Shown: positions 1 to 64,000 of the stretch, piece after piece
Layout of the letters: each line of letters opens with the position of its first letter
How positions within the stretch are numbered: position 1 is the stretch's first letter
From: a bacterium
GTDB taxonomy: Bacteria > Cyanobacteriota > Vampirovibrionia > Gastranaerophilales > Gastranaerophilaceae
Assembly (NCBI GenBank): GCA_017470245.1
Contig: JAFUEV010000037.1
Coordinates: 1 to 64,000, forward strand
Length of the DNA: 64,000 nucleotides
Reading direction: 5' to 3'
Position numbers and translations under genes: made by a program
The notes under the pieces: model-generated
What the model saw: the letters and a program-made list of their open reading frames with translations, nothing else
Database searches by the model: none
What the model was told of the DNA's origin: nothing

Positions 1-65
1 AAACTTACCATATTTAATTCGCCGGTAAGAACAACTTTTCTTTGTGCAAATAGTGCGTAACTCAT
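1..65 (-). CDS. N-terminus of an unidentified small protein (partial, runs off window)
   Basis: The reverse strand opens with an ATG at 65 and reads M-S-Y-A-L-F-A-Q-R-K-V-V-L-T-G-E-L-N-M-V without a stop to the window edge. A good ribosome binding site (GAGGAT) lies 7 bases upstream of the ATG, which supports a real start. Only about 21 residues are visible and no domain can be named. It lies upstream of nothing else in this window and is separated from the SDR gene by about 175 bp of AT-rich DNA. Confidence 0.6.
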   Translation of the reverse strand, partial: MSYALFAQRKVVLTGELNMVS

Positions 66-240
66 TTCTCTATCCTCATATTCGTATCTTGTATATATAT
101 AAAAACAAACGAAAAAAGATAATTGCTATAAAAAGTATATAAAAAATAAATATCATTTTGCAAAATACACCCAAATGCCAATACCAGAGTGAGTTTAACA
201 AGTATATACTCTATTGTAACAAAACTTAACATTCTCGCAA

Positions 241-1197
241 TTATTGATTATTTCTATATTCCTGAAGTATTTGTTCCATTTTTTTTGATGACATATCAAG
301 GTTTGAACTTACATGATGAACAGCATAAAATGTAGGATCATAGATAGGATGTCTTAATTTTAATATATTAGACAATGCAGTTGATATAAAACCAAGTAAT
401 TTACCGAACCAAAAAGGAAACGTTATAGTTTTATAATGTTTTTCTGGGAAATATTTTTCTGCCAACGTTCTGTAATAACCTTCTATTGTTATTGTATCCG
501 AATCAATAATACTAACGGCTTCTCCGTCATATTTATTCATTTGACTAACAGCAACAATTGTTGCCGCAACATTTTTTACATTAGCAAGCGGCCATCTGTT
601 TTGTCCTTTCCACTTACCAAAATGGACAATAAACGGAGAACATTTTAAGAAATCAACAAAGCGTTTTTCAAGAGTTTTATCACCTTCTCCATATACGGCA
701 GCCGGCCTTATTATGACAAAAGGAACTTTACAATTTTCCCTTAGCCAATTTTCGGATTTAATTTTATATCTGGGATAAGGATTTTTAGGAAATTCAACCA
801 AGGGTGAATTTTCATCCGCATTATCCAAATCTTTTATACCGTACACATCACTCGAAGATACATATACGAATTTAACTTTGGGAATTTCCGACAAATACTT
901 AACAGGTTCATAATTTATTTTGCTGAAAGTTTTATCAGAACCGATATCAGATGCCAACCCGGCAACATGGGCAACTACATCGACATCAATTTTTAGTCCT
1001 AAAATTTGTTCTTTAGAGGTTACATCTCCTCTTATAATTTGAACATCATTAAGATTTTTCAATTCATCAGGAATATTCTTATGTACAAGAGCATAAACAA
1101 ACCAACCCTGTTTTACGTACTCTTTTACTACATTTAACCCGATAAAACCACCGGCACCCGTAACAAGAACTGTTTGTTTCTTATTTGATAATTCCAT
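241..1197 (-). CDS. NAD(P)-dependent epimerase/dehydratase (extended SDR), possible sphingolipid reductase
   Basis: This is an extended short-chain dehydrogenase. The N-terminus carries the Rossmann nucleotide-binding motif TGAGGFIG (about residues 13-20). An SSSDVYG segment and a Y-P-R-Y-K run give the catalytic Ser and Tyr-x3-Lys. I chose the ATG at 1197 over an upstream TTG at 1209. It overlaps the end of the alpha-oxoamine synthase gene by 17 bp, so the two are translationally coupled. In Caulobacter-type sphingolipid synthesis a serine palmitoyltransferase is encoded near an SDR of this kind that reduces the keto group. That assignment is inferred only from the pairing; a nucleotide-sugar epimerase remains possible. 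Confidence 0.8.
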   Translation of the reverse strand: MELSNKKQTVLVTGAGGFIGLNVVKEYVKQGWFVYALVHKNIPDELKNLNDVQIIRGDVTSKEQILGLKIDVDVVAHVAGLASDIGSDKTFSKINYEPVKYLSEIPKVKFVYVSSSDVYGIKDLDNADENSPLVEFPKNPYPRYKIKSENWLRENCKVPFVIIRPAAVYGEGDKTLEKRFVDFLKCSPFIVHFGKWKGQNRWPLANVKNVAATIVAVSQMNKYDGEAVSIIDSDTITIEGYYRTLAEKYFPEKHYKTITFPFWFGKLLGFISTALSNILKLRHPIYDPTFYAVHHVSSNLDMSSKKMEQILQEYRNNQ

Positions 1198-2455
1198 ATT
1201 CTCTGCCAAGTTCGGAGATTATCTTAACTGCTCTGTCTATTTGTTCGTATGTTAAATCCTTCATTGTGCAAAGTCTTAAACGACATTCTTTTCTTCTAAC
1301 TGCAGGATATGTAACTATATTTACATATACACCACGTTTTCTCAATTTTTCATACATTTCAAATAATATAGGCTCGTTATAAATCATAACAGGAACAACT
1401 GCTGATTGAGTATGAGCTATATCAAAACCTTGTTCAACCAATTTTTTCTTTAAATATTCGGTTTTTTCCATTAGTTCTTTTCTGCCGGCTTTATCTTCTT
1501 CTAATAGTTTGAATACTTCATTCAAACCGCCTGCTACTGATGCAGGCAAAGCGGTAGAGAAGAAATAGCTTCTTGCATATAATCTTAAATATTGAACTAT
1601 TTTTCTTGAAGCAGCACAATATCCGCCAAGTCCGCCAGGTCCTTTAGACAACATACCGACATGCAAATCTATCTTATCCATTAAGCCATAATGTTCAGCA
1701 GCACCTCTACCTGTAGGTCCGACTACCCCAACACCGTGTGCATCATCTATCATAATTCTGCAATTGTATTGTTTTGCAAGTCTGACAATTTCATCCAAAG
1801 GAGCAATATCTCCATCCATAGAGAAAACACCATCAGTAATTATCAATCTTCCTGTTTTTTCTGCAGGTATTCTTGAAAGAATTCTTTCTAAATATTTCAT
1901 ATCTCTATGAGGAAATACTTTTATTTCAGCACCGGACAATACACAACCATCAAATATTGATGCGTGGTTAGCTGCATCATTAATTATTATATCATTTTTA
2001 CCGCATAATGCAGAAACAATACCAACGTTTGCGCCATAGCCGCTCGGAAATACTATACTATCTTCAGTACCGTAAAATTTGGCAATTCTTGCTTCTAATT
2101 CTTTATGTATATCAGTTATTCCGGCATAATTTGAAACAGCGCCCATACCATAACCAAATTTTTCAAGCGCTTCTCGAGCACCCTGCATTACCTGAGGATG
2201 AGTTGATAAATTCAAATAAGAATTTGAGCCTAACATTATAACATCATGTATAGAACCGTCTTTTTCTCTTATTTTTGAATCAGGTTGAACCTTATTCATT
2301 GTTACCATTCCAAGTGCTTCATTTCCTGTTAATATATCACTTTGAAGAACTTCGTCCAATCTGTTAACTTTATCAAATAAATCTTCCCCGTCCATTGTAT
2401 CTATAAAATTTTCAAACTTTATATTCATGGTCTTCTTATCAGGTGTTTCAAGCAT
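1181..2455 (-). CDS. PLP-dependent alpha-oxoamine synthase (serine palmitoyltransferase/BioF/KBL family)
   Basis: This fold-type I PLP enzyme condenses an amino acid with an acyl-CoA or acyl-ACP and loses CO2. Visible family marks are His164 in NHAS (stacks on PLP), DDAHGVG at 237-243 (Asp238 pairs with the pyridine nitrogen) and the Schiff-base Lys271 in LSKGPGGLGG. The length (424 aa) fits serine palmitoyltransferases, being slightly longer than BioF or KBL because of an N-terminal extension of about 70 residues. No biotin genes are nearby, and the following overlapping gene is an SDR, so sphingoid-base synthesis is more likely than biotin synthesis. The start has a G-rich ribosome site (GAGGGGG) upstream. 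Exact substrate is unproven. Confidence 0.85.
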   Translation of the reverse strand: MLETPDKKTMNIKFENFIDTMDGEDLFDKVNRLDEVLQSDILTGNEALGMVTMNKVQPDSKIREKDGSIHDVIMLGSNSYLNLSTHPQVMQGAREALEKFGYGMGAVSNYAGITDIHKELEARIAKFYGTEDSIVFPSGYGANVGIVSALCGKNDIIINDAANHASIFDGCVLSGAEIKVFPHRDMKYLERILSRIPAEKTGRLIITDGVFSMDGDIAPLDEIVRLAKQYNCRIMIDDAHGVGVVGPTGRGAAEHYGLMDKIDLHVGMLSKGPGGLGGYCAASRKIVQYLRLYARSYFFSTALPASVAGGLNEVFKLLEEDKAGRKELMEKTEYLKKKLVEQGFDIAHTQSAVVPVMIYNEPILFEMYEKLRKRGVYVNIVTYPAVRRKECRLRLCTMKDLTYEQIDRAVKIISELGREYGIIK

Positions 2456-2635
2456 AGTGCCCCCTCAATCTTACTGTTATTATTTTTAAAATATCACAAA
2501 CATAATTATATTAAAATACGCATTCCCAAAATTTACACCAAATTAACAAAAATATGATACAATATAGCGCCATGCTATGTTGCATCTCTATCAAAGACAC
2601 AATAAGACTTTTCTAAATTATAAATAAGTATAATA

Positions 2636-3649
2636 TTAAGAATGTTGTGTTCTTTCTCTTGTATATTTTTTCAATGTTTGCATATTCTTTAATTTATATG
2701 TATAGCATAAACCGCACTTATCCAACATTCTCAACTTACAATCCTGACAATCTTCTTTTTCAAATGCCAATTTAGCATATAAATCAATAGTATTTATAAA
2801 ATATTTACGAAGATTATTAAAATTGGCAAACTCATTAATATTTACTTTCGTATATTTTGAAAGTCCAAAGCATCTTACTGCATTCAAATCAGGCAATATA
2901 TCCACAACAGGTGCACACCCTTGAGTTGTAAGAATTGTATCACGGCAGTTATATTTTTGAGACAATTGAAATAACTTTATTTGTAATCGTTTATCTTCAA
3001 CATCCAATAAACAAACAGGAATAGAATTACAGTCGTTATATGGAACAATATCCTTTTCTAAACAATCTTGAAAAAAACGGAATAAAAATGGTTTAAATTG
3101 TGCAAAACTTTCAAGAGCATTTACGGTTTGTTCTTTATCAGAATTTGGCAATGCCGTAGAAAATCTTAAATAATGTATATCTGCTATTTTTAACAATTCA
3201 AAAATAAATGAATAATCCATCTTGTCCGAATATAGATTTATACCCAAATTAAAATCAACTTTATTTTCAGAAGCAAGTTTTATATTTGATTTTAATTTAT
3301 CATACATTTTTCCCAAATCAGAAGGAGGATTACAATTTATTAGAAAATGCAGTTTTGGATTTGTTATTTTATTTATATGTTTGTCCAGTTCCAGCCCGTT
3401 TGTATATACAATACAACGTTCTATATCTTTATCTTCAAGTATTATATCCAAAAAATCATCAAAATGAGGATGCAGAGTCGGTTCACCGCCAATAAGCCCC
3501 AGTCTTTCTCCTTTTTCAGTTTTTATAAAATTATATGCTTTTTTAAAGTTTTCTATAGATATTTCTTCATTAGCTTTATTTACAAATTCATCCGCAAAAC
3601 AATACGGACACTTTAAATTACATTTTCTGGTTAAAAATATATTTGCCAT
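2636..3649 (-). CDS. Radical SAM protein with C-terminal cysteine cluster
   Basis: This 337-residue radical SAM enzyme has the [4Fe-4S]-binding CxxxCxxC at its very N-terminus (CNLKCPYC, residues 10-17), and the GGEP motif follows (LIGGEPTLHP). The C-terminal 40 residues carry several more cysteines (CQDCKLRMLDKCGLC), as in SPASM/twitch domains that bind auxiliary clusters. Its ATG overlaps the stop codon of the U32-like gene (TAATG), so the two proteins are very likely made together. Substrate is unknown. No small precursor peptide is visible beside it, so a peptide-modifying role is only a possibility. Confidence 0.85.
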   Translation of the reverse strand: MANIFLTRKCNLKCPYCFADEFVNKANEEISIENFKKAYNFIKTEKGERLGLIGGEPTLHPHFDDFLDIILEDKDIERCIVYTNGLELDKHINKITNPKLHFLINCNPPSDLGKMYDKLKSNIKLASENKVDFNLGINLYSDKMDYSFIFELLKIADIHYLRFSTALPNSDKEQTVNALESFAQFKPFLFRFFQDCLEKDIVPYNDCNSIPVCLLDVEDKRLQIKLFQLSQKYNCRDTILTTQGCAPVVDILPDLNAVRCFGLSKYTKVNINEFANFNNLRKYFINTIDLYAKLAFEKEDCQDCKLRMLDKCGLCYTYKLKNMQTLKKYTRERTQHS

Positions 3650-4764
3650 TACGATTTCTCCTGCTTTTTATGAAATTTTCTTTCCATTTTTTCTGCACAC
3701 TCATAACAATATCTACATTCTACACCACATTCAGAAGCACATAAATGTCCATGTTTTTTAAAATAATCTATTTTAGGTAAATATGGACGAATTTCTTTTA
3801 CAGGTATTTTATATATTTCTTCATAATATATATGATGAACCAGTTGATTGAATAATTTATCATTCAAATTTTTATCATCATCTATACATATTAAATAATT
3901 ATAATACGAATCCAGTGCAGAATCTCCGGCACCTTTATGGGCTTCTCTTCCGACAAGTTTGAATTTATTGATACCAATTTTTGAATATTCTTCAATTTCC
4001 CAAGGATATATGTTACTTGCTTTTGTTATAAATAGAAACGGATACTTATATAAGAATAATCCGCAAAGATCGGAACAATATTTTGTATTTAAAGAAATAT
4101 CATCTCCTTCAACATATCGGGAGAATTCTGTCAAACTATGTTCCAATCGATGAGGACATCCCCCCATACATCCTTCATTTGCCATTATTTCAATTTCTAG
4201 ATTTGGTAAAGATTTTCTTAAATTTTTTAACAATTTAAAGTTTTTATTTATATCGTGAGATGGCACTATTTGCTTTACAGTTGGATGAAAAGCCATAAAA
4301 TTAACATATTCTTTCAAAGTTTTATATTCAAACGAAGTAGATGCATATAAATCAAAATTTTTATAATGGCGACTTAAATATGATAATAATCTTGGATTTG
4401 AAACTCTCAATTTATTAACGCCTATTTCATTTAATTCCTTAAGTAACTGATGTAATTTTCTCAAATCTTTATAGTTCTTCTCAGGATATTCTATTTCCAT
4501 TCTTCTTGGCGAATTAATAAGATATATAACTTCAAAACCTTTTGTAACACCATAATGCATCAACTCTTTCCAATATTGAAAATCAGTTAAATCGTATGCT
4601 ATATTTCTTTGTTGTTCAAATACTGTATGCATATCGCAACTAACAGGAAGATTTATATATAAACTTGTGATTTTACTTTTTTCAAGTTTGTTATTAATAT
4701 CAACTATTTCATCTATTTGTGATTTTGCATACGGCATCGGAATCGAAAATTCATATTTTTTCAT
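3649..4764 (-). CDS. Peptidase U32-like (UbiV/RlhA-type) protein
   Basis: This 371-residue protein carries the U32 family signature around residue 195 (EIMANEGCMGGCPHRLEH), where the Cys residues in GCMGGCP are expected to hold an iron-sulfur cluster. More cysteines cluster at the C-terminus (ECGVECRYCYEC). U32-family proteins such as RlhA, TrhP and UbiU/UbiV act in RNA or quinone hydroxylation rather than proteolysis, so 'peptidase' is a historical label. It is co-transcribed and overlaps by one base with the downstream radical SAM gene, which suggests the pair acts on one substrate. It is divergent from the 1489-residue gene, leaving a 206-bp AT-rich promoter interval. Confidence 0.75.
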   Translation of the reverse strand: MKKYEFSIPMPYAKSQIDEIVDINNKLEKSKITSLYINLPVSCDMHTVFEQQRNIAYDLTDFQYWKELMHYGVTKGFEVIYLINSPRRMEIEYPEKNYKDLRKLHQLLKELNEIGVNKLRVSNPRLLSYLSRHYKNFDLYASTSFEYKTLKEYVNFMAFHPTVKQIVPSHDINKNFKLLKNLRKSLPNLEIEIMANEGCMGGCPHRLEHSLTEFSRYVEGDDISLNTKYCSDLCGLFLYKYPFLFITKASNIYPWEIEEYSKIGINKFKLVGREAHKGAGDSALDSYYNYLICIDDDKNLNDKLFNQLVHHIYYEEIYKIPVKEIRPYLPKIDYFKKHGHLCASECGVECRYCYECAEKMERKFHKKQEKS

Positions 4765-4970
4765 ACATATTCCTTTAATATATTGTTATTTTGGTTAATA
4801 TATAAGTTACAGCAGTTATTCACTTTCAATTTCACCAACATCTAGATAAAAGTATATCTACCGCAAAATAATATATACAACATTTCTTTTCGTAATTATA
4901 CAATAATATATACAAATACTAAAGTTTTAATATTTTTATCCGATAATATTTCTAAAGGAATGTAAGTATT

Positions 4971-7900
4971 TTGGATTTCAAAGAAATAAAAAGTTTTAAT
5001 ATAAATAATCAACCTGCTAAAAAGAAAAAAGCTAAAGAGCAGAAAAATGTTGCTGGCAACAACCAAGAGATTATTACACAAAAAGATTCTGCACCAACAA
5101 ATCCTAATTATTGGCAAAATACAATCGGGATTAAACATTCTCCTTCCTTTAAGGGTGTAAATTTTGACAGAACAAATTTTGTTCCTGATGAACCTGTTGA
5201 TGACGCATTTATGAAAAGAATACGAGATGATATTCACAGTCATTTTGAAAATACTTTCTTTTCATATATAAAGAAAGAGGAACAAGAACAAGATTGTTTA
5301 AATATAGCTGAAAGCATTGCGCCATACGGCAAAAAGGTGCTGGCAAAATATGTTGATTTACTTAATAAAGCTGACGGAAGAAATGATAGGTTTGTCCCGA
5401 TAGCAAACATGCTAATTACTTACTCCCCGGAATATAATTCGGATTTAAACGACACCTTTGCAAATTTTTTCAATAAAACTATGTATACTTCGACAGAAGA
5501 ATACGAACAAATAAAAAATCATTTTGGTGAACTGCTAACCGATGATAATTCAAGTAATGATATTACTCCGGAGATTATTAATTATGCACGTTTTATGTCC
5601 AATGTAAAATACGGAATGGAGTTTAATCGTTTTTTTGAAATGTCAAATTTAACATCCAATACTCCTTGTGAAATTGATGCTGAATATATAAATGCTTTAT
5701 CTGGCGTATTTAACCAAATGTATTACATTCAAGATGAAAGCTATGAAAAAATCAAATCCCATTATGAAACGGTTTTATCAAATAATGAAATAAGTGATGA
5801 TAATAAATTTGCATGGCTTGCGTTCCAAGTTGGGAATAAACCCATATCATACGCCAAAGGATATGATATAGATTTTGAATATAATAATAAAATCAAGACT
5901 TTTGACTCATTTATGAGTTATTTTCCCAAAGCAAAAGATAAGGAAATGTTGATTAATTTAGATTTAAGTAATGAACTAATGTTAGCGTTAAAAAATCTTT
6001 TTACAACACAAGAATTAAAACCCGACACTTTACTTAATTATGCCAGAATAATCAATGAAAATCCTTATAGAACTTGCCAAGATGGGAGACAAGAAGTTTC
6101 TGAGACAATAAATTCTATTATCCAAGATAAAGATAAACTAAAAGTTTTTAATTTCTTTATAAACAGAAGTAACTCTGTTTCTTCCAATAAAAGTAAAGAT
6201 TTAAACAATATTATAAGTAAACAAGATACTAACATTTGTTTGGAATTAATAGATAAATTAAGCTCTCAAAAAGATAAAGGAGCATGTTTAATTGATAACC
6301 TTCACAAATTTATTAATCTTATGGAACTTTTAGACGAAAATAACAAAGAGGATTTTTATCCTTACCTATCATTCAAAAACGCTCTAAGTGCTTATGAATT
6401 TGCAAAAACATATCAAAATCCCGTAACAAATAAATTCGATATCAATATACTTAACACTGAGCTTGAATTTGCAGATAAATATAATGAGCCAAGTATAGCT
6501 TATGAAATGGCTAAATTAAGTATTGATGCAGCAACAGGCGAAATAAGCCCCCTTGCAACAGATTTATTAGACATAATATATTTTCAGGAAACTCCGATAA
6601 AGAAAAAACTGATAAGTATAGCAGGAAAAATTCTGCCAAAACAAAAAAACAGAGTTGAAATGGCTAATAAATTTCGCAGTACTGTTCCGGATATTATTAA
6701 GTCATTAAAAGATAAAGACGGTAATTTTAATGAAACAAACTTTAAATATATCAAAAAACTTTTATTCCAAACAACAAGTAATTATAGCGGTTATTACTAT
6801 ATTAACGAATATATAGATACAATAAAAGATGAAAACGGTATTATTGATGAAAATATATTCAATGATACAAATAAAATTCTGAAGAAAGTAAAAAATTATA
6901 AAAAAGCAAGCTCTGTTTGTCAATTACTAAATCGTTATCCTAAAGAAAAAAGAAATAACATTTTTAATACTATAATAGAACTCGATACAAAAAGTAACTC
7001 CATATTAAATTCGATGGAAGGTATTATAAATTTCTGTTTTGATGAAAACGGCGATATAAGAGATGACCGATATGACTTTATGTTAGAGATTATTAATGCC
7101 GTATCAAAACAAAATAAAATCTATGGTGTAGTTGACGAATTTTTTGAAATGAGTGCATTAAATGAAGATAACAGGAAATTTGTAAAAGAACTTATTTATA
7201 ATAATAACAATAAGTCAGAAATTAGTTTATCTTCGCTTGCATTTATATTTAAGGCTTTTAAAACAGAAGAAAATACATTCCCTCAAAACATAAAAGATTT
7301 AATAAGAAAATATTTATCGCACAATTTATGTTTAGAAGACTTTATCGGAATATATAATGCTTGCATAATCAAAGATGAAGAAGAGGAAGAAGATATTCCC
7401 GCAAAGTTTAACGAAAAAATGTTTGAACAAACACTTATATTTGAAGAATTATACAAAAATGTATCCCCGTTTCCAATACCAATAAGTGAAGACTTAGTTG
7501 TAAAAGTAGCGACAAATACTTTAAATGCGGCAAAACTCAACTTCAAATCTAAAGTAGAAATATTATCCGTATTACAAAAAGTAGAAAATTATATAACAGA
7601 AAATAACATAAAAGGATTTGAGCATATAAATAAAATGATTACTGATATAGATTCTAACTTAAATTCAGAATACAGTTCAAACCCTATTACAAAAGAAGCA
7701 AGAAATAACTTCATATCAAATGTTTTAAATGTAAATATTTCTCCAAACGGAATAACACCGTTTGAAGAAGTGATAACAAAATCCATACCAACACTGGAAA
7801 ATATGGAAAAAGGACTTCCTCTGAAATTTTCAAGAAAAGAATTTTTAGAAGAATTATCTGCTATTTGTCAAAATAATCCAAAAGCAATTGATATAATACA

Positions 7901-9440
7901 AAACAAAACGAATATAACATTAATTACGGAAAATGAAGATGAAGATATTGAAATAACAGGATATGACGGGCTTATTTTACTCGATAATTTAAATCAAAAT
8001 AATGAAACAGAAAAAGCAATCTACGATTGTATGCATGAGTTTTTATATAACAATAGTGTAAATACCGGTAATAAAGAACTTGATACACAATTAAACCACG
8101 TAATAAAAGCATTTCCTGAATTTGTAAATACGATAGGAAAGGTTCAACACGGTACTCACAAATATACACTTGATATTCACCAATTACTTGTTCTCGCTTA
8201 TTCTATGGATAATCCTAATTATAAAAATCTTAAATCACAAGATAAAAACCTTATAAAACTGGCAGGATTATTCCACGATATTATGAAAAAAGAAGGCGTC
8301 ATAGACAAAGGACATCAAAATATTTCTGCAATGTATGCAAGAAATATTGTAAAAAAGGTGCTAAGAAACCCTGACTATATTGACAGAATATATGATATTA
8401 TAAACAATCACCACTGGCTTGAAGAATATAGCACTAACGGCAATACTGACGAAGTAAACAGTGAATTTGCCTTTAAATTCAGACGACCTAATGATTTTGA
8501 AGTTGCCAAAATAATGGCAAATTCCGATTTAAAAGCAGTAAGTCCTAAATTCTATGAAGATCATAAATCTGCACTAAACGATACAACATTCAACAATATA
8601 GAAAATAAATTAAAAGAATTTTATGCAAACGGAAATGCATTATTTAGCGACTATATTGTTTCTCCGTCAAAACTGGAAAATCATAAACAAATAAAAGACG
8701 GAAAAGAATACAATGTAATCAATATGAATAAAATACCCGATTACGCAGATATGGCAGAATACGGATTCCATCATATACGCAAAAACGATTTAAGATTTTT
8801 AGTACACATGGTAGATGATAAGAACATTTATAAAGACTTAAATACAACAAAAATGCTTGCATCACCGATTAATGGAGGTGTATTATCTGAATCTTTAATA
8901 ACACCCGAATATACCAGAACTTATTGCAACAGAAGATACGGTCTGCTTCTTTCTCAAATCAATACAAATATTGTCAACGAAGCAAAAAGAAATCAAGGTT
9001 CCGGATATGCAAAAGATTTTAGCAAATTACTTGATTTAATATTTGGTTCATTCTCAGCATCAATAGACAGAAGTAATTTTAGAAAAGGATTACTTGATGA
9101 ACTATCAAAAAAGACAGACTTAAATCCTGACAACATATCAAATGAAGATTTTGCAGAATTTTACAAAAATGTTTTGGCTTCAAAAACTTCAATAAAAGAA
9201 ATCAATCCTGAAAAAGATTTCAACATAGGAGAATACACAATTAAAGGCAAAGACTTAATTTCCGCTATAAAGAACTATCAAGATTCACTAATTCATAAAA
9301 ATGAAGATGAACACAATGAAATAGTCGGATATATTCCAAAAATTCAAGCTGTAATAGCAAAAGAAACTGACTTTTCTGATTTACCTGATGAGCTGCTAAA
9401 TTTTGCATTTGAAAATAAATTACCAATTATAATGATTTAG
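4971..9440 (+). CDS. Very large protein with an HD phosphohydrolase domain
   Basis: A 1489-residue protein starting at TTG (4971), with AAAGGA about 11 bases upstream; no in-frame ATG fits better. Residues 1-60 are polar and low-complexity and end in a P-S-F-K-G-V segment, an F-K-G-type N-terminus. The middle of about 1000 residues is helical, repetitive in style and unlike any family I recognise. An HD domain lies at about 1055-1150: His1063, His1102-Asp1103 (LFHD) and His1147-His1148 (NNHHW), the metal ligands of HD hydrolases. The residues around it follow the HDc pattern of phosphohydrolases acting on nucleotides. There is no signal peptide. Nucleotide hydrolysis is a family inference; the rest is unknown. 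Confidence 0.75.
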   Translation: MDFKEIKSFNINNQPAKKKKAKEQKNVAGNNQEIITQKDSAPTNPNYWQNTIGIKHSPSFKGVNFDRTNFVPDEPVDDAFMKRIRDDIHSHFENTFFSYIKKEEQEQDCLNIAESIAPYGKKVLAKYVDLLNKADGRNDRFVPIANMLITYSPEYNSDLNDTFANFFNKTMYTSTEEYEQIKNHFGELLTDDNSSNDITPEIINYARFMSNVKYGMEFNRFFEMSNLTSNTPCEIDAEYINALSGVFNQMYYIQDESYEKIKSHYETVLSNNEISDDNKFAWLAFQVGNKPISYAKGYDIDFEYNNKIKTFDSFMSYFPKAKDKEMLINLDLSNELMLALKNLFTTQELKPDTLLNYARIINENPYRTCQDGRQEVSETINSIIQDKDKLKVFNFFINRSNSVSSNKSKDLNNIISKQDTNICLELIDKLSSQKDKGACLIDNLHKFINLMELLDENNKEDFYPYLSFKNALSAYEFAKTYQNPVTNKFDINILNTELEFADKYNEPSIAYEMAKLSIDAATGEISPLATDLLDIIYFQETPIKKKLISIAGKILPKQKNRVEMANKFRSTVPDIIKSLKDKDGNFNETNFKYIKKLLFQTTSNYSGYYYINEYIDTIKDENGIIDENIFNDTNKILKKVKNYKKASSVCQLLNRYPKEKRNNIFNTIIELDTKSNSILNSMEGIINFCFDENGDIRDDRYDFMLEIINAVSKQNKIYGVVDEFFEMSALNEDNRKFVKELIYNNNNKSEISLSSLAFIFKAFKTEENTFPQNIKDLIRKYLSHNLCLEDFIGIYNACIIKDEEEEEDIPAKFNEKMFEQTLIFEELYKNVSPFPIPISEDLVVKVATNTLNAAKLNFKSKVEILSVLQKVENYITENNIKGFEHINKMITDIDSNLNSEYSSNPITKEARNNFISNVLNVNISPNGITPFEEVITKSIPTLENMEKGLPLKFSRKEFLEELSAICQNNPKAIDIIQNKTNITLITENEDEDIEITGYDGLILLDNLNQNNETEKAIYDCMHEFLYNNSVNTGNKELDTQLNHVIKAFPEFVNTIGKVQHGTHKYTLDIHQLLVLAYSMDNPNYKNLKSQDKNLIKLAGLFHDIMKKEGVIDKGHQNISAMYARNIVKKVLRNPDYIDRIYDIINNHHWLEEYSTNGNTDEVNSEFAFKFRRPNDFEVAKIMANSDLKAVSPKFYEDHKSALNDTTFNNIENKLKEFYANGNALFSDYIVSPSKLENHKQIKDGKEYNVINMNKIPDYADMAEYGFHHIRKNDLRFLVHMVDDKNIYKDLNTTKMLASPINGGVLSESLITPEYTRTYCNRRYGLLLSQINTNIVNEAKRNQGSGYAKDFSKLLDLIFGSFSASIDRSNFRKGLLDELSKKTDLNPDNISNEDFAEFYKNVLASKTSIKEINPEKDFNIGEYTIKGKDLISAIKNYQDSLIHKNEDEHNEIVGYIPKIQAVIAKETDFSDLPDELLNFAFENKLPIIMI

Positions 9441-9515
9441 ACACAAATAAAATAAAATTCATATTGTAAAAGTTCTGTAAGAATAGGCTATAAATATAAG
9501 TACGAAATCAAATTT

Positions 9516-9525
9516 ATGCTATAAT
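9516..9525 (+). promoter_or_regulatory. Extended -10 promoter for pyruvate formate-lyase
   Basis: A perfect TATAAT at 9520-9525 is preceded by TG-C (ATGCTATAAT), an extended -10 element. No convincing -35 sits 17 bases upstream. It lies 48 bases ahead of the chosen PFL start and is the only clear promoter in the 130-bp gap. Confidence 0.5.
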
Positions 9526-9573
9526 CAAGATAGTGATTTATACTTATCATTGTTTAAAGGATTGGGGAATATA

Positions 9574-11763
9574 ATGCAATCAATGCAGATTAGCACAATA
9601 AGTGAATATTATGATTTTAAGCCCGGTAAATGGCAAGACGAAATTAACGTAAGAGATTTTATACAAAGAAATTATACACCATACGAAGGTGATGAAAGTT
9701 TTTTAAGTGAACCTACTTCTGCAACAAAGAAATTATGGGAAAAATGTTGCGAATTATTCAAAAAAGAAAGAGAGAAAGGCGGCGTTCTTGATATGGATAC
9801 AAAAATCATATCAACAGTTACGTCGCATGCAGCAGGATATATAGATAAAGATTTAGAAAAAATAGTAGGATTACAAACTGATAAACCTTTAAAACGTTCA
9901 ATGCAACCGTTTGGCGGTATAAGAATGGCAGAAGGTGCATGCCAGTCATACGGATATGAAGTTGATAAAGACGTTGCAAGAATTTTTAAAAGATACAGAA
10001 AAACGCACAACCAAGGGGTATTTGATGTTTATACTCCGGAGATGAAAAAAGCCAGACATGCAGCAATTCTTACAGGACTCCCTGATGCTTATGGCAGAGG
10101 AAGAATAATAGGCGATTACAGAAGAATTGCTCTATACGGTATTGACAGATTAATTGAAGATAAACTTGAACAACACGCTTCCATAGAAGGTGAAATGCGT
10201 CCTGAAAATATTCAATTAAAAGAAGAATTAGCAGAACAATTAAGAGCGCTAAAAGAAATAAAAGAAATGGCGGCTACATACGGTTGTGATATTTCAAAAC
10301 CTGCTAAAAATGCAAAAGAAGCAGTTCAATGGCTATATTTTGGCTATTTAGCAGCTGTAAAAGAACAAAATGGCGCAGCTATGAGTATTGGCAGAACTTC
10401 TACATTCTTAGATATATTCATTGAAAGAGATTTAAGAAACGGTATTATATCAGAATCAGAAGCACAAGAGTTAGTTGACCATTTCATAATGAAATTAAGA
10501 CTCGTGAAATTTGCAAGAACACCAGAATATAATGCTTTATTTTCCGGTGACCCCACTTGGGTAACAGAATCAATAGGCGGTATGGGAATTGACGGAAGAA
10601 CATTAGTTACAAAAAATTCGTTCAGATATTTGCATACACTGGAAAATCTTGGTACAGCACCGGAACCAAACATGACTGTTTTATGGTCAAAAAATTTACC
10701 GCATAACTTTAAAAAATATTGTGCACATATTTCCATAACAACATCATCAATCCAATATGAAAACGATGATATTATGAGAGTTGTACACGGTGATGATTAT
10801 GCTATTGCATGTTGCGTTTCATCAATGGTTGTAGGCAAAGAAATGCAATTCTTCGGAGCAAGAGCTAATCTCGCAAAATGTTTATTGTATGCAATTAACG
10901 GAGGTATTGACGAGAGGTTAAAAGAACAAGTCGGACCTAAATATCGCCCGATTACTTCAGAGTATCTAGACTTTGACGAAGTTATGGAAAAATATGACGA
11001 TATGATGGAATGGCTGGCAGGACTATATGTTAATACTCTAAACGTTATTCATTACATGCATGATAAATATTGCTATGAAAAAGTCCAAATGGCATTACAT
11101 GACAGAGATGTAAAAAGATACTTTGCTACAGGTATTGCAGGTTTATCTGTTGTTGCAGATTCTCTTTCCGCAATCAAATATGCGAAAGTCAAAACGATAA
11201 GAGATGAAAACGGTTTGGTTGTCGATTATGAAGTAGAAGGTGATTATCCGAAATACGGAAATAATGATGACAGAGTTGACCAACTTGCAGTTAATCTTGT
11301 TAAAACATTTATGTCAAAAATAAGAAAACATTATACATATAGAGGTTCAATACCTACAATGTCAATTCTTACAATAACCTCAAATGTTGTATACGGAAAG
11401 AAAACAGGCAACACTCCCGACGGAAGAAAAGCAGGAATACCATTAGCCCCCGGAGCAAACCCTATGCACGGTCGTGATGAAAATGGAGCTGTTGCATCAT
11501 TAGCATCAGTTGCAAAACTTCCTTTTAATGATGCTCAAGATGGAATATCAAATACATTCTCAATCATTCCTAATGCTTTGGGTAAAGATGAAATATTTAT
11601 AGGTGATTTATCTGTTAACCTTGATTGCGGATGTTGCGACAGTAGTCTTGATATAAAATATAACGAATTAACAGATACAAAAGAAGGGGTTACACTCCCT
11701 AACGAACTAAAAACCTCAAAGGATACAAGTGTAAAACAACCACAAACAATATCTATAAAATAA
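9574..11763 (+). CDS. pflB: Pyruvate formate-lyase core, lacking its glycyl-radical domain
   Basis: This glycyl-radical enzyme converts pyruvate and CoA to acetyl-CoA and formate. The catalytic pair Cys413-Cys414 is present (IACCVSS, matching Cys418/419 of E. coli PflB), and the sequence follows PflB closely up to [12 protein letters not shown]. It then diverges into an unrelated polar tail of about 50 residues and stops. The C-terminal domain with the radical glycine (RVSGYAV) is not in this ORF but in the next one, 13 bp downstream. I chose ATG 9574 (729 aa) because GGGGA precedes it; an in-frame TTG at 9550 would add 8 residues. The PFL-activating enzyme is not in this window. Confidence 0.9.
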
Positions 11764-11776
11764 AAGGAGATATTTT

Positions 11777-12016
11777 ATGGGAACAATGCAAGAAGAAAAT
11801 TTAATAAATTTAATCGACGGATATGTAGAAAAGGGCGGACATCATTTAAATGTTAATGTATTTAACAGAGAAACATTACTGGATGCGCAGAAACACCCGG
11901 AAAAATATCCTCAATTAACAGTCAGAGTATCAGGCTATGCCGTAAACTTTATCAAATTAACAAAAGAACAACAGGATGATGTTATTTCAAGAACCTTTCA
12001 TTCCCGTCTTGGTTAA
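11777..12016 (+). CDS. grcA: Separate glycyl-radical domain of pyruvate formate-lyase (GrcA/YfiD-like)
   Basis: A 79-residue polypeptide that matches the C-terminal end of Pfl[31 protein letters not shown] with the predicted radical glycine at Gly53, and the terminal [10 protein letters not shown]. It has its own ribosome site (AAGGAG) and lies in a different frame from the PFL core 13 bp upstream. In E. coli, GrcA is a spare part that replaces the oxygen-damaged C-terminus of an intact PflB. Here the upstream PFL has no glycine domain of its own, so this protein must supply the radical for any activity from this locus. The first 20 residues ([10 protein letters not shown]) match the PflB linker before that domain. 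Confidence 0.9.
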
Positions 12017-12111
12017 TATTAATAATTTTTATAATCGGATAAGAATACAGAAGTAATCTTTTCCGAAGAATTTTTCTGTTAAAATATAGTTATGTCTGAT
12101 ATAGACATTTA

Positions 12112-13470
12112 TTAAAAATTTTTTTGTTCTCTACTTGTATCGGACATTCCTATTTCTGAATGTTCTTCTATATTTATTCTGTTCATAAATTCATTATTTA
12201 AAACAGGGATTTTTTGTTTTTTATCTTTTATAAATTGTTTATTAAACTCTTCCATTTTGGTATAGTTAAATTCATTTTCCCATTTTGCAACAACGACCGT
12301 TGCAACACAGTTTCCTATTAAATTAACAGTGGTTCTGCCCATATCCAAAATTTGGTCAACACCAAGTAAAATAGCAACACCAATTAATGGATATCCAAAA
12401 TTAGAAAGCGTTCCTGCCAATACGACAAGTGCTACACGAGGAACCCCTGCAATACCTTTACTTGTTAACATTAATGTTCCCATTATAAAAAAGAGCTGAA
12501 ATGTTGATAATTCAATACCAACGATTTGAACGGAAAATAACATTGCAAGTGCAAGATATAAAGTTGAACCGTCAAGATTAAAAGTATATCCGGTAGGCAT
12601 TACAAAACCTACTATATTTTTGGGAACTCCAAATTTTTCCATTATTGTCATAGCCTGAGGCAAAGCAGCTTCAGATGTTGAGGTTGTAAATGCCAATATT
12701 GCAGGTTCTCTTATTGCACGAAGCAATGAAAATACGGAAATACCAACAATTCTGCAAGCTATATTCAAGATTACAAATAAAAATATAAATAATGCCAAAT
12801 ATAAAGCTCCGATAATTTTAGCATAATTCATCATTATTCCGAGCCCGTTTTCGGCTATTGTATATGATATAGCACCAAATACACCAATTGGAGCAAAATT
12901 CATAACAAATTGAGTAAATTTAAACATAATTTCTGAAAGAGAAGATATGCAATCAAGTACAGGTTTTGCCTTTTCACCAACAGCACAAATAGCAAGTGCA
13001 AAAAAGATTGAGAATACAACAATCTGCAATAAATCGCCGTTTGCCATTGATTTTACAATACTCGTCGGAACAATATTTATGAACATTTCTAGAGTCGAGT
13101 TATGGGCGTTCTGAGCTGCCATTGTTGATGCTGTGTCAATCATACTTTGTGATATAGAAGTTGAAAATCCTGCACCGGGCTTTGAAATAAGACCGACACT
13201 TAACCCTATAACAAGAGCAAATGACGTTGCAGCTGCAAAATAAATTAAAGTTTTTGCACCTAACTTACCGAGAGAACCTATATTCCCGTGAGATGCAATA
13301 CCCGTAACTACAACAGAAAATAATAAAGGAGCAATAATCATCTTAATCATATTAAGAAAAACGTGAGCTAAAGGCTGCATTTTGTGTCCTATATCGGGGA
13401 ATTTCCAGCCAACGAATACTCCAACTACCAGACTTAAAAAAATATATAAGGTTAATCTTGACGTTTTCAT
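12112..13470 (-). CDS. Dicarboxylate/amino acid:cation symporter (DAACS family)
   Basis: A 452-residue membrane protein of the GltP/DctA/EAAT family, which imports glutamate, aspartate or C4-dicarboxylates with H+ or Na+. Family marks include a serine-rich hairpin region (FTTSTSEAALPQ), the NLDGST helix (about residue 300) and the cation-site segment DQILDMGRTTVNLIGN near the C-terminus. Several hydrophobic spans fit the eight-helix plus two-hairpin fold. The C-terminal cytosolic tail of about 60 residues is longer than usual. The sequence does not decide between substrates. It converges on the PFL genes and has no operon partner. Confidence 0.9.
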   Translation of the reverse strand: MKTSRLTLYIFLSLVVGVFVGWKFPDIGHKMQPLAHVFLNMIKMIIAPLLFSVVVTGIASHGNIGSLGKLGAKTLIYFAAATSFALVIGLSVGLISKPGAGFSTSISQSMIDTASTMAAQNAHNSTLEMFINIVPTSIVKSMANGDLLQIVVFSIFFALAICAVGEKAKPVLDCISSLSEIMFKFTQFVMNFAPIGVFGAISYTIAENGLGIMMNYAKIIGALYLALFIFLFVILNIACRIVGISVFSLLRAIREPAILAFTTSTSEAALPQAMTIMEKFGVPKNIVGFVMPTGYTFNLDGSTLYLALAMLFSVQIVGIELSTFQLFFIMGTLMLTSKGIAGVPRVALVVLAGTLSNFGYPLIGVAILLGVDQILDMGRTTVNLIGNCVATVVVAKWENEFNYTKMEEFNKQFIKDKKQKIPVLNNEFMNRINIEEHSEIGMSDTSREQKNF

Positions 13471-13586
13471 TGATTAATTGTTCCTAAAACGATTATACCC
13501 AAAAAATATCCTTAAACAAATTTTTTGCCCTATATGTAAAGACATAAGCAAAAATGATACAAAAGTTAACCTTTTAAAATTTTTAC

Positions 13587-14744
13587 TTAATAAGAAATAT
13601 TATTATAAATCATTTCAGATGCTTTAACGATAAACTCTTTACCCTGCAAATTATTATACGGACGCATAGCTAATATAACAACAATATATTTTTTTCCGTT
13701 AGTTGTTTTAACAATACCCGCATCACCCAGCATATAACCTATATCCCCTGTTTTATGCAGTAAAATAGCTCCTTCCGGCAAACCTGCCTGTAACAACCTG
13801 TTATTTTTTACGTGTCCCATATAATCAGCAATTTGTCTTTTTGATTGTGTTGTTAATATATTTGTAGAATCTATATTATAGAACATTTTTGCCATTTCTT
13901 TTGCGGTTGTGATATTTGTACCACCCAAATCCGGCAGCCAATTATTAATATGAGTAGTTTTTAAGCCCCATCTTTTCATTGCTTTATTAATTTCAGGCAT
14001 ACCGCCAATTTTTGCAATTATCATGTTTGTTGAGGAATTATCAGAGTTTTGAATCATTATTCTTGCGAGATAATCCATTGTGTGGGCTACACCGCCTTCG
14101 GAATATTGTAATTTACCTGAGCCTGAAGCTCTGTAATAATCTTCCAATACCATAGTGTCATATAAATTAAATTTACCGTGTTCTATGTTTCTAAACATTT
14201 CGATTAAAACAGGTACTTTTATTATACTTGCTGCAGGATACGGTTCATTTGCATTTATATTTACATAACTTTGACCACCATATTCCCAAACATATATTGA
14301 AGGCTGAATTTTAGGATATTGTTGTGCTAATAAAAGCAAATTATTTCTCAGCCCCATTCTTTCTGAAGATTCAGGCATATCAATCATTATATGTTCTTTG
14401 TATGTTGCATCTTTTACAGAATATTTTCCTAGAAATAAATCCTTATATAAATAACTGTGAGTAGGAAACATTATTTGTTTATAATCAACATTTAAAGGAG
14501 CTTTAACTCTCAACTTTACAACATCTTTAGTAATATTCTTAAAGGAATACGGGAAAACGAAAAATAGTAATAAAACAGAAATCAAAGTTAAAAATAATGC
14601 GGCGAATGCTGAACGTTTTTTATTTTTCTTTTTTCTTTTTATAGGTTTGATTTTTTTTATGGGAGTATTTTTAAAATAATACTGTTCATACATTGAAGTA
14701 TACAAATCAGTATTAACATTATAATTATACCTTGGTTCCGGCAC
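13587..14744 (-). CDS. Membrane-anchored serine beta-lactamase-like protein lacking the class A Glu166
   Basis: A 385-residue protein with a basic cytosolic N-terminus, one membrane span at about residues 45-65 and an extracytoplasmic domain with class A beta-lactamase/PBP motifs: S173-x-x-K176 (SIIK), SDN at 234-236 and KTG at 331-333. The omega-loop region (NNWLPDLGGTNITT) has no Glu in the place of the class A deacylating Glu166. True beta-lactamase activity is therefore doubtful, and a peptidoglycan-active or esterase role is possible. I start it at GTG 14744, which has GGGAG upstream; an upstream in-frame ATG (14780) would add 12 residues. Single gene, divergent from the GGDEF operon. 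Confidence 0.8.
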   Translation of the reverse strand: MPEPRYNYNVNTDLYTSMYEQYYFKNTPIKKIKPIKRKKKNKKRSAFAALFLTLISVLLLFFVFPYSFKNITKDVVKLRVKAPLNVDYKQIMFPTHSYLYKDLFLGKYSVKDATYKEHIMIDMPESSERMGLRNNLLLLAQQYPKIQPSIYVWEYGGQSYVNINANEPYPAASIIKVPVLIEMFRNIEHGKFNLYDTMVLEDYYRASGSGKLQYSEGGVAHTMDYLARIMIQNSDNSSTNMIIAKIGGMPEINKAMKRWGLKTTHINNWLPDLGGTNITTAKEMAKMFYNIDSTNILTTQSKRQIADYMGHVKNNRLLQAGLPEGAILLHKTGDIGYMLGDAGIVKTTNGKKYIVVILAMRPYNNLQGKEFIVKASEMIYNNISY

Positions 14745-14811
14745 TACACATCTCCCTTTCAATAAAATTATAATATACACAAAAATTTTTCGGCAATTAT
14801 GTTAAAATATG

Positions 14812-14824
14812 CAACAAATTGTTG
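14812..14824. promoter_or_regulatory. 13-bp palindrome CAACAAATTGTTG in a divergent promoter region
   Basis: A perfect odd palindrome (CAACAA-A-TTGTTG) lies between the divergent beta-lactamase-like and GGDEF genes. Nearly the same sequence (12 of 13 bases) occurs at 49382-49394 between yggS and the Xer gene. It looks like an operator half-site pair, but no binding protein can be named. Confidence 0.35.
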
Positions 14825-14935
14825 TTTATTATAAAGTTTAGAGAAAAATAAACATACTCAGACGCAACTTCAACTTAAAAACTTTTATTTTTTTAATAAA
14901 TTTGGTAGAATAAAAACAAACAGAAAGGGTATAGA

Positions 14936-15814
14936 ATGAATAATTTAATAATTTATACTGATGATAATGCTGCACAACTTGAAGAAATGTGTAAAAATGC
15001 AACAGAGTACGATGTTATAATAAAAAAATCAGATGACATCAAAGATATGGGGCAAGAGACGGCTGTAGTTGCAGTAATAGATATACCTCTTGATAAATTA
15101 AAAGAATTATCAATGATTATGAAATTTCCTATACCTGTTCTTGTTATAGCATCAGAAATTCCATCAAATATTACAATAAGAGGTGAAGCATTCGATTTTA
15201 TCGTAACACCGCCAAATGAATATGAAGTAAAAGTAAGATTAAAAAATCTAATAAAAATTCAGGAATTAAAAGAAAAAGTAACAAATATTTCAACCACTGA
15301 CGAATTAACTGGTTTGCACAACCGTAAATTTTTACAGGAAAGACTTGAGTCTGAAATGTCCAGAGCAAAAAGATATCATTCTTCAGTATCTTGTATACTT
15401 TTTGATTTGGACTTTTTCAAGGTTGTAAATGATATGTACGGCTATGAATGGGGCGATGTATTATTAAAGAAAATTGCAGAAATGCTTTCTACCCTTGCAA
15501 GAAAAGAAGACGTTGTTACAAGATATGGCGATGAAGAATTTATGGTAATTTTACCAGATACTTCAGAAGAAAATGCATTTATTTTTGCAGAACGATTCAG
15601 ACGAGACGTAGAAAAAATGTCGTTTATTCCGGCAGGTGAAGAAGAAAGACATCCAATAAAAATATCAGGCGGTATTTCTTCATACCCATATATGGATAAT
15701 GTTGAAGAGACACCGAATACAATTATAAGATATGCTGAACACGCTTTATACAATGCAAAAAAAAGAGGCAAAAACAGAATTGTTCTATTCTCTCAGGTAA
15801 ATTTGGATTACTAA
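14936..15814 (+). CDS. Receiver-like/GGDEF protein with degenerate active site and intact I-site
   Basis: A 292-residue protein. Residues 1-110 resemble a response-regulator receiver domain (acidic pair near residue 8 and a possible phospho-acceptor Asp in VIDIP). A linker helix leads to a GGDEF domain starting at TDELTGLHNRKFL. The signature reads GDEEF at 198-202, so the second glycine of GGDEF/GGEEF is an Asp and diguanylate cyclase activity is doubtful. The inhibitory c-di-GMP site RxxD is intact (RKED at 189-192, five residues upstream), so it could serve as a c-di-GMP receptor. It is followed one base later by two radical SAM genes on the same strand. Confidence 0.85.
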   Translation: MNNLIIYTDDNAAQLEEMCKNATEYDVIIKKSDDIKDMGQETAVVAVIDIPLDKLKELSMIMKFPIPVLVIASEIPSNITIRGEAFDFIVTPPNEYEVKVRLKNLIKIQELKEKVTNISTTDELTGLHNRKFLQERLESEMSRAKRYHSSVSCILFDLDFFKVVNDMYGYEWGDVLLKKIAEMLSTLARKEDVVTRYGDEEFMVILPDTSEENAFIFAERFRRDVEKMSFIPAGEEERHPIKISGGISSYPYMDNVEETPNTIIRYAEHALYNAKKRGKNRIVLFSQVNLDY

Positions 15815-15815
15815 A

Positions 15816-16784
15816 ATGGACAAAGACAAAAAGCCAATTTCATTTTCTTTTAACAACACAGAACGCTGCCAATCGAGATGTATAACTTGCAATGGTTGGA
15901 AAACACCGGCTTCTATGCAAGAGAAAGAATTAACTCTTGATGAATGGAAAAAAATTCTATACAATTTACACAAATGGATGGGGAACTACCAGTTTATAAT
16001 ATCAGGTGGTGAACCATTTCTTCGTGAAGATGTATTTGATATGGCTCAATTTGCTGCTGACCTTGGAGATACAGTAAACATTGTAACTAACGGTTTAGCA
16101 ATACCTGATAGACTTGAAAAACTATTAAATTCAGCATTTACAAACATAACATTTTCATTAAATTCCGTACAAAATCCCCAAATACATAATACATCAAGGG
16201 GTAGAGATGATGCTTTTAAAAGGACAATGGATTCTATTCAAAATTTAAATTATTTGAATAAAACCAGAAGCGGACACAAATGGAAAAATATATTTTTATC
16301 AACCGTCGTAATGCCATCAAACCTATCAGAAATAAAACCGATTGCAGAGTTTTGCAAAATGGAAGGCATCGGTGTAAGTTATCAATTAATGGATAATGGT
16401 GATGCTTTTTCAACAGGAGTTGACTCTGACAGCCAAATTTACGGTATAGATATCAAGACAGCCGCATTAAATGCAATTGACGAAATGATAAAATTAAAAC
16501 AGGAAGGTTATCCTATTTGTAACGGTTATAGTCAATTAAAAGCATTTAAAGTACTTATTGATACACCTGACGAAATACAAAACATACAATGTATGGTTGG
16601 TGAAAACAATTTTGCTATTGATCCGTACGGAAATTGCAGAATATGCTTCTGTATGAAGCCAATAGGTAATTTAAGAGACAGTTTGCCTCAAGATTTATGG
16701 TACAGTAAAGAAGCAGATGAAGTAAGAGAACAAATATTAAAATGCACAATGAACTGCAGACTTTTAAATTGTAATTTCAAATAA
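15816..16784 (+). CDS. Radical SAM protein
   Basis: A 322-residue radical SAM enzyme with the cluster motif CQSRCITC near residue 20 and a GGEPFL segment. C-terminal cysteines (CRICFC, then CTMNCRLLNC) are typical of a SPASM-type auxiliary-cluster domain. Its ATG is one base after the GGDEF stop codon, so it is co-transcribed with that gene and with the next radical SAM gene 9 bp downstream. No substrate peptide or recognition domain is apparent. It is not a PFL-activating enzyme: length and cysteine spacing around the cluster differ from PflA. Confidence 0.85.
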   Translation: MDKDKKPISFSFNNTERCQSRCITCNGWKTPASMQEKELTLDEWKKILYNLHKWMGNYQFIISGGEPFLREDVFDMAQFAADLGDTVNIVTNGLAIPDRLEKLLNSAFTNITFSLNSVQNPQIHNTSRGRDDAFKRTMDSIQNLNYLNKTRSGHKWKNIFLSTVVMPSNLSEIKPIAEFCKMEGIGVSYQLMDNGDAFSTGVDSDSQIYGIDIKTAALNAIDEMIKLKQEGYPICNGYSQLKAFKVLIDTPDEIQNIQCMVGENNFAIDPYGNCRICFCMKPIGNLRDSLPQDLWYSKEADEVREQILKCTMNCRLLNCNFK

Positions 16785-16793
16785 GGTAATAAA

Positions 16794-17780
16794 ATGTCAG
16801 AAGTTAAGAGTGAAAAATATATAAGTTGTAAATGGTTAGAAACAGGGGTATGTTTTGATAACGGAGTCTATGGCTCTAACGTAAAGTTATGTTGTTATAT
16901 GAGTGCCCCCGGTGGCGGTAATGCTATGATTTTTACCGATTATCACGGTGAAAAAATAAACTGGGATGAGTTTTTTAAAATAAAACAAGCATACAGAGAT
17001 ATACAAAGAAGCGGAAAAACAGTTCCGGAATGTGAAGGCTGCGTATTTTTGGAAGAACGTGAATGGCCGCAAGAACACTATATTGACCACATAATTTTTG
17101 ACCATTTCACTAAATGTAATTGCGCTTGTACATATTGTTATACGGAAGAAGATAAAAAGAAATATAACACACTAAAAACATACAATATATATCCGATTAT
17201 AAAAGAATTATTTGATAAAAAACTGATAAAAAGAGGCGGCGCCATAGGTTTTGGCGGCGGTGAACCTACAATATTACCGGAATTTGAAAAACTAATCGAT
17301 TTACTTTTAAAAAACGGTTTTACAAATATGAGAGTTCCTTCATCAGGAATAAAATACTCTAACATTATTGCTAAAGGAATATCTCTTGGGCAAATTGCTG
17401 TTGTAATTTCAATTGACAGTTCTTCCAGAGAAACATATAAAAAAATAAAACAAGTTGATGCATTTAATACTGTTTGTAAGAATTTGAAAAAATACGCAAA
17501 AGCCCAAAAAAGTTTTGCAGGTGTAATAAGTAAATATATAATTATTCCTAACGTAAATGACACTTATGAAGAAATAGATAACTGGCTGCTTTTCAATAAA
17601 GAAAATGATATAAGAGTTGTTGTAATAGATATAGAAAACAGTTGGCTTACAAAATACAGAAACGACAAGCCTGATGAAAGAATAATTTCTTTAATAAAAT
17701 ATGTAATCAACAAAACAAAAAGAATGAACTTTGAAAGGCTTGAAATTTGTGACAGGGCAAAGTATTTGGTAGAAAACTAA
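16794..17780 (+). CDS. Radical SAM protein with N-terminal cysteine-rich extension
   Basis: A 328-residue protein in which the radical SAM motif (CNCACTYC) comes unusually late, at about residues 106-113. It is preceded by about 100 residues with further cysteines (CKWLETGVC, LCCY, CEGC) that could bind another iron-sulfur cluster. The GGGEPT motif follows at about residue 158. The order of an extra cysteine module before the SAM core differs from the usual C-terminal SPASM arrangement. It ends the GGDEF-radical SAM-radical SAM operon. Function unknown; paired radical SAM enzymes often act on one product. Confidence 0.8.
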   Translation: MSEVKSEKYISCKWLETGVCFDNGVYGSNVKLCCYMSAPGGGNAMIFTDYHGEKINWDEFFKIKQAYRDIQRSGKTVPECEGCVFLEEREWPQEHYIDHIIFDHFTKCNCACTYCYTEEDKKKYNTLKTYNIYPIIKELFDKKLIKRGGAIGFGGGEPTILPEFEKLIDLLLKNGFTNMRVPSSGIKYSNIIAKGISLGQIAVVISIDSSSRETYKKIKQVDAFNTVCKNLKKYAKAQKSFAGVISKYIIIPNVNDTYEEIDNWLLFNKENDIRVVVIDIENSWLTKYRNDKPDERIISLIKYVINKTKRMNFERLEICDRAKYLVEN

Positions 17781-17802
17781 TATAAATACTTTCATTTATA
17801 TT
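17779..17802. terminator. AT-only hairpin between convergent genes
   Basis: A 9-bp perfect inverted repeat (AATATAAAT / ATTTATATT) with a 6-base loop sits at the stop of the radical SAM gene and before the end of recN. It is all A/T and therefore weak; termination in either direction is only a possibility. Confidence 0.35.
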
Positions 17803-17804
17803 TA

Positions 17805-19457
17805 TTACACACCAAGAAGATTTTTGGCAAAAGAAGTAGAATCGTCATTTATTTCACCTGCTGCAAGTAATGCAATTGCTTTTACTCTGTTTTCTCCGTC
17901 TAAATGATATACTTTTACTTCTGTTTTATCGGTTTGTAATTTTTTTACATAGAAATGAGATGCCGCTTTGGCTGCAATAATCGGTTGATGAGTAATTAAT
18001 ATTATTTGATGAGTTTTTGCAAGGTTTGATATTGCATCAGCAACTGACTGTGATGCTTTACCGGATATTCCGGTATCTATTTCATCAAAAATAACGGTAT
18101 TTGTATTATCAGCCTGCGCAAATACTGTTTTTATAGCAAGCATTACCCTTGAAATTTCACCTCCTGAAGCTGTTTTTGCCAGAGGTTTTAAATCTTCCGA
18201 AATGTTTGCGGACATTAAAAATTCGACTTTATCTATACCTTTTTCATTCATATTGCAAGGCTGAATATCTATTTTAAATCTTGCTTTCGGTAGCTCTAAT
18301 TTTTCAAGCTCGTTTGTAACAGCCTGTGATAGTACTTCAGCAAGTTCATATCTTGCTTTACTTATTGTTTGAGAAAGTTCATCAAGTTCTGTTTTTATTT
18401 CTTTTATCTCTTTTTCGTATTTTATTATGTCATCTTGTGAACATTCAATAGCACTCAATTCTTCTGACAACTTATCATAAGTTTTAAGAACATCTTCAAG
18501 CGTATTACCGTACTTCCTTTTTAGTTTATCGAGCAAGCTTATTCTTTCGTTTATATAGTCCATTCTCTCATTATCATTTTCTTTTGAATCAGAATAATCT
18601 CTTAATTGGCTTGCAACTTCTTTTAATGTTTCATACGCATTAACAAAGTCTTCTTCAAGTGTATTAACAGACTCATCCATAGCCGTCAATTTAGAAATAT
18701 TGGCTTTAACACTACCTAATGCATTTATTATATTTCCATCATCACCATATAATGCCCAGTATGAAGAATAAGAAAGTTCTTTTAATTTTTCAACATTGGC
18801 TAAAATATCAAGCTCTTTTTCTAAAATTTCCAATTCATTAACATCTTCTATATTTGCGCTTTCTATTTCATTAATTTGGAACTTTAAAAATTCTTCCTGT
18901 TGTTGTGTTGTATTAACTATATTTTGAGCCTGCTCCAACTTTTTTTGAAGTTCAATATATTGATTATATTTTTCACTAAAAAGTTTTATATTATCTCTAT
19001 GCGGTTTTAGTGCAAAGTTATCCAGCAATATTATGTGATTTTTAGGTTGAATATAATTATAACTCTGATGTTGAGTATGAATATCCAAAAGTTTTTCTCT
19101 TATATCTTTTATAAAATCTTGAGTAACTTGAATCCCGTTAATGCGAAAACGACTGGAAGTCATTGTTATTTCTCTTGAAATTGTAATTTCATTATTTTCT
19201 ATTTCAATATAATTTTTTACAAAATCACGCCTGTCAAACCTGTTGTCAATTCCTATATTTAGCTCAATATAAGCTTTATCTGAGCCAGTTTTAATAACTT
19301 CTTTAGTTGTTTTTGCTCCGAGAGCAGAATCTATTGCACCTATTATAATACTTTTTCCGGCTCCTGTTTCACCCGTAAAGACATTAAAACCGTCGTGAAA
19401 TTCCAAAGTTAATTCATCAATTAATATATAATTTTTTATACTTATTGATTTTATCAT
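17805..19457 (-). CDS. recN: DNA repair ATPase RecN
   Basis: This SMC-like ATPase acts in double-strand break repair. The N-terminus has Walker A (TGETGAGKS, about residues 30-38), the middle 250 residues are coiled coil, and the C-terminus has the ABC signature (ASGGEISRVMLA) and Walker B (TVIFDEIDTGISG). The 550-residue length is normal for RecN. It follows nadK by one base on the same strand, an arrangement (nadK-recN) seen in many bacteria. The order nadK-recN is preserved here behind a methyltransferase gene. Confidence 0.95.
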   Translation of the reverse strand: MIKSISIKNYILIDELTLEFHDGFNVFTGETGAGKSIIIGAIDSALGAKTTKEVIKTGSDKAYIELNIGIDNRFDRRDFVKNYIEIENNEITISREITMTSSRFRINGIQVTQDFIKDIREKLLDIHTQHQSYNYIQPKNHIILLDNFALKPHRDNIKLFSEKYNQYIELQKKLEQAQNIVNTTQQQEEFLKFQINEIESANIEDVNELEILEKELDILANVEKLKELSYSSYWALYGDDGNIINALGSVKANISKLTAMDESVNTLEEDFVNAYETLKEVASQLRDYSDSKENDNERMDYINERISLLDKLKRKYGNTLEDVLKTYDKLSEELSAIECSQDDIIKYEKEIKEIKTELDELSQTISKARYELAEVLSQAVTNELEKLELPKARFKIDIQPCNMNEKGIDKVEFLMSANISEDLKPLAKTASGGEISRVMLAIKTVFAQADNTNTVIFDEIDTGISGKASQSVADAISNLAKTHQIILITHQPIIAAKAASHFYVKKLQTDKTEVKVYHLDGENRVKAIALLAAGEINDDSTSFAKNLLGV

Positions 19458-19458
19458 A

Positions 19459-20310
19459 CTAACCCTGCCACGAAAGTCCCCAATGTAATTTTTCTTTTAA
19501 TACTGAATAAAAAGAATTTTTTTGCATGTTTATCAATAATAATTTAGCACAATATTCGCTTCTTTTTATTACTATAGATTGATTAGGTTCTAAATCCATT
19601 GTATTTTGTCCGTCAGCAGATATTTTTAATAAAGGTTTTTTCTGACTTGAAGTAATTTTTATTACTTCATCCGAAGGAATTACAATAGGTCTTGCATTCA
19701 TAGTATGAGGACAAATAGGAACTATTACCATTGCTTCAAGAGAAGGAACTATAATAGGTCCGCCGGCAGAAAGTGTATATGCAGTTGAACCAGTAGGGGT
19801 TGAAATTATTATTCCGTCTGCCAAATAGTCACATACAATATTGTCATTTATATGTACATAAAATCTTGAAGTTCGGAGAAATCCATCACCTTTTATAACG
19901 ACGTCATTTAAAGCATTCATTTTCCCGTTTAATGCAGAAAGCATAATTCTATCTTCTATTTTAAAACGTCCGTTAATTATACAGTCTATTGCATCATTGA
20001 CCTGAGTAGGTTTTGCCTGTGATAAAAATCCCAAACGCCCCAAATTGATACCGAGGATAGGAACATTATATTTTGCATAAAATCTGGCAGTCTTTAATAT
20101 TGTGCCATCACCACCCAAAACAAGAGCAAATGTAACTTCTTTGAGAAAATTATTAGTAGAAAAAATATTTGAATTTATTCCCTTTTCTTTTAATGTTTCT
20201 TTTATAGTATTTGCCAAATTTTGTGCATTATGGTTATCTTCATTATAGAAAATACCTATATTTGAAATATCAATATTATCGCCGTTTACTGATTTTATAA
20301 TGCTATTCAT
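19459..20310 (-). CDS. nadK: NAD kinase
   Basis: This enzyme phosphorylates NAD to NADP with ATP or polyphosphate. The catalytic GGDGT motif is visible (LVLGGDGTILK, about residues 68-78), and the second signature follows (SPTGSTAYTLSAGGPI, about 180). The 283 residues match the family. It is one base from recN downstream and seven bases from the methyltransferase upstream, so all three appear to be one transcript. Residues around the start are ordinary and the ATG at 20310 is the only sensible start. Confidence 0.95.
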   Translation of the reverse strand: MNSIIKSVNGDNIDISNIGIFYNEDNHNAQNLANTIKETLKEKGINSNIFSTNNFLKEVTFALVLGGDGTILKTARFYAKYNVPILGINLGRLGFLSQAKPTQVNDAIDCIINGRFKIEDRIMLSALNGKMNALNDVVIKGDGFLRTSRFYVHINDNIVCDYLADGIIISTPTGSTAYTLSAGGPIIVPSLEAMVIVPICPHTMNARPIVIPSDEVIKITSSQKKPLLKISADGQNTMDLEPNQSIVIKRSEYCAKLLLINMQKNSFYSVLKEKLHWGLSWQG

Positions 20311-20317
20311 AGTTCCT

Positions 20318-20872
20318 CTATAATTTATATGCCATCAAAAGCCCGTCCGGCAAATCTAAAACCTGACTTTGATATTCAATATGATTTGATATGGCATCAA
20401 TAAACGGTTTTACTTTTGCTGCATGCGATAATACATTATCTGCAAGAATAATGCCACCCTTTTTTAATATAGGATGAACCGCTTCAAAAAATTTTATGTA
20501 TTCCTGTTTATTTGCATCAATAAAAACTATATCATAGCATTCCTGCTGCAATTCCTGAGTTATAATATCGTATGCCTGCCCGATTTTAAAAGTAACGAAA
20601 TCAGACAAACCGCAATCTTCAATCGTTTTTCTTGCAAGACATTGACGCTTTTCCCAAAATTCAATCGTTGTAAGATGTCCCTCAGTACTTTGAAGAGCAT
20701 CAGCTATCCACAAAGTAGAATATCCGTTAGAAGTTCCAAGCTCAAGCACATTTTTTGCGCCTGTAGCTTTTATCAACATGCTTATAAAATTACCTGTTTG
20801 GTGAGAAATATTCCAAAATTCTTCCGATGTTTGTTCTAACTTTTCAAGTGTTACAACGGTATTATTGTCCAT
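20318..20872 (-). CDS. SAM-dependent O-methyltransferase (COMT-like)
   Basis: A short (184 aa) class I methyltransferase. Motif I is ELGTSNGYST (about residues 40-49), an FIDANKQEY segment supplies the metal-binding Asp typical of the catechol-O-methyltransferase/TrmR-type group, and ADNVL follows. Members of this group methylate catechols or tRNA hydroxyuridine; the sequence does not decide. Its start overlaps the end of the upstream propeller gene by 11 bp and it runs into nadK, so it sits in the middle of an operon. Confidence 0.85.
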   Translation of the reverse strand: MDNNTVVTLEKLEQTSEEFWNISHQTGNFISMLIKATGAKNVLELGTSNGYSTLWIADALQSTEGHLTTIEFWEKRQCLARKTIEDCGLSDFVTFKIGQAYDIITQELQQECYDIVFIDANKQEYIKFFEAVHPILKKGGIILADNVLSHAAKVKPFIDAISNHIEYQSQVLDLPDGLLMAYKL

Positions 20873-22490
20873 TTGTTCTCTCCAAAACCGTTATAGTATT
20901 AATATATTCACTCATTGGAAGTGTTTGAAGTGCCTTATCCTGTTGCATATCATAAACAACATATTTTAAATCAGACATATTTGTTATAATAGCAAGCTGC
21001 GAATTAGGAACAGGACTGAATGCCTTAGAAAAACCTTCTACAGGCAATTTCTCTGAATTTAATGTGCTATTTGCGGAATTATAACTATATACAGTATTAT
21101 CACCTGCGCATAGAACATAAACAATACCGTTATAATTATACATATCAACCGGTTTATTACCTATTTCAATGTCACTTATACTGGTTGAATATACTTTCAT
21201 ATTTTTCAAATCGTCATCATCTTTTGATTTTACATAGTCAAAATTTGAATAAATATCTTCCGTAACAGCGATTGCTTCTTGTTTTTTATTTTCATTCCTG
21301 TTTACTTTATCTCTGGTTCTGTCACGTTTTGTTTTAACAGTAGAATTATCCTGAAGTAAATCAAAATTTACGATTCTAAGTTTAGGTACTGTTCTTGCTA
21401 TAGCATACAATACATTATTTCCCAATATTATTTTAGAGGTATTGGGGTAATTTGTAATAAATTTATTTGTATATCCGTTTGTCAAATCCAATATATATAT
21501 ATTAGATGTTTTCATATCAACATAAGCGATTCTTGAACCGTCCGGAGATATAGCCAATTTTTGAGGAGCACCTACAAGTTGAATTTTTTCTTTCATTGTC
21601 ATAGTTGATAAATCTATAACAAATAATGATTCATCTGTAACACTTGCAACGTATGCTTTACCATGATTATCATCGACTGCTATTTCAGAAGGATTTGCAG
21701 TTAAATCTATATGTTTAGAAACATATTCATTTGCGACATCAATAACGTCGAGATTTTTTTGATTATTAGTTGCTGCTAATAAATATTTACCGCTTAAAAC
21801 AGGTTTAACATCCTTCATAACCCCTGAAGTTTTAAGTGAATATAAAGGTTCTGATACGGTAGATGAAAATACTTCCAAAAATTCAGTCTGGAAATTATTA
21901 ACAAAAAATAACTTATTTTTAAGTGCATTCGGAACATTTTCCTTTTTAATTTCAGGAACTCTTTTCCCCGTAGGTAAAGGAGCCGGCCTTCTGCCCGATA
22001 CAAAAGTAGGTGCTTTTGCACTACCCAATAACGGTATTTGAACATCCCCAAGAATACAAGCCATATTTTCTGGGAATATCAGACCTCTTGGAACCATCAT
22101 ATCCTGAGGTATCAAACCTGTTTTTACTTCTTCCGGTAATTCCGATAAGTTTTTTACACCTAAAGTATTATCACCTGTTCTATATACCTTTATTAAAGAA
22201 TAATTATTGTTAAATATAACTAAATCAGGGAGTTTATCCATTGTTTGGTTAGCAGGATAAGTTTTTACAATTTTTACAGCATCGACATCCTGGGGATATG
22301 CAGGAATAACAGGAATGTACATAATATCATTTCCGTATACAATAACACCATCATATCTAATTGATGGTATCATCTTTTGTTGTTGCAAAAATGTTCTCAT
22401 TGTTTTAGGCAGTTGAGTTGCATTTGCCGTCTGTATCGTTGTTCCCATTAATAGTATTATTAAAGCTATTATTATTGATTTTATTTTCAT
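20862..22490 (-). CDS. Secreted beta-propeller-like protein (YncE/YVTN style)
   Basis: A 542-residue protein with a cleavable signal peptide (basic start, hydrophobic core to about residue 20, then NATQLP). From about residue 200 it shows the rhythm of seven-bladed propeller repeats: DVIDVANEYV, NPSEIAVDDNHGKAYVA, LFVIDLSTMTM, PQKLAISPDGSRIAYVD, NIYILDL. Such proteins bind partners at the cell surface or in the periplasm. A Lys/Arg/Asn-rich insert at about 380-400 interrupts the propeller. Twelve bases separate it from dnaJ upstream. Function is unknown. Confidence 0.75.
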   Translation of the reverse strand: MKIKSIIIALIILLMGTTIQTANATQLPKTMRTFLQQQKMIPSIRYDGVIVYGNDIMYIPVIPAYPQDVDAVKIVKTYPANQTMDKLPDLVIFNNNYSLIKVYRTGDNTLGVKNLSELPEEVKTGLIPQDMMVPRGLIFPENMACILGDVQIPLLGSAKAPTFVSGRRPAPLPTGKRVPEIKKENVPNALKNKLFFVNNFQTEFLEVFSSTVSEPLYSLKTSGVMKDVKPVLSGKYLLAATNNQKNLDVIDVANEYVSKHIDLTANPSEIAVDDNHGKAYVASVTDESLFVIDLSTMTMKEKIQLVGAPQKLAISPDGSRIAYVDMKTSNIYILDLTNGYTNKFITNYPNTSKIILGNNVLYAIARTVPKLRIVNFDLLQDNSTVKTKRDRTRDKVNRNENKKQEAIAVTEDIYSNFDYVKSKDDDDLKNMKVYSTSISDIEIGNKPVDMYNYNGIVYVLCAGDNTVYSYNSANSTLNSEKLPVEGFSKAFSPVPNSQLAIITNMSDLKYVVYDMQQDKALQTLPMSEYINTITVLERTNGQ

Positions 22491-22501
22491 AGTGCCTCTG
22501 T

Positions 22502-23629
22502 TTAATTATGAAGTACATTTTTCATTTTATCAATGAATTTAGAAGATGGCTTTTTGTTACAATTGATTTCAAAAAGTTTTTTATACAATTGTTTTTCTTC
22601 CGCACTCAAGCTTTGAGGTGTTTTTATTTTTACCACAAAATTATGGTTTCCACGTTTTGATGAATTACCCAAATTAGGAACACCAGCACCTTTAATTTGA
22701 AGTATTTTATCCTGTTCAACACCTGCCGGTATAACAAGTTCACGTTTTCCGTCAATTGTATTCACTTCTATTGTATCACCAAGCGCAGCTTGAGGAAAAG
22801 AAATTTCCAATTTAGAATATATATCAAAACCGTCACGCTTAAACTCAGGATGTTCTTTCACATAAATAACAACAATCAAATCGCCTGTTCTACCGCCATT
22901 TTTACCGCAGTTACCTTCGTTAGAAAGTCCTATTCTTGAACCGTTATCAACACCTGCAGGTATATTTATATGCAAAGTTCTTTGTACTTCAAGTCTGCCA
23001 TCACCATGACATTTATTACAAGGATTTGAAATGATTTTACCTGTTCCGTGACAGTTAGGACATGTCGTTACCTGACTGAGGCTGCCTAAAGGGGTTTTCA
23101 TTATCTGTTGTACTCTTCCTGTCCCGCCACAAGTAGAACAAGTTTCAGGTTTACTGCCCTTTTGTGCTCCTGTTCCGCCACATTCATCACAAGTTTCCAA
23201 ATGAGATATTTTTATTTCTTTTTTTACACCAAATACAGCTTCTTCAAATTCTATTTCCAAATTCAAACGTAAATCCGCACCATTTTGAGGACTGTTTGGA
23301 TTTGTTGCTCTACCGCCTCCAAAGCCAAAAGCACCACCGAAAAAGCTTTCAAATATGTCATTCAAATCTCCAAATCCGCCTGCAAACGGGCCTGATGTAT
23401 CAAAACCGGCATTTTGTAATCCGTCTTCACCGTATCTGTCATAAGTTGCACGCTTATTATCATCACTCAATGTATCATAGGCTTTCCCCAATTCTTTAAA
23501 TTTTTCTTCCGCATCCGGAGCTTTATTTACATCAGGGTGAAGCTGCCTCGCTTTTTGTCTAAACGCTGATTTTATTTCTTCTTTTGTGGCATTTTTATCA
23601 ACGCCTAATATTTCATAATAATCACTCAT
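22502..23629 (-). CDS. dnaJ: Chaperone DnaJ (Hsp40)
   Basis: A co-chaperone that delivers clients to DnaK and stimulates its ATPase. In order: J domain (residues 1-70, HPD motif in RQLHPDVNK), Gly/Phe-rich linker (70-115), four CxxCxGxG zinc repeats (about 140-210: CDECGGTG, CSTCGGTG, CPNCHGTG, CNKCHGDG) and the C-terminal substrate domain. Its 375 residues are normal. grpE lies 24 bp upstream on the same strand, but dnaK is not in this window and no CIRCE element is visible. Confidence 0.97.
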   Translation of the reverse strand: MSDYYEILGVDKNATKEEIKSAFRQKARQLHPDVNKAPDAEEKFKELGKAYDTLSDDNKRATYDRYGEDGLQNAGFDTSGPFAGGFGDLNDIFESFFGGAFGFGGGRATNPNSPQNGADLRLNLEIEFEEAVFGVKKEIKISHLETCDECGGTGAQKGSKPETCSTCGGTGRVQQIMKTPLGSLSQVTTCPNCHGTGKIISNPCNKCHGDGRLEVQRTLHINIPAGVDNGSRIGLSNEGNCGKNGGRTGDLIVVIYVKEHPEFKRDGFDIYSKLEISFPQAALGDTIEVNTIDGKRELVIPAGVEQDKILQIKGAGVPNLGNSSKRGNHNFVVKIKTPQSLSAEEKQLYKKLFEINCNKKPSSKFIDKMKNVLHN

Positions 23630-23653
23630 ATCTTCTAATCTTTCAACTAATGT

Positions 23654-24319
23654 TTATTGTTTTACTGCTACCGATACCATTGCCGGTCTTAAAACTTTTT
23701 CTCCAAGCTTATATCCTTTTTGAAGTTCATTTATAATTGTTTCTTCAGGATATTCTTCAGTTGGCGTTTGCATAACCGCTTCATGCAAATTCGGGTCAAA
23801 CTTTTCGCCGACACATTTTATCTGCTCTAATCCCAATTTTGTCAAAGAATCATTAAGTTGTTTATTTAAAACAAAAAATGTTTCCTTCATTTTATCTAAA
23901 TTATCTATTTTTTCGACCATATTTAAAGCTCTGTCGAAATTATCAACAACTTCCAGAACTTGTTTCATACATTTTTCAGCACCATAATTCAATAATGCTT
24001 CTCGTTCTTGAGCTTGTCTTTTTCTATAATTATCAAAATCCGCAGCTAATCTTAAATATTGATTATTTAATGTTTCGTATGCCTGCTTTAATTTTTCTGT
24101 TTCATTTTCTTTTTCGGAAGAAACTTCTTCTTTTACCTCATCTTCTACAATTTCTTCTGTATTTTCTTCTTTTATTTCATTATCTTCAATGTTTTCTTCC
24201 TGTAATTCATTTTCTGTTACTTCTTCAGACATCGTGTTTGTTTCATCTCCTTTGTCTAATTCTTTATTCATAAACGGATTATCTTCTATTTTCTTACGTT
24301 CAAAAAAATTTTTCATCAT
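23654..24319 (-). CDS. grpE: Nucleotide exchange factor GrpE
   Basis: GrpE releases ADP from DnaK. The first 80 residues are a very acidic Glu/Asn-rich extension, longer than usual. The GrpE core follows: a long helix (LRLAADFDNYRKRQAQERE) and the C-terminal beta domain (GEKFDPNLHEAVMQ, and a GYKLGEKVLRPAMV end). It is first in the grpE-dnaJ run. Two adjacent ATGs can serve as start. Confidence 0.95.
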   Translation of the reverse strand: MMKNFFERKKIEDNPFMNKELDKGDETNTMSEEVTENELQEENIEDNEIKEENTEEIVEDEVKEEVSSEKENETEKLKQAYETLNNQYLRLAADFDNYRKRQAQEREALLNYGAEKCMKQVLEVVDNFDRALNMVEKIDNLDKMKETFFVLNKQLNDSLTKLGLEQIKCVGEKFDPNLHEAVMQTPTEEYPEETIINELQKGYKLGEKVLRPAMVSVAVKQ

Positions 24320-24449
24320 TCCTCTACTCCACCTATAAATTAATTATAGAATATCAATACGGTTACTCAATAGTTATTAATTTTTTCTTAACTTTTTGAT
24401 TTCATATTATTCAAAAATAGTTTATAATTATATTAACAGGTTTAAGTTT

Positions 24450-25445
24450 ATGGCAAAGATTAAAAAGTTAAGTTACTCAGATATTCTGCAAGTTAAAAAA
24501 TTAATTTCCGTTGTTTGTAACGATAATGTTATGAGCTACAGACGTTTATTTTTCTTGTCTGTTCCAATAACTTTTATACAAAATTTTTTATATAATGTTC
24601 ATTGCCGTAAATTTGCAGAAACATACGTTGTTTTCGATAACAACAATAATTTAAAAGGAGTAATAAGCGTTCAGGCACAACAAGGAAACCCATATAAATG
24701 GCAATTAAAGCGATTATTTCTCGATAAAAGTTCTCATGAAGAAGGTAAACAACTTGTTGAATATATAATTGCAAAATTTGGAGCAAGAGGAGTTGATACT
24801 TTTTATATTTCTGTCGATGACAATATGACGGAATTAATTGAACTGTTTGTTAAAGGCTGCGGTTTCAGATGTTGTTCAACAGAAGCTCTTTTTTCAGTTT
24901 CAAACATTAATTTTCTCCAAGAAAACATTGATGAAAAAAATTTCAAACACTTTGATAATTCAGACGCGCAACAAGTTTGCGAATTATACAACGATACTTT
25001 AATCACACACTATAAATACTCACTTTCAAAGGAAAAAGAAGAATTTTTTGATACTTTTATAAGAGGCATTAATTCATCTTCTAAATTTAAATATATATAT
25101 AAAGATAATAAAAAAGGTTCGATAAAAGCATATATAGAAATTAAAACACTTGATAATAAGAACTATTTTTTAAGCACGATTGTACCACCGCAATTTTTTG
25201 AATTGTATCCTATTGTATTGAGTTTTGCAGTTAAAAAGATAATTAAAAGAAATAAAAACTTTAAACTTTATATTAGAAATAAAAAATATATGCAATCCGG
25301 CGAAATGATTGAAAATTTCTTAAAAGAAAATCACTTTGAATTACTTCAAAATAATGCGATTTTGGTTAGAGATTTCTTTAAAACAATAAAAGAAGAAAAC
25401 AAAGTATTCAATGAAGCAGTTGTTTTCAGCGGATTTGAGATTTAG
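24450..25445 (+). CDS. GNAT-like N-acetyltransferase-fold protein, unknown substrate
   Basis: A 331-residue protein. I chose the ATG at 24450 (MAKIKKLSYSDILQVKKL), because residues encoded before it from an upstream ATG (24396) come from AT-rich promoter DNA. The N-terminal half has the look of a GNAT fold (a VVFDNNNNLKGVISVQ strand pair and a TELIELFVKGCGFR segment resembling motif B). The clear acetyl-CoA loop (Q/RxxGxG/A) is not evident. A second GNAT-like half may follow. It stands alone between grpE and asd. Confidence 0.55.
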   Translation: MAKIKKLSYSDILQVKKLISVVCNDNVMSYRRLFFLSVPITFIQNFLYNVHCRKFAETYVVFDNNNNLKGVISVQAQQGNPYKWQLKRLFLDKSSHEEGKQLVEYIIAKFGARGVDTFYISVDDNMTELIELFVKGCGFRCCSTEALFSVSNINFLQENIDEKNFKHFDNSDAQQVCELYNDTLITHYKYSLSKEKEEFFDTFIRGINSSSKFKYIYKDNKKGSIKAYIEIKTLDNKNYFLSTIVPPQFFELYPIVLSFAVKKIIKRNKNFKLYIRNKKYMQSGEMIENFLKENHFELLQNNAILVRDFFKTIKEENKVFNEAVVFSGFEI

Positions 25446-25476
25446 AAATCAACCGTCTAAAAATAGGCAAAAAAAA

Positions 25477-25508
25477 TGCAAGTTTTAAGTAAGATTTAAG
25501 AACTTGCA
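25477..25508. repeat. Inverted repeat TGCAAGTT...AACTTGCA upstream of asd
   Basis: An 8-bp perfect inverted repeat with a 16-base spacer lies in the 265-bp gap between the GNAT-like gene and asd. It is not followed by a T-run, so an operator or weak RNA hairpin is more likely than a terminator. The rest of this gap shows no gene. Confidence 0.35.
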
Positions 25509-25710
25509 ATATTTACACTAGCCGAAACATTAATAACAAGATAATTATACATCTAAATTTTAAATTAGTAAAGCAGATGATTGATTTTTTTGAAAAATTT
25601 TAGTTAAAAAGTTAATAAATGTTTACAGAATATTTAAGATATGTGTATTTACTTGTAATAATGGCAATTTTATCGGATAATTTCAAATAGAGAATTGAGG
25701 TAGAAAAGAT

Positions 25711-26727
25711 ATGAAAAAACCGGTTATAGCAGTACTAGGCGCTACAGGAGTTGTAGGCAGACACATTTTAGAAATTTTAGAAGAAAACAATGTTGTATAT
25801 GAAGATATAAAATTTCTTGCAAGTAAAAAAAGTGCAGGAAAAACAATTCAATTTAAAGGTAAAGATTATACTGTAATAGAAGCTACACCTGATGCTTTTG
25901 AAGGTGTAAATATTGTTTTGGCATCGGCAGGCGGTTCAACCAGTTTGGCATTGGCAAAAGAAGCTGTAAAAAGAGGCGCTGTATATATAGATAATTCAAG
26001 TGCATTCAGAATGGAAAAGGATGTTCCGTTAGTTATTGCAGGTGTTAATGATGATGATATAAGAACACATAAAGGTATCATTGCTAACCCTAATTGTTCA
26101 ACATCCCAGTTAATGCTTGTATTAAAACCGTTACATGACTATGCAGGAATCAAACGCATGGTTGTTAGTACATATCAATCAGTATCAGGAGCAGGACTTG
26201 CCGCTATTAACGAACTAAGAGAAAATACAATTGCGGTCAATGATAAAAAACCTTTTGAAAACAAAGTCTTTAAAAAGCCAATTGCATACAATTGTATTCC
26301 GCAGATAGATGTATTCTGTGATAACGGATATACAAAAGAAGAAATGAAGGTTACAAATGAAACAAGAAAAATTCTTCATTTAAACCCTGATACTCCTATT
26401 TCTTGTACAGCAGTAAGAGTACCTGTTTTCGTTGGTCATTCCGAAGCTGTAACAGTTGAATTTGATAAACCTATGACAGCGGAAAAAGCAAGAGAAATAC
26501 TTGAGCATGCCTGGGGTGTAAAAGTTATAGATGATGTTGCAAATTATGAATTTCCGACTGCGGTCATGGCTGCAGGAACAAATCCCGTATATGTTGGAAG
26601 AATAAGAAAAGATATAGCTTTTGATAATGCAATTTCATTCTGGTGTGTTGCTGATAATTTAAGAATAGGTGCAGCACTGAATACAGTAAGAATTGCTGAA
26701 AAAGTCATAGAAATGCAAGTTTTTTAA
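25711..26727 (+). CDS. asd: Aspartate-semialdehyde dehydrogenase
   Basis: This enzyme reduces aspartyl phosphate to the semialdehyde, the branch point to lysine, diaminopimelate, threonine and methionine. The N-terminus binds NADPH (LGATGVVGRHIL), the active-site cysteine lies in NPNCSTSQ (about residue 130), and the family Gln and His regions follow (YQSVSGAGLAA; RVPVFVGHSEAV). 338 residues is typical. dapA follows after 11 bp, so the pair makes diaminopimelate for peptidoglycan and lysine. GAGG lies 8 bases before the start. Confidence 0.97.
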   Translation: MKKPVIAVLGATGVVGRHILEILEENNVVYEDIKFLASKKSAGKTIQFKGKDYTVIEATPDAFEGVNIVLASAGGSTSLALAKEAVKRGAVYIDNSSAFRMEKDVPLVIAGVNDDDIRTHKGIIANPNCSTSQLMLVLKPLHDYAGIKRMVVSTYQSVSGAGLAAINELRENTIAVNDKKPFENKVFKKPIAYNCIPQIDVFCDNGYTKEEMKVTNETRKILHLNPDTPISCTAVRVPVFVGHSEAVTVEFDKPMTAEKAREILEHAWGVKVIDDVANYEFPTAVMAAGTNPVYVGRIRKDIAFDNAISFWCVADNLRIGAALNTVRIAEKVIEMQVF

Positions 26728-26738
26728 AGGAATAAAAT

Positions 26739-27629
26739 ATGAGATATAACGCAGGTGAATTAATTACGGCTATGATAACTCCCTTTAATGAGGATTTAAC
26801 AATAGATTATCCTTCACTAAAGAGATTAATAAATCATTTGATAGAAACAGGCACAGATGCAATACTTGTAGCAGGTACAACAGGTGAAACTCCTACACTA
26901 TCGCATGAAGAAGAAGCTGAATTGTTTAAATTCGTGAAAGAAACTGTTAACGGAAGAATAAAAGTAATAATGGGGGCAGGCTCTAACTCAACTCAAACAG
27001 CTACAGAATCATCAATAAAAGCGCAAAAAGCAGGAGCAGATGCTATTTTGACAGTAGTTCCTTACTATAATAAACCTTCGCAAAAAGGCATGTATGAACA
27101 TTTTGCAGCAATTGCAAAATCTGTCGATATACCTATAATTTTATATAATATTCCGGGAAGAACAGGCGTAAATATGCAGCCTGCAACAATAGCAAAGCTT
27201 GCAAAGGAATTTAAAAATATAGTTGCAGTAAAACAAAGTAATTCTGACTTAGACTTAATCAGTGAAATCAAATCACAATGTCCTGATGATTTTACAATAT
27301 ATTCGGGAGATGATAGTCTTACGCTTCCAATGATGTCACTTGGCGCACACGGTGTAATAAGTGTTGCTTCGCACGTTCAAGGAAAAGAAATAAAAGAAAT
27401 GATTACGGCTTTCAAAAAAGGACAAAATGAGAAAGCACTACAAATGCACTTAAAACTATATCCTTTATTCAGAAAATTATTTATGGCACCTAATCCGGTA
27501 CCGGTTAAGGCTGCTCTGGCAAAATTGGGGATAATAAAAGAATATGTAAGAAAACCTTTAGTTGTTCTTGATGCTGAAGAGAAAAAAGAATTAAATGAAG
27601 TTTTAAATAAATATTCTTATTTTAATTAA
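26739..27629 (+). CDS. dapA: 4-hydroxy-tetrahydrodipicolinate synthase
   Basis: This enzyme condenses pyruvate and aspartate semialdehyde, the first step specific to lysine/DAP. The class I aldolase barrel carries GTTGETPTL (about residues 44-52), the catalytic Tyr in YYNKPSQKGMYEHF, the substrate Arg in NIPGRTGV and the Schiff-base Lys in VAVKQSNSD (about 162). The 296 residues are normal. It is co-transcribed with asd. Confidence 0.97.
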   Translation: MRYNAGELITAMITPFNEDLTIDYPSLKRLINHLIETGTDAILVAGTTGETPTLSHEEEAELFKFVKETVNGRIKVIMGAGSNSTQTATESSIKAQKAGADAILTVVPYYNKPSQKGMYEHFAAIAKSVDIPIILYNIPGRTGVNMQPATIAKLAKEFKNIVAVKQSNSDLDLISEIKSQCPDDFTIYSGDDSLTLPMMSLGAHGVISVASHVQGKEIKEMITAFKKGQNEKALQMHLKLYPLFRKLFMAPNPVPVKAALAKLGIIKEYVRKPLVVLDAEEKKELNEVLNKYSYFN

Positions 27630-27645
27630 AAGGAGTAAATAATAC

Positions 27646-28392
27646 TTGTTGAAAAAGGTAAAAACACTTTTTTATAAAAAAAGATTTGCCAATACGTTAG
27701 CAGAAACACTTATTGTATTAACAATTATCGGCATAGTTTTTACATTAAGTTTAGGTACATTTTTTGCTGATTACAACAAAAATCAAACTGTTGTTCGTTT
27801 AAAGAAAATGTATTCTGTATTAACACAAGCATTCAACAGATCCATTGTCGAAAACGGGAATCCTGCTTATTGGGATATACCCGATAATATAAACGAAAGG
27901 AATAATTACCAATTCTTTGAAGAATATCTAAAACCGTATTTAATACTGGCACAAGATTGTAAAACAACAACAGAAGGTGAATGTAATTATATATTCAAAG
28001 AGCTTGACGGAACAGAGAAATCATTGCCTCCAAGCTGGACAAGGTTCTTTTTAAATGATGGGGCATTTATAGCAATGCAAGCTGTATCAAATAAAAATTA
28101 TAAAGTAATATACTTTTATGTTGATACAAACGGAAAAAAACGTTTAAATGTTGTTGCCAGAGATATTTTTCTGTTTGAATACTGGCTTCAGAATGATAAA
28201 CATCCGGAATATGTTGGTAAAGTATATCCGTTGGGACATGAATATGACAGAGATGAATTAATATCTGATTTTGATAGAAATTGCTGCCATAGTTTTATGA
28301 GCGGTAACTACTGCGGAGCCTTAATTATGAATGATAACTGGCAAATTATAAAAGGTTATCCGTGGGCACAAGCAAGATACGTTGTTCAATAG
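27646..28392 (+). CDS. Prepilin-like protein with N-terminal methylation motif
   Basis: A 248-residue type IV pilin/pseudopilin-like protein starting at TTG, with AAAAGGAG upstream. After a basic leader comes A-N-T-L-A-E-T-L-I-V-L, matching the prepilin peptidase motif with Glu at +5 followed by a hydrophobic helix. Unlike the common Gly-Phe junction, -1 is Ala and +1 is Asn. The globular part holds paired cysteines (CKTTTEGEC; CCHSF; YCGA) and a YFYVDTNGKKRLN strand seen in pilin-like proteins with a DG..VDxNGxK pattern. It probably belongs to a pilus or secretion fibre encoded elsewhere. Confidence 0.75.
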   Translation: MLKKVKTLFYKKRFANTLAETLIVLTIIGIVFTLSLGTFFADYNKNQTVVRLKKMYSVLTQAFNRSIVENGNPAYWDIPDNINERNNYQFFEEYLKPYLILAQDCKTTTEGECNYIFKELDGTEKSLPPSWTRFFLNDGAFIAMQAVSNKNYKVIYFYVDTNGKKRLNVVARDIFLFEYWLQNDKHPEYVGKVYPLGHEYDRDELISDFDRNCCHSFMSGNYCGALIMNDNWQIIKGYPWAQARYVVQ

Positions 28393-28396
28393 AAGA

Positions 28397-28648
28397 TTAC
28401 TTTTCCCAAGGTGCACGCTCAGGGAATAAATATTCTAAATATATTTTTAATGTATCCCTATTTTCTTGAAATGTATTTTCATTGTCATTTATACAAAAAA
28501 GTTTTAATTTTGGACTATGTATTTGTATATACTCGTCCATCTTACTAATAGACTCCAAAATTATTAAACTGAAAAATGACAGATTTTTAGTATCTGCCAT
28601 TTTTTTAATTTTGTAAAAGATTATTAAGCATGAATTAAAACAAGTCAA
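28397..28648 (-). pseudogene. C-terminal remnant resembling a Stealth-type capsular polysaccharide phosphotransferase
   Basis: The last 45 residues (KLFCINDNENTF, then YLEYLFPERAPWEK) resemble the fourth conserved region of Stealth sugar-phosphotransferases, where an IND motif precedes a final FPxxSxFEK. All upstream catalytic regions are absent. The N-terminal half of this reading frame runs through a transcription-terminator-like hairpin (28572-28608), so it is probably not true coding sequence. It is convergent with the pilin gene, four bases away. A decayed gene is the best reading; a short real ORF is the alternative. Confidence 0.4.
28572..28608. terminator. Terminator-like hairpin
   Basis: AAATGACAGAT and ATCTGCCATTT pair with one A/C mismatch around a 7-base loop, followed by a T-run on the + strand. 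It can also act on the minus strand, where CATTTTTC follows. Confidence 0.6.
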
Positions 28649-28695
28649 TTTTAAAACTTCATACTACTTACGAAATTCAATAAGGAGTGTATGGA

Positions 28696-30813
28696 ATGGA
28701 AATAAATTCAATTAATAATGCAACGGGTAATGTTGTAATTTTCGGGAAATTAAAGAATTATCCAAAAACTGCTACAATGCAAAATGACAGTATCGAATTA
28801 GAGTCAACAAAAAGCAAAAAATCTACATTTAAAGATAAGTTAAAACTATTCGGTGAAAAAGTCAAAATTGGTCTTGCAGCTCTTGCAGGTGCTGTTATAT
28901 CAGGACTTACCGTTTTTGCGGTAATGAATACTAAAGTTCAAAAAGAAAAGGTAAAAACAGAACAACTTAAACAAGCTCTTGATAATGTTGTTTTACCTGA
29001 AGACTTTAATGACAAAGTAGAAAGTAAAATTACGGAATTATCAAGTAAAGAACTTGAATATGACCCAATGAAAAGAGTAAACATTTCACAAACAGAAGAA
29101 ATATACAGACAAGATGATAATGAAGATGCAATAACAATGCCATTAGAAAGAGAGCATACAAATAACCGTGCAGATGCAAAAGTTCTTAATTATCCTAAAT
29201 TTGATGCGAAGAAACCTTATCACTTTGAATTTCCCACATCAAGCGAAATTAAAATAACAAAGAATGAAAAGAATTTTACACCACAACCTCTAACAAAAAC
29301 TACAATTAGTGAATCTTACGCAGATTCTCTGCAATGGAATGACGATAAAATTGCAAGAGATTTAATGCAAAATTTCTTCGACGGACATGGACAAACATTA
29401 GATGGTGTTGCTATTGATGTTAATCCGACAAAAGATGGAAAACACAAAGTTAGAATATCCGGAAAATCAATCTATAGTGCTGATAAAGCTATATTATTAG
29501 GAGAAAGTTCAAAAAAAGATGATTTAAAAGCTGCCGGATGCTACGGTGAAGGTTTAAAAATGGTTGTTTTGAAACTATTAAGAGAAAAAGGTGCCGATAA
29601 TGTAAGTATTACATCAGGGGACTGGAATGTTAATTGGTCTTTTGCTGATTCAGGTATAAATGATAAAAAAGTACTCGCCTATGAATTAAAGGAAACAGAA
29701 CATGTAGATGGCAACTATATTGAATTTGAAACTGACAATAATGACTTTATAGAAGCAATTTTAAACAGTTATGATAAATTCTATCACTATAATAATCCTG
29801 CTTTTAAATGCCCTGATTTTGAAAATGATAAATTGGGTATAAAAATACTTAACGATGACAAAGCACCTGCTAAATTATTTATTGCAGGACAGGAATTTGA
29901 AATAGACGGAAAATATAACGGACTTCAAGGTGCACACATTTTTATAAAAGAAAGACCTCCTATAAAAGATAATGGAGAATACATTTTTGACCCGTCAAGA
30001 GACAGAACATCACTAACATCAGACAATATTGAATCAATAGGAAAGTGGTTAGCATCAGAAAAAGAAATATCTAAAGAAGATTGTACAAAAGCATTACATT
30101 CTTTAATTGATTATTGGGAATCATATCCAATGTTCAAAATGGATCATAATGGACCTGTTCGCAGTTTTACTAACGGTTTAATAAAAGGTGCATATTACAG
30201 AGGGGACAAACTAAGAATAGACTTCCCCGATGAAAAATATGTTGCAGACTCCATTAGGGTAAGTCATGAACTAAAAGACGAATATTATAATGCAGGTTAC
30301 AAAATATGCCATCCATTCTTAGAATATTTAGGAATGAAATCAATAGAAACATTGGTTGATAAGTCAAGACAACATACTCCATTACAACCAACAGAAGCAG
30401 AAAAGAACAAAATCTTAATATTAAAGGATGCATTAAAAATATTAGCACCTTTATTAAAGGTAAAAGACCAACCATTATTTACAGAAGAAGAATTATCTCC
30501 TACTATATTAATATTCGATAAAGATTCTCCCGAAGAATCAGAAGTTTATAAAGATACAATGGCAGAAGCAATAATTGAGTCACGTCAATCACTTGGTTTC
30601 TGGATAGACAAAACTTATTTAAAATCAAATTTTGCAGATGTACTTGGTACAACATTACATGAACTGACACATAAATATGGCGGAGATGACTCTTCTATAT
30701 TCTCATATAAATTAACTGACGTATTACAAAAAGTACTCGAAAATATTACAAATAATCCAAATATAGCAATGCAATTAAGAGTATTGGAAGAAGCCTGGAA
30801 CGCTCAAACATAA
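28696..30813 (+). CDS. GHKL-type ATPase fused to a HExxH metalloprotease-like C-terminus
   Basis: A 705-residue protein starting at ATG 28696 behind AAGGAG. Residues 1-50 are polar, with V-V-I-F-G-K-L-K (an F-G/K-type N-terminus), followed by one hydrophobic span at about 58-75. Residues 210-300 carry a GHKL ATP-binding N-box (DLMQNFFDGHG, Asn226 and Asp229) and a G-box (AGCYGEGLKM, 281-288). Near the C-terminus is HELTH at 655-659, the zinc-protease HExxH motif. This domain combination is unfamiliar to me. A membrane-anchored ATP-regulated protease is an inference. Confidence 0.65.
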   Translation: MEINSINNATGNVVIFGKLKNYPKTATMQNDSIELESTKSKKSTFKDKLKLFGEKVKIGLAALAGAVISGLTVFAVMNTKVQKEKVKTEQLKQALDNVVLPEDFNDKVESKITELSSKELEYDPMKRVNISQTEEIYRQDDNEDAITMPLEREHTNNRADAKVLNYPKFDAKKPYHFEFPTSSEIKITKNEKNFTPQPLTKTTISESYADSLQWNDDKIARDLMQNFFDGHGQTLDGVAIDVNPTKDGKHKVRISGKSIYSADKAILLGESSKKDDLKAAGCYGEGLKMVVLKLLREKGADNVSITSGDWNVNWSFADSGINDKKVLAYELKETEHVDGNYIEFETDNNDFIEAILNSYDKFYHYNNPAFKCPDFENDKLGIKILNDDKAPAKLFIAGQEFEIDGKYNGLQGAHIFIKERPPIKDNGEYIFDPSRDRTSLTSDNIESIGKWLASEKEISKEDCTKALHSLIDYWESYPMFKMDHNGPVRSFTNGLIKGAYYRGDKLRIDFPDEKYVADSIRVSHELKDEYYNAGYKICHPFLEYLGMKSIETLVDKSRQHTPLQPTEAEKNKILILKDALKILAPLLKVKDQPLFTEEELSPTILIFDKDSPEESEVYKDTMAEAIIESRQSLGFWIDKTYLKSNFADVLGTTLHELTHKYGGDDSSIFSYKLTDVLQKVLENITNNPNIAMQLRVLEEAWNAQT

Positions 30814-30822
30814 AAAAATTAG

Positions 30823-30853
30823 AAAGCTGCGATTAACTCGCAGCTTTTTTATT
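30823..30853. terminator. Bidirectional rho-independent terminator
   Basis: A 10-bp perfect stem (AAAGCTGCGA / TCGCAGCTTT) with a 5-base loop, followed by T-rich DNA. It lies between the convergent GHKL-protein gene and kdsA and can serve both. Confidence 0.9.
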
Positions 30854-30854
30854 T

Positions 30855-31670
30855 TTATTTTACCAGTTTAAAAATTTCATTACATATTTTAAAAATTTCT
30901 TTAGCCTGAGCAAAGTCAATCATATTTGGACCATCACAGAGAGCACTGTCCGGATTTGGATGAACTTCAAAAAACAAACCGTTTGCACCTGCAGCAATAG
31001 CTGATTTCGCTAAGATTGGAACGAATTTTCTTTCGCCTGATGAACTTTCACCACATCCACCCGGCAATTGCACACTATGAGTTGCATCAAAAATTACGGG
31101 ATACCCCATTTCCTGAATAATAGGAATTGCTCTCATATCGGAAACAAGGTTATTATAACCGAAAGTTACACCTCTATCTGTTATTGTTATTTTATTATTG
31201 CCGGATTCTTTAACCTTATTTGCTATAGATTTCATTTGTTGAGGAGCTAAAAATTGTCCTTTTTTTATATTTATAATTTTATTGGTTTTTGCTGCAGCAA
31301 CAAGCAAATCCGTTTGTCTGCACAAAAAAGCCGGAATTTGTAATATATCAGCAACCTCTGCAGCTATTTCAGCTTGTGATGATTCGTGTATATCGGTAAC
31401 AATAGGAACATTAAATTCTTTTTTTACCAATGATAACAATTCCAAACCTTTTTCAATTCCCAACCCTCTGTATGAAGAAATTGAACTTCTGTTAGCTTTA
31501 TCATAAGAAGATTTAAATACAAAATTAATATCTAATTCTTCCGTAAGTTTTTTCAGGTATTCTGCGGTTTTAAAAAGTATGTCTTTAGATTCTATTGCAC
31601 AAGGACCGGCAAGTATTGTTAATTTATCTCCGCCGATTACAAAATCGTTTAATTTAACCGTATTAACCAT
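30855..31670 (-). CDS. kdsA: 3-deoxy-8-phosphooctulonate synthase (KDO-8-P synthase)
   Basis: This enzyme joins phosphoenolpyruvate and arabinose-5-phosphate to make KDO-8-phosphate for lipopolysaccharide. Family marks: AGPCAIES (substrate loop), SSYDKANRSS, the Arg in CRQTDLL, and FDATHSVQLPG near residue 200. I chose the ATG at 31670 because GGAGG is 5 bases upstream; an in-frame codon at 31682 would add four residues. The enzyme implies a Gram-negative outer membrane with KDO. Confidence 0.95.
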   Translation of the reverse strand: MVNTVKLNDFVIGGDKLTILAGPCAIESKDILFKTAEYLKKLTEELDINFVFKSSYDKANRSSISSYRGLGIEKGLELLSLVKKEFNVPIVTDIHESSQAEIAAEVADILQIPAFLCRQTDLLVAAAKTNKIINIKKGQFLAPQQMKSIANKVKESGNNKITITDRGVTFGYNNLVSDMRAIPIIQEMGYPVIFDATHSVQLPGGCGESSSGERKFVPILAKSAIAAGANGLFFEVHPNPDSALCDGPNMIDFAQAKEIFKICNEIFKLVK

Positions 31671-31884
31671 AAATACCTCCAAAACATCTTTATTATACTA
31701 CAAATGAATTTAATGTTAAAACGATTGAATTAAAATAGCATTATCGACCGCAATGAAATTGTTACAGGGATTATGACTTATTAATTTACGAAATCGTTTT
31801 TCAATAACATCTTAACTGCATTTGAACTTATTTAGTGTAGAATATATATAATTACCTATCATTGATTTGTAAAGGATATATCCA

Positions 31885-32994
31885 ATGAAAAATCTTATTG
31901 TCGGTGCAGGATTATCAGGTTGCGCACTCGCAAATAAAATAGCTGCAGAATTAAATGAAGATGTTTTAATAATTGATAAAAGAAATCATATTGCAGGCAA
32001 TATTTATGATTATAAAGATATAGAAACAGGAATAACCGTTCACAAATACGGTCCGCATATTTTTCACACAAATAATAAAGAAGTTTGGGATTTTTTATCT
32101 CAATTCACAAAATGGCATCCGTTTTTCTTTAAACCAAATACCGTAATTGAAGGAAATATTGTCACATTACCTTTTAATTTAAAAACATTATATGAACTTT
32201 TTCCCGATGAAACGGCTGCTAAAATAGAAACCAAACTAATAAACACCTATGGTTTCGGAACTAAAATTTCAATATCACAATTAAGAAATAATAACGATAC
32301 CACTATAAACTTTATCGCAAATTATATATATGAAAATGTATATAAACACTATACGGAGAAACAATGGGGTACAAATATAAATGATATTAACAGTTCAGTT
32401 ATAAACAGATTGCTTATTCATATAAGCAATGATTGCAGATATTTTCAGGATAAATTCCAAGCAATACCACTAAACGGATACACAAAAATGATTGAAAATA
32501 TGCTTAATCACCCCAATATAGAAGTAAATCTTGAAACAGAATTTAAAGACATTAATACATCTGATTTTTCAAGGATTATATATACCGGCTCAATAGATGA
32601 ACTATTTAACTATAAATATGGGTTATTACCCTATAGAAGCCTTATTTTTGACACTATGAAAATCAATAAAGAATATTTCCTAAAATCAGCAATGACAACA
32701 TTTCCAAACAATTACAACTTTACAAGAATTACCGAACACAAATATTTTTTGGATGAAAAAGCTTCTCATACTATAGTAACATTTGAGTACCCGACAGAAT
32801 ATAAAACAGACAAAAATGAAAGATATTATCCGATAAACAACGAAAAAACTTTAATAATGTATAATAAATACTTAAATGAAGTTCATAAAAAGAAAAATTT
32901 ATTTGTACTTGGCAGACTTGGAAATTACAAGTATTATAATATGGATACAATAGTTGAGAATGCTATAAATTTATTCAAGGAGAAAATAAAATGA
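31885..32994 (+). CDS. glf: UDP-galactopyranose mutase
   Basis: This flavoenzyme interconverts UDP-galactopyranose and UDP-galactofuranose, the donor for surface galactofuranose. The N-terminus is an FAD-binding Rossmann motif (VGAGLSGCALA), followed by RNHIAGNIYD, HKYGPHIFHT, and EKQWGT further on. The 369 residues match the family. It ends in a 4-base overlap (ATGA) with galE, which supplies the UDP-galactose, so the pair is one operon for surface glycans. Confidence 0.95.
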   Translation: MKNLIVGAGLSGCALANKIAAELNEDVLIIDKRNHIAGNIYDYKDIETGITVHKYGPHIFHTNNKEVWDFLSQFTKWHPFFFKPNTVIEGNIVTLPFNLKTLYELFPDETAAKIETKLINTYGFGTKISISQLRNNNDTTINFIANYIYENVYKHYTEKQWGTNINDINSSVINRLLIHISNDCRYFQDKFQAIPLNGYTKMIENMLNHPNIEVNLETEFKDINTSDFSRIIYTGSIDELFNYKYGLLPYRSLIFDTMKINKEYFLKSAMTTFPNNYNFTRITEHKYFLDEKASHTIVTFEYPTEYKTDKNERYYPINNEKTLIMYNKYLNEVHKKKNLFVLGRLGNYKYYNMDTIVENAINLFKEKIK

Positions 32995-33992
32995 TATTAA
33001 TAACAGGTGGAGCCGGCTACATTGGAAGTCATACCGTTTTAAATTTTATTGAAGCAGGCTATGAAGTTGTTATTATTGATAATCTTGAAACAGGACACAT
33101 TGAAACAGTTAATACACTAAAACAATACAGGAAAGTTCATTTTATTAAAGGTGATTTAAAAAATATTGAAGATATTGAAAAAGTTTTTAATAAATATAAA
33201 ATAGATGCGGTTATACACTTTGCAGCCTATTCGCTTGTAGGAGAATCAGTTGAACATCCTGCAAAATATTACAGAAACAATACGTTCGGGACATTAAATC
33301 TGCTTGATACAATGATTAAATATAATGTTAAAAAAATAGTATTTTCTTCTACCTGTGCAACTTATGGAGAACCTAAATATACACCAATAGACGAAAATCA
33401 TCCGCAAAAACCAATTAATCCATACGGAAAATCTAAGCTTATGGTTGAAAAAATTATGGAGGATTATGATAGTGCATACGGTTTAAAATCTATAAAACTA
33501 AGATATTTTAATGTTGCAGGCGCAGATAACAAAGTAAGAGTTGGCGAATGGCATGAACCTGAGACTCATTTAATACCCAATATTTTAAAATCAACATTTG
33601 AGAAAGAGAAAATTTTTAAAATTTTTGGTAATGATTACGATACACCAGATGGAACATGCATAAGAGATTATGTAAATGTAGAAGATTTAGCTCAAGCCCA
33701 CAAACTTGCCCTAGAATATTTGAATAAAACCAATACCTCTAATGTCTTTAATATTGGAACAGAAAAAGGTGATAGCGTAAAAAATATATTTGATACTTGC
33801 AAAGAAATTTTAGGGAAAGAAATTCCTGTAGAGATAGCAGAAAGAAGAGCAGGCGATACTTCTATACTATATGCAGATTCAAAAAAAGCACAAACCATAT
33901 TAAACTGGAAACCTATAAGAACAATAAAAGACAGTATTCATTCCGCTTACGAGTGGGAAAAAATATTATACAAAAGATTAAATAACAAATAA
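32991..33992 (+). CDS. galE: UDP-glucose 4-epimerase
   Basis: An extended SDR that interconverts UDP-glucose and UDP-galactose with bound NAD. It has TGGAGYIGSH at the start, the catalytic Ser in SSTCATYG and Tyr-x3-Lys in NPYGKSKLM (about residue 147), and the RYFNVAG segment. Length (333 aa) is normal. It directly follows glf with overlapping stop and start codons. Confidence 0.95.
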   Translation: MILITGGAGYIGSHTVLNFIEAGYEVVIIDNLETGHIETVNTLKQYRKVHFIKGDLKNIEDIEKVFNKYKIDAVIHFAAYSLVGESVEHPAKYYRNNTFGTLNLLDTMIKYNVKKIVFSSTCATYGEPKYTPIDENHPQKPINPYGKSKLMVEKIMEDYDSAYGLKSIKLRYFNVAGADNKVRVGEWHEPETHLIPNILKSTFEKEKIFKIFGNDYDTPDGTCIRDYVNVEDLAQAHKLALEYLNKTNTSNVFNIGTEKGDSVKNIFDTCKEILGKEIPVEIAERRAGDTSILYADSKKAQTILNWKPIRTIKDSIHSAYEWEKILYKRLNNK

Positions 33993-34052
33993 TTTTTAAA
34001 CTATTTGCTAACAAAATCGTTATTATTTTTAGAGTGTGTGGAGAAATAGTAT

Positions 34053-34943
34053 ATGAAAAAGTTTGCATTATTTTTTATATTAATATTAATTTTATCACCT
34101 GTTACTTTTGCATCTAATCATCATAGTCACCATTCAAAAGCAGCTCAATATCATGACTACAATACTACACACAATAGTTCTTCAAATCCTGTTTTTTTAA
34201 TAAATAAAGATACAAAATATGATACGGTCAGATTTAAAGATTGTGATAAACATTATGCCATACAAGAAACAACAACAAGTTTATACTCAGATGGTTCAAA
34301 AAGAACACACATAAACGCAACATTATATAATTCTGATGATACAGTACTTCTATCCAATTGCAATAGTATAGAACATCTAATTTATAATGACAATCATTAT
34401 TTCATTATCAACAGAAACAAGGGTTATCAACTGTTTAACTCGGATATAAAACCGATTACAATTAGAAAATATTCTTATATGGAAGAAATTGATAACAACA
34501 GATTACTTGTTAAATCAAATAAGAGATATGGAATTATTGATTTAGAAGAGAAAACAATAATTCCTTTAATTTACCAAGATTTTAACGAAATAAGCCATAA
34601 TATATTTCTGACAAAGTTAAACGGATATTACGGAATTACGGATATAAACAACAATGTTCTGATAGAACACGATTGTGAAAGAATAAAGCAATTATATGAT
34701 ACATTTATAATAAAAAGATACAATAAATACGGATTAGTTAACCCCAAAGGTGAAATTATAATTGCAATTAACAATGATAAAATAGAAAAACTCGGTGAAT
34801 ATATTCTCGTTAAAAAGAATAATAAATATCAGGTATATGATTACAAAGGAAGCTTGATAGTTGATAAACAATACAAAAAAATCAAACTTAAAAGAAATCA
34901 TCTATGGGGATTAACTTTAAAAAATAACTGGACTGAAATATAA
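34053..34943 (+). CDS. Secreted WG-repeat-like protein
   Basis: A 296-residue protein with a signal peptide (lipid-facing core to about residue 20, cleavage near TFAS), then a His/Ser-rich stretch. From residue 150 there are about five repeats of the type Y-G-I-I-D / Y-G-I-T-D-I-N / Y-G-L-V-N-P-K-G, the style of WG beta-repeat proteins that form elongated surface domains. It lies 60 bp after galE on the same strand but could be independent. Role unknown. Confidence 0.65.
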   Translation: MKKFALFFILILILSPVTFASNHHSHHSKAAQYHDYNTTHNSSSNPVFLINKDTKYDTVRFKDCDKHYAIQETTTSLYSDGSKRTHINATLYNSDDTVLLSNCNSIEHLIYNDNHYFIINRNKGYQLFNSDIKPITIRKYSYMEEIDNNRLLVKSNKRYGIIDLEEKTIIPLIYQDFNEISHNIFLTKLNGYYGITDINNNVLIEHDCERIKQLYDTFIIKRYNKYGLVNPKGEIIIAINNDKIEKLGEYILVKKNNKYQVYDYKGSLIVDKQYKKIKLKRNHLWGLTLKNNWTEI

Positions 34944-34994
34944 ACTTATTTAAAATCCCAAATGCAATAACTGTTATTTCATTAAACAATATTG

Positions 34995-35000
34995 TATAAT
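34995..35000 (+). promoter_or_regulatory. Candidate -10 box for yajQ
   Basis: A TATAAT hexamer lies 26 bases before the yajQ start in a gap of only 82 bases, preceded by TTG. A matching -35 is not clear. Confidence 0.4.
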
Positions 35001-35025
35001 TAGAATATATACAAAGGAGTTTAAT

Positions 35026-35526
35026 ATGGCAAAAGATTGCAGTTTTGATATTGTGTCGGAATTTGACAAACAAGAATTGGTAAATGCGGTTGATCAAGTA
35101 AAAAGAGAAATAAACAGCAGGTTTGATTTAAAAGGTTCAAACTCTGATGTTATTTTGGATGCGGATAAAACAATTACTATTACAACAAATGATGAAATGA
35201 AATTAAAAAATATCATAGATATATTACAATCAAAAATGATAAAACGAAATTTAAGCATAAAAATTCTTGACGGACAAACAGTCGAAAATGCACTCGGGGG
35301 AAATGTAAGGCAAGTATTTAACCTCAAAAAAGGTTTAAGTCAGGAACTTGCAAAAAAAATTGTTGCAGATATAAAAAATACTAAACTAAAAGTTCAAGCA
35401 TCAATACAAGGTGAACAGGTCAGAGTTTCAGGCAAAGATAAAGACGATTTGCAAGCAGTTATAAAAATGATAAGAGAAAATGACGAAAAATATGATGTTC
35501 CACTTCAATTCCAAAATTACAGATAA
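35026..35526 (+). CDS. yajQ: YajQ-family (UPF0234) nucleotide-binding protein
   Basis: A 166-residue two-domain ferredoxin-like protein. The family start (CSFDIVSEFDKQELVNAVDQ) and the RFDLKGS segment are unmistakable, and the C-terminal DDLQAVIKMIR helix and LQFQNYR end are intact. Members bind nucleotides; some bind c-di-GMP. A GGAG ribosome site lies 8 bases before the ATG. It is a single gene. Confidence 0.95.
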   Translation: MAKDCSFDIVSEFDKQELVNAVDQVKREINSRFDLKGSNSDVILDADKTITITTNDEMKLKNIIDILQSKMIKRNLSIKILDGQTVENALGGNVRQVFNLKKGLSQELAKKIVADIKNTKLKVQASIQGEQVRVSGKDKDDLQAVIKMIRENDEKYDVPLQFQNYR

Positions 35527-35582
35527 TTTGAACTTATTTTGTTTTTTGTCGTTATCTAGAATGTATTGCGAGAAAGGATGCC

Positions 35583-36146
35583 ATGAAAAATATAGCATTT
35601 ATTAGTGTTCTGTTTTCTGTAATATTTATGCACTTAAGCGTAAACGCTTATGATAATTCCTTTACGCAAAGCAGTTTAAATATAGGCGGTGATAACATAT
35701 ATTCAACTTCTCCGACATCATCAAATAATGATAATGACGAGTCACCTGCAATCAAAGAAGTACGCAGCTATACGGGAAGTGTAACTTCAACATACGCTAC
35801 ACAACCAAGTATAGTAATAAATAATAATTATCCTGCTCCTTATCCGTATTATTACGGAGGCAACTACGTTACAACATACAGAATAGGTCCATATTACCCA
35901 TATACATACTATCCGCACAACACTACAAATATTGGTTTTTCAGCAGGAGTAAGAACAAACGGCGGAGGCAACTTTGCATATAATTATTCCGGACACGGTT
36001 ATAACTATGGTGTAACTTCAAGTTCACCAATATATACACCCAATGCTATATATGCTCATCGTCCTCCAATGATTCCTCCCCACAATAATATAAATCCTCC
36101 GCCAAAACCCGGAAGTACTACAGCAGGATTTAATTATAGATGGTAA
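35583..36146 (+). CDS. Secreted Tyr/Pro/Asn-rich protein
   Basis: A 187-residue protein with a signal peptide (cleavage near NAYD, about residue 22), then a low-complexity body rich in Tyr, Pro, Asn, Ser and Gly (YPAPYPYYYGG, PYYPYTYYPH). It ends in a proline run (PPMIPPHNN, PPPKPG) and an aromatic final residue pair (RW). The composition suggests an extended surface or outer-membrane-associated protein. No domain is recognised. It has its own ribosome site (GAAAGGATG). Confidence 0.6.
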   Translation: MKNIAFISVLFSVIFMHLSVNAYDNSFTQSSLNIGGDNIYSTSPTSSNNDNDESPAIKEVRSYTGSVTSTYATQPSIVINNNYPAPYPYYYGGNYVTTYRIGPYYPYTYYPHNTTNIGFSAGVRTNGGGNFAYNYSGHGYNYGVTSSSPIYTPNAIYAHRPPMIPPHNNINPPPKPGSTTAGFNYRW

Positions 36147-36154
36147 CTTTTTTA

Positions 36155-36967
36155 TTAAAAAAAATACAAAAAACATAAAAAGTAATAAAATATTGGTGCA
36201 GAAAATAAGAATGAATCCATTCTGTCTAATAATCCGCCATATTCAAAAAACAAATTACTGCTATGTTTGATACCCAAATCACGTTTTATTGTTGATATTG
36301 TCAAATCCCCAAATTGAGAAGATATCGATATAATAAAACCGGCAAAAATACAATATAAAATAGGCATATCAATAAACTTATGATAGAATAGGCAAATAAT
36401 ACAAGTTATAGTAAGATTTGCAAGCGAGCCTGCAAGAGTTTTATTTGGACTTATTTCAGGTGCAATATATGTAGGCTTGATTTTTGGTCCTACAATAGAC
36501 GCCATAAAATCTCCTGATAAAACTGCTATAAAATATACAATTATTAAATATAACGAAGAAAATTTATCAAAGAAATATGTTAATTTGATTATATATAAAC
36601 CGCAAATAGTAAATAAAATTGAGGCGATTGTACTCATAGAAGTTAAGAAATAAGGTTTTCTGTTTCTGATAACCGTTAATATAAATGATAAAAGTATACC
36701 GGTTATTATTATTGGTGTTATATATATATGATCTTTAGGGAAATCATGAAATATAAATATATAAGCGCATAAAATTCCTACCACTTCAGGCAATATCTTA
36801 TGTGGGTATATTTCTTTATTTTTTAGCATACTTCTATATTCAATATTTACTATAATTATAAAGAAACAAGAAGCCAATAATAGCAGTATTTTGGAATACG
36901 AAAATGATAATAAAATAAGAGCAAATAATATAAATCCGGCTATATATCTTATATATTTATTCCTCAT
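36155..36967 (-). CDS. cdsA: Phosphatidate cytidylyltransferase
   Basis: This integral membrane enzyme makes CDP-diacylglycerol from phosphatidate and CTP, the precursor of all phospholipids. At least seven hydrophobic spans are visible. The family signature lies near the C-terminus: PNKTLAGS (about residue 185), QFGDLTISTIKRDLGIKHSS, and YGGLLDRMDS (usually HGGxLDRxDS, so His is Tyr here). 270 residues is usual. The gene is alone on the minus strand. Confidence 0.93.
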   Translation of the reverse strand: MRNKYIRYIAGFILFALILLSFSYSKILLLLASCFFIIIVNIEYRSMLKNKEIYPHKILPEVVGILCAYIFIFHDFPKDHIYITPIIITGILLSFILTVIRNRKPYFLTSMSTIASILFTICGLYIIKLTYFFDKFSSLYLIIVYFIAVLSGDFMASIVGPKIKPTYIAPEISPNKTLAGSLANLTITCIICLFYHKFIDMPILYCIFAGFIISISSQFGDLTISTIKRDLGIKHSSNLFFEYGGLLDRMDSFLFSAPIFYYFLCFLYFF

Positions 36968-37014
36968 TTATGAACCCCAATAGAATATTTTTATAATTAT
37001 TATATAATATAATT

Positions 37015-38463
37015 ATGAAAAAAGTAATGTTAATATATCCGCCCGGAGAAATATACCAAAGAGGAGAAGACAGATGCCAAATTAATGTTGAGGCTTCTGT
37101 TTCTAATTCTTTGCGAGCTTGCAACGATTTAGGATATATAGCAGCTATATTAAAAAGGGATAATTACAACATATTTTTAAAAGATTATCCTGCAGAAAAA
37201 GAAAATATAAATACATTAAAAAATGATGTTATAAATGAAAAACCGGACATTATATTTATTAGTATCACAAATGGAAGCATATTTAATGACATCGAGATAG
37301 TAAAAACTATAAAAAGCATCAAAAATGATATAATTGTTATTTTAAAAGGTGCATTGTTCTTTAATCCTAATGACGAACTGTTCTCAGAAATAGATTTATC
37401 TCTTATTGATTATGTTATAGGCGGAGAAACAGAATTTATAATTCAACCTTTATTGAATGCACATTACAACGATAAAGAATTATTAAAAAATATACAAGGA
37501 ATTTCATATAAAAACAATAATAAATGGATTTCAAATTATGTAACTGATTTTAATGATAATTTGGATAGTGTGCCATTTCCGGACAGAAGTTTAATGCATA
37601 ATCAATTATACATAAATCCTGCAACAAACCGACCGATAGCAACAATTTCCACTTCCAGAGGATGTCCTTCTTCTTGTATATATTGTGTTTCACCAGCCAT
37701 TTCAGGGAGAAAAGTTCGTTTTAGAAGTCCGCAATCAGTATATAAAGAGTTGAAAGAATGTGTCGAAATATATCATATTAATGATTTTTTCTTTAAATCA
37801 GATACTTTTACTATTAATAAACAATGGGTTATAGAATTATGTAATTTAATAATCAATTCTGAATTACGAGGTCGGATTAATTGGGTTGCAAATTCCAGAG
37901 TAAATACTATAGATGAAGAAATGCTTTTACTGATGAAAGAAGCCGGATGTTCTGTAATTGCTCTGGGAATAGAATCAGGAAGCGATGACTCTTTAAAGAA
38001 AATGAAAAAAGGTACCACAGTTGAACAAAATATAAATGCTGTTAAACTTATAAAAAAATATAAAATGCAAATTTTTGGTTTCTATTTAATTGGTTTTCCT
38101 TGGGAAACAGAAGAACACATTAACGCAACAAAAGACTTATTATTCAAACTGGATACAGATTTTATAGAATTATCTATTGCAACTCCATTTAAAGGTAGTG
38201 AATTATATAAAATGGTATACCACGAGATAGATGACGGGAAAAGCGTATTGGGCAAAGATTCGTTTAAATATTCAACTATTGGTACAAAATATCTTTCTCA
38301 AGAGTATTTGGAGAAAACAAGAAAAAAAATAATTTTGGAATATCACACTCGCCCGTCTTTTATAATCAAAAAATTATTTAATAAAAAGCTGACATTCTCT
38401 GTTCTATGCAATTATTTTAAATACGGAATGAGAATTATCAAAAACAGTTTAAAAAATAATTAA
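37015..38463 (+). CDS. Cobalamin-binding radical SAM protein (B12-dependent class)
   Basis: A 482-residue class B radical SAM enzyme. Residues 1-140 form a B12-binding-like Rossmann domain (DLGYIAAILK, DIIFISITNG, YVIGGETE). The SAM core follows with CPSSCIYC at about residue 220 and IESGSDDSLKKMKKG. Such enzymes methylate or rearrange lipids, hopanoids, antibiotics or tetrapyrroles. The DXHH/DXHS motif of typical cobalamin domains is not obvious, so cobalamin binding is uncertain. The last four bases overlap the end of a convergent radical SAM gene. Confidence 0.85.
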   Translation: MKKVMLIYPPGEIYQRGEDRCQINVEASVSNSLRACNDLGYIAAILKRDNYNIFLKDYPAEKENINTLKNDVINEKPDIIFISITNGSIFNDIEIVKTIKSIKNDIIVILKGALFFNPNDELFSEIDLSLIDYVIGGETEFIIQPLLNAHYNDKELLKNIQGISYKNNNKWISNYVTDFNDNLDSVPFPDRSLMHNQLYINPATNRPIATISTSRGCPSSCIYCVSPAISGRKVRFRSPQSVYKELKECVEIYHINDFFFKSDTFTINKQWVIELCNLIINSELRGRINWVANSRVNTIDEEMLLLMKEAGCSVIALGIESGSDDSLKKMKKGTTVEQNINAVKLIKKYKMQIFGFYLIGFPWETEEHINATKDLLFKLDTDFIELSIATPFKGSELYKMVYHEIDDGKSVLGKDSFKYSTIGTKYLSQEYLEKTRKKIILEYHTRPSFIIKKLFNKKLTFSVLCNYFKYGMRIIKNSLKNN

Positions 38464-39545
38464 AATTTTTTCAAGTACGCATCACAACACAATTGACACG
38501 CATTAAATATTTTATATTGTTTTAACTTAGTGCGGAAGTCTTTATATTCTTTTGAATTTAATGCTTTTTGTATATTTGTATTACGGACATTCCCTAATTT
38601 ATATGATAAACAAGGGTATAAATCACCTTCGGGAGTAATAAATACACTTGAAAACGGTATATTACACGGATAATATATTTCTTTAATATCTTTATTTCCA
38701 AAATTAAAATAAGTTAATATCCTATCCAAATCTCCTGTAGAATTAAACTTAGGAGCCCATCTTAATTTTGTTTTGGAATTTTTGGATAAACTTTCCAATT
38801 CTTTATATACTTCTATAAAATGTTCTTTATTAAAATACATTTCAAGAGGGTATTCTTGTTTATAAAATTTTTCACTAAAACAAGATTCCAACTCTGAATT
38901 TTGTCTTAAAAAATTATTTCTTTTAAATGATAAAGAATAAAACTCTGCATTAAATTTTGATGCTTCTTTATATATTAAAGGTAAATCATCAAGATTATTT
39001 TCAAGCACAACACTTTTTATATCTAAAATAGGTCGTTTTTTTTGTCTTTTTTCTTTTAACCCTTTTAATAATAATAAATTATTTTTTATATTATCATATA
39101 GTCCATTCTTTTGTCGTAATTCATCGTGGTGTTTTTCATACCCGTCTATAGATACAGAAAGTAATAACATATTATAGTCTATAAATTTGTTTATTCTTTC
39201 TTCATTCAATAATAAACCGTTAGTAATTATACTGACTTTTCCCATAGTCTTTCTGCAAGCATAGTTTAAAATTTCAAAGAAATCATTTCTTATCATAACT
39301 TCACCTGCAACAATTGAAATAAACGAATAAAAAGGAATTTGTTTTATTATATTAAACCATTCTTGCGTTGACATTTCATTTTTTGTTCTGTCTTTATTAA
39401 TAAAACAAAAAGGACACCTTAAATTACACCTGTATGTTAGTTCCAAAAAATACCTAACCGGCGGAAACATATAATTGAAAGGATTTTTTTCAGACAGTAT
39501 AGAATATGTTTTTCTTAAATTATCAAATAAAATTGAGTTATCCAT
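38460..39545 (-). CDS. Radical SAM/SPASM protein
   Basis: A 361-residue radical SAM enzyme with CNLRCPFC at about residue 35 and a C-terminal SPASM domain (YPCNIPFSSVFITPEGDLYPCLSYKLGNV, then CQLCCDAYL, given here in parts). SPASM enzymes modify peptides or proteins and some carry out heme or sugar chemistry. No candidate precursor is encoded nearby. It is convergent with the B12-type radical SAM gene, overlapping it by four bases. Confidence 0.85.
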   Translation of the reverse strand: MDNSILFDNLRKTYSILSEKNPFNYMFPPVRYFLELTYRCNLRCPFCFINKDRTKNEMSTQEWFNIIKQIPFYSFISIVAGEVMIRNDFFEILNYACRKTMGKVSIITNGLLLNEERINKFIDYNMLLLSVSIDGYEKHHDELRQKNGLYDNIKNNLLLLKGLKEKRQKKRPILDIKSVVLENNLDDLPLIYKEASKFNAEFYSLSFKRNNFLRQNSELESCFSEKFYKQEYPLEMYFNKEHFIEVYKELESLSKNSKTKLRWAPKFNSTGDLDRILTYFNFGNKDIKEIYYPCNIPFSSVFITPEGDLYPCLSYKLGNVRNTNIQKALNSKEYKDFRTKLKQYKIFNACQLCCDAYLKKF

Positions 39546-39561
39546 GATTATTATTATAACA

Positions 39562-39596
39562 AAAAGGAAACGGTAAAAACCGTTTCCTTTTATTAT
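39562..39596 (-). terminator. Rho-independent terminator after the MFS gene
   Basis: A 12-bp stem (AAAAGGAAACGG / CCGTTTCCTTTT) with a 6-base loop lies 11 bases beyond the MFS stop on the minus strand. It ends the nadB-nadC-etfB-etfA-MFS run. Confidence 0.85.
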
Positions 39597-39606
39597 TTTT
39601 CAATAA

Positions 39607-41013
39607 CTATTTTTCTTTTATCAAATTAGTAATAACAGCTGCAATCAGTATTGTTATAGCACCGATAAAAAATGCGTATTCCCAGTGATAGTTGATACCT
39701 TCAGGAATAACAAATTGACATTTGTTAATAGCCCAAGCAAGTAAAGTACAAACAAGTACCTGCGGACCTGCAATAAATATATTAAAAATACCCATTACAG
39801 AGCCTTCGGAGCCTTTTTTAATAAATTCAGAAAGCATTGCAAAAGGTAAAGCCAAAACGCTTGCCCAGCCGATACCTGCTATTGCCATACAAATAAGTAC
39901 AAATCCGGGCTCTTTATAAATTCCCATACCAACCAGTGCTAACGCCAATGTTATTAAAGAAATGAAATGAACTCTTTTATTTCCGAATTTAGTTGATAAT
40001 AAACCTATAGGTATTGATACTAAGAAACAAATCAAGTTTTGAATAGCAAAACATATAGAAGAGAAATTCGTTGATTTATTTATAAGATTCAAATATCCGT
40101 TCTTTATTTCATCCGAAGCAGATGTCAAATCAGGAACTCCATAAACAGTATGGGTTGCATATTGTGTAAAGAATATATTTAAACTCATAATACCAATCCA
40201 TGTAAATAGTTGAAGTGTGCATATTTTTGCTACTTCAGGAGATGATTTAAAGAAATCAGTAACCTTTTGTACAAAAGAAGGCTCATCAGCTTTTACAGTT
40301 TCAGTTTTTTCTGTTTGGACGGACTCAACTTCTTTTTTATATCTATGTTCTTTTATTGTTATACAAGTCCAAAGCATAGCTAAAGAAAAAGCCAATGCTG
40401 CCATTACAAATTGAGCATTGATACTCATTTGATAACCGAAAACATATTTTAAAAACGGTGCAGTACCTGCTGCAACAACAGAACCTAAACCAATTGCAAA
40501 ACTTAAATATGCATTTGCAAGTGAATGTTGTTCTTGAGGTACCAAATCAGGAACTAAAGCTCTATATGGACCTTGTGCTGCATTAACACAAGCATCTATA
40601 ACCCAAATCATAATTGCCGCAACAATTAATCCTCCAAAAACAGGTACTGGAACATGCAATAATTCTGCTATTTTTTGTGCTATTGCTGCTGAATTAGGAA
40701 ATGCCCATAATGCCAAACTTGCGAATAATGCGCCTGCAAACAAATACGGTCTTCTCTTCCCAAAAACAGTATGCGTTTTATCACTTAATTCACCAATAAT
40801 AGGTTGTACCAGCATGCCGGTAACCGGGCCTGCAAGCCAGATAAGCCCAAAAATCAAAGGTGAAGCACCAAGTCCTTCTGTTACGGGACCTGATAAAATA
40901 ATTCTCATTTGCCAAGCAAATTGTAAACCGAAGAATCCAAGACAGAAGTTTAACAACTGTACTGTGGAAAACGGTTTCATACTTTGTTCTTTTTCAATCA
41001 CTTCGTTACTCAT
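39607..41013 (-). CDS. MFS sugar transporter (GPH/SLC45-like)
   Basis: A 468-residue transporter with twelve hydrophobic spans. The segment GPVTGMLVQPIIGELSDKT and the following FGKRRPYLFAGA match the sucrose/SLC45 and glycoside-pentoside-hexuronide type of MFS transporters, which import disaccharides or glycosides with H+ or Na+. A cytosolic loop of about 40 charged residues separates the halves. The start overlaps the end of etfA by 8 bp, so it is translated from the same mRNA. Confidence 0.85.
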   Translation of the reverse strand: MSNEVIEKEQSMKPFSTVQLLNFCLGFFGLQFAWQMRIILSGPVTEGLGASPLIFGLIWLAGPVTGMLVQPIIGELSDKTHTVFGKRRPYLFAGALFASLALWAFPNSAAIAQKIAELLHVPVPVFGGLIVAAIMIWVIDACVNAAQGPYRALVPDLVPQEQHSLANAYLSFAIGLGSVVAAGTAPFLKYVFGYQMSINAQFVMAALAFSLAMLWTCITIKEHRYKKEVESVQTEKTETVKADEPSFVQKVTDFFKSSPEVAKICTLQLFTWIGIMSLNIFFTQYATHTVYGVPDLTSASDEIKNGYLNLINKSTNFSSICFAIQNLICFLVSIPIGLLSTKFGNKRVHFISLITLALALVGMGIYKEPGFVLICMAIAGIGWASVLALPFAMLSEFIKKGSEGSVMGIFNIFIAGPQVLVCTLLAWAINKCQFVIPEGINYHWEYAFFIGAITILIAAVITNLIKEK

Positions 41014-42016
41014 TGTTTTCCTCTATATTTACTGTGTCATATTTATCAATTAATTCCGGTAATACGTCAAATAAATCTCCGACAATGCCTATATCTGCAT
41101 ATTTAAATATAGGAGCATCTTTATCACTATTTATAGCAATAATTTTTCCGCTGTTTTTTATTCCGACAATATGTTGATTAGCACCGGAGATTCCAACTGC
41201 AACATATAAACTTGGAGCAATAGTCTTTCCTGTTTGCCCTATTTGTTGTGATTTTAATATAAATCCTTTTTCAAAAGCTTCTCTTGAACCACCAACAGCA
41301 GCTTGCATTTTTTGAGCAAACTGATATATAAGCGCAAAGCCGTTGTTCTTACAAGCACCAAAACCTCCTGCAACTACAACCTTTGCAGATGATATATCTT
41401 TTCCCGAAAATTCTTTTTTTATAGTTTTTATAACATGTATTCTTTTTTCAATTTTATCAATATCAATCCAATCAAAAATGGCATTTGCAGTATGTTCAAC
41501 CGGTTCTTCCTTAAATATATTTTCTTGAACGGTTGCCATTTGTGGAAATGTTCCGCACAATATATCAGCAGTCAATTGACCGCCAAATGTCGGACGTGTT
41601 GATAGCAAAAGATATTTATCACCGATATTTAACCCTGTACAATCGGCAGTTAAGCCTGTATTTAATTTTGTTGCAGTATATGATGCTATTTCTTTACCTT
41701 GAACGGTAGCACCTACCAGAATAATTCTCGGTGGATATTTTTGAGCAACTTTTGTAAAAATATCGGGATGATAATTATGATTATATTCCGTTATTCTGTT
41801 ATCACATACAATTACAACATCATCAGCTCCATATCTGCCAAGCTCATAAATAATGCTATCATAATTCATCCTTGGACCAATAACACAAACAACAATTCTT
41901 TGATTCCATATTTTTTCTTTTAATTCACGTGCTTTTGTTAACAACTGTTTTACTACCGGTTTTACGGTATTTTCTGTTGTCAATTCTCCATATATTAGAA
42001 TGCCGTTAGGTTCCAT
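41006..42016 (-). CDS. etfA: Electron transfer flavoprotein, alpha subunit
   Basis: EtfA binds FAD and passes electrons between an acyl-CoA or other dehydrogenase and a quinone or ferredoxin partner. The C-terminal FAD domain has SRAFE-like GGSREAFEKGF, GQTGKTIAPSLYVAVGISG and NSDKDAPIFKYADIGIVGD. The start overlaps etfB by one base. No ETF dehydrogenase, acyl-CoA dehydrogenase or ETF-quinone oxidoreductase is adjacent, so the partner is unclear. Confidence 0.95.
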   Translation of the reverse strand: MEPNGILIYGELTTENTVKPVVKQLLTKARELKEKIWNQRIVVCVIGPRMNYDSIIYELGRYGADDVVIVCDNRITEYNHNYHPDIFTKVAQKYPPRIILVGATVQGKEIASYTATKLNTGLTADCTGLNIGDKYLLLSTRPTFGGQLTADILCGTFPQMATVQENIFKEEPVEHTANAIFDWIDIDKIEKRIHVIKTIKKEFSGKDISSAKVVVAGGFGACKNNGFALIYQFAQKMQAAVGGSREAFEKGFILKSQQIGQTGKTIAPSLYVAVGISGANQHIVGIKNSGKIIAINSDKDAPIFKYADIGIVGDLFDVLPELIDKYDTVNIEENNE

Positions 42017-42807
42017 TATTGCTCCAATGTTTTTTTAATCTGTTTTATTATTCCGAAAGCGTATTCTTTTTCTTCATTTGTGTCAACAATTTGGCAATGT
42101 CTTCCTTCTTCCGTTTTATACACTTTTGACACATAAGTAGGAGAACCTTTTATGCCTGTTTCTGTTTCCGGTATTTCAAGTTGATATATATTGTAGGTTC
42201 TATAATTGTAATCATGCGCCTTTATATAACCTGCAATTTTAGGAATTTCAGGTTTATACACATAATTATTAACGCATAAGACGGCAGGTAAGTTCATTTT
42301 ACACGAAACTTTTTCATTATCTGTTTCCGTATTAACAATAACCTCATAATCATTTAATTCAATAATTTCATTTACATGACAGATAAAAGGCATATTTAAC
42401 CTGACAGCAGTAGAAGGTCCTGTTTGTGAAGTTTCACCATCTATTGCACTTTGACCGAATAAAATCAGTTTTGTATCAGGGAATTTATTTTTTATTGCAC
42501 CTGCCAATACTTTAGATGTTGCACAGGTATCAGACCCTGCAAATTTAGAATCACATAATAAAACAGCATCATCAACGCCCATAGCTATTGCTTCTTTAAG
42601 TATTTCAACCGCCTTATTAGGACCCATAGTCACAACAGTAATATGAACACCGTATTGTTCTTTTAGTTTTAATGCAGCTTCAATAGCTTGCTTATCAACA
42701 GGATTCATTATACTTTCGGTTTTTACCCTGTCAATGTTGTTATTTTCAGTCCATTCAACATCATTTGTATCAGGAACCTGTTTTATAAACACAACGACAT
42801 TCAACAA
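42016..42807 (-). CDS. etfB: Electron transfer flavoprotein, beta subunit
   Basis: EtfB forms the heterodimer with EtfA and binds AMP or a second FAD in bifurcating forms. Marks: KQVPDTNDV near the start, NPVDKQAIEAAL, and GQSAIDGETSQTGP (about residue 120). It overlaps etfA by one base. It is separated by 56 bp from nadC, so the NAD genes and ETF may share a transcript. Whether the ETF bifurcates is not evident. Confidence 0.95.
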   Translation of the reverse strand: MLNVVVFIKQVPDTNDVEWTENNNIDRVKTESIMNPVDKQAIEAALKLKEQYGVHITVVTMGPNKAVEILKEAIAMGVDDAVLLCDSKFAGSDTCATSKVLAGAIKNKFPDTKLILFGQSAIDGETSQTGPSTAVRLNMPFICHVNEIIELNDYEVIVNTETDNEKVSCKMNLPAVLCVNNYVYKPEIPKIAGYIKAHDYNYRTYNIYQLEIPETETGIKGSPTYVSKVYKTEEGRHCQIVDTNEEKEYAFGIIKQIKKTLEQ

Positions 42808-42862
42808 TTTATACCCCTTCTACAATTATTATTTTGCTACAAAAACTCCGTTAGTGCAATAT

Positions 42863-43705
42863 TTACATATCTATAGCGATATCAAGAGTTTTAGCTTTTG
42901 CAACAATTGCACTTGAAGAAATAACATCAACCCCTGTTTTTGCAATTTCATTAATTGTATCAATTGTAACATTTCCGCTAGCTTCTATTAATGCTCTGTT
43001 GTCTATAATTTCTACACTTTTTTTCATAGAATCACAATCCATATTATCAAGCATAATTATATCTGCATTTACAGAAACAGCCTCTTTTACTTGTTCAATC
43101 GTATCACATTCTATTTCTATTTTATGAGTATGGGACAAATGCTCACGTATTTTATTTACCGCATTTGTTATAGAACCGGCATATTGAATATGATTATCTT
43201 TTATCATTACGCAATCAGATAAATTAAAGCGATGAAGTCTGGCACCACCTATATAAACAGCATATTTTTCAAACATTCTAAAACCAGGAGTTGTTTTTCT
43301 GGTATCAGTTATTCTGGCTTTATTATCACCTATTGCTTCTTGATATTTATTTGTTTCTGTCGAAATACCACTTAATCGTTGAATATAATTAAGTGCAGTT
43401 CTTTCTCCTATAAGTATAGCTCTTGCAGGTCCTTCTATTATAGCAAGAGTATCTCCTTTTTTTATTCTGTCACCATCTTTAAAATACTTAGTTATTTTCA
43501 CCTCATTAGACAGTATTTTAAATACAATTTCAACAATATCAATACCGCATAAAATACCGTCTTGTCTTGTATTCAGTTTTGCTATTATTTTTTCATTTTT
43601 AGGAACAAGATAATCAGTTGTTATATCACCAAAACCTATATCTTCTTTAAGTGCATTTTTAACGTGTTCTTCAACTATAAAATCATGTAATAATACATTA
43701 TGCAT
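42863..43705 (-). CDS. nadC: Nicotinate-nucleotide pyrophosphorylase (quinolinate phosphoribosyltransferase)
   Basis: This enzyme converts quinolinate and PRPP to nicotinate mononucleotide in de novo NAD synthesis. The signature RKTTPGFRMFEKYAV and GGARLHRFNLSDCVMIKDNH (in parts) is clear, with the product-binding SGNVTI region at the end. 280 residues is normal. nadB is 15 bp upstream; nadA is not in this window. Confidence 0.97.
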   Translation of the reverse strand: MHNVLLHDFIVEEHVKNALKEDIGFGDITTDYLVPKNEKIIAKLNTRQDGILCGIDIVEIVFKILSNEVKITKYFKDGDRIKKGDTLAIIEGPARAILIGERTALNYIQRLSGISTETNKYQEAIGDNKARITDTRKTTPGFRMFEKYAVYIGGARLHRFNLSDCVMIKDNHIQYAGSITNAVNKIREHLSHTHKIEIECDTIEQVKEAVSVNADIIMLDNMDCDSMKKSVEIIDNRALIEASGNVTIDTINEIAKTGVDVISSSAIVAKAKTLDIAIDM

Positions 43706-43720
43706 ATCAAAACCTTTCTT

Positions 43721-45313
43721 TTATGCTATGGATTGTTGTGACTTAGCAATCATATCTTTTTCAGGAAAATCCTCTCTATAGTGAGCACCCCTTGATTCTT
43801 TTCTGCTTAATGCAAAATCAACTATTACTTTTGCAACAGACAACATATTTCTCATTTCATATTCATTTCTGGAATAACATTTGTATGTACGACCAAGTTC
43901 GATGAACATCTTGTCAATTTCTTCCTTTGCCTTATTTAATTTATCTGCATTTCTTATTATACCTGCATTATTCCACATTAAATCTTTAAGGCGTCTAAAC
44001 ATAGACTCAATGTTTTCATTTTTATTTTGTTGAATGTTATCTTCATAAAATTCAATAGTACGTTTTATTTTTTCGTCATTAACTTTTTCAGCAGATAAAT
44101 TCAAAGTTTTTAAATAATTAACCAACTCATAAGCTGTAACGGCACATTCAAGAATAGAATTAGAAGCTAGTCTGTTTGCTCCGTGTAATCCTGTACAAGC
44201 AGCTTCACCTATTGCATATAAACCTTTCAAAGAAGTAGTACCGTTAACTTCTGTCTTTATACCTCCCATAAAATAGTGAGCGGAAGGAGATACAGGTATA
44301 TAATCTTTAGAAGGATTAATACCGCATTCTTTGCAAGTTCCATATATTGTCGGAAATCTTTTTTCAAATTTTTCTTCACTTATATGCGTTGCATTCAAAT
44401 ATACATTTGATACGCCGGTTTCTTTCATTTCGTTATATATAGCACGGGTTACAACATCTCTTGGTGCAAGTTCCAGTCTTTTATCATACTTTTCCATAAA
44501 AGTATGCCCGTTTTTATCAACCAATTTTGCACCTTCTCCTCTTACTGCTTCAGATATCAAAAACATAGTTCCTTTATCTGACAATGCAAATGCAGTAGGA
44601 TGGAACTGGACAAATTCCATATCTTTAACTATAGCCCCAGCCCTATATGCAAGAGCAATACCGTCACCTGTCGTTATATCAGGGTTTGTAGTATATCTGT
44701 ATAACTGACCTATGCCACCTGTAGCAAGAATTACAGCAGGAGCTTCTATAACTGTATATTCATTTTTTTCATAGTTATAGGCAACTAGACCTCTTACTAT
44801 ATTATTGGAATCTTTTAAAATTTCAACTGCAAGTGTTTCTTCATAAACATCAACATCTTTTTGCAATAACAAATATTGAACAAGCGCATTTTCAATACAA
44901 AATCCCGTTGCATCACCACCTGCATGCAATATTCTGTTAACACTATGTGCTGCTTCTTTTGTAAATTTTAATTTATTATTTTCATCTCTATCAAAGTTAA
45001 CACCAAAATTTTGAAGTTCCTTTACAACCTTTGCACTATTCTTTGATATAAACTCTGCAACTTTTCTGTCTGTTAGCCCTGCACCTGCTTTTATTGTATC
45101 TTCAATATGTAATGTAGTTGAATCAAGTTTATTTTCAGGCATTACACAAACCATACCACCTTGAGCATATTTAGAATTTGATTCTATTAATTGAGTTTTG
45201 GTAATTATCAAAATTCCGTTTGGCAGATTAGCTTCTTTTTGGAGTTTTATTGCCGCATATAATCCGGCTATACCACTTCCTACTATTACTGCAGAGTATT
45301 GTTTATGTTTCAT
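43721..45313 (-). CDS. nadB: L-aspartate oxidase
   Basis: This flavoenzyme oxidises aspartate to iminoaspartate for quinolinate. It has the FAD motif GSGIAGLYAAI, HRILHAGGDATG, the HPTAFA and SEAVRGEGA regions, and the C-terminal catalytic Arg in RGAHYREDFPEKD. 530 residues is normal. It runs directly into nadC. In many anaerobes NadB uses fumarate or another acceptor rather than oxygen; ETF lies downstream in the same operon, but a link is not proven. Confidence 0.97.
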   Translation of the reverse strand: MKHKQYSAVIVGSGIAGLYAAIKLQKEANLPNGILIITKTQLIESNSKYAQGGMVCVMPENKLDSTTLHIEDTIKAGAGLTDRKVAEFISKNSAKVVKELQNFGVNFDRDENNKLKFTKEAAHSVNRILHAGGDATGFCIENALVQYLLLQKDVDVYEETLAVEILKDSNNIVRGLVAYNYEKNEYTVIEAPAVILATGGIGQLYRYTTNPDITTGDGIALAYRAGAIVKDMEFVQFHPTAFALSDKGTMFLISEAVRGEGAKLVDKNGHTFMEKYDKRLELAPRDVVTRAIYNEMKETGVSNVYLNATHISEEKFEKRFPTIYGTCKECGINPSKDYIPVSPSAHYFMGGIKTEVNGTTSLKGLYAIGEAACTGLHGANRLASNSILECAVTAYELVNYLKTLNLSAEKVNDEKIKRTIEFYEDNIQQNKNENIESMFRRLKDLMWNNAGIIRNADKLNKAKEEIDKMFIELGRTYKCYSRNEYEMRNMLSVAKVIVDFALSRKESRGAHYREDFPEKDMIAKSQQSIA

Positions 45314-45364
45314 TAAATTGTCCTTTTTTCATAATTTTATTTCTAACAAAACCAATATATAAAT

Positions 45365-46906
45365 TTATTTTGTGTTATCTTCATATAATCTTTTATTTTT
45401 ATATCCGTATGCTATATATATTGCAAGCCCCATAGCTATCCACAAAAGGAAGTATAAGGAAGAATCACCACCCGATAAACTTTTATATATCATAAAACAA
45501 CTGCACATAACTATACCCAATATAGGAAACAATGGACAAAACGGAACTTTAAACGGTCTATGTCTGTCAGGTTCAGTTTTTCTTAATATCAATACCTCAA
45601 TACATATAATTACGAATGATGCAAATGTCCCGTAATTACAAAGTTCTGCAGAAATATTCAAATCCATAAACAAAGAACCTATCATTACAATTAAACCCGA
45701 TATCCAAGTTATAATATGCGGTGTTTTAAACTTAGGATGAACCTTCATTATATTTTTAGGTAAAAAATTATCTCTTGCTATAGCATAAAAAATTCTTGTT
45801 GTTCCAAGTTGGTAAACAAGTAAAACAGATGTTAGTGCACATAAAGCACCAACAGAAATAGCACCTGCATACCAATTCTTCCCAATCATTCTCATCGCAT
45901 GAGCCAAAGGCGCCTGGGTATCAATACTGTTTAAAGGAACGATACCTGTTAACACGAGGGCAACAGATACATACAATATAGTACAAAGAACAAGTGTACC
46001 AATGATTGCCACAGGCAAATCTCTTTGAGGATTTTTTGTTTCTTCAGCTGCTGTTGATATTGCATCAAAACCAATATATGCAAAGAAAATAATAAATGTA
46101 CCGGCTAAAATTCCCTCTATACCGTTAGGTGCAAAAGGAACCCAATTTTCAGGAGCAACATACTTTGAACCCACAAGAACAAAAGATATTATAATTGACA
46201 GATTAACAAATACCATAATACCTGCAACTCTCGTTGATTCTTTAACGCCTTTTATTAAAAGTATTGTAAGTACTAATACTATAAATATTGCAGGTACATT
46301 AATTGCTACAGGCATTTCAAGTCCAAAAGGCAGGTGTAAAAAAGGCATTTTATCGTGTACATCCCAGCCATATTTATCACACATTGCATACATAGAACGG
46401 AAATCATTTCTAAGCCATAGAGGGCAATTTACTACAAAAGCCGGCAATATATGTTTAAATCCTTTTAATAATTGGCTCAAATACCCTGTCCAAGCAGTAG
46501 CAACTGTAATATTTCCTATTGCATATTCAAGCATTAATACCCAGCCTACCATCCAAGCCATAAATTCGCCCATTGTGGCGTATGTAAATGTATAAGCACT
46601 ACCTGCAACAGGAATCATTGCTGCTATTTCTGAATATGCCAATGCAGAAAACAAACTCGCAGTTGCGGCAATAAGCATTGATACAACTACACCTGTTCCG
46701 GCTCCCGTACCATCAGAACCACCTATAATCGCACTGCCTATGATGGTAAATATACCCGTACCGACAACGGCACTTACCCCTAAGATTAGTAAATCAAATA
46801 TATTAAGAGTCTTCTTTAACTCGGTAGTATTACTTTCTTGTATAAAATCATCTGTCGATTTTTTGCTGATTAAATTTTTAAATACGGCTAATAATGTTTG
46901 CTTCAT
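45365..46906 (-). CDS. Amino acid permease (APC family, CAT-like)
   Basis: A 513-residue, twelve-helix transporter. The N-terminus has the APC signature GVSAVVGTGIFTIIGSA (residues 40-60), and FFAYIGFDAISTAAEETKNP lies in the middle, as in cationic amino acid transporters (YfnA/CAT). I start at ATG 46906 because TTGGAAAAA precedes it; an in-frame TTG at 46915 would add three residues. It lies 52 bp upstream of nadB on the same strand. Substrate cannot be decided from sequence alone. Confidence 0.9.
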   Translation of the reverse strand: MKQTLLAVFKNLISKKSTDDFIQESNTTELKKTLNIFDLLILGVSAVVGTGIFTIIGSAIIGGSDGTGAGTGVVVSMLIAATASLFSALAYSEIAAMIPVAGSAYTFTYATMGEFMAWMVGWVLMLEYAIGNITVATAWTGYLSQLLKGFKHILPAFVVNCPLWLRNDFRSMYAMCDKYGWDVHDKMPFLHLPFGLEMPVAINVPAIFIVLVLTILLIKGVKESTRVAGIMVFVNLSIIISFVLVGSKYVAPENWVPFAPNGIEGILAGTFIIFFAYIGFDAISTAAEETKNPQRDLPVAIIGTLVLCTILYVSVALVLTGIVPLNSIDTQAPLAHAMRMIGKNWYAGAISVGALCALTSVLLVYQLGTTRIFYAIARDNFLPKNIMKVHPKFKTPHIITWISGLIVMIGSLFMDLNISAELCNYGTFASFVIICIEVLILRKTEPDRHRPFKVPFCPLFPILGIVMCSCFMIYKSLSGGDSSLYFLLWIAMGLAIYIAYGYKNKRLYEDNTK

Positions 46907-46958
46907 TTTTTCCAATATCTTCTTATTTTCATTGAATTATATTATAAAACAAACATAA

Positions 46959-48062
46959 CTAAATTATATTTTTTAAATAATTATCGGCAGCTTTTGAGGA
47001 AGTAAGATTTTCTATTGTTTCCATTGAATGTCTTTTTATATTTTCAATTTCGGTATTTTTAAGAGCAAATATTTTTTCTAAACATTGTTTAAGTTCATAT
47101 TTATCTGCTTTAATTAAAAAAGCATTTTGTTCATTTTGCAAAATACCGTCAATTCCGTCATTTTTTTTGGCTATAACAATATTTCCTGTTGCCATGGCTT
47201 CAAGATAACACAATCCAAATGTTTCATTATTACTCAATAAAATAAAAATATCCGACTGTACTAATTTTTTAATAACATCTTGTCTTTCTATTTTTCCGCA
47301 AAAAGTTACTTTTTCGGATAACCCAAGTTTACGTGATTTTTTTTCAAGATGTTTTTTTTCTTTTCCATCACCAATTATATTCAAATGGAATTTATAAGGA
47401 ATAATACTCAATGCATCAAGAATTATATTTATATTTTTTCTCTTTATAAGGGAAGCGACTGTCGAAATTTGGAGTTCTTCCTGATTAAAAGTTTTTTCAT
47501 TACGACTAATAAGCTTTTCTTCAATACCGGAATAAGCAACAAATGTTTTGTCTTGTATATCCGGTAGTATTTCTTCAATTTTTGCTTGGAGGACAGGACT
47601 TCTTGCAGCAATTTTATCAGCATTTAAGTAAGCTTTTTTTAATGATTTTCTAAATATCAAATATTTTAGATTTTTTAAAACAACAATGTCAGAAGCGTGA
47701 ACAGCACATACATATTTTATTTTATTCTTTTTTAGCAACTTATTTGCCATTAAAGCTCCACATGGCATGTGGGAAATCATAACATCATAATTATTCAAAG
47801 AAAAATCCTTTGGTAACTTTCCATATACATTGAATAAAAAAGGTGTATGATAGTTCAAATTATATATTTTAGTGCCATTTTCATAATATATTTTTTGTTT
47901 AATTATTTTTCTGCCTCTTATAAGAGTATTGGTTACAAAATTAGCCCTGATAACTTCAACTTCATGTCCTTGTTTTTGCCACTCCTGAACAAAGTAGAAA
48001 AGAGTTTTAGCTATATTTTCCTCACCTATTGGATATAAATCTGTTACTAATAATATTTTCAT
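46959..48062 (-). CDS. Glycosyltransferase, GT4 family
   Basis: A 367-residue retaining GT-B glycosyltransferase. The C-terminal half has the donor-binding ISTVASLIKRKN start, and the conserved segment ILLSNNETFGLCYLEAMA with the E-x7-E-like motif at about residue 283. The N-terminus has LLVTDLYPIGEENIA, the acceptor-domain opening. It probably adds a sugar to a lipid-linked glycan. It stands alone between the permease and the sepF terminator. Confidence 0.88.
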   Translation of the reverse strand: MKILLVTDLYPIGEENIAKTLFYFVQEWQKQGHEVEVIRANFVTNTLIRGRKIIKQKIYYENGTKIYNLNYHTPFLFNVYGKLPKDFSLNNYDVMISHMPCGALMANKLLKKNKIKYVCAVHASDIVVLKNLKYLIFRKSLKKAYLNADKIAARSPVLQAKIEEILPDIQDKTFVAYSGIEEKLISRNEKTFNQEELQISTVASLIKRKNINIILDALSIIPYKFHLNIIGDGKEKKHLEKKSRKLGLSEKVTFCGKIERQDVIKKLVQSDIFILLSNNETFGLCYLEAMATGNIVIAKKNDGIDGILQNEQNAFLIKADKYELKQCLEKIFALKNTEIENIKRHSMETIENLTSSKAADNYLKNII

Positions 48063-48093
48063 AGTTTTATTTTACTATAACCATCCGATACAA

Positions 48094-48122
48094 AAAAGGA
48101 GAACGTTTATCGTTCTCCTTTT
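48094..48122 (-). terminator. Rho-independent terminator of the yggS-sepF operon
   Basis: A 12-bp perfect stem (AAAAGGAGAACG / CGTTCTCCTTTT) with loop TTTAT lies 18 bases beyond the sepF stop on the minus strand. It also has T-runs for the opposite direction. Confidence 0.9.
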
Positions 48123-48139
48123 AACTAATCTCCCCAAAA

Positions 48140-48625
48140 CTATGCTTGCGGTTGATTCCACAAAGCATCTCTTAAAAACTTACTTTTTTGTGATTCTGCT
48201 GACAGTGCAACATTAACAGGAGTGAAGATAAATACAGAATCACCGATTTTTTGTTGGCTGCCAGACAATGCGTGAGTTGCCCCGCATAGGAAGTCTACTA
48301 TTCTTAAAGCTTGTTCTCTATCAAGCAAATGTAAATTTAATACGATTGTTTTTCTATCTTTTAAATGTTTTACAATAGAAATAGAATCTTCATAAGAACG
48401 AGGTTCACAAACCATTACTTCGTAACCTCTATAATTTGGATGTGTAACTACTTTTGGACTTTGTGCTTTTGATTCGTCCTTAAAGATAGGTTCTCTTGCC
48501 AAATTATCCTGTACAGGATATTCTTCAGCACTGTCCATCATTTCTTCATAGATACTGTCTTCTCTGTCATTAAATCCTGATGTTAAAAAATCAATAATTG
48601 ATTTAAATTTGTCTGCAACTGCCAA
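48140..48625 (-). CDS. sepF: Cell division protein SepF
   Basis: SepF tethers FtsZ to the membrane and bundles it, mainly in Cyanobacteria, Firmicutes and Actinobacteria. The N-terminal helix (residues 1-15) is the membrane anchor, a linker with acidic residues follows, and the C-terminal domain has VMVCEPRSYEDS, KTIVLNLHLLD and RIVDFLCGATHALSG with FIFTPVNV. The linker is short (161 aa in total). The gene lies 18 bp downstream of yggS, a typical pairing in the division cluster. Confidence 0.95.
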   Translation of the reverse strand: MAVADKFKSIIDFLTSGFNDREDSIYEEMMDSAEEYPVQDNLAREPIFKDESKAQSPKVVTHPNYRGYEVMVCEPRSYEDSISIVKHLKDRKTIVLNLHLLDREQALRIVDFLCGATHALSGSQQKIGDSVFIFTPVNVALSAESQKSKFLRDALWNQPQA

Positions 48626-48643
48626 TTTTCTTCCTCCTAAGTA

Positions 48644-49303
48644 TTATTCAAATAGTATTCTTCCTAGTCTTATCATGGTCGCACCTTCTTCAAGTGCAAT
48701 TTTAAAGTCCCTACTCATACCCATCGATATTTGTTTTAATTCTACTCCAAATTCAGATTTTAAGTCATCATATATTTGTTTGATATTAGCAAACAAATAA
48801 TGTAATTCCTCCTCCGAACTATCGATAGGAGCCATATTCATTATTCCAAGTATTTTTACCGAATCCAACCGTAAAATCTGCTCAAATGCAGACTTTACTT
48901 CTTCCGGTGCAAAACCGGTCTTCTGTTCTTCCCTTGCATTATTTATTTGAATTAAAATATTTTGAACAATATTTTTCTTTTTAGCTTCTTTATCAATAGC
49001 CTCTGCAAGTTTGACAGAATCAACAGAATGTATCAAATCAAAATTTCCGACTGCAAGTTTTACCTTGTTTTCCTGAAGATGTCCTATCAAATGGAATTTG
49101 CTGTTTTTCCTTATATTTTCAGGCAGTTTTTCTATTTTATTCAACGCATCCTTTACTCTGTTTTCACCAAAATTTCTTAGCCCCAAATCATAATATTTTA
49201 TTATTTGAGATTCATCAAAATACTTAGTTACTGCAATTATTGTAGGATTATAAGGTGCAATTTGTGCCTTGATTTTTTCATAATTTTCAGTAATTTTGTC
49301 CAT
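48644..49303 (-). CDS. yggS: Pyridoxal 5'-phosphate homeostasis protein (YggS/PLPBP)
   Basis: A 219-residue PLP-binding TIM-barrel protein that buffers free PLP. The Schiff-base Lys lies in IAVTKYF (about residue 27), followed by FGENRVKDAL, FHLIGHLQENK and the C-terminal phosphate loop SMGMSRDFKIALEEGATMIRLG (given in part). Length is normal. It starts the yggS-sepF operon, as in many Cyanobacteria-related genomes. Confidence 0.95.
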   Translation of the reverse strand: MDKITENYEKIKAQIAPYNPTIIAVTKYFDESQIIKYYDLGLRNFGENRVKDALNKIEKLPENIRKNSKFHLIGHLQENKVKLAVGNFDLIHSVDSVKLAEAIDKEAKKKNIVQNILIQINNAREEQKTGFAPEEVKSAFEQILRLDSVKILGIMNMAPIDSSEEELHYLFANIKQIYDDLKSEFGVELKQISMGMSRDFKIALEEGATMIRLGRILFE

Positions 49304-49428
49304 TGATTATAAAATCGTCTCCCTATTCACCTGAACAAACCAAAACACTAAAATAATTATATATAAATATTGTATTGTGTACAACAAATTGTTTACTATA
49401 CATTTTGTTGAACAATATAAATATCTAC

Positions 49429-49450
49429 AAAGCCATGTTTACATGGCTTT
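49429..49450. repeat. 10-bp perfect inverted repeat between yggS and xer
   Basis: AAAGCCATGT and ACATGGCTTT pair perfectly around a 2-base centre, but no T-run follows on either strand. It lies in the 243-bp gap that also contains a CAACAAATTGTTT box at 49382. It could be an operator or a stable RNA hairpin. Confidence 0.5.
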
Positions 49451-49546
49451 GAGCATGATTACAATAAACTTAATTTTTCTTAATATAGACTTCTTTATAT
49501 TACGGTTATTGATTTATTTGTTAAATTTTTTTACAATTCACATGAT

Positions 49547-50449
49547 ATGAATGAAAGTTCAAAAAAATATTTGCAAGAGTTCAAACTATATATAGAAATT
49601 GAACGCAATTTCTCAAAACATACCGTAATTGCATACAGTTCGGATATTTTGAGTTTTTTGGTTTGGTTAAATGACAGAGATATAAAGGAAGTAACTTATC
49701 CTATTATTAGAGATTATCTTTCTTATATACAACAGTTTAATTATTCCAAAACAACGACAGCTCGAAAAATAGCATCGTTACGAACGTTCTACAGATTTCT
49801 ATACAGAGAAAAGGTTATTGAATCAAATCCTGCACTTGGAGTTCATTCTCCCAAAAAGAATAAAACTCTGCCTGAATTTTTAACAGAAAATGAAATAGAA
49901 CAAGTTTTAAACAATTTAAAAATGGATTCTCCCGCAGGATATAGGAACAGAGCAATACTTGAGTTATTATATGCAACCGGTATGCGTATTTCAGAATTAA
50001 GCAGTTTAAATTTTGAAAATTTAAATTTAGAAGAAAATGAAATAAAAGTTTTCGGGAAAGGCGCAAAAGAAAGAATTGTATTAGTATCGGAGAGGGCAAA
50101 AAAGTTTGTTGAAAACTATATAAAAACGGCTCGTTTGTTAATTTTTAAGAATGCAAAATCAGAGCCTAATTCTCCTGTATTTATAAATAAAACAGGCTAC
50201 AGACTGCAACCTCAAAGTGTTAGAATTGCAATAAAAGAAGTAATGGAAAAAGTAGAATTACCAAAACATGTTACACCACATGTATTTAGACACAGTTTTG
50301 CAACAAAACTTCTTGAAAACGGTGCAGATTTAAGAGTCGTACAAGAATTACTCGGACATAGCAGTATAAGTAATACTCAAATATACACACATGTTTCAAT
50401 GGAAAGATTAAAACAATCATATAATCTTGCTCACCCGAGAGCAAATTAG
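49547..50449 (+). CDS. xerC: Tyrosine recombinase XerC/XerD
   Basis: This recombinase resolves chromosome dimers at dif. It has the N-terminal SAM-like DNA-binding domain (residues 1-90), then the catalytic set: Arg in TGMRISELS (about 146), His-x-x-Arg in HVFRHSFA (about 246), His in LLGHSSIS and the nucleophile Tyr in QIYTHVS (about 281). 300 residues is normal for XerC/D, so it is a housekeeping recombinase rather than a phage integrase. Its gene is followed after 36 bp by a PfkB kinase. Confidence 0.9.
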   Translation: MNESSKKYLQEFKLYIEIERNFSKHTVIAYSSDILSFLVWLNDRDIKEVTYPIIRDYLSYIQQFNYSKTTTARKIASLRTFYRFLYREKVIESNPALGVHSPKKNKTLPEFLTENEIEQVLNNLKMDSPAGYRNRAILELLYATGMRISELSSLNFENLNLEENEIKVFGKGAKERIVLVSERAKKFVENYIKTARLLIFKNAKSEPNSPVFINKTGYRLQPQSVRIAIKEVMEKVELPKHVTPHVFRHSFATKLLENGADLRVVQELLGHSSISNTQIYTHVSMERLKQSYNLAHPRAN

Positions 50450-50485
50450 TATATAATAGAATAAGTCAGTTTATGAGGAAAAGAA

Positions 50486-51535
50486 ATGTTTGATATTATA
50501 ACGGTTGGAAGTGCAACTTTAGATGCTTTTATAGAAACAGATGCGGCAAATATAGTATCCGTAAGTTCTTTAAATACAAAAAAAGATTTTATGGCATATC
50601 CATACGGAGCAAAAATAGAAATAGATAATTTTGAATTTGAAACAGGCGGCGGAGCACTAAATACAGCCGTTAACTTCTCGAATTTAGGATTTAAAACTTC
50701 CGCAATTGTAAAGATAGGAGCAGATATCCAAAGCGGAAAAATAAAAAAAGTATTTGAAAATGCACATGTTGATACATCAAATATTATATCTTCCAAGAAA
50801 TATCAAACAGGTTTTTCAATAATATTAACAAGCTTTCAAGGTGACAGAACAGTTTTAGCACATAGAGGTGCAAATGCTCATCTTGAAAAAGATGATATAA
50901 ACTTTGATGCAATAAAGAAATCCAAATGGCTTTATCTTGCACCTTTAAACGGAGAATCTACAAAGGTTCTTGACGAAGTTGCAATGTTTGCGGAAAAGCA
51001 TGATGTTAATTTAGCAATAAACGTCGGAACAAGCAGTATTAAACAAGGCAAAAAAAACCTAACTGAAGTATTAAAGTCAGCAGAAGTAATAATTTTAAAC
51101 AAAGATGAAGCTGCCTTGTTAACAGGAATTGAAGTCAGACCTGATACGAAAAAAGAAAAATTTTCAGAGGAAATTATTCATCCTGACATAATAAAAATGC
51201 TAAAAGAACTAAATTACAAAAAAGATAAAATAACAATAATAACGGACGGCAAAAATGGAGTATATGCATTCGACAGTCATAAGTTTTATCATTGTGGAGA
51301 ATTTCCTGCAAAAGTAGTAAGCACTTTAGGTGCTGGTGATGCATTTGCTTCTACTTTTGTTGCGTCTTTGGAAAAAACAAAAAACAATATAGAAAAATCA
51401 TTACAGTACGCATCTGTAAATGCAGCTTCAGTTGTAGAACACTTTGGTGCGCAAAGTGGTTTTTTATCCTTCGATGAAATAGAAAAAAGATTGAAAAAGA
51501 ATCCTCAATTTAAAGTCAATATTATAAAGAAATAA
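50486..51535 (+). CDS. PfkB-family carbohydrate kinase
   Basis: A 349-residue ribokinase-fold kinase. It has the N-terminal GSATLDAFIET, GGGALNTAVNFSNLGF (sugar-binding region, about residue 53) and the C-terminal catalytic GAGDAFASTFVASL with the base Asp (about 283). Ribokinase, fructokinase or adenosine/nucleoside kinase activity cannot be told apart here. GAGG lies upstream of the start. A short insert around 215-235 (RPDTKKEKFSEEI) is unusual. Confidence 0.88.
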   Translation: MFDIITVGSATLDAFIETDAANIVSVSSLNTKKDFMAYPYGAKIEIDNFEFETGGGALNTAVNFSNLGFKTSAIVKIGADIQSGKIKKVFENAHVDTSNIISSKKYQTGFSIILTSFQGDRTVLAHRGANAHLEKDDINFDAIKKSKWLYLAPLNGESTKVLDEVAMFAEKHDVNLAINVGTSSIKQGKKNLTEVLKSAEVIILNKDEAALLTGIEVRPDTKKEKFSEEIIHPDIIKMLKELNYKKDKITIITDGKNGVYAFDSHKFYHCGEFPAKVVSTLGAGDAFASTFVASLEKTKNNIEKSLQYASVNAASVVEHFGAQSGFLSFDEIEKRLKKNPQFKVNIIKK

Positions 51536-51869
51536 AACATTTTAATTCATTGTTTCGTTCTGTTGACTTTTCATAAAAAGATTAATAATGCTTATCGTTT
51601 ATATCACCATTTGGTAAATTCACTCATCCACTTCAAAGGTAGATTTATTTTGCAAAAGAAAATAGCGACTTTCGTCGCTATCTGTTTCTCGTTTGTTGTT
51701 TTTCTGGGGGGATGTTGGAAATTTTTTGTAAGCACAACGAGTAACATATAAAATAAACTTTTTATTCAATAATAATAGTATATTGTCCTTTTCCTCGTAT
51801 ATATATAAAAACATTTGTCATAACGAAATTGCAGCCGATTTAACAATTTTTTACATTTGTTTTATATAA
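51536..51869. other. Non-coding interval with one strong hairpin
   Basis: No convincing gene is present. An 8-bp perfect stem with a TTTC loop (ATAGCGAC 51662-51669, GTCGCTAT 51674-51681) is followed on the minus strand by TTTTCTTTTGC and on the + strand by a looser T-rich stretch, so it is a possible terminator for either side. A 62-codon open frame (51563-51751, TTG start) runs straight through this hairpin and is not supported. Confidence 0.5.
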
Positions 51870-51899
51870 AAAAATCAGTGGTTTTAGCCACTGATTTTT
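51870..51899. terminator. Rho-independent terminator
   Basis: A 12-bp perfect stem (AAAAATCAGTGG / CCACTGATTTTT) with loop TTTTAG lies 22 bases beyond the stop of the large Ala/Gln-rich gene on the minus strand. Confidence 0.92.
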
Positions 51900-51920
51900 G
51901 TAATTTATATGTAAATTAAA

Positions 51921-53726
51921 CTATTTCAAAGAGAATAGGTCTTCCAATTCTTTTTTAGAAGCATCTTCAGCGATTGGTTCATTGGTTGGAAGAGTTTCGT
52001 TAGGATCAATTTCAGTAGATGCTGATACAGAGCTGCCTTCTGAAATATCTACAACTTCTAAATTAAATTCTTCATTAGATGATTCTTCAGGGTTTGCTGT
52101 ATTAGCTTCTGGATTTACATCTTTATCTTTATCTTCATCAGTCTTTTCTGATTTATCTAAGTTAAGAGAAGAAATAAATTGTTTAGCTTGTTCATCTGCT
52201 TCTTTTTTAGTTGTATTGTTGATGTCATTTACTTTTTCTTCAGAAATACCAAGATTGTTGAATCCATCAGCAATTTGTTTTTTCATTTCAGCAGACATCT
52301 TTGTATATTCTTCAAAGAAGTTTACGTGTGGAAGTACCTCGGCAGAATATTCACCGTCTGCTTCTTCAGCTGCAGAAGTATTATCAGTTACATTATATTT
52401 ATCTTGCAAGAAACTTGTATCATCCATTGTATTATAAGCACTTACAGATTCACCGTTTAAGTTAACATTGAAAGTACCAAGCATTTCCTGTTTACCGTCA
52501 GAAGTATCTACAGCACTGTGAGTACCTCCTTGTTGATATGAATTTAAATCCACAGAGAAGTCTTCACCAAACTCAGAAGCAATATCAACTACTTCTTGTT
52601 TGCCGTCAGCACCTGTTTTAACAGCTTTTATATTTCCTGCTTGTAATTCTGTAGAGCTTACAACATTATCACCATCTGTATCTAATGCTTGCATTTCAGC
52701 CCATTGATCTCTAGCACCCAAGAAATCACTTGTCGTATCAAAGTTTCCATCATCTACAATAAAATCATATTGTACTTGATTTTCACCTTCACCTGTTGTA
52801 AAACCAATTGGGTCACAGCAATTACCTTTTTGTTGAGCAGCTTGTTGAGCAGCTTGTTGTTCTGCTGCTTGTTTACCTTCTTCAAGTGCTTTTATTTGAC
52901 CGTCAATTTGTTTTGCATCTTGAATTAATCCGCTTAAGTCACCAAGATAGCTATCCATTTCATTAACATCTTCACTTGCTGCTGTTAATGCCGCAATTGC
53001 ATCTGCTGCTTGAGGAGCTTGAGGCATTGCATTTTTAATATTTTCTTGTAATTGGTCTCTTGTCATACCTTCACCGCCTTCTTTGTTTGCGGCAATGTAT
53101 GCATCAATATTTTCGTTTAATACTTTTTGAGACTCTTCTTCATTTTCTTTAACTTGTTGTTCTTGCAATGAAGCAGCTTTCATTATATTTTCTTTAGCAT
53201 CTTCTGCTTTTTCTTTTATCTTTTTCTCAATTTTTTCCATTGCATCAAGTTTTTCTTGTTTTTCATCTTTTAGTTTAGAAATTTCAGCTTCAATTTTTTT
53301 TATTTCTTCACTGTTTACTGCTTGTGCACCATTTGCTGCCTGTGCACCATTTGCTGCTTGCGCACCGTTTGCTGCCTGTGCAGCTTGTGCAGCATCTGCA
53401 GCTTGTTCAGCTTCTGAAGCGGCTGCCGCTTGCGTTGCTGCATTAGGATCAACTTCTTTTTCTGTTGCAGCATCTTTATTATCTTCTGTAACTAAATCAG
53501 TACTTTGAGTTTCGCTTTCATATTCTTCAATTTCACCATAATCTACATCTTCTTCTGCTGCAGCACCATCTTCAATAAGTCCTAATAAATCCATATTATA
53601 AGAATCATCTTTAATTGGATTTGCAACAAAAAGATTGTTTTGGTTATTCTGTACATTTTCAGAATTTTGTTTTCCAAATTTACGTAATGCTTCTAAAGCA
53701 TTAAATTTCCCAACGTTTAATGACAT
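51921..53726 (-). CDS. Large Ala/Gln/Glu-rich coiled-coil protein with an EF-hand-like loop
   Basis: A 601-residue acidic protein without signal peptide. Residues 90-140 are Ala/Gln-rich with tandem A-N-G-A-Q-A repeats; 140-300 form long coiled coils ending in Q-Q-A-A-Q-Q-A-A. A globular part follows (CCDPIGFTTGEG, then DTDGDNVVSSTEL at about residue 350, a good EF-hand or dockerin-like calcium loop). The last 150 residues are Glu/Asp/Ser-rich. N-terminus and style suggest a secreted or surface protein of this lineage exported without a classical signal. Function unknown. GAGGGAG precedes the start. Confidence 0.7.
   Translation of the reverse strand: MSLNVGKFNALEALRKFGKQNSENVQNNQNNLFVANPIKDDSYNMDLLGLIEDGAAAEEDVDYGEIEEYESETQSTDLVTEDNKDAATEKEVDPNAATQAAAASEAEQAADAAQAAQAANGAQAANGAQAANGAQAVNSEEIKKIEAEISKLKDEKQEKLDAMEKIEKKIKEKAEDAKENIMKAASLQEQQVKENEEESQKVLNENIDAYIAANKEGGEGMTRDQLQENIKNAMPQAPQAADAIAALTAASEDVNEMDSYLGDLSGLIQDAKQIDGQIKALEEGKQAAEQQAAQQAAQQKGNCCDPIGFTTGEGENQVQYDFIVDDGNFDTTSDFLGARDQWAEMQALDTDGDNVVSSTELQAGNIKAVKTGADGKQEVVDIASEFGEDFSVDLNSYQQGGTHSAVDTSDGKQEMLGTFNVNLNGESVSAYNTMDDTSFLQDKYNVTDNTSAAEEADGEYSAEVLPHVNFFEEYTKMSAEMKKQIADGFNNLGISEEKVNDINNTTKKEADEQAKQFISSLNLDKSEKTDEDKDKDVNPEANTANPEESSNEEFNLEVVDISEGSSVSASTEIDPNETLPTNEPIAEDASKKELEDLFSLK
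53317..53382 (-). repeat. Tandem A-N-G-A-Q-A coding repeats
   Basis: The DNA repeats a unit of about 18 bases (in-frame GCA-AAT-GGT-GCA-CAG-GC style) roughly four times inside the 601-residue gene. It is imperfect at synonymous sites, so it is not a recent expansion. Such a stretch can vary in copy number. Confidence 0.6.
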
Positions 53727-53808
53727 ATTATTTTCTCCCTCAATATCTCTTATTTATAAAAAAACATTTTGGGAAAATAAATTTCCAAGTTTTTTACAAA
53801 AGTTAATA

Positions 53809-54492
53809 TTATTTTATTAGAGAGTTATCAAATAATACTCTGTTTATTTCATCAAAGTTATGTATAACCTGTTTTACGCAGGGAATATTTTTGTATAGAT
53901 TATCACTTTCTATTGAGGCAATAGCAATTATCATGCCAATACCTGCAGCATTAGCCGCATTAATACCTGAAAGAGCATCTTCAACGACAACACAGTTTGA
54001 AGGGGATAAATTAATATTTTTTGCAGCAATTTGGTATATATCAGGAGCAGGTTTCCCCGGTATTTTTCCGTTAGAATATACTATCTTATCCAAATCAAAC
54101 CATCTTTCAAGTTTAAATTCATTTATATAAAATTCAACATTATCCCATTCAGACATTGTTGCAATAGTTCTTGGGATATTATTTTGTTTAAGAAAATCAA
54201 GGAAAGTTTCAGCCCCCGGAGATAGAACAAGCATATTAGGATTTTTCTTGCATTGTTCTCTGTACATAGCTTCTTTTTCCTTTGCTAATTTTTCAACTAA
54301 TTCAGGTTCCGGTTTTCGGCCTAAGGCATATTCAATAATATCAGCATTTGTTCTGCCAAACATTTTTGTTCTCATTTCATCATCCGAAAACTCAAAGCCC
54401 CTAAGTTTTTTAGAATATATTCGCCAAGCATCATAATGCAATTGAGAATCAAAAAATAATGTTCCGTTAAAGTCAAAAATTATACCTTGCAT
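53809..54492 (-). CDS. HAD-superfamily hydrolase (beta-phosphoglucomutase-like)
   Basis: A 227-residue HAD subclass I hydrolase. Motif I is DFNGT (nucleophile Asp8; the usual second Asp is Asn), motif II is the TIAT segment (Thr), motif III is the Lys in GKPAPDIY and motif IV is EDALSGINAANAAG. The Asn in place of the second Asp occurs in a known subgroup with FDFNGTLFFDS-like starts and would weaken acid/base catalysis by a mutase, so phosphatase activity is likelier. It is alone on the minus strand. Confidence 0.85.
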   Translation of the reverse strand: MQGIIFDFNGTLFFDSQLHYDAWRIYSKKLRGFEFSDDEMRTKMFGRTNADIIEYALGRKPEPELVEKLAKEKEAMYREQCKKNPNMLVLSPGAETFLDFLKQNNIPRTIATMSEWDNVEFYINEFKLERWFDLDKIVYSNGKIPGKPAPDIYQIAAKNINLSPSNCVVVEDALSGINAANAAGIGMIIAIASIESDNLYKNIPCVKQVIHNFDEINRVLFDNSLIK

Positions 54493-54637
54493 AAATACCT
54501 CTTAAAACTATTATATAAAGTAAATATATAAAAGGAAGAAAAACAGTGCTTTGTATAAAAGAATTATTATTATCAAAGATATTTTAGGCTAAGAATATAA
54601 ATAATAACAAAAATTTTATAAAATATAAAAAAAGTTC

Positions 54638-54665
54638 TTGATTTATTTTTATGACATGATAATAT
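54638..54665 (+). promoter_or_regulatory. Promoter of tRNA-Ala
   Basis: TTGATT (54638-54643) and TAATAT (54660-54665) are 16 bases apart, and the tRNA begins 16 bases after the -10. This is a convincing sigma-70-type promoter. Confidence 0.75.
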
Positions 54666-54681
54666 AATCTTGTGAATCCGA

Positions 54682-54754
54682 GGGGGATTGGCTCAGTTGG
54701 TAGAGCGCCTGCTTTGCACGCAGGATGTCAGGAGTTCGAGTCTCCTATCCTCCA
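54682..54754 (+). tRNA. tRNA-Ala (anticodon UGC)
   Basis: The cloverleaf folds fully. The acceptor stem GGGGGAT pairs with ATCCTCC, the D stem is GCTC/GAGC, and the anticodon stem CCTGC/GCAGG encloses TTTGCAC with TGC at 54715-54717. The T arm holds GTTCGAGTC. A discriminator A ends the body and CCA is not fully encoded in frame after it. It has its own promoter and terminator, so it is a single-gene unit. The Mu-like segment begins downstream of its terminator. Confidence 0.97.
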
Positions 54755-54762
54755 ATTTTTTC

Positions 54763-54787
54763 AAAAGAGGCGAAAAGCCTCTTTTTT
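54763..54787 (+). terminator. Rho-independent terminator of tRNA-Ala
   Basis: A 9-bp stem (AAAAGAGGC / GCCTCTTTT) with a 5-base loop GAAAA and a T-run directly follows the tRNA. Confidence 0.95.
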
Positions 54788-54789
54788 AA

Positions 54790-55244
54790 TGCAATTCCGT
54801 CTTGTTAAAAATTGTCAAAAGACAGGCAAAAAATTTTCAAAGGGGACTGTGTTTTGTATCAGGGATTTTGATGTATTTTTTCACCTCAGATGAGATAAAC
54901 GCCTAATATGAGATTTTTACCCTTTATGCCCTGTGTGTCGGGCAATTCGCAGTTGGAAGTAACCAATAAATTCTCATTTCAGCAGTCCTGAAAGTCCCAA
55001 AATCTTCCAATTTTGTCTAATATGTTCCTGCTTCTGTCCCTGTGCCGGTTATCGCTATTTTTTTGATGTTTCACCTGAGATGAGAATTTGTTGGGTGGCG
55101 AGATAAAATTTTAAGGTCGGAAATTTTATAAAAAGGTCGGAATATTTTTCAACAAATTTATAAACATATTTAAGGACACATAACTAAACAATGCTCGGAA
55201 ATGGTGTTCCAATGCTTTAACTTCAGAGGTAATGTGTTCGTACC
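54790..55244. repeat. Left-end region of the Mu-like element with repeated sites
   Basis: No gene is evident in 455 bp. It holds TTTCACCTCAGATGAGA (54879-54895) and TTTCACCTGAGATGAGA (55069-55085), 16 of 17 bases identical, with an inverted TCTCATTTCAG at 54971-54981. It also holds two direct copies of AAGGTCGGAA (55113-55122, 55133-55142) with a 20-bp period. Such repeats upstream of a Mu-like transposase gene are what transposase end-binding sites or early-promoter operators look like. Exact termini (5'-TG...CA-3') cannot be fixed from one copy. No phage repressor gene is seen. Confidence 0.55.
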
Positions 55245-57086
55245 ATGAATGATATATATATAAATATAAATAAGGTAGCAGAAGTTAAGGGGTTAAAAAG
55301 TACCCGTTCATTAAGAATGGCAATTAACAAAGGTAAATATAAAGCAAGAACAATCCCAGTTAATGGCGGTTATTCTTATGAAATATTATATTCATCTTTA
55401 GAACCTGAAGTTCAAGAAAAACTTGAAGATGAAGAAATGAGATCTACGGCTCTCGTTCCAATTGTAGATTCAAAACCAACATTTATATCCGAAAGTGCAA
55501 GAATGACATCTTTGGCGAGAGCTGATATCGTTGCCGCATTAGAAAATATAAAGAGTAAATATAAGACTAAAAAAGAGGCAGAATTTGTATTTTTGGATTT
55601 ATACAATTCAGGAATGTTATTACCTCAAGTGTATAAATTCATTGGTAAAATCTCAATCGGAACTCTTCGCCGTTGGGTTAAATCATTTGAAGAAAAAGGA
55701 GCAGACGGATTAGTTCCGCAACGCAGATATTCTTCAATTACTGAATATAACACCATCTTGAATCAGGAAATGAAAGATATATTCTTAAAGTTTCTATTGC
55801 ACCCGAATAAATTTAAGGTTGGAAAGGCAATCACATTAACAAGACATATTTTAGAAAAACGAGGTTATGAAAATATTCCGAGTGTGATTACGTTCAGACG
55901 ATTTGCGGAGCATTATAAAAAATTAAATTATTCAAAATGGATACTAATTAGAGAGGGTGAAAAAGCATACCACGATAAAGTGGAAGCATATATTGAGCGA
56001 GATATTTCCAAATTGGAAGTCGGGGATGTGCTAATAGCAGATGGTCACGTTCTAAACTTCCAAGTAATAAATCCATTTACAGGTAAGCCGGCGAGAGCAA
56101 CTCTTGTCGGCTTTTTAGATTGGAAATCAACCGCACTCGTGGGTTATGAAATTATGATGACTGAAAATACCCAATGTATTGCATCTGCTCTGCGTAATGC
56201 GATTTTAAATCTCGGAGTGATTCCGAAAGTTGTATATCAAGACAACGGTCGAGCTTTCAAAGCAAAGTATTTTCAGAATGTAGACTTTGACGAGGCAGGA
56301 TTTAACGGTGTTTATGCAAATCTCGGAATTAAATCAGTATTCGCAAAGCCATACAACGCAAGAGCCAAAGTTATAGAACGATTCTTTTTAGAATTTCAGG
56401 AAGAGTTTGAAAAAATGATGGTCTCATATATCGGCACATCAATTGAAGATAAGCCGGCATGGATGAAACGAGGCGAGAAACTACACAGGGAAATGCATCA
56501 AAAAATTACAAATAATTATATTCCGACAATTCAGGAAGCAATTAAATATATTGATTGTTGGATAGATTATCACAATTCAAAAACGTGTCCAAACGATAAA
56601 AATCGCACGATCAAAGAGTGTTTAAATGCCGTTCAAAGGCAAGACATTGATAAAAATAAATTAAATTATTTGATGATGAGTACCAAAACAAGGGTCATAA
56701 ATAAACATGGAATCACATTTTTGGGAATGCATTATGTCATTACTATAAGAACCCTCAAAGAATACTGTTATAAAGGCAAGTTCAATTACAAAATTAAAAA
56801 AGTAAAAAAGAAAAATATATTTTATGTCTTTAAATATTCTCTTCCAATAGGAACATTTAGAAAAGATGACATAAATGAAGATCCGAAAAAGAGTCCTGAG
56901 TATTCATCATCCCCTCAATGGGCAACAGCACAAGCAGATAAATATTCGGATATTTTGCGTGAAGTTCTAAATAAAGATTTAAAAGGTAAAAAATTAAAAA
57001 ATTTTATTTCAGATTGGAATTTAATTTATCCTGATCACCAAACATCCTATCAAAGTGTAATGAGGATACCCCGATGGATATGGTGA
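55245..57086 (+). CDS. Mu-like phage transposase (MuA type, DDE)
   Basis: A 613-residue transposase. Residues 5-70 are a MuA-type end-binding winged domain (a V-A-E-V-K-G-L-K-S-T-R-S-L start), then a helix-turn-helix region. The RNaseH-like catalytic core has Asp266 (LIADGH), Asp333 (YQDNGRAF) and Glu378 (KVIERFF). The Asp-Asp spacing of 67 equals that of phage Mu transposase (Asp269, Asp336, Glu392). A beta-barrel and a Lys-rich C-terminus follow. The stop overlaps the start of the MuB-like remnant. It should carry out replicative transposition of the element, but only if both ends and a MuB function exist. Confidence 0.92.
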   Translation: MNDIYININKVAEVKGLKSTRSLRMAINKGKYKARTIPVNGGYSYEILYSSLEPEVQEKLEDEEMRSTALVPIVDSKPTFISESARMTSLARADIVAALENIKSKYKTKKEAEFVFLDLYNSGMLLPQVYKFIGKISIGTLRRWVKSFEEKGADGLVPQRRYSSITEYNTILNQEMKDIFLKFLLHPNKFKVGKAITLTRHILEKRGYENIPSVITFRRFAEHYKKLNYSKWILIREGEKAYHDKVEAYIERDISKLEVGDVLIADGHVLNFQVINPFTGKPARATLVGFLDWKSTALVGYEIMMTENTQCIASALRNAILNLGVIPKVVYQDNGRAFKAKYFQNVDFDEAGFNGVYANLGIKSVFAKPYNARAKVIERFFLEFQEEFEKMMVSYIGTSIEDKPAWMKRGEKLHREMHQKITNNYIPTIQEAIKYIDCWIDYHNSKTCPNDKNRTIKECLNAVQRQDIDKNKLNYLMMSTKTRVINKHGITFLGMHYVITIRTLKEYCYKGKFNYKIKKVKKKNIFYVFKYSLPIGTFRKDDINEDPKKSPEYSSSPQWATAQADKYSDILREVLNKDLKGKKLKNFISDWNLIYPDHQTSYQSVMRIPRWIW

Positions 57087-57514
57087 TTCGCCAAAGTAAA
57101 GAAATGGAAACGTTTGGCAAAAACGATTTAAGTATGTTTATGCCTGAAACAAAAGTAAAAGAAGAGGATTTGTATTTATTTGAAACAGACCGAATTCTCG
57201 AAGAAGAATTGAAAGGAGTTGCTAATGTCTTATTTGAAAATTTGCGAGGATATAACAATCAATACGATCAGCTTTATTCAAGAGTTAAATATCACAAACT
57301 GCTTGATAGATTAGTTTTGTCAGATATAACAAAAATTTTAAATGCGGCAGGACAAGATCCTGAACTCGCAGAAACGTATCTTTTCTATTCCGATGGAAAC
57401 ACGAGAAGATTAGAACATTTGATTACTCACAGTATTAGCGTAGCCAAATTTAATGGACTCGCAAAGGTCGATTCTACTGTGATTAAACAGACTTCAAAAA
57501 TGCTGATGGCATAG
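57074..57514 (+). CDS. C-terminal-only MuB-like protein (ATPase core missing)
   Basis: A 146-residue protein whose second half resembles the end of the MuB/TnsC-type AAA+ ATPases. YDQLYSRVKYHK is like the conserved YAQLFSRV segment, LSDITKILNAAG follows, and DGNTRRLEHLITHSISVAK matches the C-terminal helical lid (GxTRRL). There is no Walker A or B: the first 50 residues are unrelated. It starts in a 13-base overlap with the transposase gene, so the missing part cannot lie upstream. Either an internal deletion left this remnant, or a short accessory form is used. Without the ATPase it could not deliver target DNA as MuB does. Confidence 0.6.
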   Translation: MDMVIRQSKEMETFGKNDLSMFMPETKVKEEDLYLFETDRILEEELKGVANVLFENLRGYNNQYDQLYSRVKYHKLLDRLVLSDITKILNAAGQDPELAETYLFYSDGNTRRLEHLITHSISVAKFNGLAKVDSTVIKQTSKMLMA

Positions 57515-57526
57515 GAGGGATTAAAC

Positions 57527-57703
57527 GTGTTAGTAGATAAATCGACTGGTAAGCCTCCATTCCGACCCGGTGAAACCACTTTTTATGTATTTTTAATCGC
57601 TCTTGCCATCTTTATTTTTGGGGTTCAAGTCGGAATTAAACATGGGCGAACTTTAGAACTTGAGGATTTACGGATCAAATATGGCTACCACTTCACAGAT
57701 TAG
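57527..57703 (+). CDS. Small single-pass membrane protein
   Basis: A 58-codon ORF with a GTG start and a strong ribosome site (AGGAGG, spacing 6). After a polar, Pro-rich N-terminus (residues 1-18) comes one hydrophobic span (about 19-37, VFLIALAIFIFGVQVG), then a charged tail. Its stop overlaps the start of gemA by 23 bases. The operon position, ribosome site and TM design argue that it is real. Function unknown; it may help host-envelope steps of the phage. Confidence 0.6.
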   Translation: MLVDKSTGKPPFRPGETTFYVFLIALAIFIFGVQVGIKHGRTLELEDLRIKYGYHFTD

Positions 57704-58130
57704 AAAAATACATACACTTAAAAGCATACTTGGATTAGAAGATGATTTATATAGAGATATGCTCTATTCATTCGGAGTATGCACTTCAAAGGATTTAACT
57801 TTTACCGAAGCGGCAGTTTTACTTGATATTTTAGAAACAAAAGCCGTAGAGAGAAATCTTTGGAAAAAAGAGCAAAAAAAATATGAAGATATGAAAAATC
57901 GTAGTGGCAAAATGGCTACCCCTCCACAATTAAGAATGATTAAAGGTTTATGGCGAGATATTTGCTATTTCGATAATGACGAATTTGCAACAAAATCACT
58001 ACGGAAATTTCTTAAAGCAAAGTTTAAAGTTGATGATATCAGATTCCTTACTAAAGCCAAAGCTAATAAAGTTATTCAGGCTATTAAAGGAATAAAAAAG
58101 AATTTGAAAAAGAGTGCGGCCGCACTTTAG
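57681..58130 (+). CDS. gemA: GemA (Mu gp16-like, DUF1018) regulatory protein
   Basis: A 149-residue early phage protein. The N-terminal SQIRKIHTLKSILGLEDDLY and the second repeat-like part (TPPQLRMIKGLWRDI) followed by Lys-rich helices match the GemA/gp16 family, which in Mu alters host DNA supercoiling and gene expression. I chose the ATG at 57681; a TTG at 57660 would add seven residues. It sits between the transposition genes and mor, exactly where transposable phages keep it. Confidence 0.85.
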   Translation: MATTSQIRKIHTLKSILGLEDDLYRDMLYSFGVCTSKDLTFTEAAVLLDILETKAVERNLWKKEQKKYEDMKNRSGKMATPPQLRMIKGLWRDICYFDNDEFATKSLRKFLKAKFKVDDIRFLTKAKANKVIQAIKGIKKNLKKSAAAL

Positions 58131-58156
58131 TTAGTACAAAAAATAAGGAGAAAAAA

Positions 58157-58489
58157 ATGCAAACAGAAGAAAAAACAATGGAAATGTCTATGACAGACTC
58201 AATGGAAGAATCTATGGATCCAGAAATGAACGCAACACCTAAAAAGATGGACAACATGCCTGAATGTGCTGTTATCGGTTTAATTAAAAATCAGATGATA
58301 GTGCTTGAGGAAGAATTAAGGGAAGCAAAATTAAGATATGCAGATGTAGCCTTGGAAAAAGATAATTGGAGTGGAAAATACGAAAGAGAACTTGACTGTA
58401 AGGTAATTGAAGGTCAAATGGCAATTCTTTGTAAATTAGAAAAGGATTTTGAATGTATGTTCACCCCATCTTCCCATTCCATGCAATAA
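58157..58489 (+). CDS. Hypothetical phage early protein (110 aa)
   Basis: A 110-residue protein with many Met, Glu and Thr residues in the first 35 (M-E-M-S-M-T-D-S-M) and a helical, acidic remainder (coiled-coil-like LEEELREAKLRYADVALEKDNW). AAGGAG lies 7 bases upstream. It follows gemA by 27 bp and its stop is two bases before the first hammerhead ribozyme, so its mRNA would end in the uncut 5' half of the ribozyme. No family is recognised. Confidence 0.65.
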   Translation: MQTEEKTMEMSMTDSMEESMDPEMNATPKKMDNMPECAVIGLIKNQMIVLEEELREAKLRYADVALEKDNWSGKYERELDCKVIEGQMAILCKLEKDFECMFTPSSHSMQ

Positions 58490-58491
58490 AA

Positions 58492-58552
58492 GGTCGAAAC
58501 GGTCGGCAACAAGAGCTGACCGTCTTAACGTAAGGCGTTAACTGATGAGACC
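58492..58552 (+). ncRNA. Type II hammerhead ribozyme, copy 1
   Basis: All core elements are present in type II order. Stem II 5' half GGUC (58492-58495) leads to GAAA (58496-58499). Stem III follows (58500-58507 with 58515-58522, loop 58508-58514), then U16.1 at 58523 and the cleavage base C17 at 58524. Stem I is UUAACG/CGUUAA (58525-58530, 58536-58541, loop UAAGG). The core CUGAUGA (58542-58548) and stem II 3' half GACC (58549-58552) complete it. Cleavage should occur between 58524 and 58525. Every invariant hammerhead core base (C3 U4 G5 A6 G8 A9, G12 A13 A14, A15.1-U16.1) is satisfied. It lies between two small phage ORFs. Confidence 0.95.
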
Positions 58553-58569
58553 AAATAAAGGATTTTATT

Positions 58570-58878
58570 ATGACAAAAATTGATGAATTTAAAAAACTAC
58601 TTAAAGAAAGATTGGATCAGGCAGATGATGATATTTATTGCACAAAAATTGCAATAGCAGAGTTGTTTATTAAAAATCACAGGCTTCACGCAGGCGAAGG
58701 TATTGAATTGCTTGATTACTGTGATTCAACAAATGATTGGGATGACGTAGTTGATTTAATGATTGGTTATGAATGTGCCAATGCCGTTAAAGAAGAACTT
58801 TCACTTCTTTCTCATTTTATTGAGCGAGGTTTTGATATTAAGGAGGTTAAAAAAGATAAAAAACCGAGCATTAATTAA
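58570..58878 (+). CDS. Hypothetical phage early protein (102 aa) between two ribozymes
   Basis: A 102-residue acidic protein (LKERLDQADDDIYCTK, then LLDYCDSTNDWDDV) of helical character, with no family recognised. AAAGGA lies 9 bases before the ATG. Hammerhead ribozymes sit immediately upstream and downstream, so double cleavage would release this ORF on its own RNA of about 393 nucleotides (58525-58917) with the stem I hairpin of copy 1 at its 5' end. It is encoded directly before mor. Confidence 0.7.
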   Translation: MTKIDEFKKLLKERLDQADDDIYCTKIAIAELFIKNHRLHAGEGIELLDYCDSTNDWDDVVDLMIGYECANAVKEELSLLSHFIERGFDIKEVKKDKKPSIN

Positions 58879-58880
58879 CA

Positions 58881-58945
58881 GGTCGAAACGAGCGGATAAC
58901 GGTGCAATCTGCTCGTCTTGGAGTAATGCTCCAACTGACGAGACC
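58881..58945 (+). ncRNA. Type II hammerhead ribozyme, copy 2
   Basis: The same architecture as copy 1 with different stem sequences. GGUC (58881-58884), GAAA (58885-58888), stem III of 9 bp (58889-58897 with 58907-58915, loop of 9), U16.1 at 58916, C17 at 58917. Stem I is UUGGAG/CUCCAA (58918-58923, 58929-58934, loop UAAUG), followed by the core CUGACGA (58935-58941) and GACC (58942-58945). Stems I and III differ from copy 1 by compensating changes, which is strong evidence of selection on structure. Cleavage is predicted between 58917 and 58918, freeing the mor mRNA with its ribosome site. Confidence 0.95.
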
Positions 58946-58959
58946 ATAAGAGGAGATAT

Positions 58960-59271
58960 ATGCAATACGAGCCATGGATGGATAAAGCCACACCAGACGA
59001 TATGCCAAATGCAGATTTAAAATTCGTTGCCGAAACAGTCGGTATGCGGCAAGCTTTATTGTTTGTATTTCTTTTATCAGGTTACAACGTCTATATACCA
59101 AAGAATGCACTTAGATTAGTAAGAGATAAACACATAATTAATAAGTATGACGGCACAAAATATACAATAAACATACTTGCAAAAGAATGTGATTTAACAA
59201 CAAGACAAATATACAGAATAATTGAAGAACATTTGCATAAATCAAAAGATAAAGATTCTAAAAAAGATTAA
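58960..59271 (+). CDS. mor: Mor-family middle transcription activator
   Basis: A 103-residue transcription factor like phage Mu Mor, which switches on middle genes. The C-terminus is a helix-turn-helix (CDLTTRQIYRIIEEHLHK, residues 80-97), and the middle has the GTKYTINILAKE-type core strand. AGAGGAG precedes the ATG, placed 14 bases after the second ribozyme. In phages the target is the middle promoter of head and tail genes; none is found downstream, so its target is missing from this element or lies elsewhere. Its 3' end overlaps a convergent gene by 14 bases. Confidence 0.8.
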   Translation: MQYEPWMDKATPDDMPNADLKFVAETVGMRQALLFVFLLSGYNVYIPKNALRLVRDKHIINKYDGTKYTINILAKECDLTTRQIYRIIEEHLHKSKDKDSKKD

Positions 59272-59920
59272 CCATCACTTCTTTACTCCGAACCGCATCG
59301 GAGTTTTTCTTTTTTGGGAAAAGCAAAACGCTATAATATAGCGTTGCTTGATATTGATTATTCAATTGGAGTTGCTTGATATATGCACCTTTGAGTCCGA
59401 TTGTAATATTTTGATAATGTTGTGATGCCGGCTTTATTTGATAATCACCCTCGCCCATTTCATCGCATACTTCTGAATATACTTTCCAATAATCATATTG
59501 AATTCCGCCTGTTTTGGTAATGGTCTTTTCCCTTTTTGGTTTTTCTCTTAATTCAGGTTTCAATAGGCATTCAAAGTCCATTTTATCGCCGTTCAAAAAT
59601 GCTTTAAATACAAAAATTCCTAAATCGCCTGTTGAACCCTCATTGATCGTTTTTAGAACATTCATAATTCTCTCTTTTGGATTTGTAACTATCCAAGCGA
59701 AGTAAGGCTTTTGCGGTAGTTCTAAAACGGTCGGATCATTTACAACATCAACGAAAGTGTCGAAGTTTTGAGTTAAATCCGTAAGGGTTACAACAACTTT
59801 TCCGCTCTTTGCTTGGTAATCTGCTATTGTTGAAGTTACCTGAACGGGAGTGTTGTTTTCTAAATACTCTGAAAAATTCTGTTTGCTCTTGAGAGCTTGT
59901 TCTGCTGTGATTGTAGTCAT
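59258..59920 (-). CDS. Unknown 220-aa protein (cargo gene)
   Basis: A 220-residue protein. I chose ATG 59920, which has AAGGAGG 6 bases upstream, over a longer frame starting at 59959. The sequence is soluble and mixed (ALKSKQNFSEYLENN, VVVTLTDLTQNFDTFVDVV, KPYFAWIVTNPKERIMNVLKT). I do not recognise a family. Its last 35 codons run through the mor terminator and a 19-bp palindrome (59325-59343), so the true C-terminus may be shorter in ancestral copies. It is convergent with the phage operon. Confidence 0.55.
   Translation of the reverse strand: MTTITAEQALKSKQNFSEYLENNTPVQVTSTIADYQAKSGKVVVTLTDLTQNFDTFVDVVNDPTVLELPQKPYFAWIVTNPKERIMNVLKTINEGSTGDLGIFVFKAFLNGDKMDFECLLKPELREKPKREKTITKTGGIQYDYWKVYSEVCDEMGEGDYQIKPASQHYQNITIGLKGAYIKQLQLNNQYQATLYYSVLLFPKKKNSDAVRSKEVMVNLF
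59283..59312 (+). terminator. Rho-independent terminator of the early operon
   Basis: A 7-bp stem (ACTCCGA / TCGGAGT) with loop ACCGCA is followed by TTTTTCTTTTTT. It lies 11 bases after the mor stop and inside the 3' end of the convergent gene's frame. Confidence 0.9.
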
Positions 59921-60014
59921 ATTGACCTCCTTTTTAATTTGTACAACCACATTCATCACTCACAATTGACTTAAATTAAAGTCATTGTGCGGTATTTTGT
60001 ATCATTCGGACACA

Positions 60015-60470
60015 TTACCAACCTTTTCCGTCAAGTCCTCGTTTATACATTTCAGCACTTGCTTTTTTGAAATTGTCATTATGCTGATCATATATTTTTT
60101 GATATTTAGCTCTTGTTTTTGGATTTGATGTGCTTTCAAGTCTTTTTCGAGCTTTACTGCTCTCTTTATATGAATTATTATAAAAAGAGTTCAATTGACC
60201 GTTTGTCATACTTTTCATATCGTTTGAGTTATATTTTGCTCTAATATTATATTTTTCATTGACTGCTAAAAAATATGCTTGCGATCGGATTTCTGCTCTT
60301 GACCTCGCCTCATTCAAAACAGAACCTTGTTTATCAATGGCTTGTAAAATTGTAGGAACAGGAACCTTAGGTGAATTATTTGTAAGTGTAAATAGTTCAT
60401 CAATAAGCAAACTCGAAACAAAGATAAAGAATAGCCAGAAACAAAAGAATATTGCAAATATTTCTGCCAT
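60015..60470 (-). CDS. Small membrane-anchored helical protein (151 aa)
   Basis: A 151-residue protein with one N-terminal membrane span (about residues 4-22, rich in Phe/Ile) followed by polar, basic helices (SRAEIRSQAYFLAVNEKYN, SSKARKRLESTS). There is no good ribosome site at the first Met, and the span region overlaps plausible protein-coding sequence on the other strand, so the N-terminus is uncertain. No family recognised. It is the last gene before the subtilase remnant. Confidence 0.45.
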   Translation of the reverse strand: MAEIFAIFFCFWLFFIFVSSLLIDELFTLTNNSPKVPVPTILQAIDKQGSVLNEARSRAEIRSQAYFLAVNEKYNIRAKYNSNDMKSMTNGQLNSFYNNSYKESSKARKRLESTSNPKTRAKYQKIYDQHNDNFKKASAEMYKRGLDGKGW

Positions 60471-60556
60471 TAAAGAAATAGCACCATATACACCGGATGA
60501 TATTATTTCAAAAGATATACGTGAACTAAAAAATTATAATCAAGTATTAAAAGTAA

Positions 60557-61186
60557 AAAGAATTATCTGAAAGTGACATAAATTATTTTGGATTTGGTGT
60601 TCCTGGTGACTTAAATGAAATGTTATTGTCACCAGATTGGCAAGCTACATCAATTTTTAATGTTAAATTGCAACCAGGACTTATTTACCAAAAAGATTTT
60701 CCTATACCAGAATGTTTAATAACTTCAGATGGAAAGGTCTTCGGAGATATATACGTTACTTTGGTGTACAATCAACCATTAGATGAGAACAACGCATCTG
60801 AATATTGTCGAACAAATGTAGATGTTTCATTAGGTTCAATTGATACTGTGGGCAAATACACAAAGCAAGTACCTCTAGATACTCCTGATTGTGCAGGAAA
60901 TTTTGAAAAAATACTTATAGAGCATGGTTACAAATGGTCACCAGTAAAAGTTTACAAACGTTCAATACCAAAAGGTGTTAATGCAATTAATTGGAGGCTA
61001 AATGTAGGTGTTCTTACAAGAAGTCAATTTGAATTGGATGAGCCTCAAGATGCAACAATTATTGTTACAATTTCGGATCCATCGAAGATACTTCCAGTTT
61101 ATAACGATTTCGTAGTTGCATCCAGAACAAAGGGTTGGGTAACAAATGCCTTAAGGGTTAATAACAGATTACGCCCGCAGCAATAA
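60557..61186 (+). pseudogene. C-terminal remnant of a subtilisin-family (S8) serine protease
   Basis: The open frame begins after a stop at 60554-60556 and reads INYFGFGVPGDLNEML, then SPDWQATSIFNV, a start found at the junction between the S8 protease core and its C-terminal beta domain (G-x-G-x-P-x-L). The remaining 190 residues form that beta-sandwich domain and end naturally (LRVNNRLRPQQ). The catalytic Asp, His and Ser regions are gone. A short plus-strand segment just upstream (60471-60570, in another frame, EIAPYTPDDIISK) may be a bit of the lost N-terminal part. S8 proteases with this C-terminal domain often accompany an ATPase in anti-phage pairs. Confidence 0.55.
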
Positions 61187-61855
61187 CTTGACTGAAATCG
61201 ATAGTTTTTGGAACGGATTTTTACTATTTCGTAATGTGTTTAGAGTCTTAATTTTACTGCTATTCAAATGTAGTAAATGCTTCCGGCTTGCTTCCGAGTT
61301 AAAAAATAGGCGCTTTAAGCGGTACATTTTTGTCCTAAATGCGTCATCGTTATAATATAGAGTATGTTTAGGTTTTAGCGATTTGCTCGGATTTATACCG
61401 GATTTTTGAGTGACAGAAATTGGACAAAAAGAGCAGTTTCGTTACATTTGAGTCAATTCGTATAAAATCGCTAACACCTAAAGGTGGCGGCTAACACAGG
61501 CAAATTAATTACAATTCAAATGTCCCAAATAAACCCCAGACTGTTTGGGTTCGAAAATACAAATAGCCACCCAAAATTACAACAAGTTACGAAATGTAAT
61601 TTTTGCTGTAGTTAGACGAGTAGTACGGTTTTGTCAGTTTGACTATTTTATTTTCTAAAACTCGCTCGTTATAGGGGTTTTGGCGGTCGGAAGTGCAACT
61701 TTACCAAAAAAACCGATTTACTCATATTTACTCATTATTTACTCTCACCGGTCGGCTACTTTCCAATAATAGTAAGAAATTTTTTAAAGCGGTTTTTTTT
61801 GGTATAGAACGCTTTTTTTGGTAAGGTATGGTTTTTTGGGTAAAGTTAAATTTTA
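61187..61855. repeat. Non-coding interval with inverted and direct repeats
   Basis: No gene is evident in 669 bp. Repeats are: an 18-bp inverted pair with one mismatch (61367-61384 and 61465-61482); a 17 of 18 inverted pair (61697-61714 with 61830-61847); tandem TTTACTCA copies (61717, 61727, 61738); and three tandem GGTTTTTTTGGTA-like units (61791-61847, about 20-bp period). GGTCGGAA at 61685-61692 matches the motif repeated at the left end of the Mu-like segment. It could hold a right end, an attachment or resolution site, or a replication/transfer origin of the mobile segment. Confidence 0.5.
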
Positions 61856-62065
61856 TTATTTTTCATTATCAATAAAAAACGCATTTAATAAGTCTGCGTT
61901 ATCTCTCAAATTTTTAATTACCGGTGCAAGGTTGTAACATTCTTCTATTTCAGGTTGATTACTGACGAAATAATCAACGATAACAGCTATGTTGTAAATA
62001 TTCTCTGCCCACTTGCTTAACTGCTTGAATTCTTTATTTGTTATATTGTATCCAACTTCTTCCAT
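61856..62065 (-). CDS. Unknown small helical protein (69 aa)
   Basis: A 69-residue protein with a strong ribosome site (GGAGGG, 5 bases before the ATG). It is soluble, acidic and all helical (QLSKWAENIYNIAVIVDYFV). It lies just upstream (in the same direction of reading as DUF4917) of the noncoding repeats and may act with the defence genes to its right. No family recognised. Confidence 0.55.
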   Translation of the reverse strand: MEEVGYNITNKEFKQLSKWAENIYNIAVIVDYFVSNQPEIEECYNLAPVIKNLRDNADLLNAFFIDNEK

Positions 62066-62150
62066 AATTCCCTCCGTCTATCACGAAACACAATACATGA
62101 AATGAGTCAGAAAAGCGAAAAAGCAGGAAAGATTTTACAAAAAGACATAG

Positions 62151-63470
62151 TTAAAACATATTTGATGTATCAAAGAACACAACCTTATCATTATTTTCAA
62201 ATGCTTGTTGTATCTCTTCTGTAAGCGTATTGTAGCAGCCAACATAAATCTTATCAAGTTTAGTATTATTATTTATTACATCAATAATATGTTGGTCACT
62301 GCTCATGAATGACAAGCCATGTGTAACTAAAGTTCCTGATATATTCTGAAATTCATTAAAGCATTTTGTTAAATATGGTGATTGATTGATTCTGCTTACC
62401 TTAGCTTCAGGAGTACTTTCAAGAACAGTTAAAGGTTCGTATCCTTCATCCCACTTTTCTTTTACCTTTTCAATCATTTTCTTAAATTCGTCCTGTGTTA
62501 CCTTTACAGTTTTGTTGCTATTTTCAATCAAGTGTAATGCACCATGAAGATAAAATACTGTTTGGTCATTATCTTGTCCCCAATTATCGCTAATAAAACC
62601 ATCCCTTATTTTCAGTTTCATAGCTTCTTTGTTATGTTTTACGGATTCCAATTTTGATTCAATAGTACTGTCGGCAATTCTATCTAATTTATCACTTTCT
62701 TGACTTAATGTAATGTTTTCAGCTTTTTTAGCTTCAAATGCCTGATAAACTTCTGGAATAACTTTAGTCCAACCGCCAAGAATTTTTCCTTCAGCTTCTG
62801 CGATACTTTTTTCTAACAAAACTTCCGTTTTACATAAAATATTCAGTTTGTAGTCTTCATTTTCCTTTAGATATACAGGGAACATTTCGTTTCTAACAGA
62901 CTTGATACATTTATCATTCGTTGTATCAAGTTTTTTCTTTAATTTTGTATATTCTTTTGAGTCTTCAGCAACAGAATTAAGTTGTTCTTTAAGGTCTGAA
63001 TAATCAACAAACTCTTTGTCACCGTAATTTATAAAGCGCATAAGCATCCAGTATAATAAAGGGTCATAGTTTAGAGTAAATACTTTATCAAAACAATTAA
63101 AGAAATCCCTATATTTTGAAAGTTTATCACTGTCAAAATCTTCAATATCATTTAATGATTTCGGCATTAAATCATACATAGTATCTATGAATTCTTTGTG
63201 TAACAAACTTTTTATCCAACGGTCAATAATTACCTTTGGTACAGACTTGTTATCAGGTAAGCTTTCTTTTACTTTTTCTTGTGTTTCCTCAATACACTTT
63301 TCAATGTCAGATATTTCTGTTAATCCTTGTAATGACGGCATGTGCTGCAATATTTCGGTTTGATTAAAAGCTGAATTGCAGTAACTTCTTGAAAATCCAT
63401 TACCTAAAAGAACTGTACAATTACTACTTAATTGATTCTTTACCTCATCCCATGTTAAAAAGTCTGTCAT
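62151..63470 (-). CDS. DUF4917/SIR2-like defence protein
   Basis: A 439-residue protein of the DUF4917 group. The N-terminus has a nucleotide-binding GNGFS loop (residues 23-27), the middle FTLNYDPLLYW supplies an Asn-Asp typical of SIR2-like folds, and near 315-335 VFYLHGALHL adds the His-Gly. The C-terminal GLSFMSSDQHIID completes the pattern. SIR2-like and AbiH-like proteins of this type are found in defence islands, where several consume NAD upon phage infection. NADase activity here is an inference. A helical, Lys/Glu-rich insert sits in the middle. GGAGTG precedes the start. Confidence 0.7.
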   Translation of the reverse strand: MTDFLTWDEVKNQLSSNCTVLLGNGFSRSYCNSAFNQTEILQHMPSLQGLTEISDIEKCIEETQEKVKESLPDNKSVPKVIIDRWIKSLLHKEFIDTMYDLMPKSLNDIEDFDSDKLSKYRDFFNCFDKVFTLNYDPLLYWMLMRFINYGDKEFVDYSDLKEQLNSVAEDSKEYTKLKKKLDTTNDKCIKSVRNEMFPVYLKENEDYKLNILCKTEVLLEKSIAEAEGKILGGWTKVIPEVYQAFEAKKAENITLSQESDKLDRIADSTIESKLESVKHNKEAMKLKIRDGFISDNWGQDNDQTVFYLHGALHLIENSNKTVKVTQDEFKKMIEKVKEKWDEGYEPLTVLESTPEAKVSRINQSPYLTKCFNEFQNISGTLVTHGLSFMSSDQHIIDVINNNTKLDKIYVGCYNTLTEEIQQAFENNDKVVFFDTSNMF

Positions 63471-63536
63471 AATCCACTCCTTCCATATTAATTATTCGGC
63501 AAGAGTAGTATTTATGCAAGTCTTATAATAGTTAAA

Positions 63537-64000
63537 TTAATATATTAGCTCATCTAATTGTTTCTTTAGGGTTGCTATTTTACTTGCAATAGATTTTGAA
63601 TCTTTATTAGCCTTATGTGGAGGAGATGTAATCTCTAATTTTTCTAGTCTACTCTTAATTGCCATTCTTCCATAGAAAAATCTCCATCGCTGCAAATTAA
63701 TTTGGGCAGCAAACCAAACTAAATCTTCAAATGCCATTTTAAACTTCGGAATAAGAACTCTTACGGAACTACCCCCATTTCCTCTTGCTAAGAATCTCCA
63801 AGGTTGAACATAAGCTTGCCCAAATGCCGTAACTGTTATACCACCATCTGAGAACAATTCATTTTCCTCATCTGAAACCAGTCTAATAATACTGTTGTTT
63901 AAATCTCCACTAGATATGTAAGGACATGTTCCCACCGTATAATTTTTTTCTCCAGCTGATTTACCATTGTTCACCTCGAAAAAATAATTTATAGATTCTT
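63537..64000 (-). CDS. hsdS: Restriction-modification specificity subunit (HsdS-like), C-terminal part
   Basis: An open frame without a start in this window: it continues through F-F-E-V-N-N-G-K-S-A-G-E-K to the edge with no stop, so the GTG at 63974 is only an internal codon. It shows the target-recognition pattern of type I (and BcgI-like) specificity proteins: PYISSGDLNNSI, GGITVTAFGQAYVQ, RWRFFYGRMAIKSRLEKLEI. Only one such domain followed by a helical end is visible. The partner methylase and nuclease would lie to the right, beyond position 64000. Frame and content argue for a functional gene. Confidence 0.75.
   Translation of the reverse strand, partial: ESINYFFEVNNGKSAGEKNYTVGTCPYISSGDLNNSIIRLVSDEENELFSDGGITVTAFGQAYVQPWRFLARGNGGSSVRVLIPKFKMAFEDLVWFAAQINLQRWRFFYGRMAIKSRLEKLEITSPPHKANKDSKSIASKIATLKKQLDELIY

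Follow-up and report, generated by a model that had tools for sequence, protein, structure and literature searches.

Two compact type II hammerhead ribozymes flank a small gene in the early operon of a Mu-like prophage remnant of Gastranaerophilales

The window, i.e., the whole stretch of 64,000 nucleotides that was analysed, contains the early genes of a Mu-like prophage, and the genes and elements listed in this paragraph lie on the forward strand. A MuA-like transposase of 613 aa (55245-57086; PHROG 310, E 1.4e-89) is followed by a truncated MuB-like gene (57074-57514; PHROG 296 and comparison with the related locus L161), a 58-aa ORF of the early operon taken from the ORF list (57527-57703), gemA (57660-58130; Pfam PF06252, E 5.7e-18) and a 110-aa ORF (58157-58489; cluster c1), whose position is kept in relatives according to the comparison of loci. 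Further downstream are an ORF of 102 aa (58570-58878) and mor (58960-59271), which encodes a protein of 103 aa of the late/middle transcription activator family (Pfam PF08765, E 5.1e-08; PHROG 836). Directly after mor, a terminator-like hairpin with a T run (59285-59312) likely marks the end of the early operon. The gaps on both sides of the 102-aa ORF are occupied by two hammerhead ribozymes, HHR1 (58492-58552) and HHR2 (58881-58945).

The spacing is tight. HHR1 is separated by 2 nt from the stop codon of the 110-aa ORF and by 17 nt from the start codon of the 102-aa ORF, and HHR2 by 2 nt from the stop codon of the latter and by 14 nt from the start codon of mor. Directly 3' of stem II of each ribozyme is a likely ribosome-binding site, AAAGGA (58557-58562) for the 102-aa ORF and AGAGGAGA (58949-58956) for mor. 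No promoter-like excess was found in the two gaps. The 102-aa ORF, an optional gene in relatives, can be regarded as a genuine gene, since a relative with 62% identity is present in L161 and dN/dS is 0.28/1.09. It has no Pfam match and no convincing PHROG match.

The phage itself is a Mu-like remnant, as the MuB-like gene lacks the ATPase half and tail genes are missing, while MuA, gemA and mor are present. Comparison with L161 revealed that the MuB-like gene retains residues 197-292 of the 292-aa protein of its relatives; the missing N-terminal two thirds correspond to a helix-turn-helix and an AAA ATPase domain (Pfam AAA_22 in the full-length relative, without a match in the copy in the window). 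Beyond mor, a DUF4268-type gene is shortened to 233 aa vs. 284 aa, and the tail genes that follow in that region in the related locus L328 are absent from mor to the end of the contig, where other genes are found instead, including one for a type I restriction-like protein. A relative of a tail gene is present on another contig of the genome and belongs perhaps to another prophage. Since the ribozymes are intact, the decay may be recent; as the phage is a remnant, the ribozyme pair may no longer be important to it in this strain. A tRNA gene of 73 nt (54682-54754) is located just 5' of the remnant. The host genome also carries two genes of the RtcB family (G000:C82:62997-64028 and G000:C80:78823-79860). 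RtcB is an RNA ligase that joins ends of the hammerhead type.

HHR1 and HHR2 share the same plan. Stem II of HHR1 is formed by GGUC and GACC (58492-58495/58549-58552) and encloses, from 5' to 3', the GAAA segment (58496-58499), the stem III hairpin (58499-58523), C17 (58524), the stem I hairpin (58525-58541) and CUGAUGA (58542-58548). The corresponding elements of HHR2 are stem II, again GGUC/GACC (58881-58884/58942-58945), the stem III hairpin (58888-58916), C17 (58917), the stem I hairpin (58918-58934) and CUGACGA (58935-58941). Direct reading and pattern search showed that the type II core is complete in both, i.e., CUGANGA, GAA, the A15.1-U16.1 pair and an H17 that is not G, and the cleavage triplet is GUC in either case. 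Folds and covariation in 50 relatives agree that stems I and III are closed by loops and that stem II is open.

A strict hammerhead pattern matched HHR1 and HHR2 in the window and nothing in 100 dinucleotide shuffles, a looser finder gave no matches in 20 shuffles, and the fold energy of each ribozyme was equalled by just one of 200 shuffles. A covariance model (R1) was derived from an alignment, A3, of 50 hammerheads from which the window was excluded. This model recognized HHR1 with 73.2 bits (E 3.9e-25) and HHR2 with 82.0 bits (E 1.7e-28), and no third match was found in the window up to an E value of 10. In the stems of A3, 98.7% of the cells are paired vs. 76.9% in shuffles, and both sides have changed in 184 cells vs. 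41.9 in shuffles; as the sequences are related, the comparison with shuffles is not a probability, but a control with slid partners, which preserves relatedness, reduced pairing to 27-43%. Thus, the claim in the earlier note that the stems vary yet stay paired is borne out by many relatives, and its identification of the two elements as type II hammerheads was confirmed by the intact core, the folds and the independent covariance model. Judged by sequence and structure, HHR1 and HHR2 are complete ribozymes of this type, with predicted cleavage at 58524/58525 and 58917/58918; these sites had been proposed before and are upheld as predictions from the core and the structure. Self-cleavage would be expected with near certainty in the test tube, and it is very likely also in the cell when the region is transcribed.

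The loop of stem III has a feature of its own. The sequence AACNNUGCA is common to most copies (58888-58916 in the window and relatives in A3), with UGC in the loop of 35 of the 45 distinct sequences, on top of a stem that varies (GGUC, GAGC, AGCC, AAGA or GGGA). As it is conserved although it is dispensable for the ribozyme, this loop may have a binding partner. One could also suppose that the two elements are inactive fossils or act as DNA, e.g., as a binding site for a repressor, or as a simple hairpin with a stabilizing role that resembles a ribozyme, and both this loop and the decay of the prophage would be in line with that, but the idea is highly improbable, as all core bases are kept and the stems covary in 50 sequences from loci of very different DNA identity, whereas a DNA site would not preserve pairing through changes on both sides.

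The earlier note had also named a search with the Rfam model Hammerhead_II, and a covariance score below threshold for both elements as a refutation. This model (RF02276; gathering score 37 bits) did not match HHR1 or HHR2, even at E values up to 10, so that both are below its threshold. Read literally, this would be the refutation named in the note, but the model misses compact relatives as well, and the model built from their own class matches both. Among eleven loci tested, RF02276 found 14 hammerheads, all in L004, L028, L078 and L080, where the copies mostly have a stem II of 3 bp and a long loop I, and none of the 19 compact hammerheads in L071, L110, L115, L129, L136, L173 and L204. HHR1 and HHR2 are missed because the consensus of RF02276 represents the pseudoknotted kind. 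The non-detection is a limit of the model and not a refutation of hammerhead identity.

Measurements over all hits set the two kinds clearly apart. Among the 90 sequences that have a stem II of 3 bp, stem I hairpins are 21-24 nt long, and the longest run of pairing between loop I and the 3' tail has a mean of 5.0 vs. 3.1 in shuffled tails and reaches at least 4 bp in 96%. In the class with a stem II of at least 4 bp (79 viral and 45 Gastranaerophilales sequences), almost all stem I hairpins measure 17-18 nt and carry a UNANN loop, and the same pairing is near chance (2.7 vs. 2.5 in the viral and 2.3 vs. 2.2 in the Gastranaerophilales sequences); the exceptions with a long hairpin mostly have the pseudoknot. 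The pairing of 4 or more bp between loop I and the 3' tail, which characterizes the pseudoknotted subclass in the consensus of Perreault and colleagues, is not found in the compact class. HHR1 and HHR2 belong to the compact class: stem II has 4 bp, the stem I hairpin has 17 nt, and there is no pseudoknot. The compact form makes up about one third of the viral matches in the sample, although this and other class frequencies are rough, as the inner part of stem II was prescribed by the pattern used to collect the sequences. Since the Rfam type II model overlooks the whole compact form, counts based on Rfam are too low.

Among named genomes, close matches to the pattern are nearly all in bins of gut Candidatus Gastranaerophilales (Melainabacteria), to which the host can thereby be assigned as well. 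The pattern is present in 37 of 383 genomes of the order of the host, and the covariance model matches 31 genomes in a sample of 386 from the phylum, all of the family or order of the host. Many more hammerheads are found on viral contigs, in arrays of up to eight; one such contig carries a type P5 twister ribozyme (L115:10002-10065, reverse strand) together with three hammerheads of that strand. The hammerheads are always located between genes and in sense orientation, and in all 36 loci with two or more of them, the copies share one strand. For 175 viral hammerheads, the median distance is 1 nt from the preceding stop codon to the ribozyme and 23 nt from the ribozyme to the following ATG.

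The position upstream of mor is occupied particularly often. A search for Mor found relatives in 73 of 286 genomes, and in 27 of the 30 best mor loci, the window included, a canonical hammerhead is located 12-79 nt 5' of the gene; one further locus among these 30 (L213) has a core variant with an inserted U. More distant Mor genes in the same search are mostly without a hammerhead, hence Mor does not need one, and an Rfam search of the mor loci without a hammerhead did not find a substitute ribozyme. Of 53 loci, most retain the order MuB, small ORF, gemA, 110-aa ORF, hammerhead, mor, and 19 also contain a second hammerhead, so that one additional small gene is bracketed. A hammerhead just upstream of mor is present in most Gastranaerophilales prophages with this type of mor. 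Several variants were observed at this position. The extra U (CUGAUGA-U-GACC) is found in the mor loci L213, L237 and L256, with stems that are intact and differ from each other. Before a distant mor (L280:712-777, reverse strand), stem II is fully swapped to GACC/GGUC, and the gap 5' of mor in L227 contains a plain hairpin, GTGCAGGGAA/TTCCCTGCAC, and no hammerhead.

Two pairs of near-identical loci allow a comparison with and without the extra gene. L161, with two ribozymes and the gene, matches L143, with one ribozyme and no gene, on both sides of the difference: identity is 98.4% on the upstream side, where homology extends 10 nt into HHR1, and 97.3% on the downstream side, where it resumes 8 nt before HHR2, so that the two differ by exactly one ribozyme-gene unit joined at the ribozyme; L137 and L138 give the same picture. 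Since homology breaks at the ribozymes, the extra gene behaves as one unit of ribozyme plus gene. The proposition that the bracketed slot holds unrelated genes was dropped, as the clusters c5 and c9 are perhaps distant relatives (hhalign E 0.0006, probability 29%).

Together, HHR1 and HHR2 are probably self-cleaving punctuation between the cistrons of a Mu-like early transcript. The placement between cistrons of the gemA-mor early operon, already proposed in the earlier note together with a division of the transcript into three RNAs upon cutting, is supported by the spacing to the stop and start codons, and each intergenic gap consists essentially of a ribozyme and a ribosome-binding site. Each ribozyme would fold as RNA polymerase passes and cut 3' of C17. 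The first product would be an RNA whose last cistrons are gemA and the 110-aa ORF and which terminates in the stem III hairpin, bearing a 2',3'-cyclic phosphate; the second, of 393 nt, would carry the 102-aa ORF; and the third would be the mor mRNA, with the stem I hairpin and a 5'-OH at its start. Each piece would then probably have a stability of its own and be translated independently, with hairpins capping both new ends. That such processing sets the stoichiometry of the 102-aa protein and Mor, as the earlier note suggested, would be conjecture. Unmasking of the ribosome-binding sites by cleavage was considered but is not favoured, as their predicted accessibility barely changes (from 0.52 to 0.57 and from 0.80 to 0.77). 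As folding predictions show no such unmasking, a role in RNA stability or uncoupled translation would be likelier than a translation switch. The predicted pairing of stem II in longer context is low (0.04-0.14), which is uninformative because all comparison hammerheads are equally low in the same energy model, which cannot see the core. The slot before mor is filled in dozens of related prophages, and since the ribozyme is present once, twice, as a core variant or not at all in natural loci, these offer ready-made comparisons for the effect of cleavage.

The ribozymes could instead mark the borders of gene cassettes, where the small gene enters or leaves when one ribozyme copy recombines with another, and RNA cleavage would then be needed only so that inserted pieces spare their neighbors. 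The locus pairs L161/L143 and L137/L138, each differing by exactly one ribozyme-gene unit, and the extra unit in 19 of 53 loci fit with this explanation. However, a repeat gives rise to homologous recombination by its mere presence, without this having to be the function under selection, the covarying stems and the retained core call for catalysis, and most loci have a single ribozyme without a cassette. As an account of the function, it is rather unlikely.

A wider proposal combines several of these elements: the compact type II hammerheads would be a distinct, widely overlooked subclass that serves as movable gene punctuation in Gastranaerophilales phages, with each optional gene bringing its own ribozyme and being released as its own RNA, perhaps circularised via a hybrid hammerhead formed by its ends. 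Taken as a whole, this is speculative and improbable.

The circular RNA can also be considered by itself. The excised RNA of the 102-aa ORF would begin with the 3' half of HHR1 and finish with the 5' half of HHR2, and its two ends could rebuild a hybrid hammerhead, because stem II (GGUC/GACC) is common to HHR1 and HHR2; joining by this ribozyme or by RtcB, for which the host genome has two genes, would give a stable circular mRNA. Against this stands that the compatibility of stem II between neighbors in viral arrays is at chance in the compact class (0.33 vs. 0.36 by chance, p 0.73) with a slight excess in the other class (0.80 vs. 0.75, p 0.03), in sets where stem II was partly fixed by the search pattern, and that no circular or spliced product was found in the cases of Perreault and colleagues (PMC3088659). 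Such a circle is quite improbable.

Punctuation of the early transcript, the preferred reading, can be set beside systems that are already known. Type II hammerheads were described earlier as clustered in prophages around single genes, and tandem prophage hammerheads were found to cleave during transcription, one set also in E. coli (Perreault et al., 2011; PMC3088659). The arrangement of clustered hammerheads flanking single prophage genes has, therefore, been known since 2011 (PMC3088659). Hammerhead and twister ribozymes have been stated to be most strongly linked to Mu-like phage genes for an unknown reason (PMC10085705), and their role in prokaryotes has been called an open question (PMC6155905). 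The compact subclass, the conservation of the slot before mor throughout the order and the unit of ribozyme plus gene appear to be new, although the compact form may be present in older alignments.

HHR1 and HHR2 share with the clusters of Perreault and colleagues (PMC3088659; RF02276) the closed stems I and III, the open stem II and the core. As in those clusters (PMC3088659), where several copies flank single genes of prophage operons on the gene strand, two copies in the window flank a single gene of a phage operon on the same strand. They depart from the consensus of that study, which has a pseudoknot between loop I and the 3' tail, by a stem II of 4 bp, a stem I hairpin of 17 nt that carries a UNANN loop, and the absence of a pseudoknot above chance. 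With the Mu-linked hammerheads and twisters (PMC10085705), they have the Mu-like early genes gemA and mor as neighbors in common; beyond that report, the exact slot before mor, its conservation across the order and the optional bracketed gene are mapped here. As in retrozymes and viroid-like circular RNAs, a defined RNA is, by prediction, released by two hammerheads. However, the hammerheads of those RNAs are of type I or III, are copies of a single repeat and occur in eukaryotes or replicons, whereas the pair described here consists of two diverged type II copies in the operon of a DNA phage.
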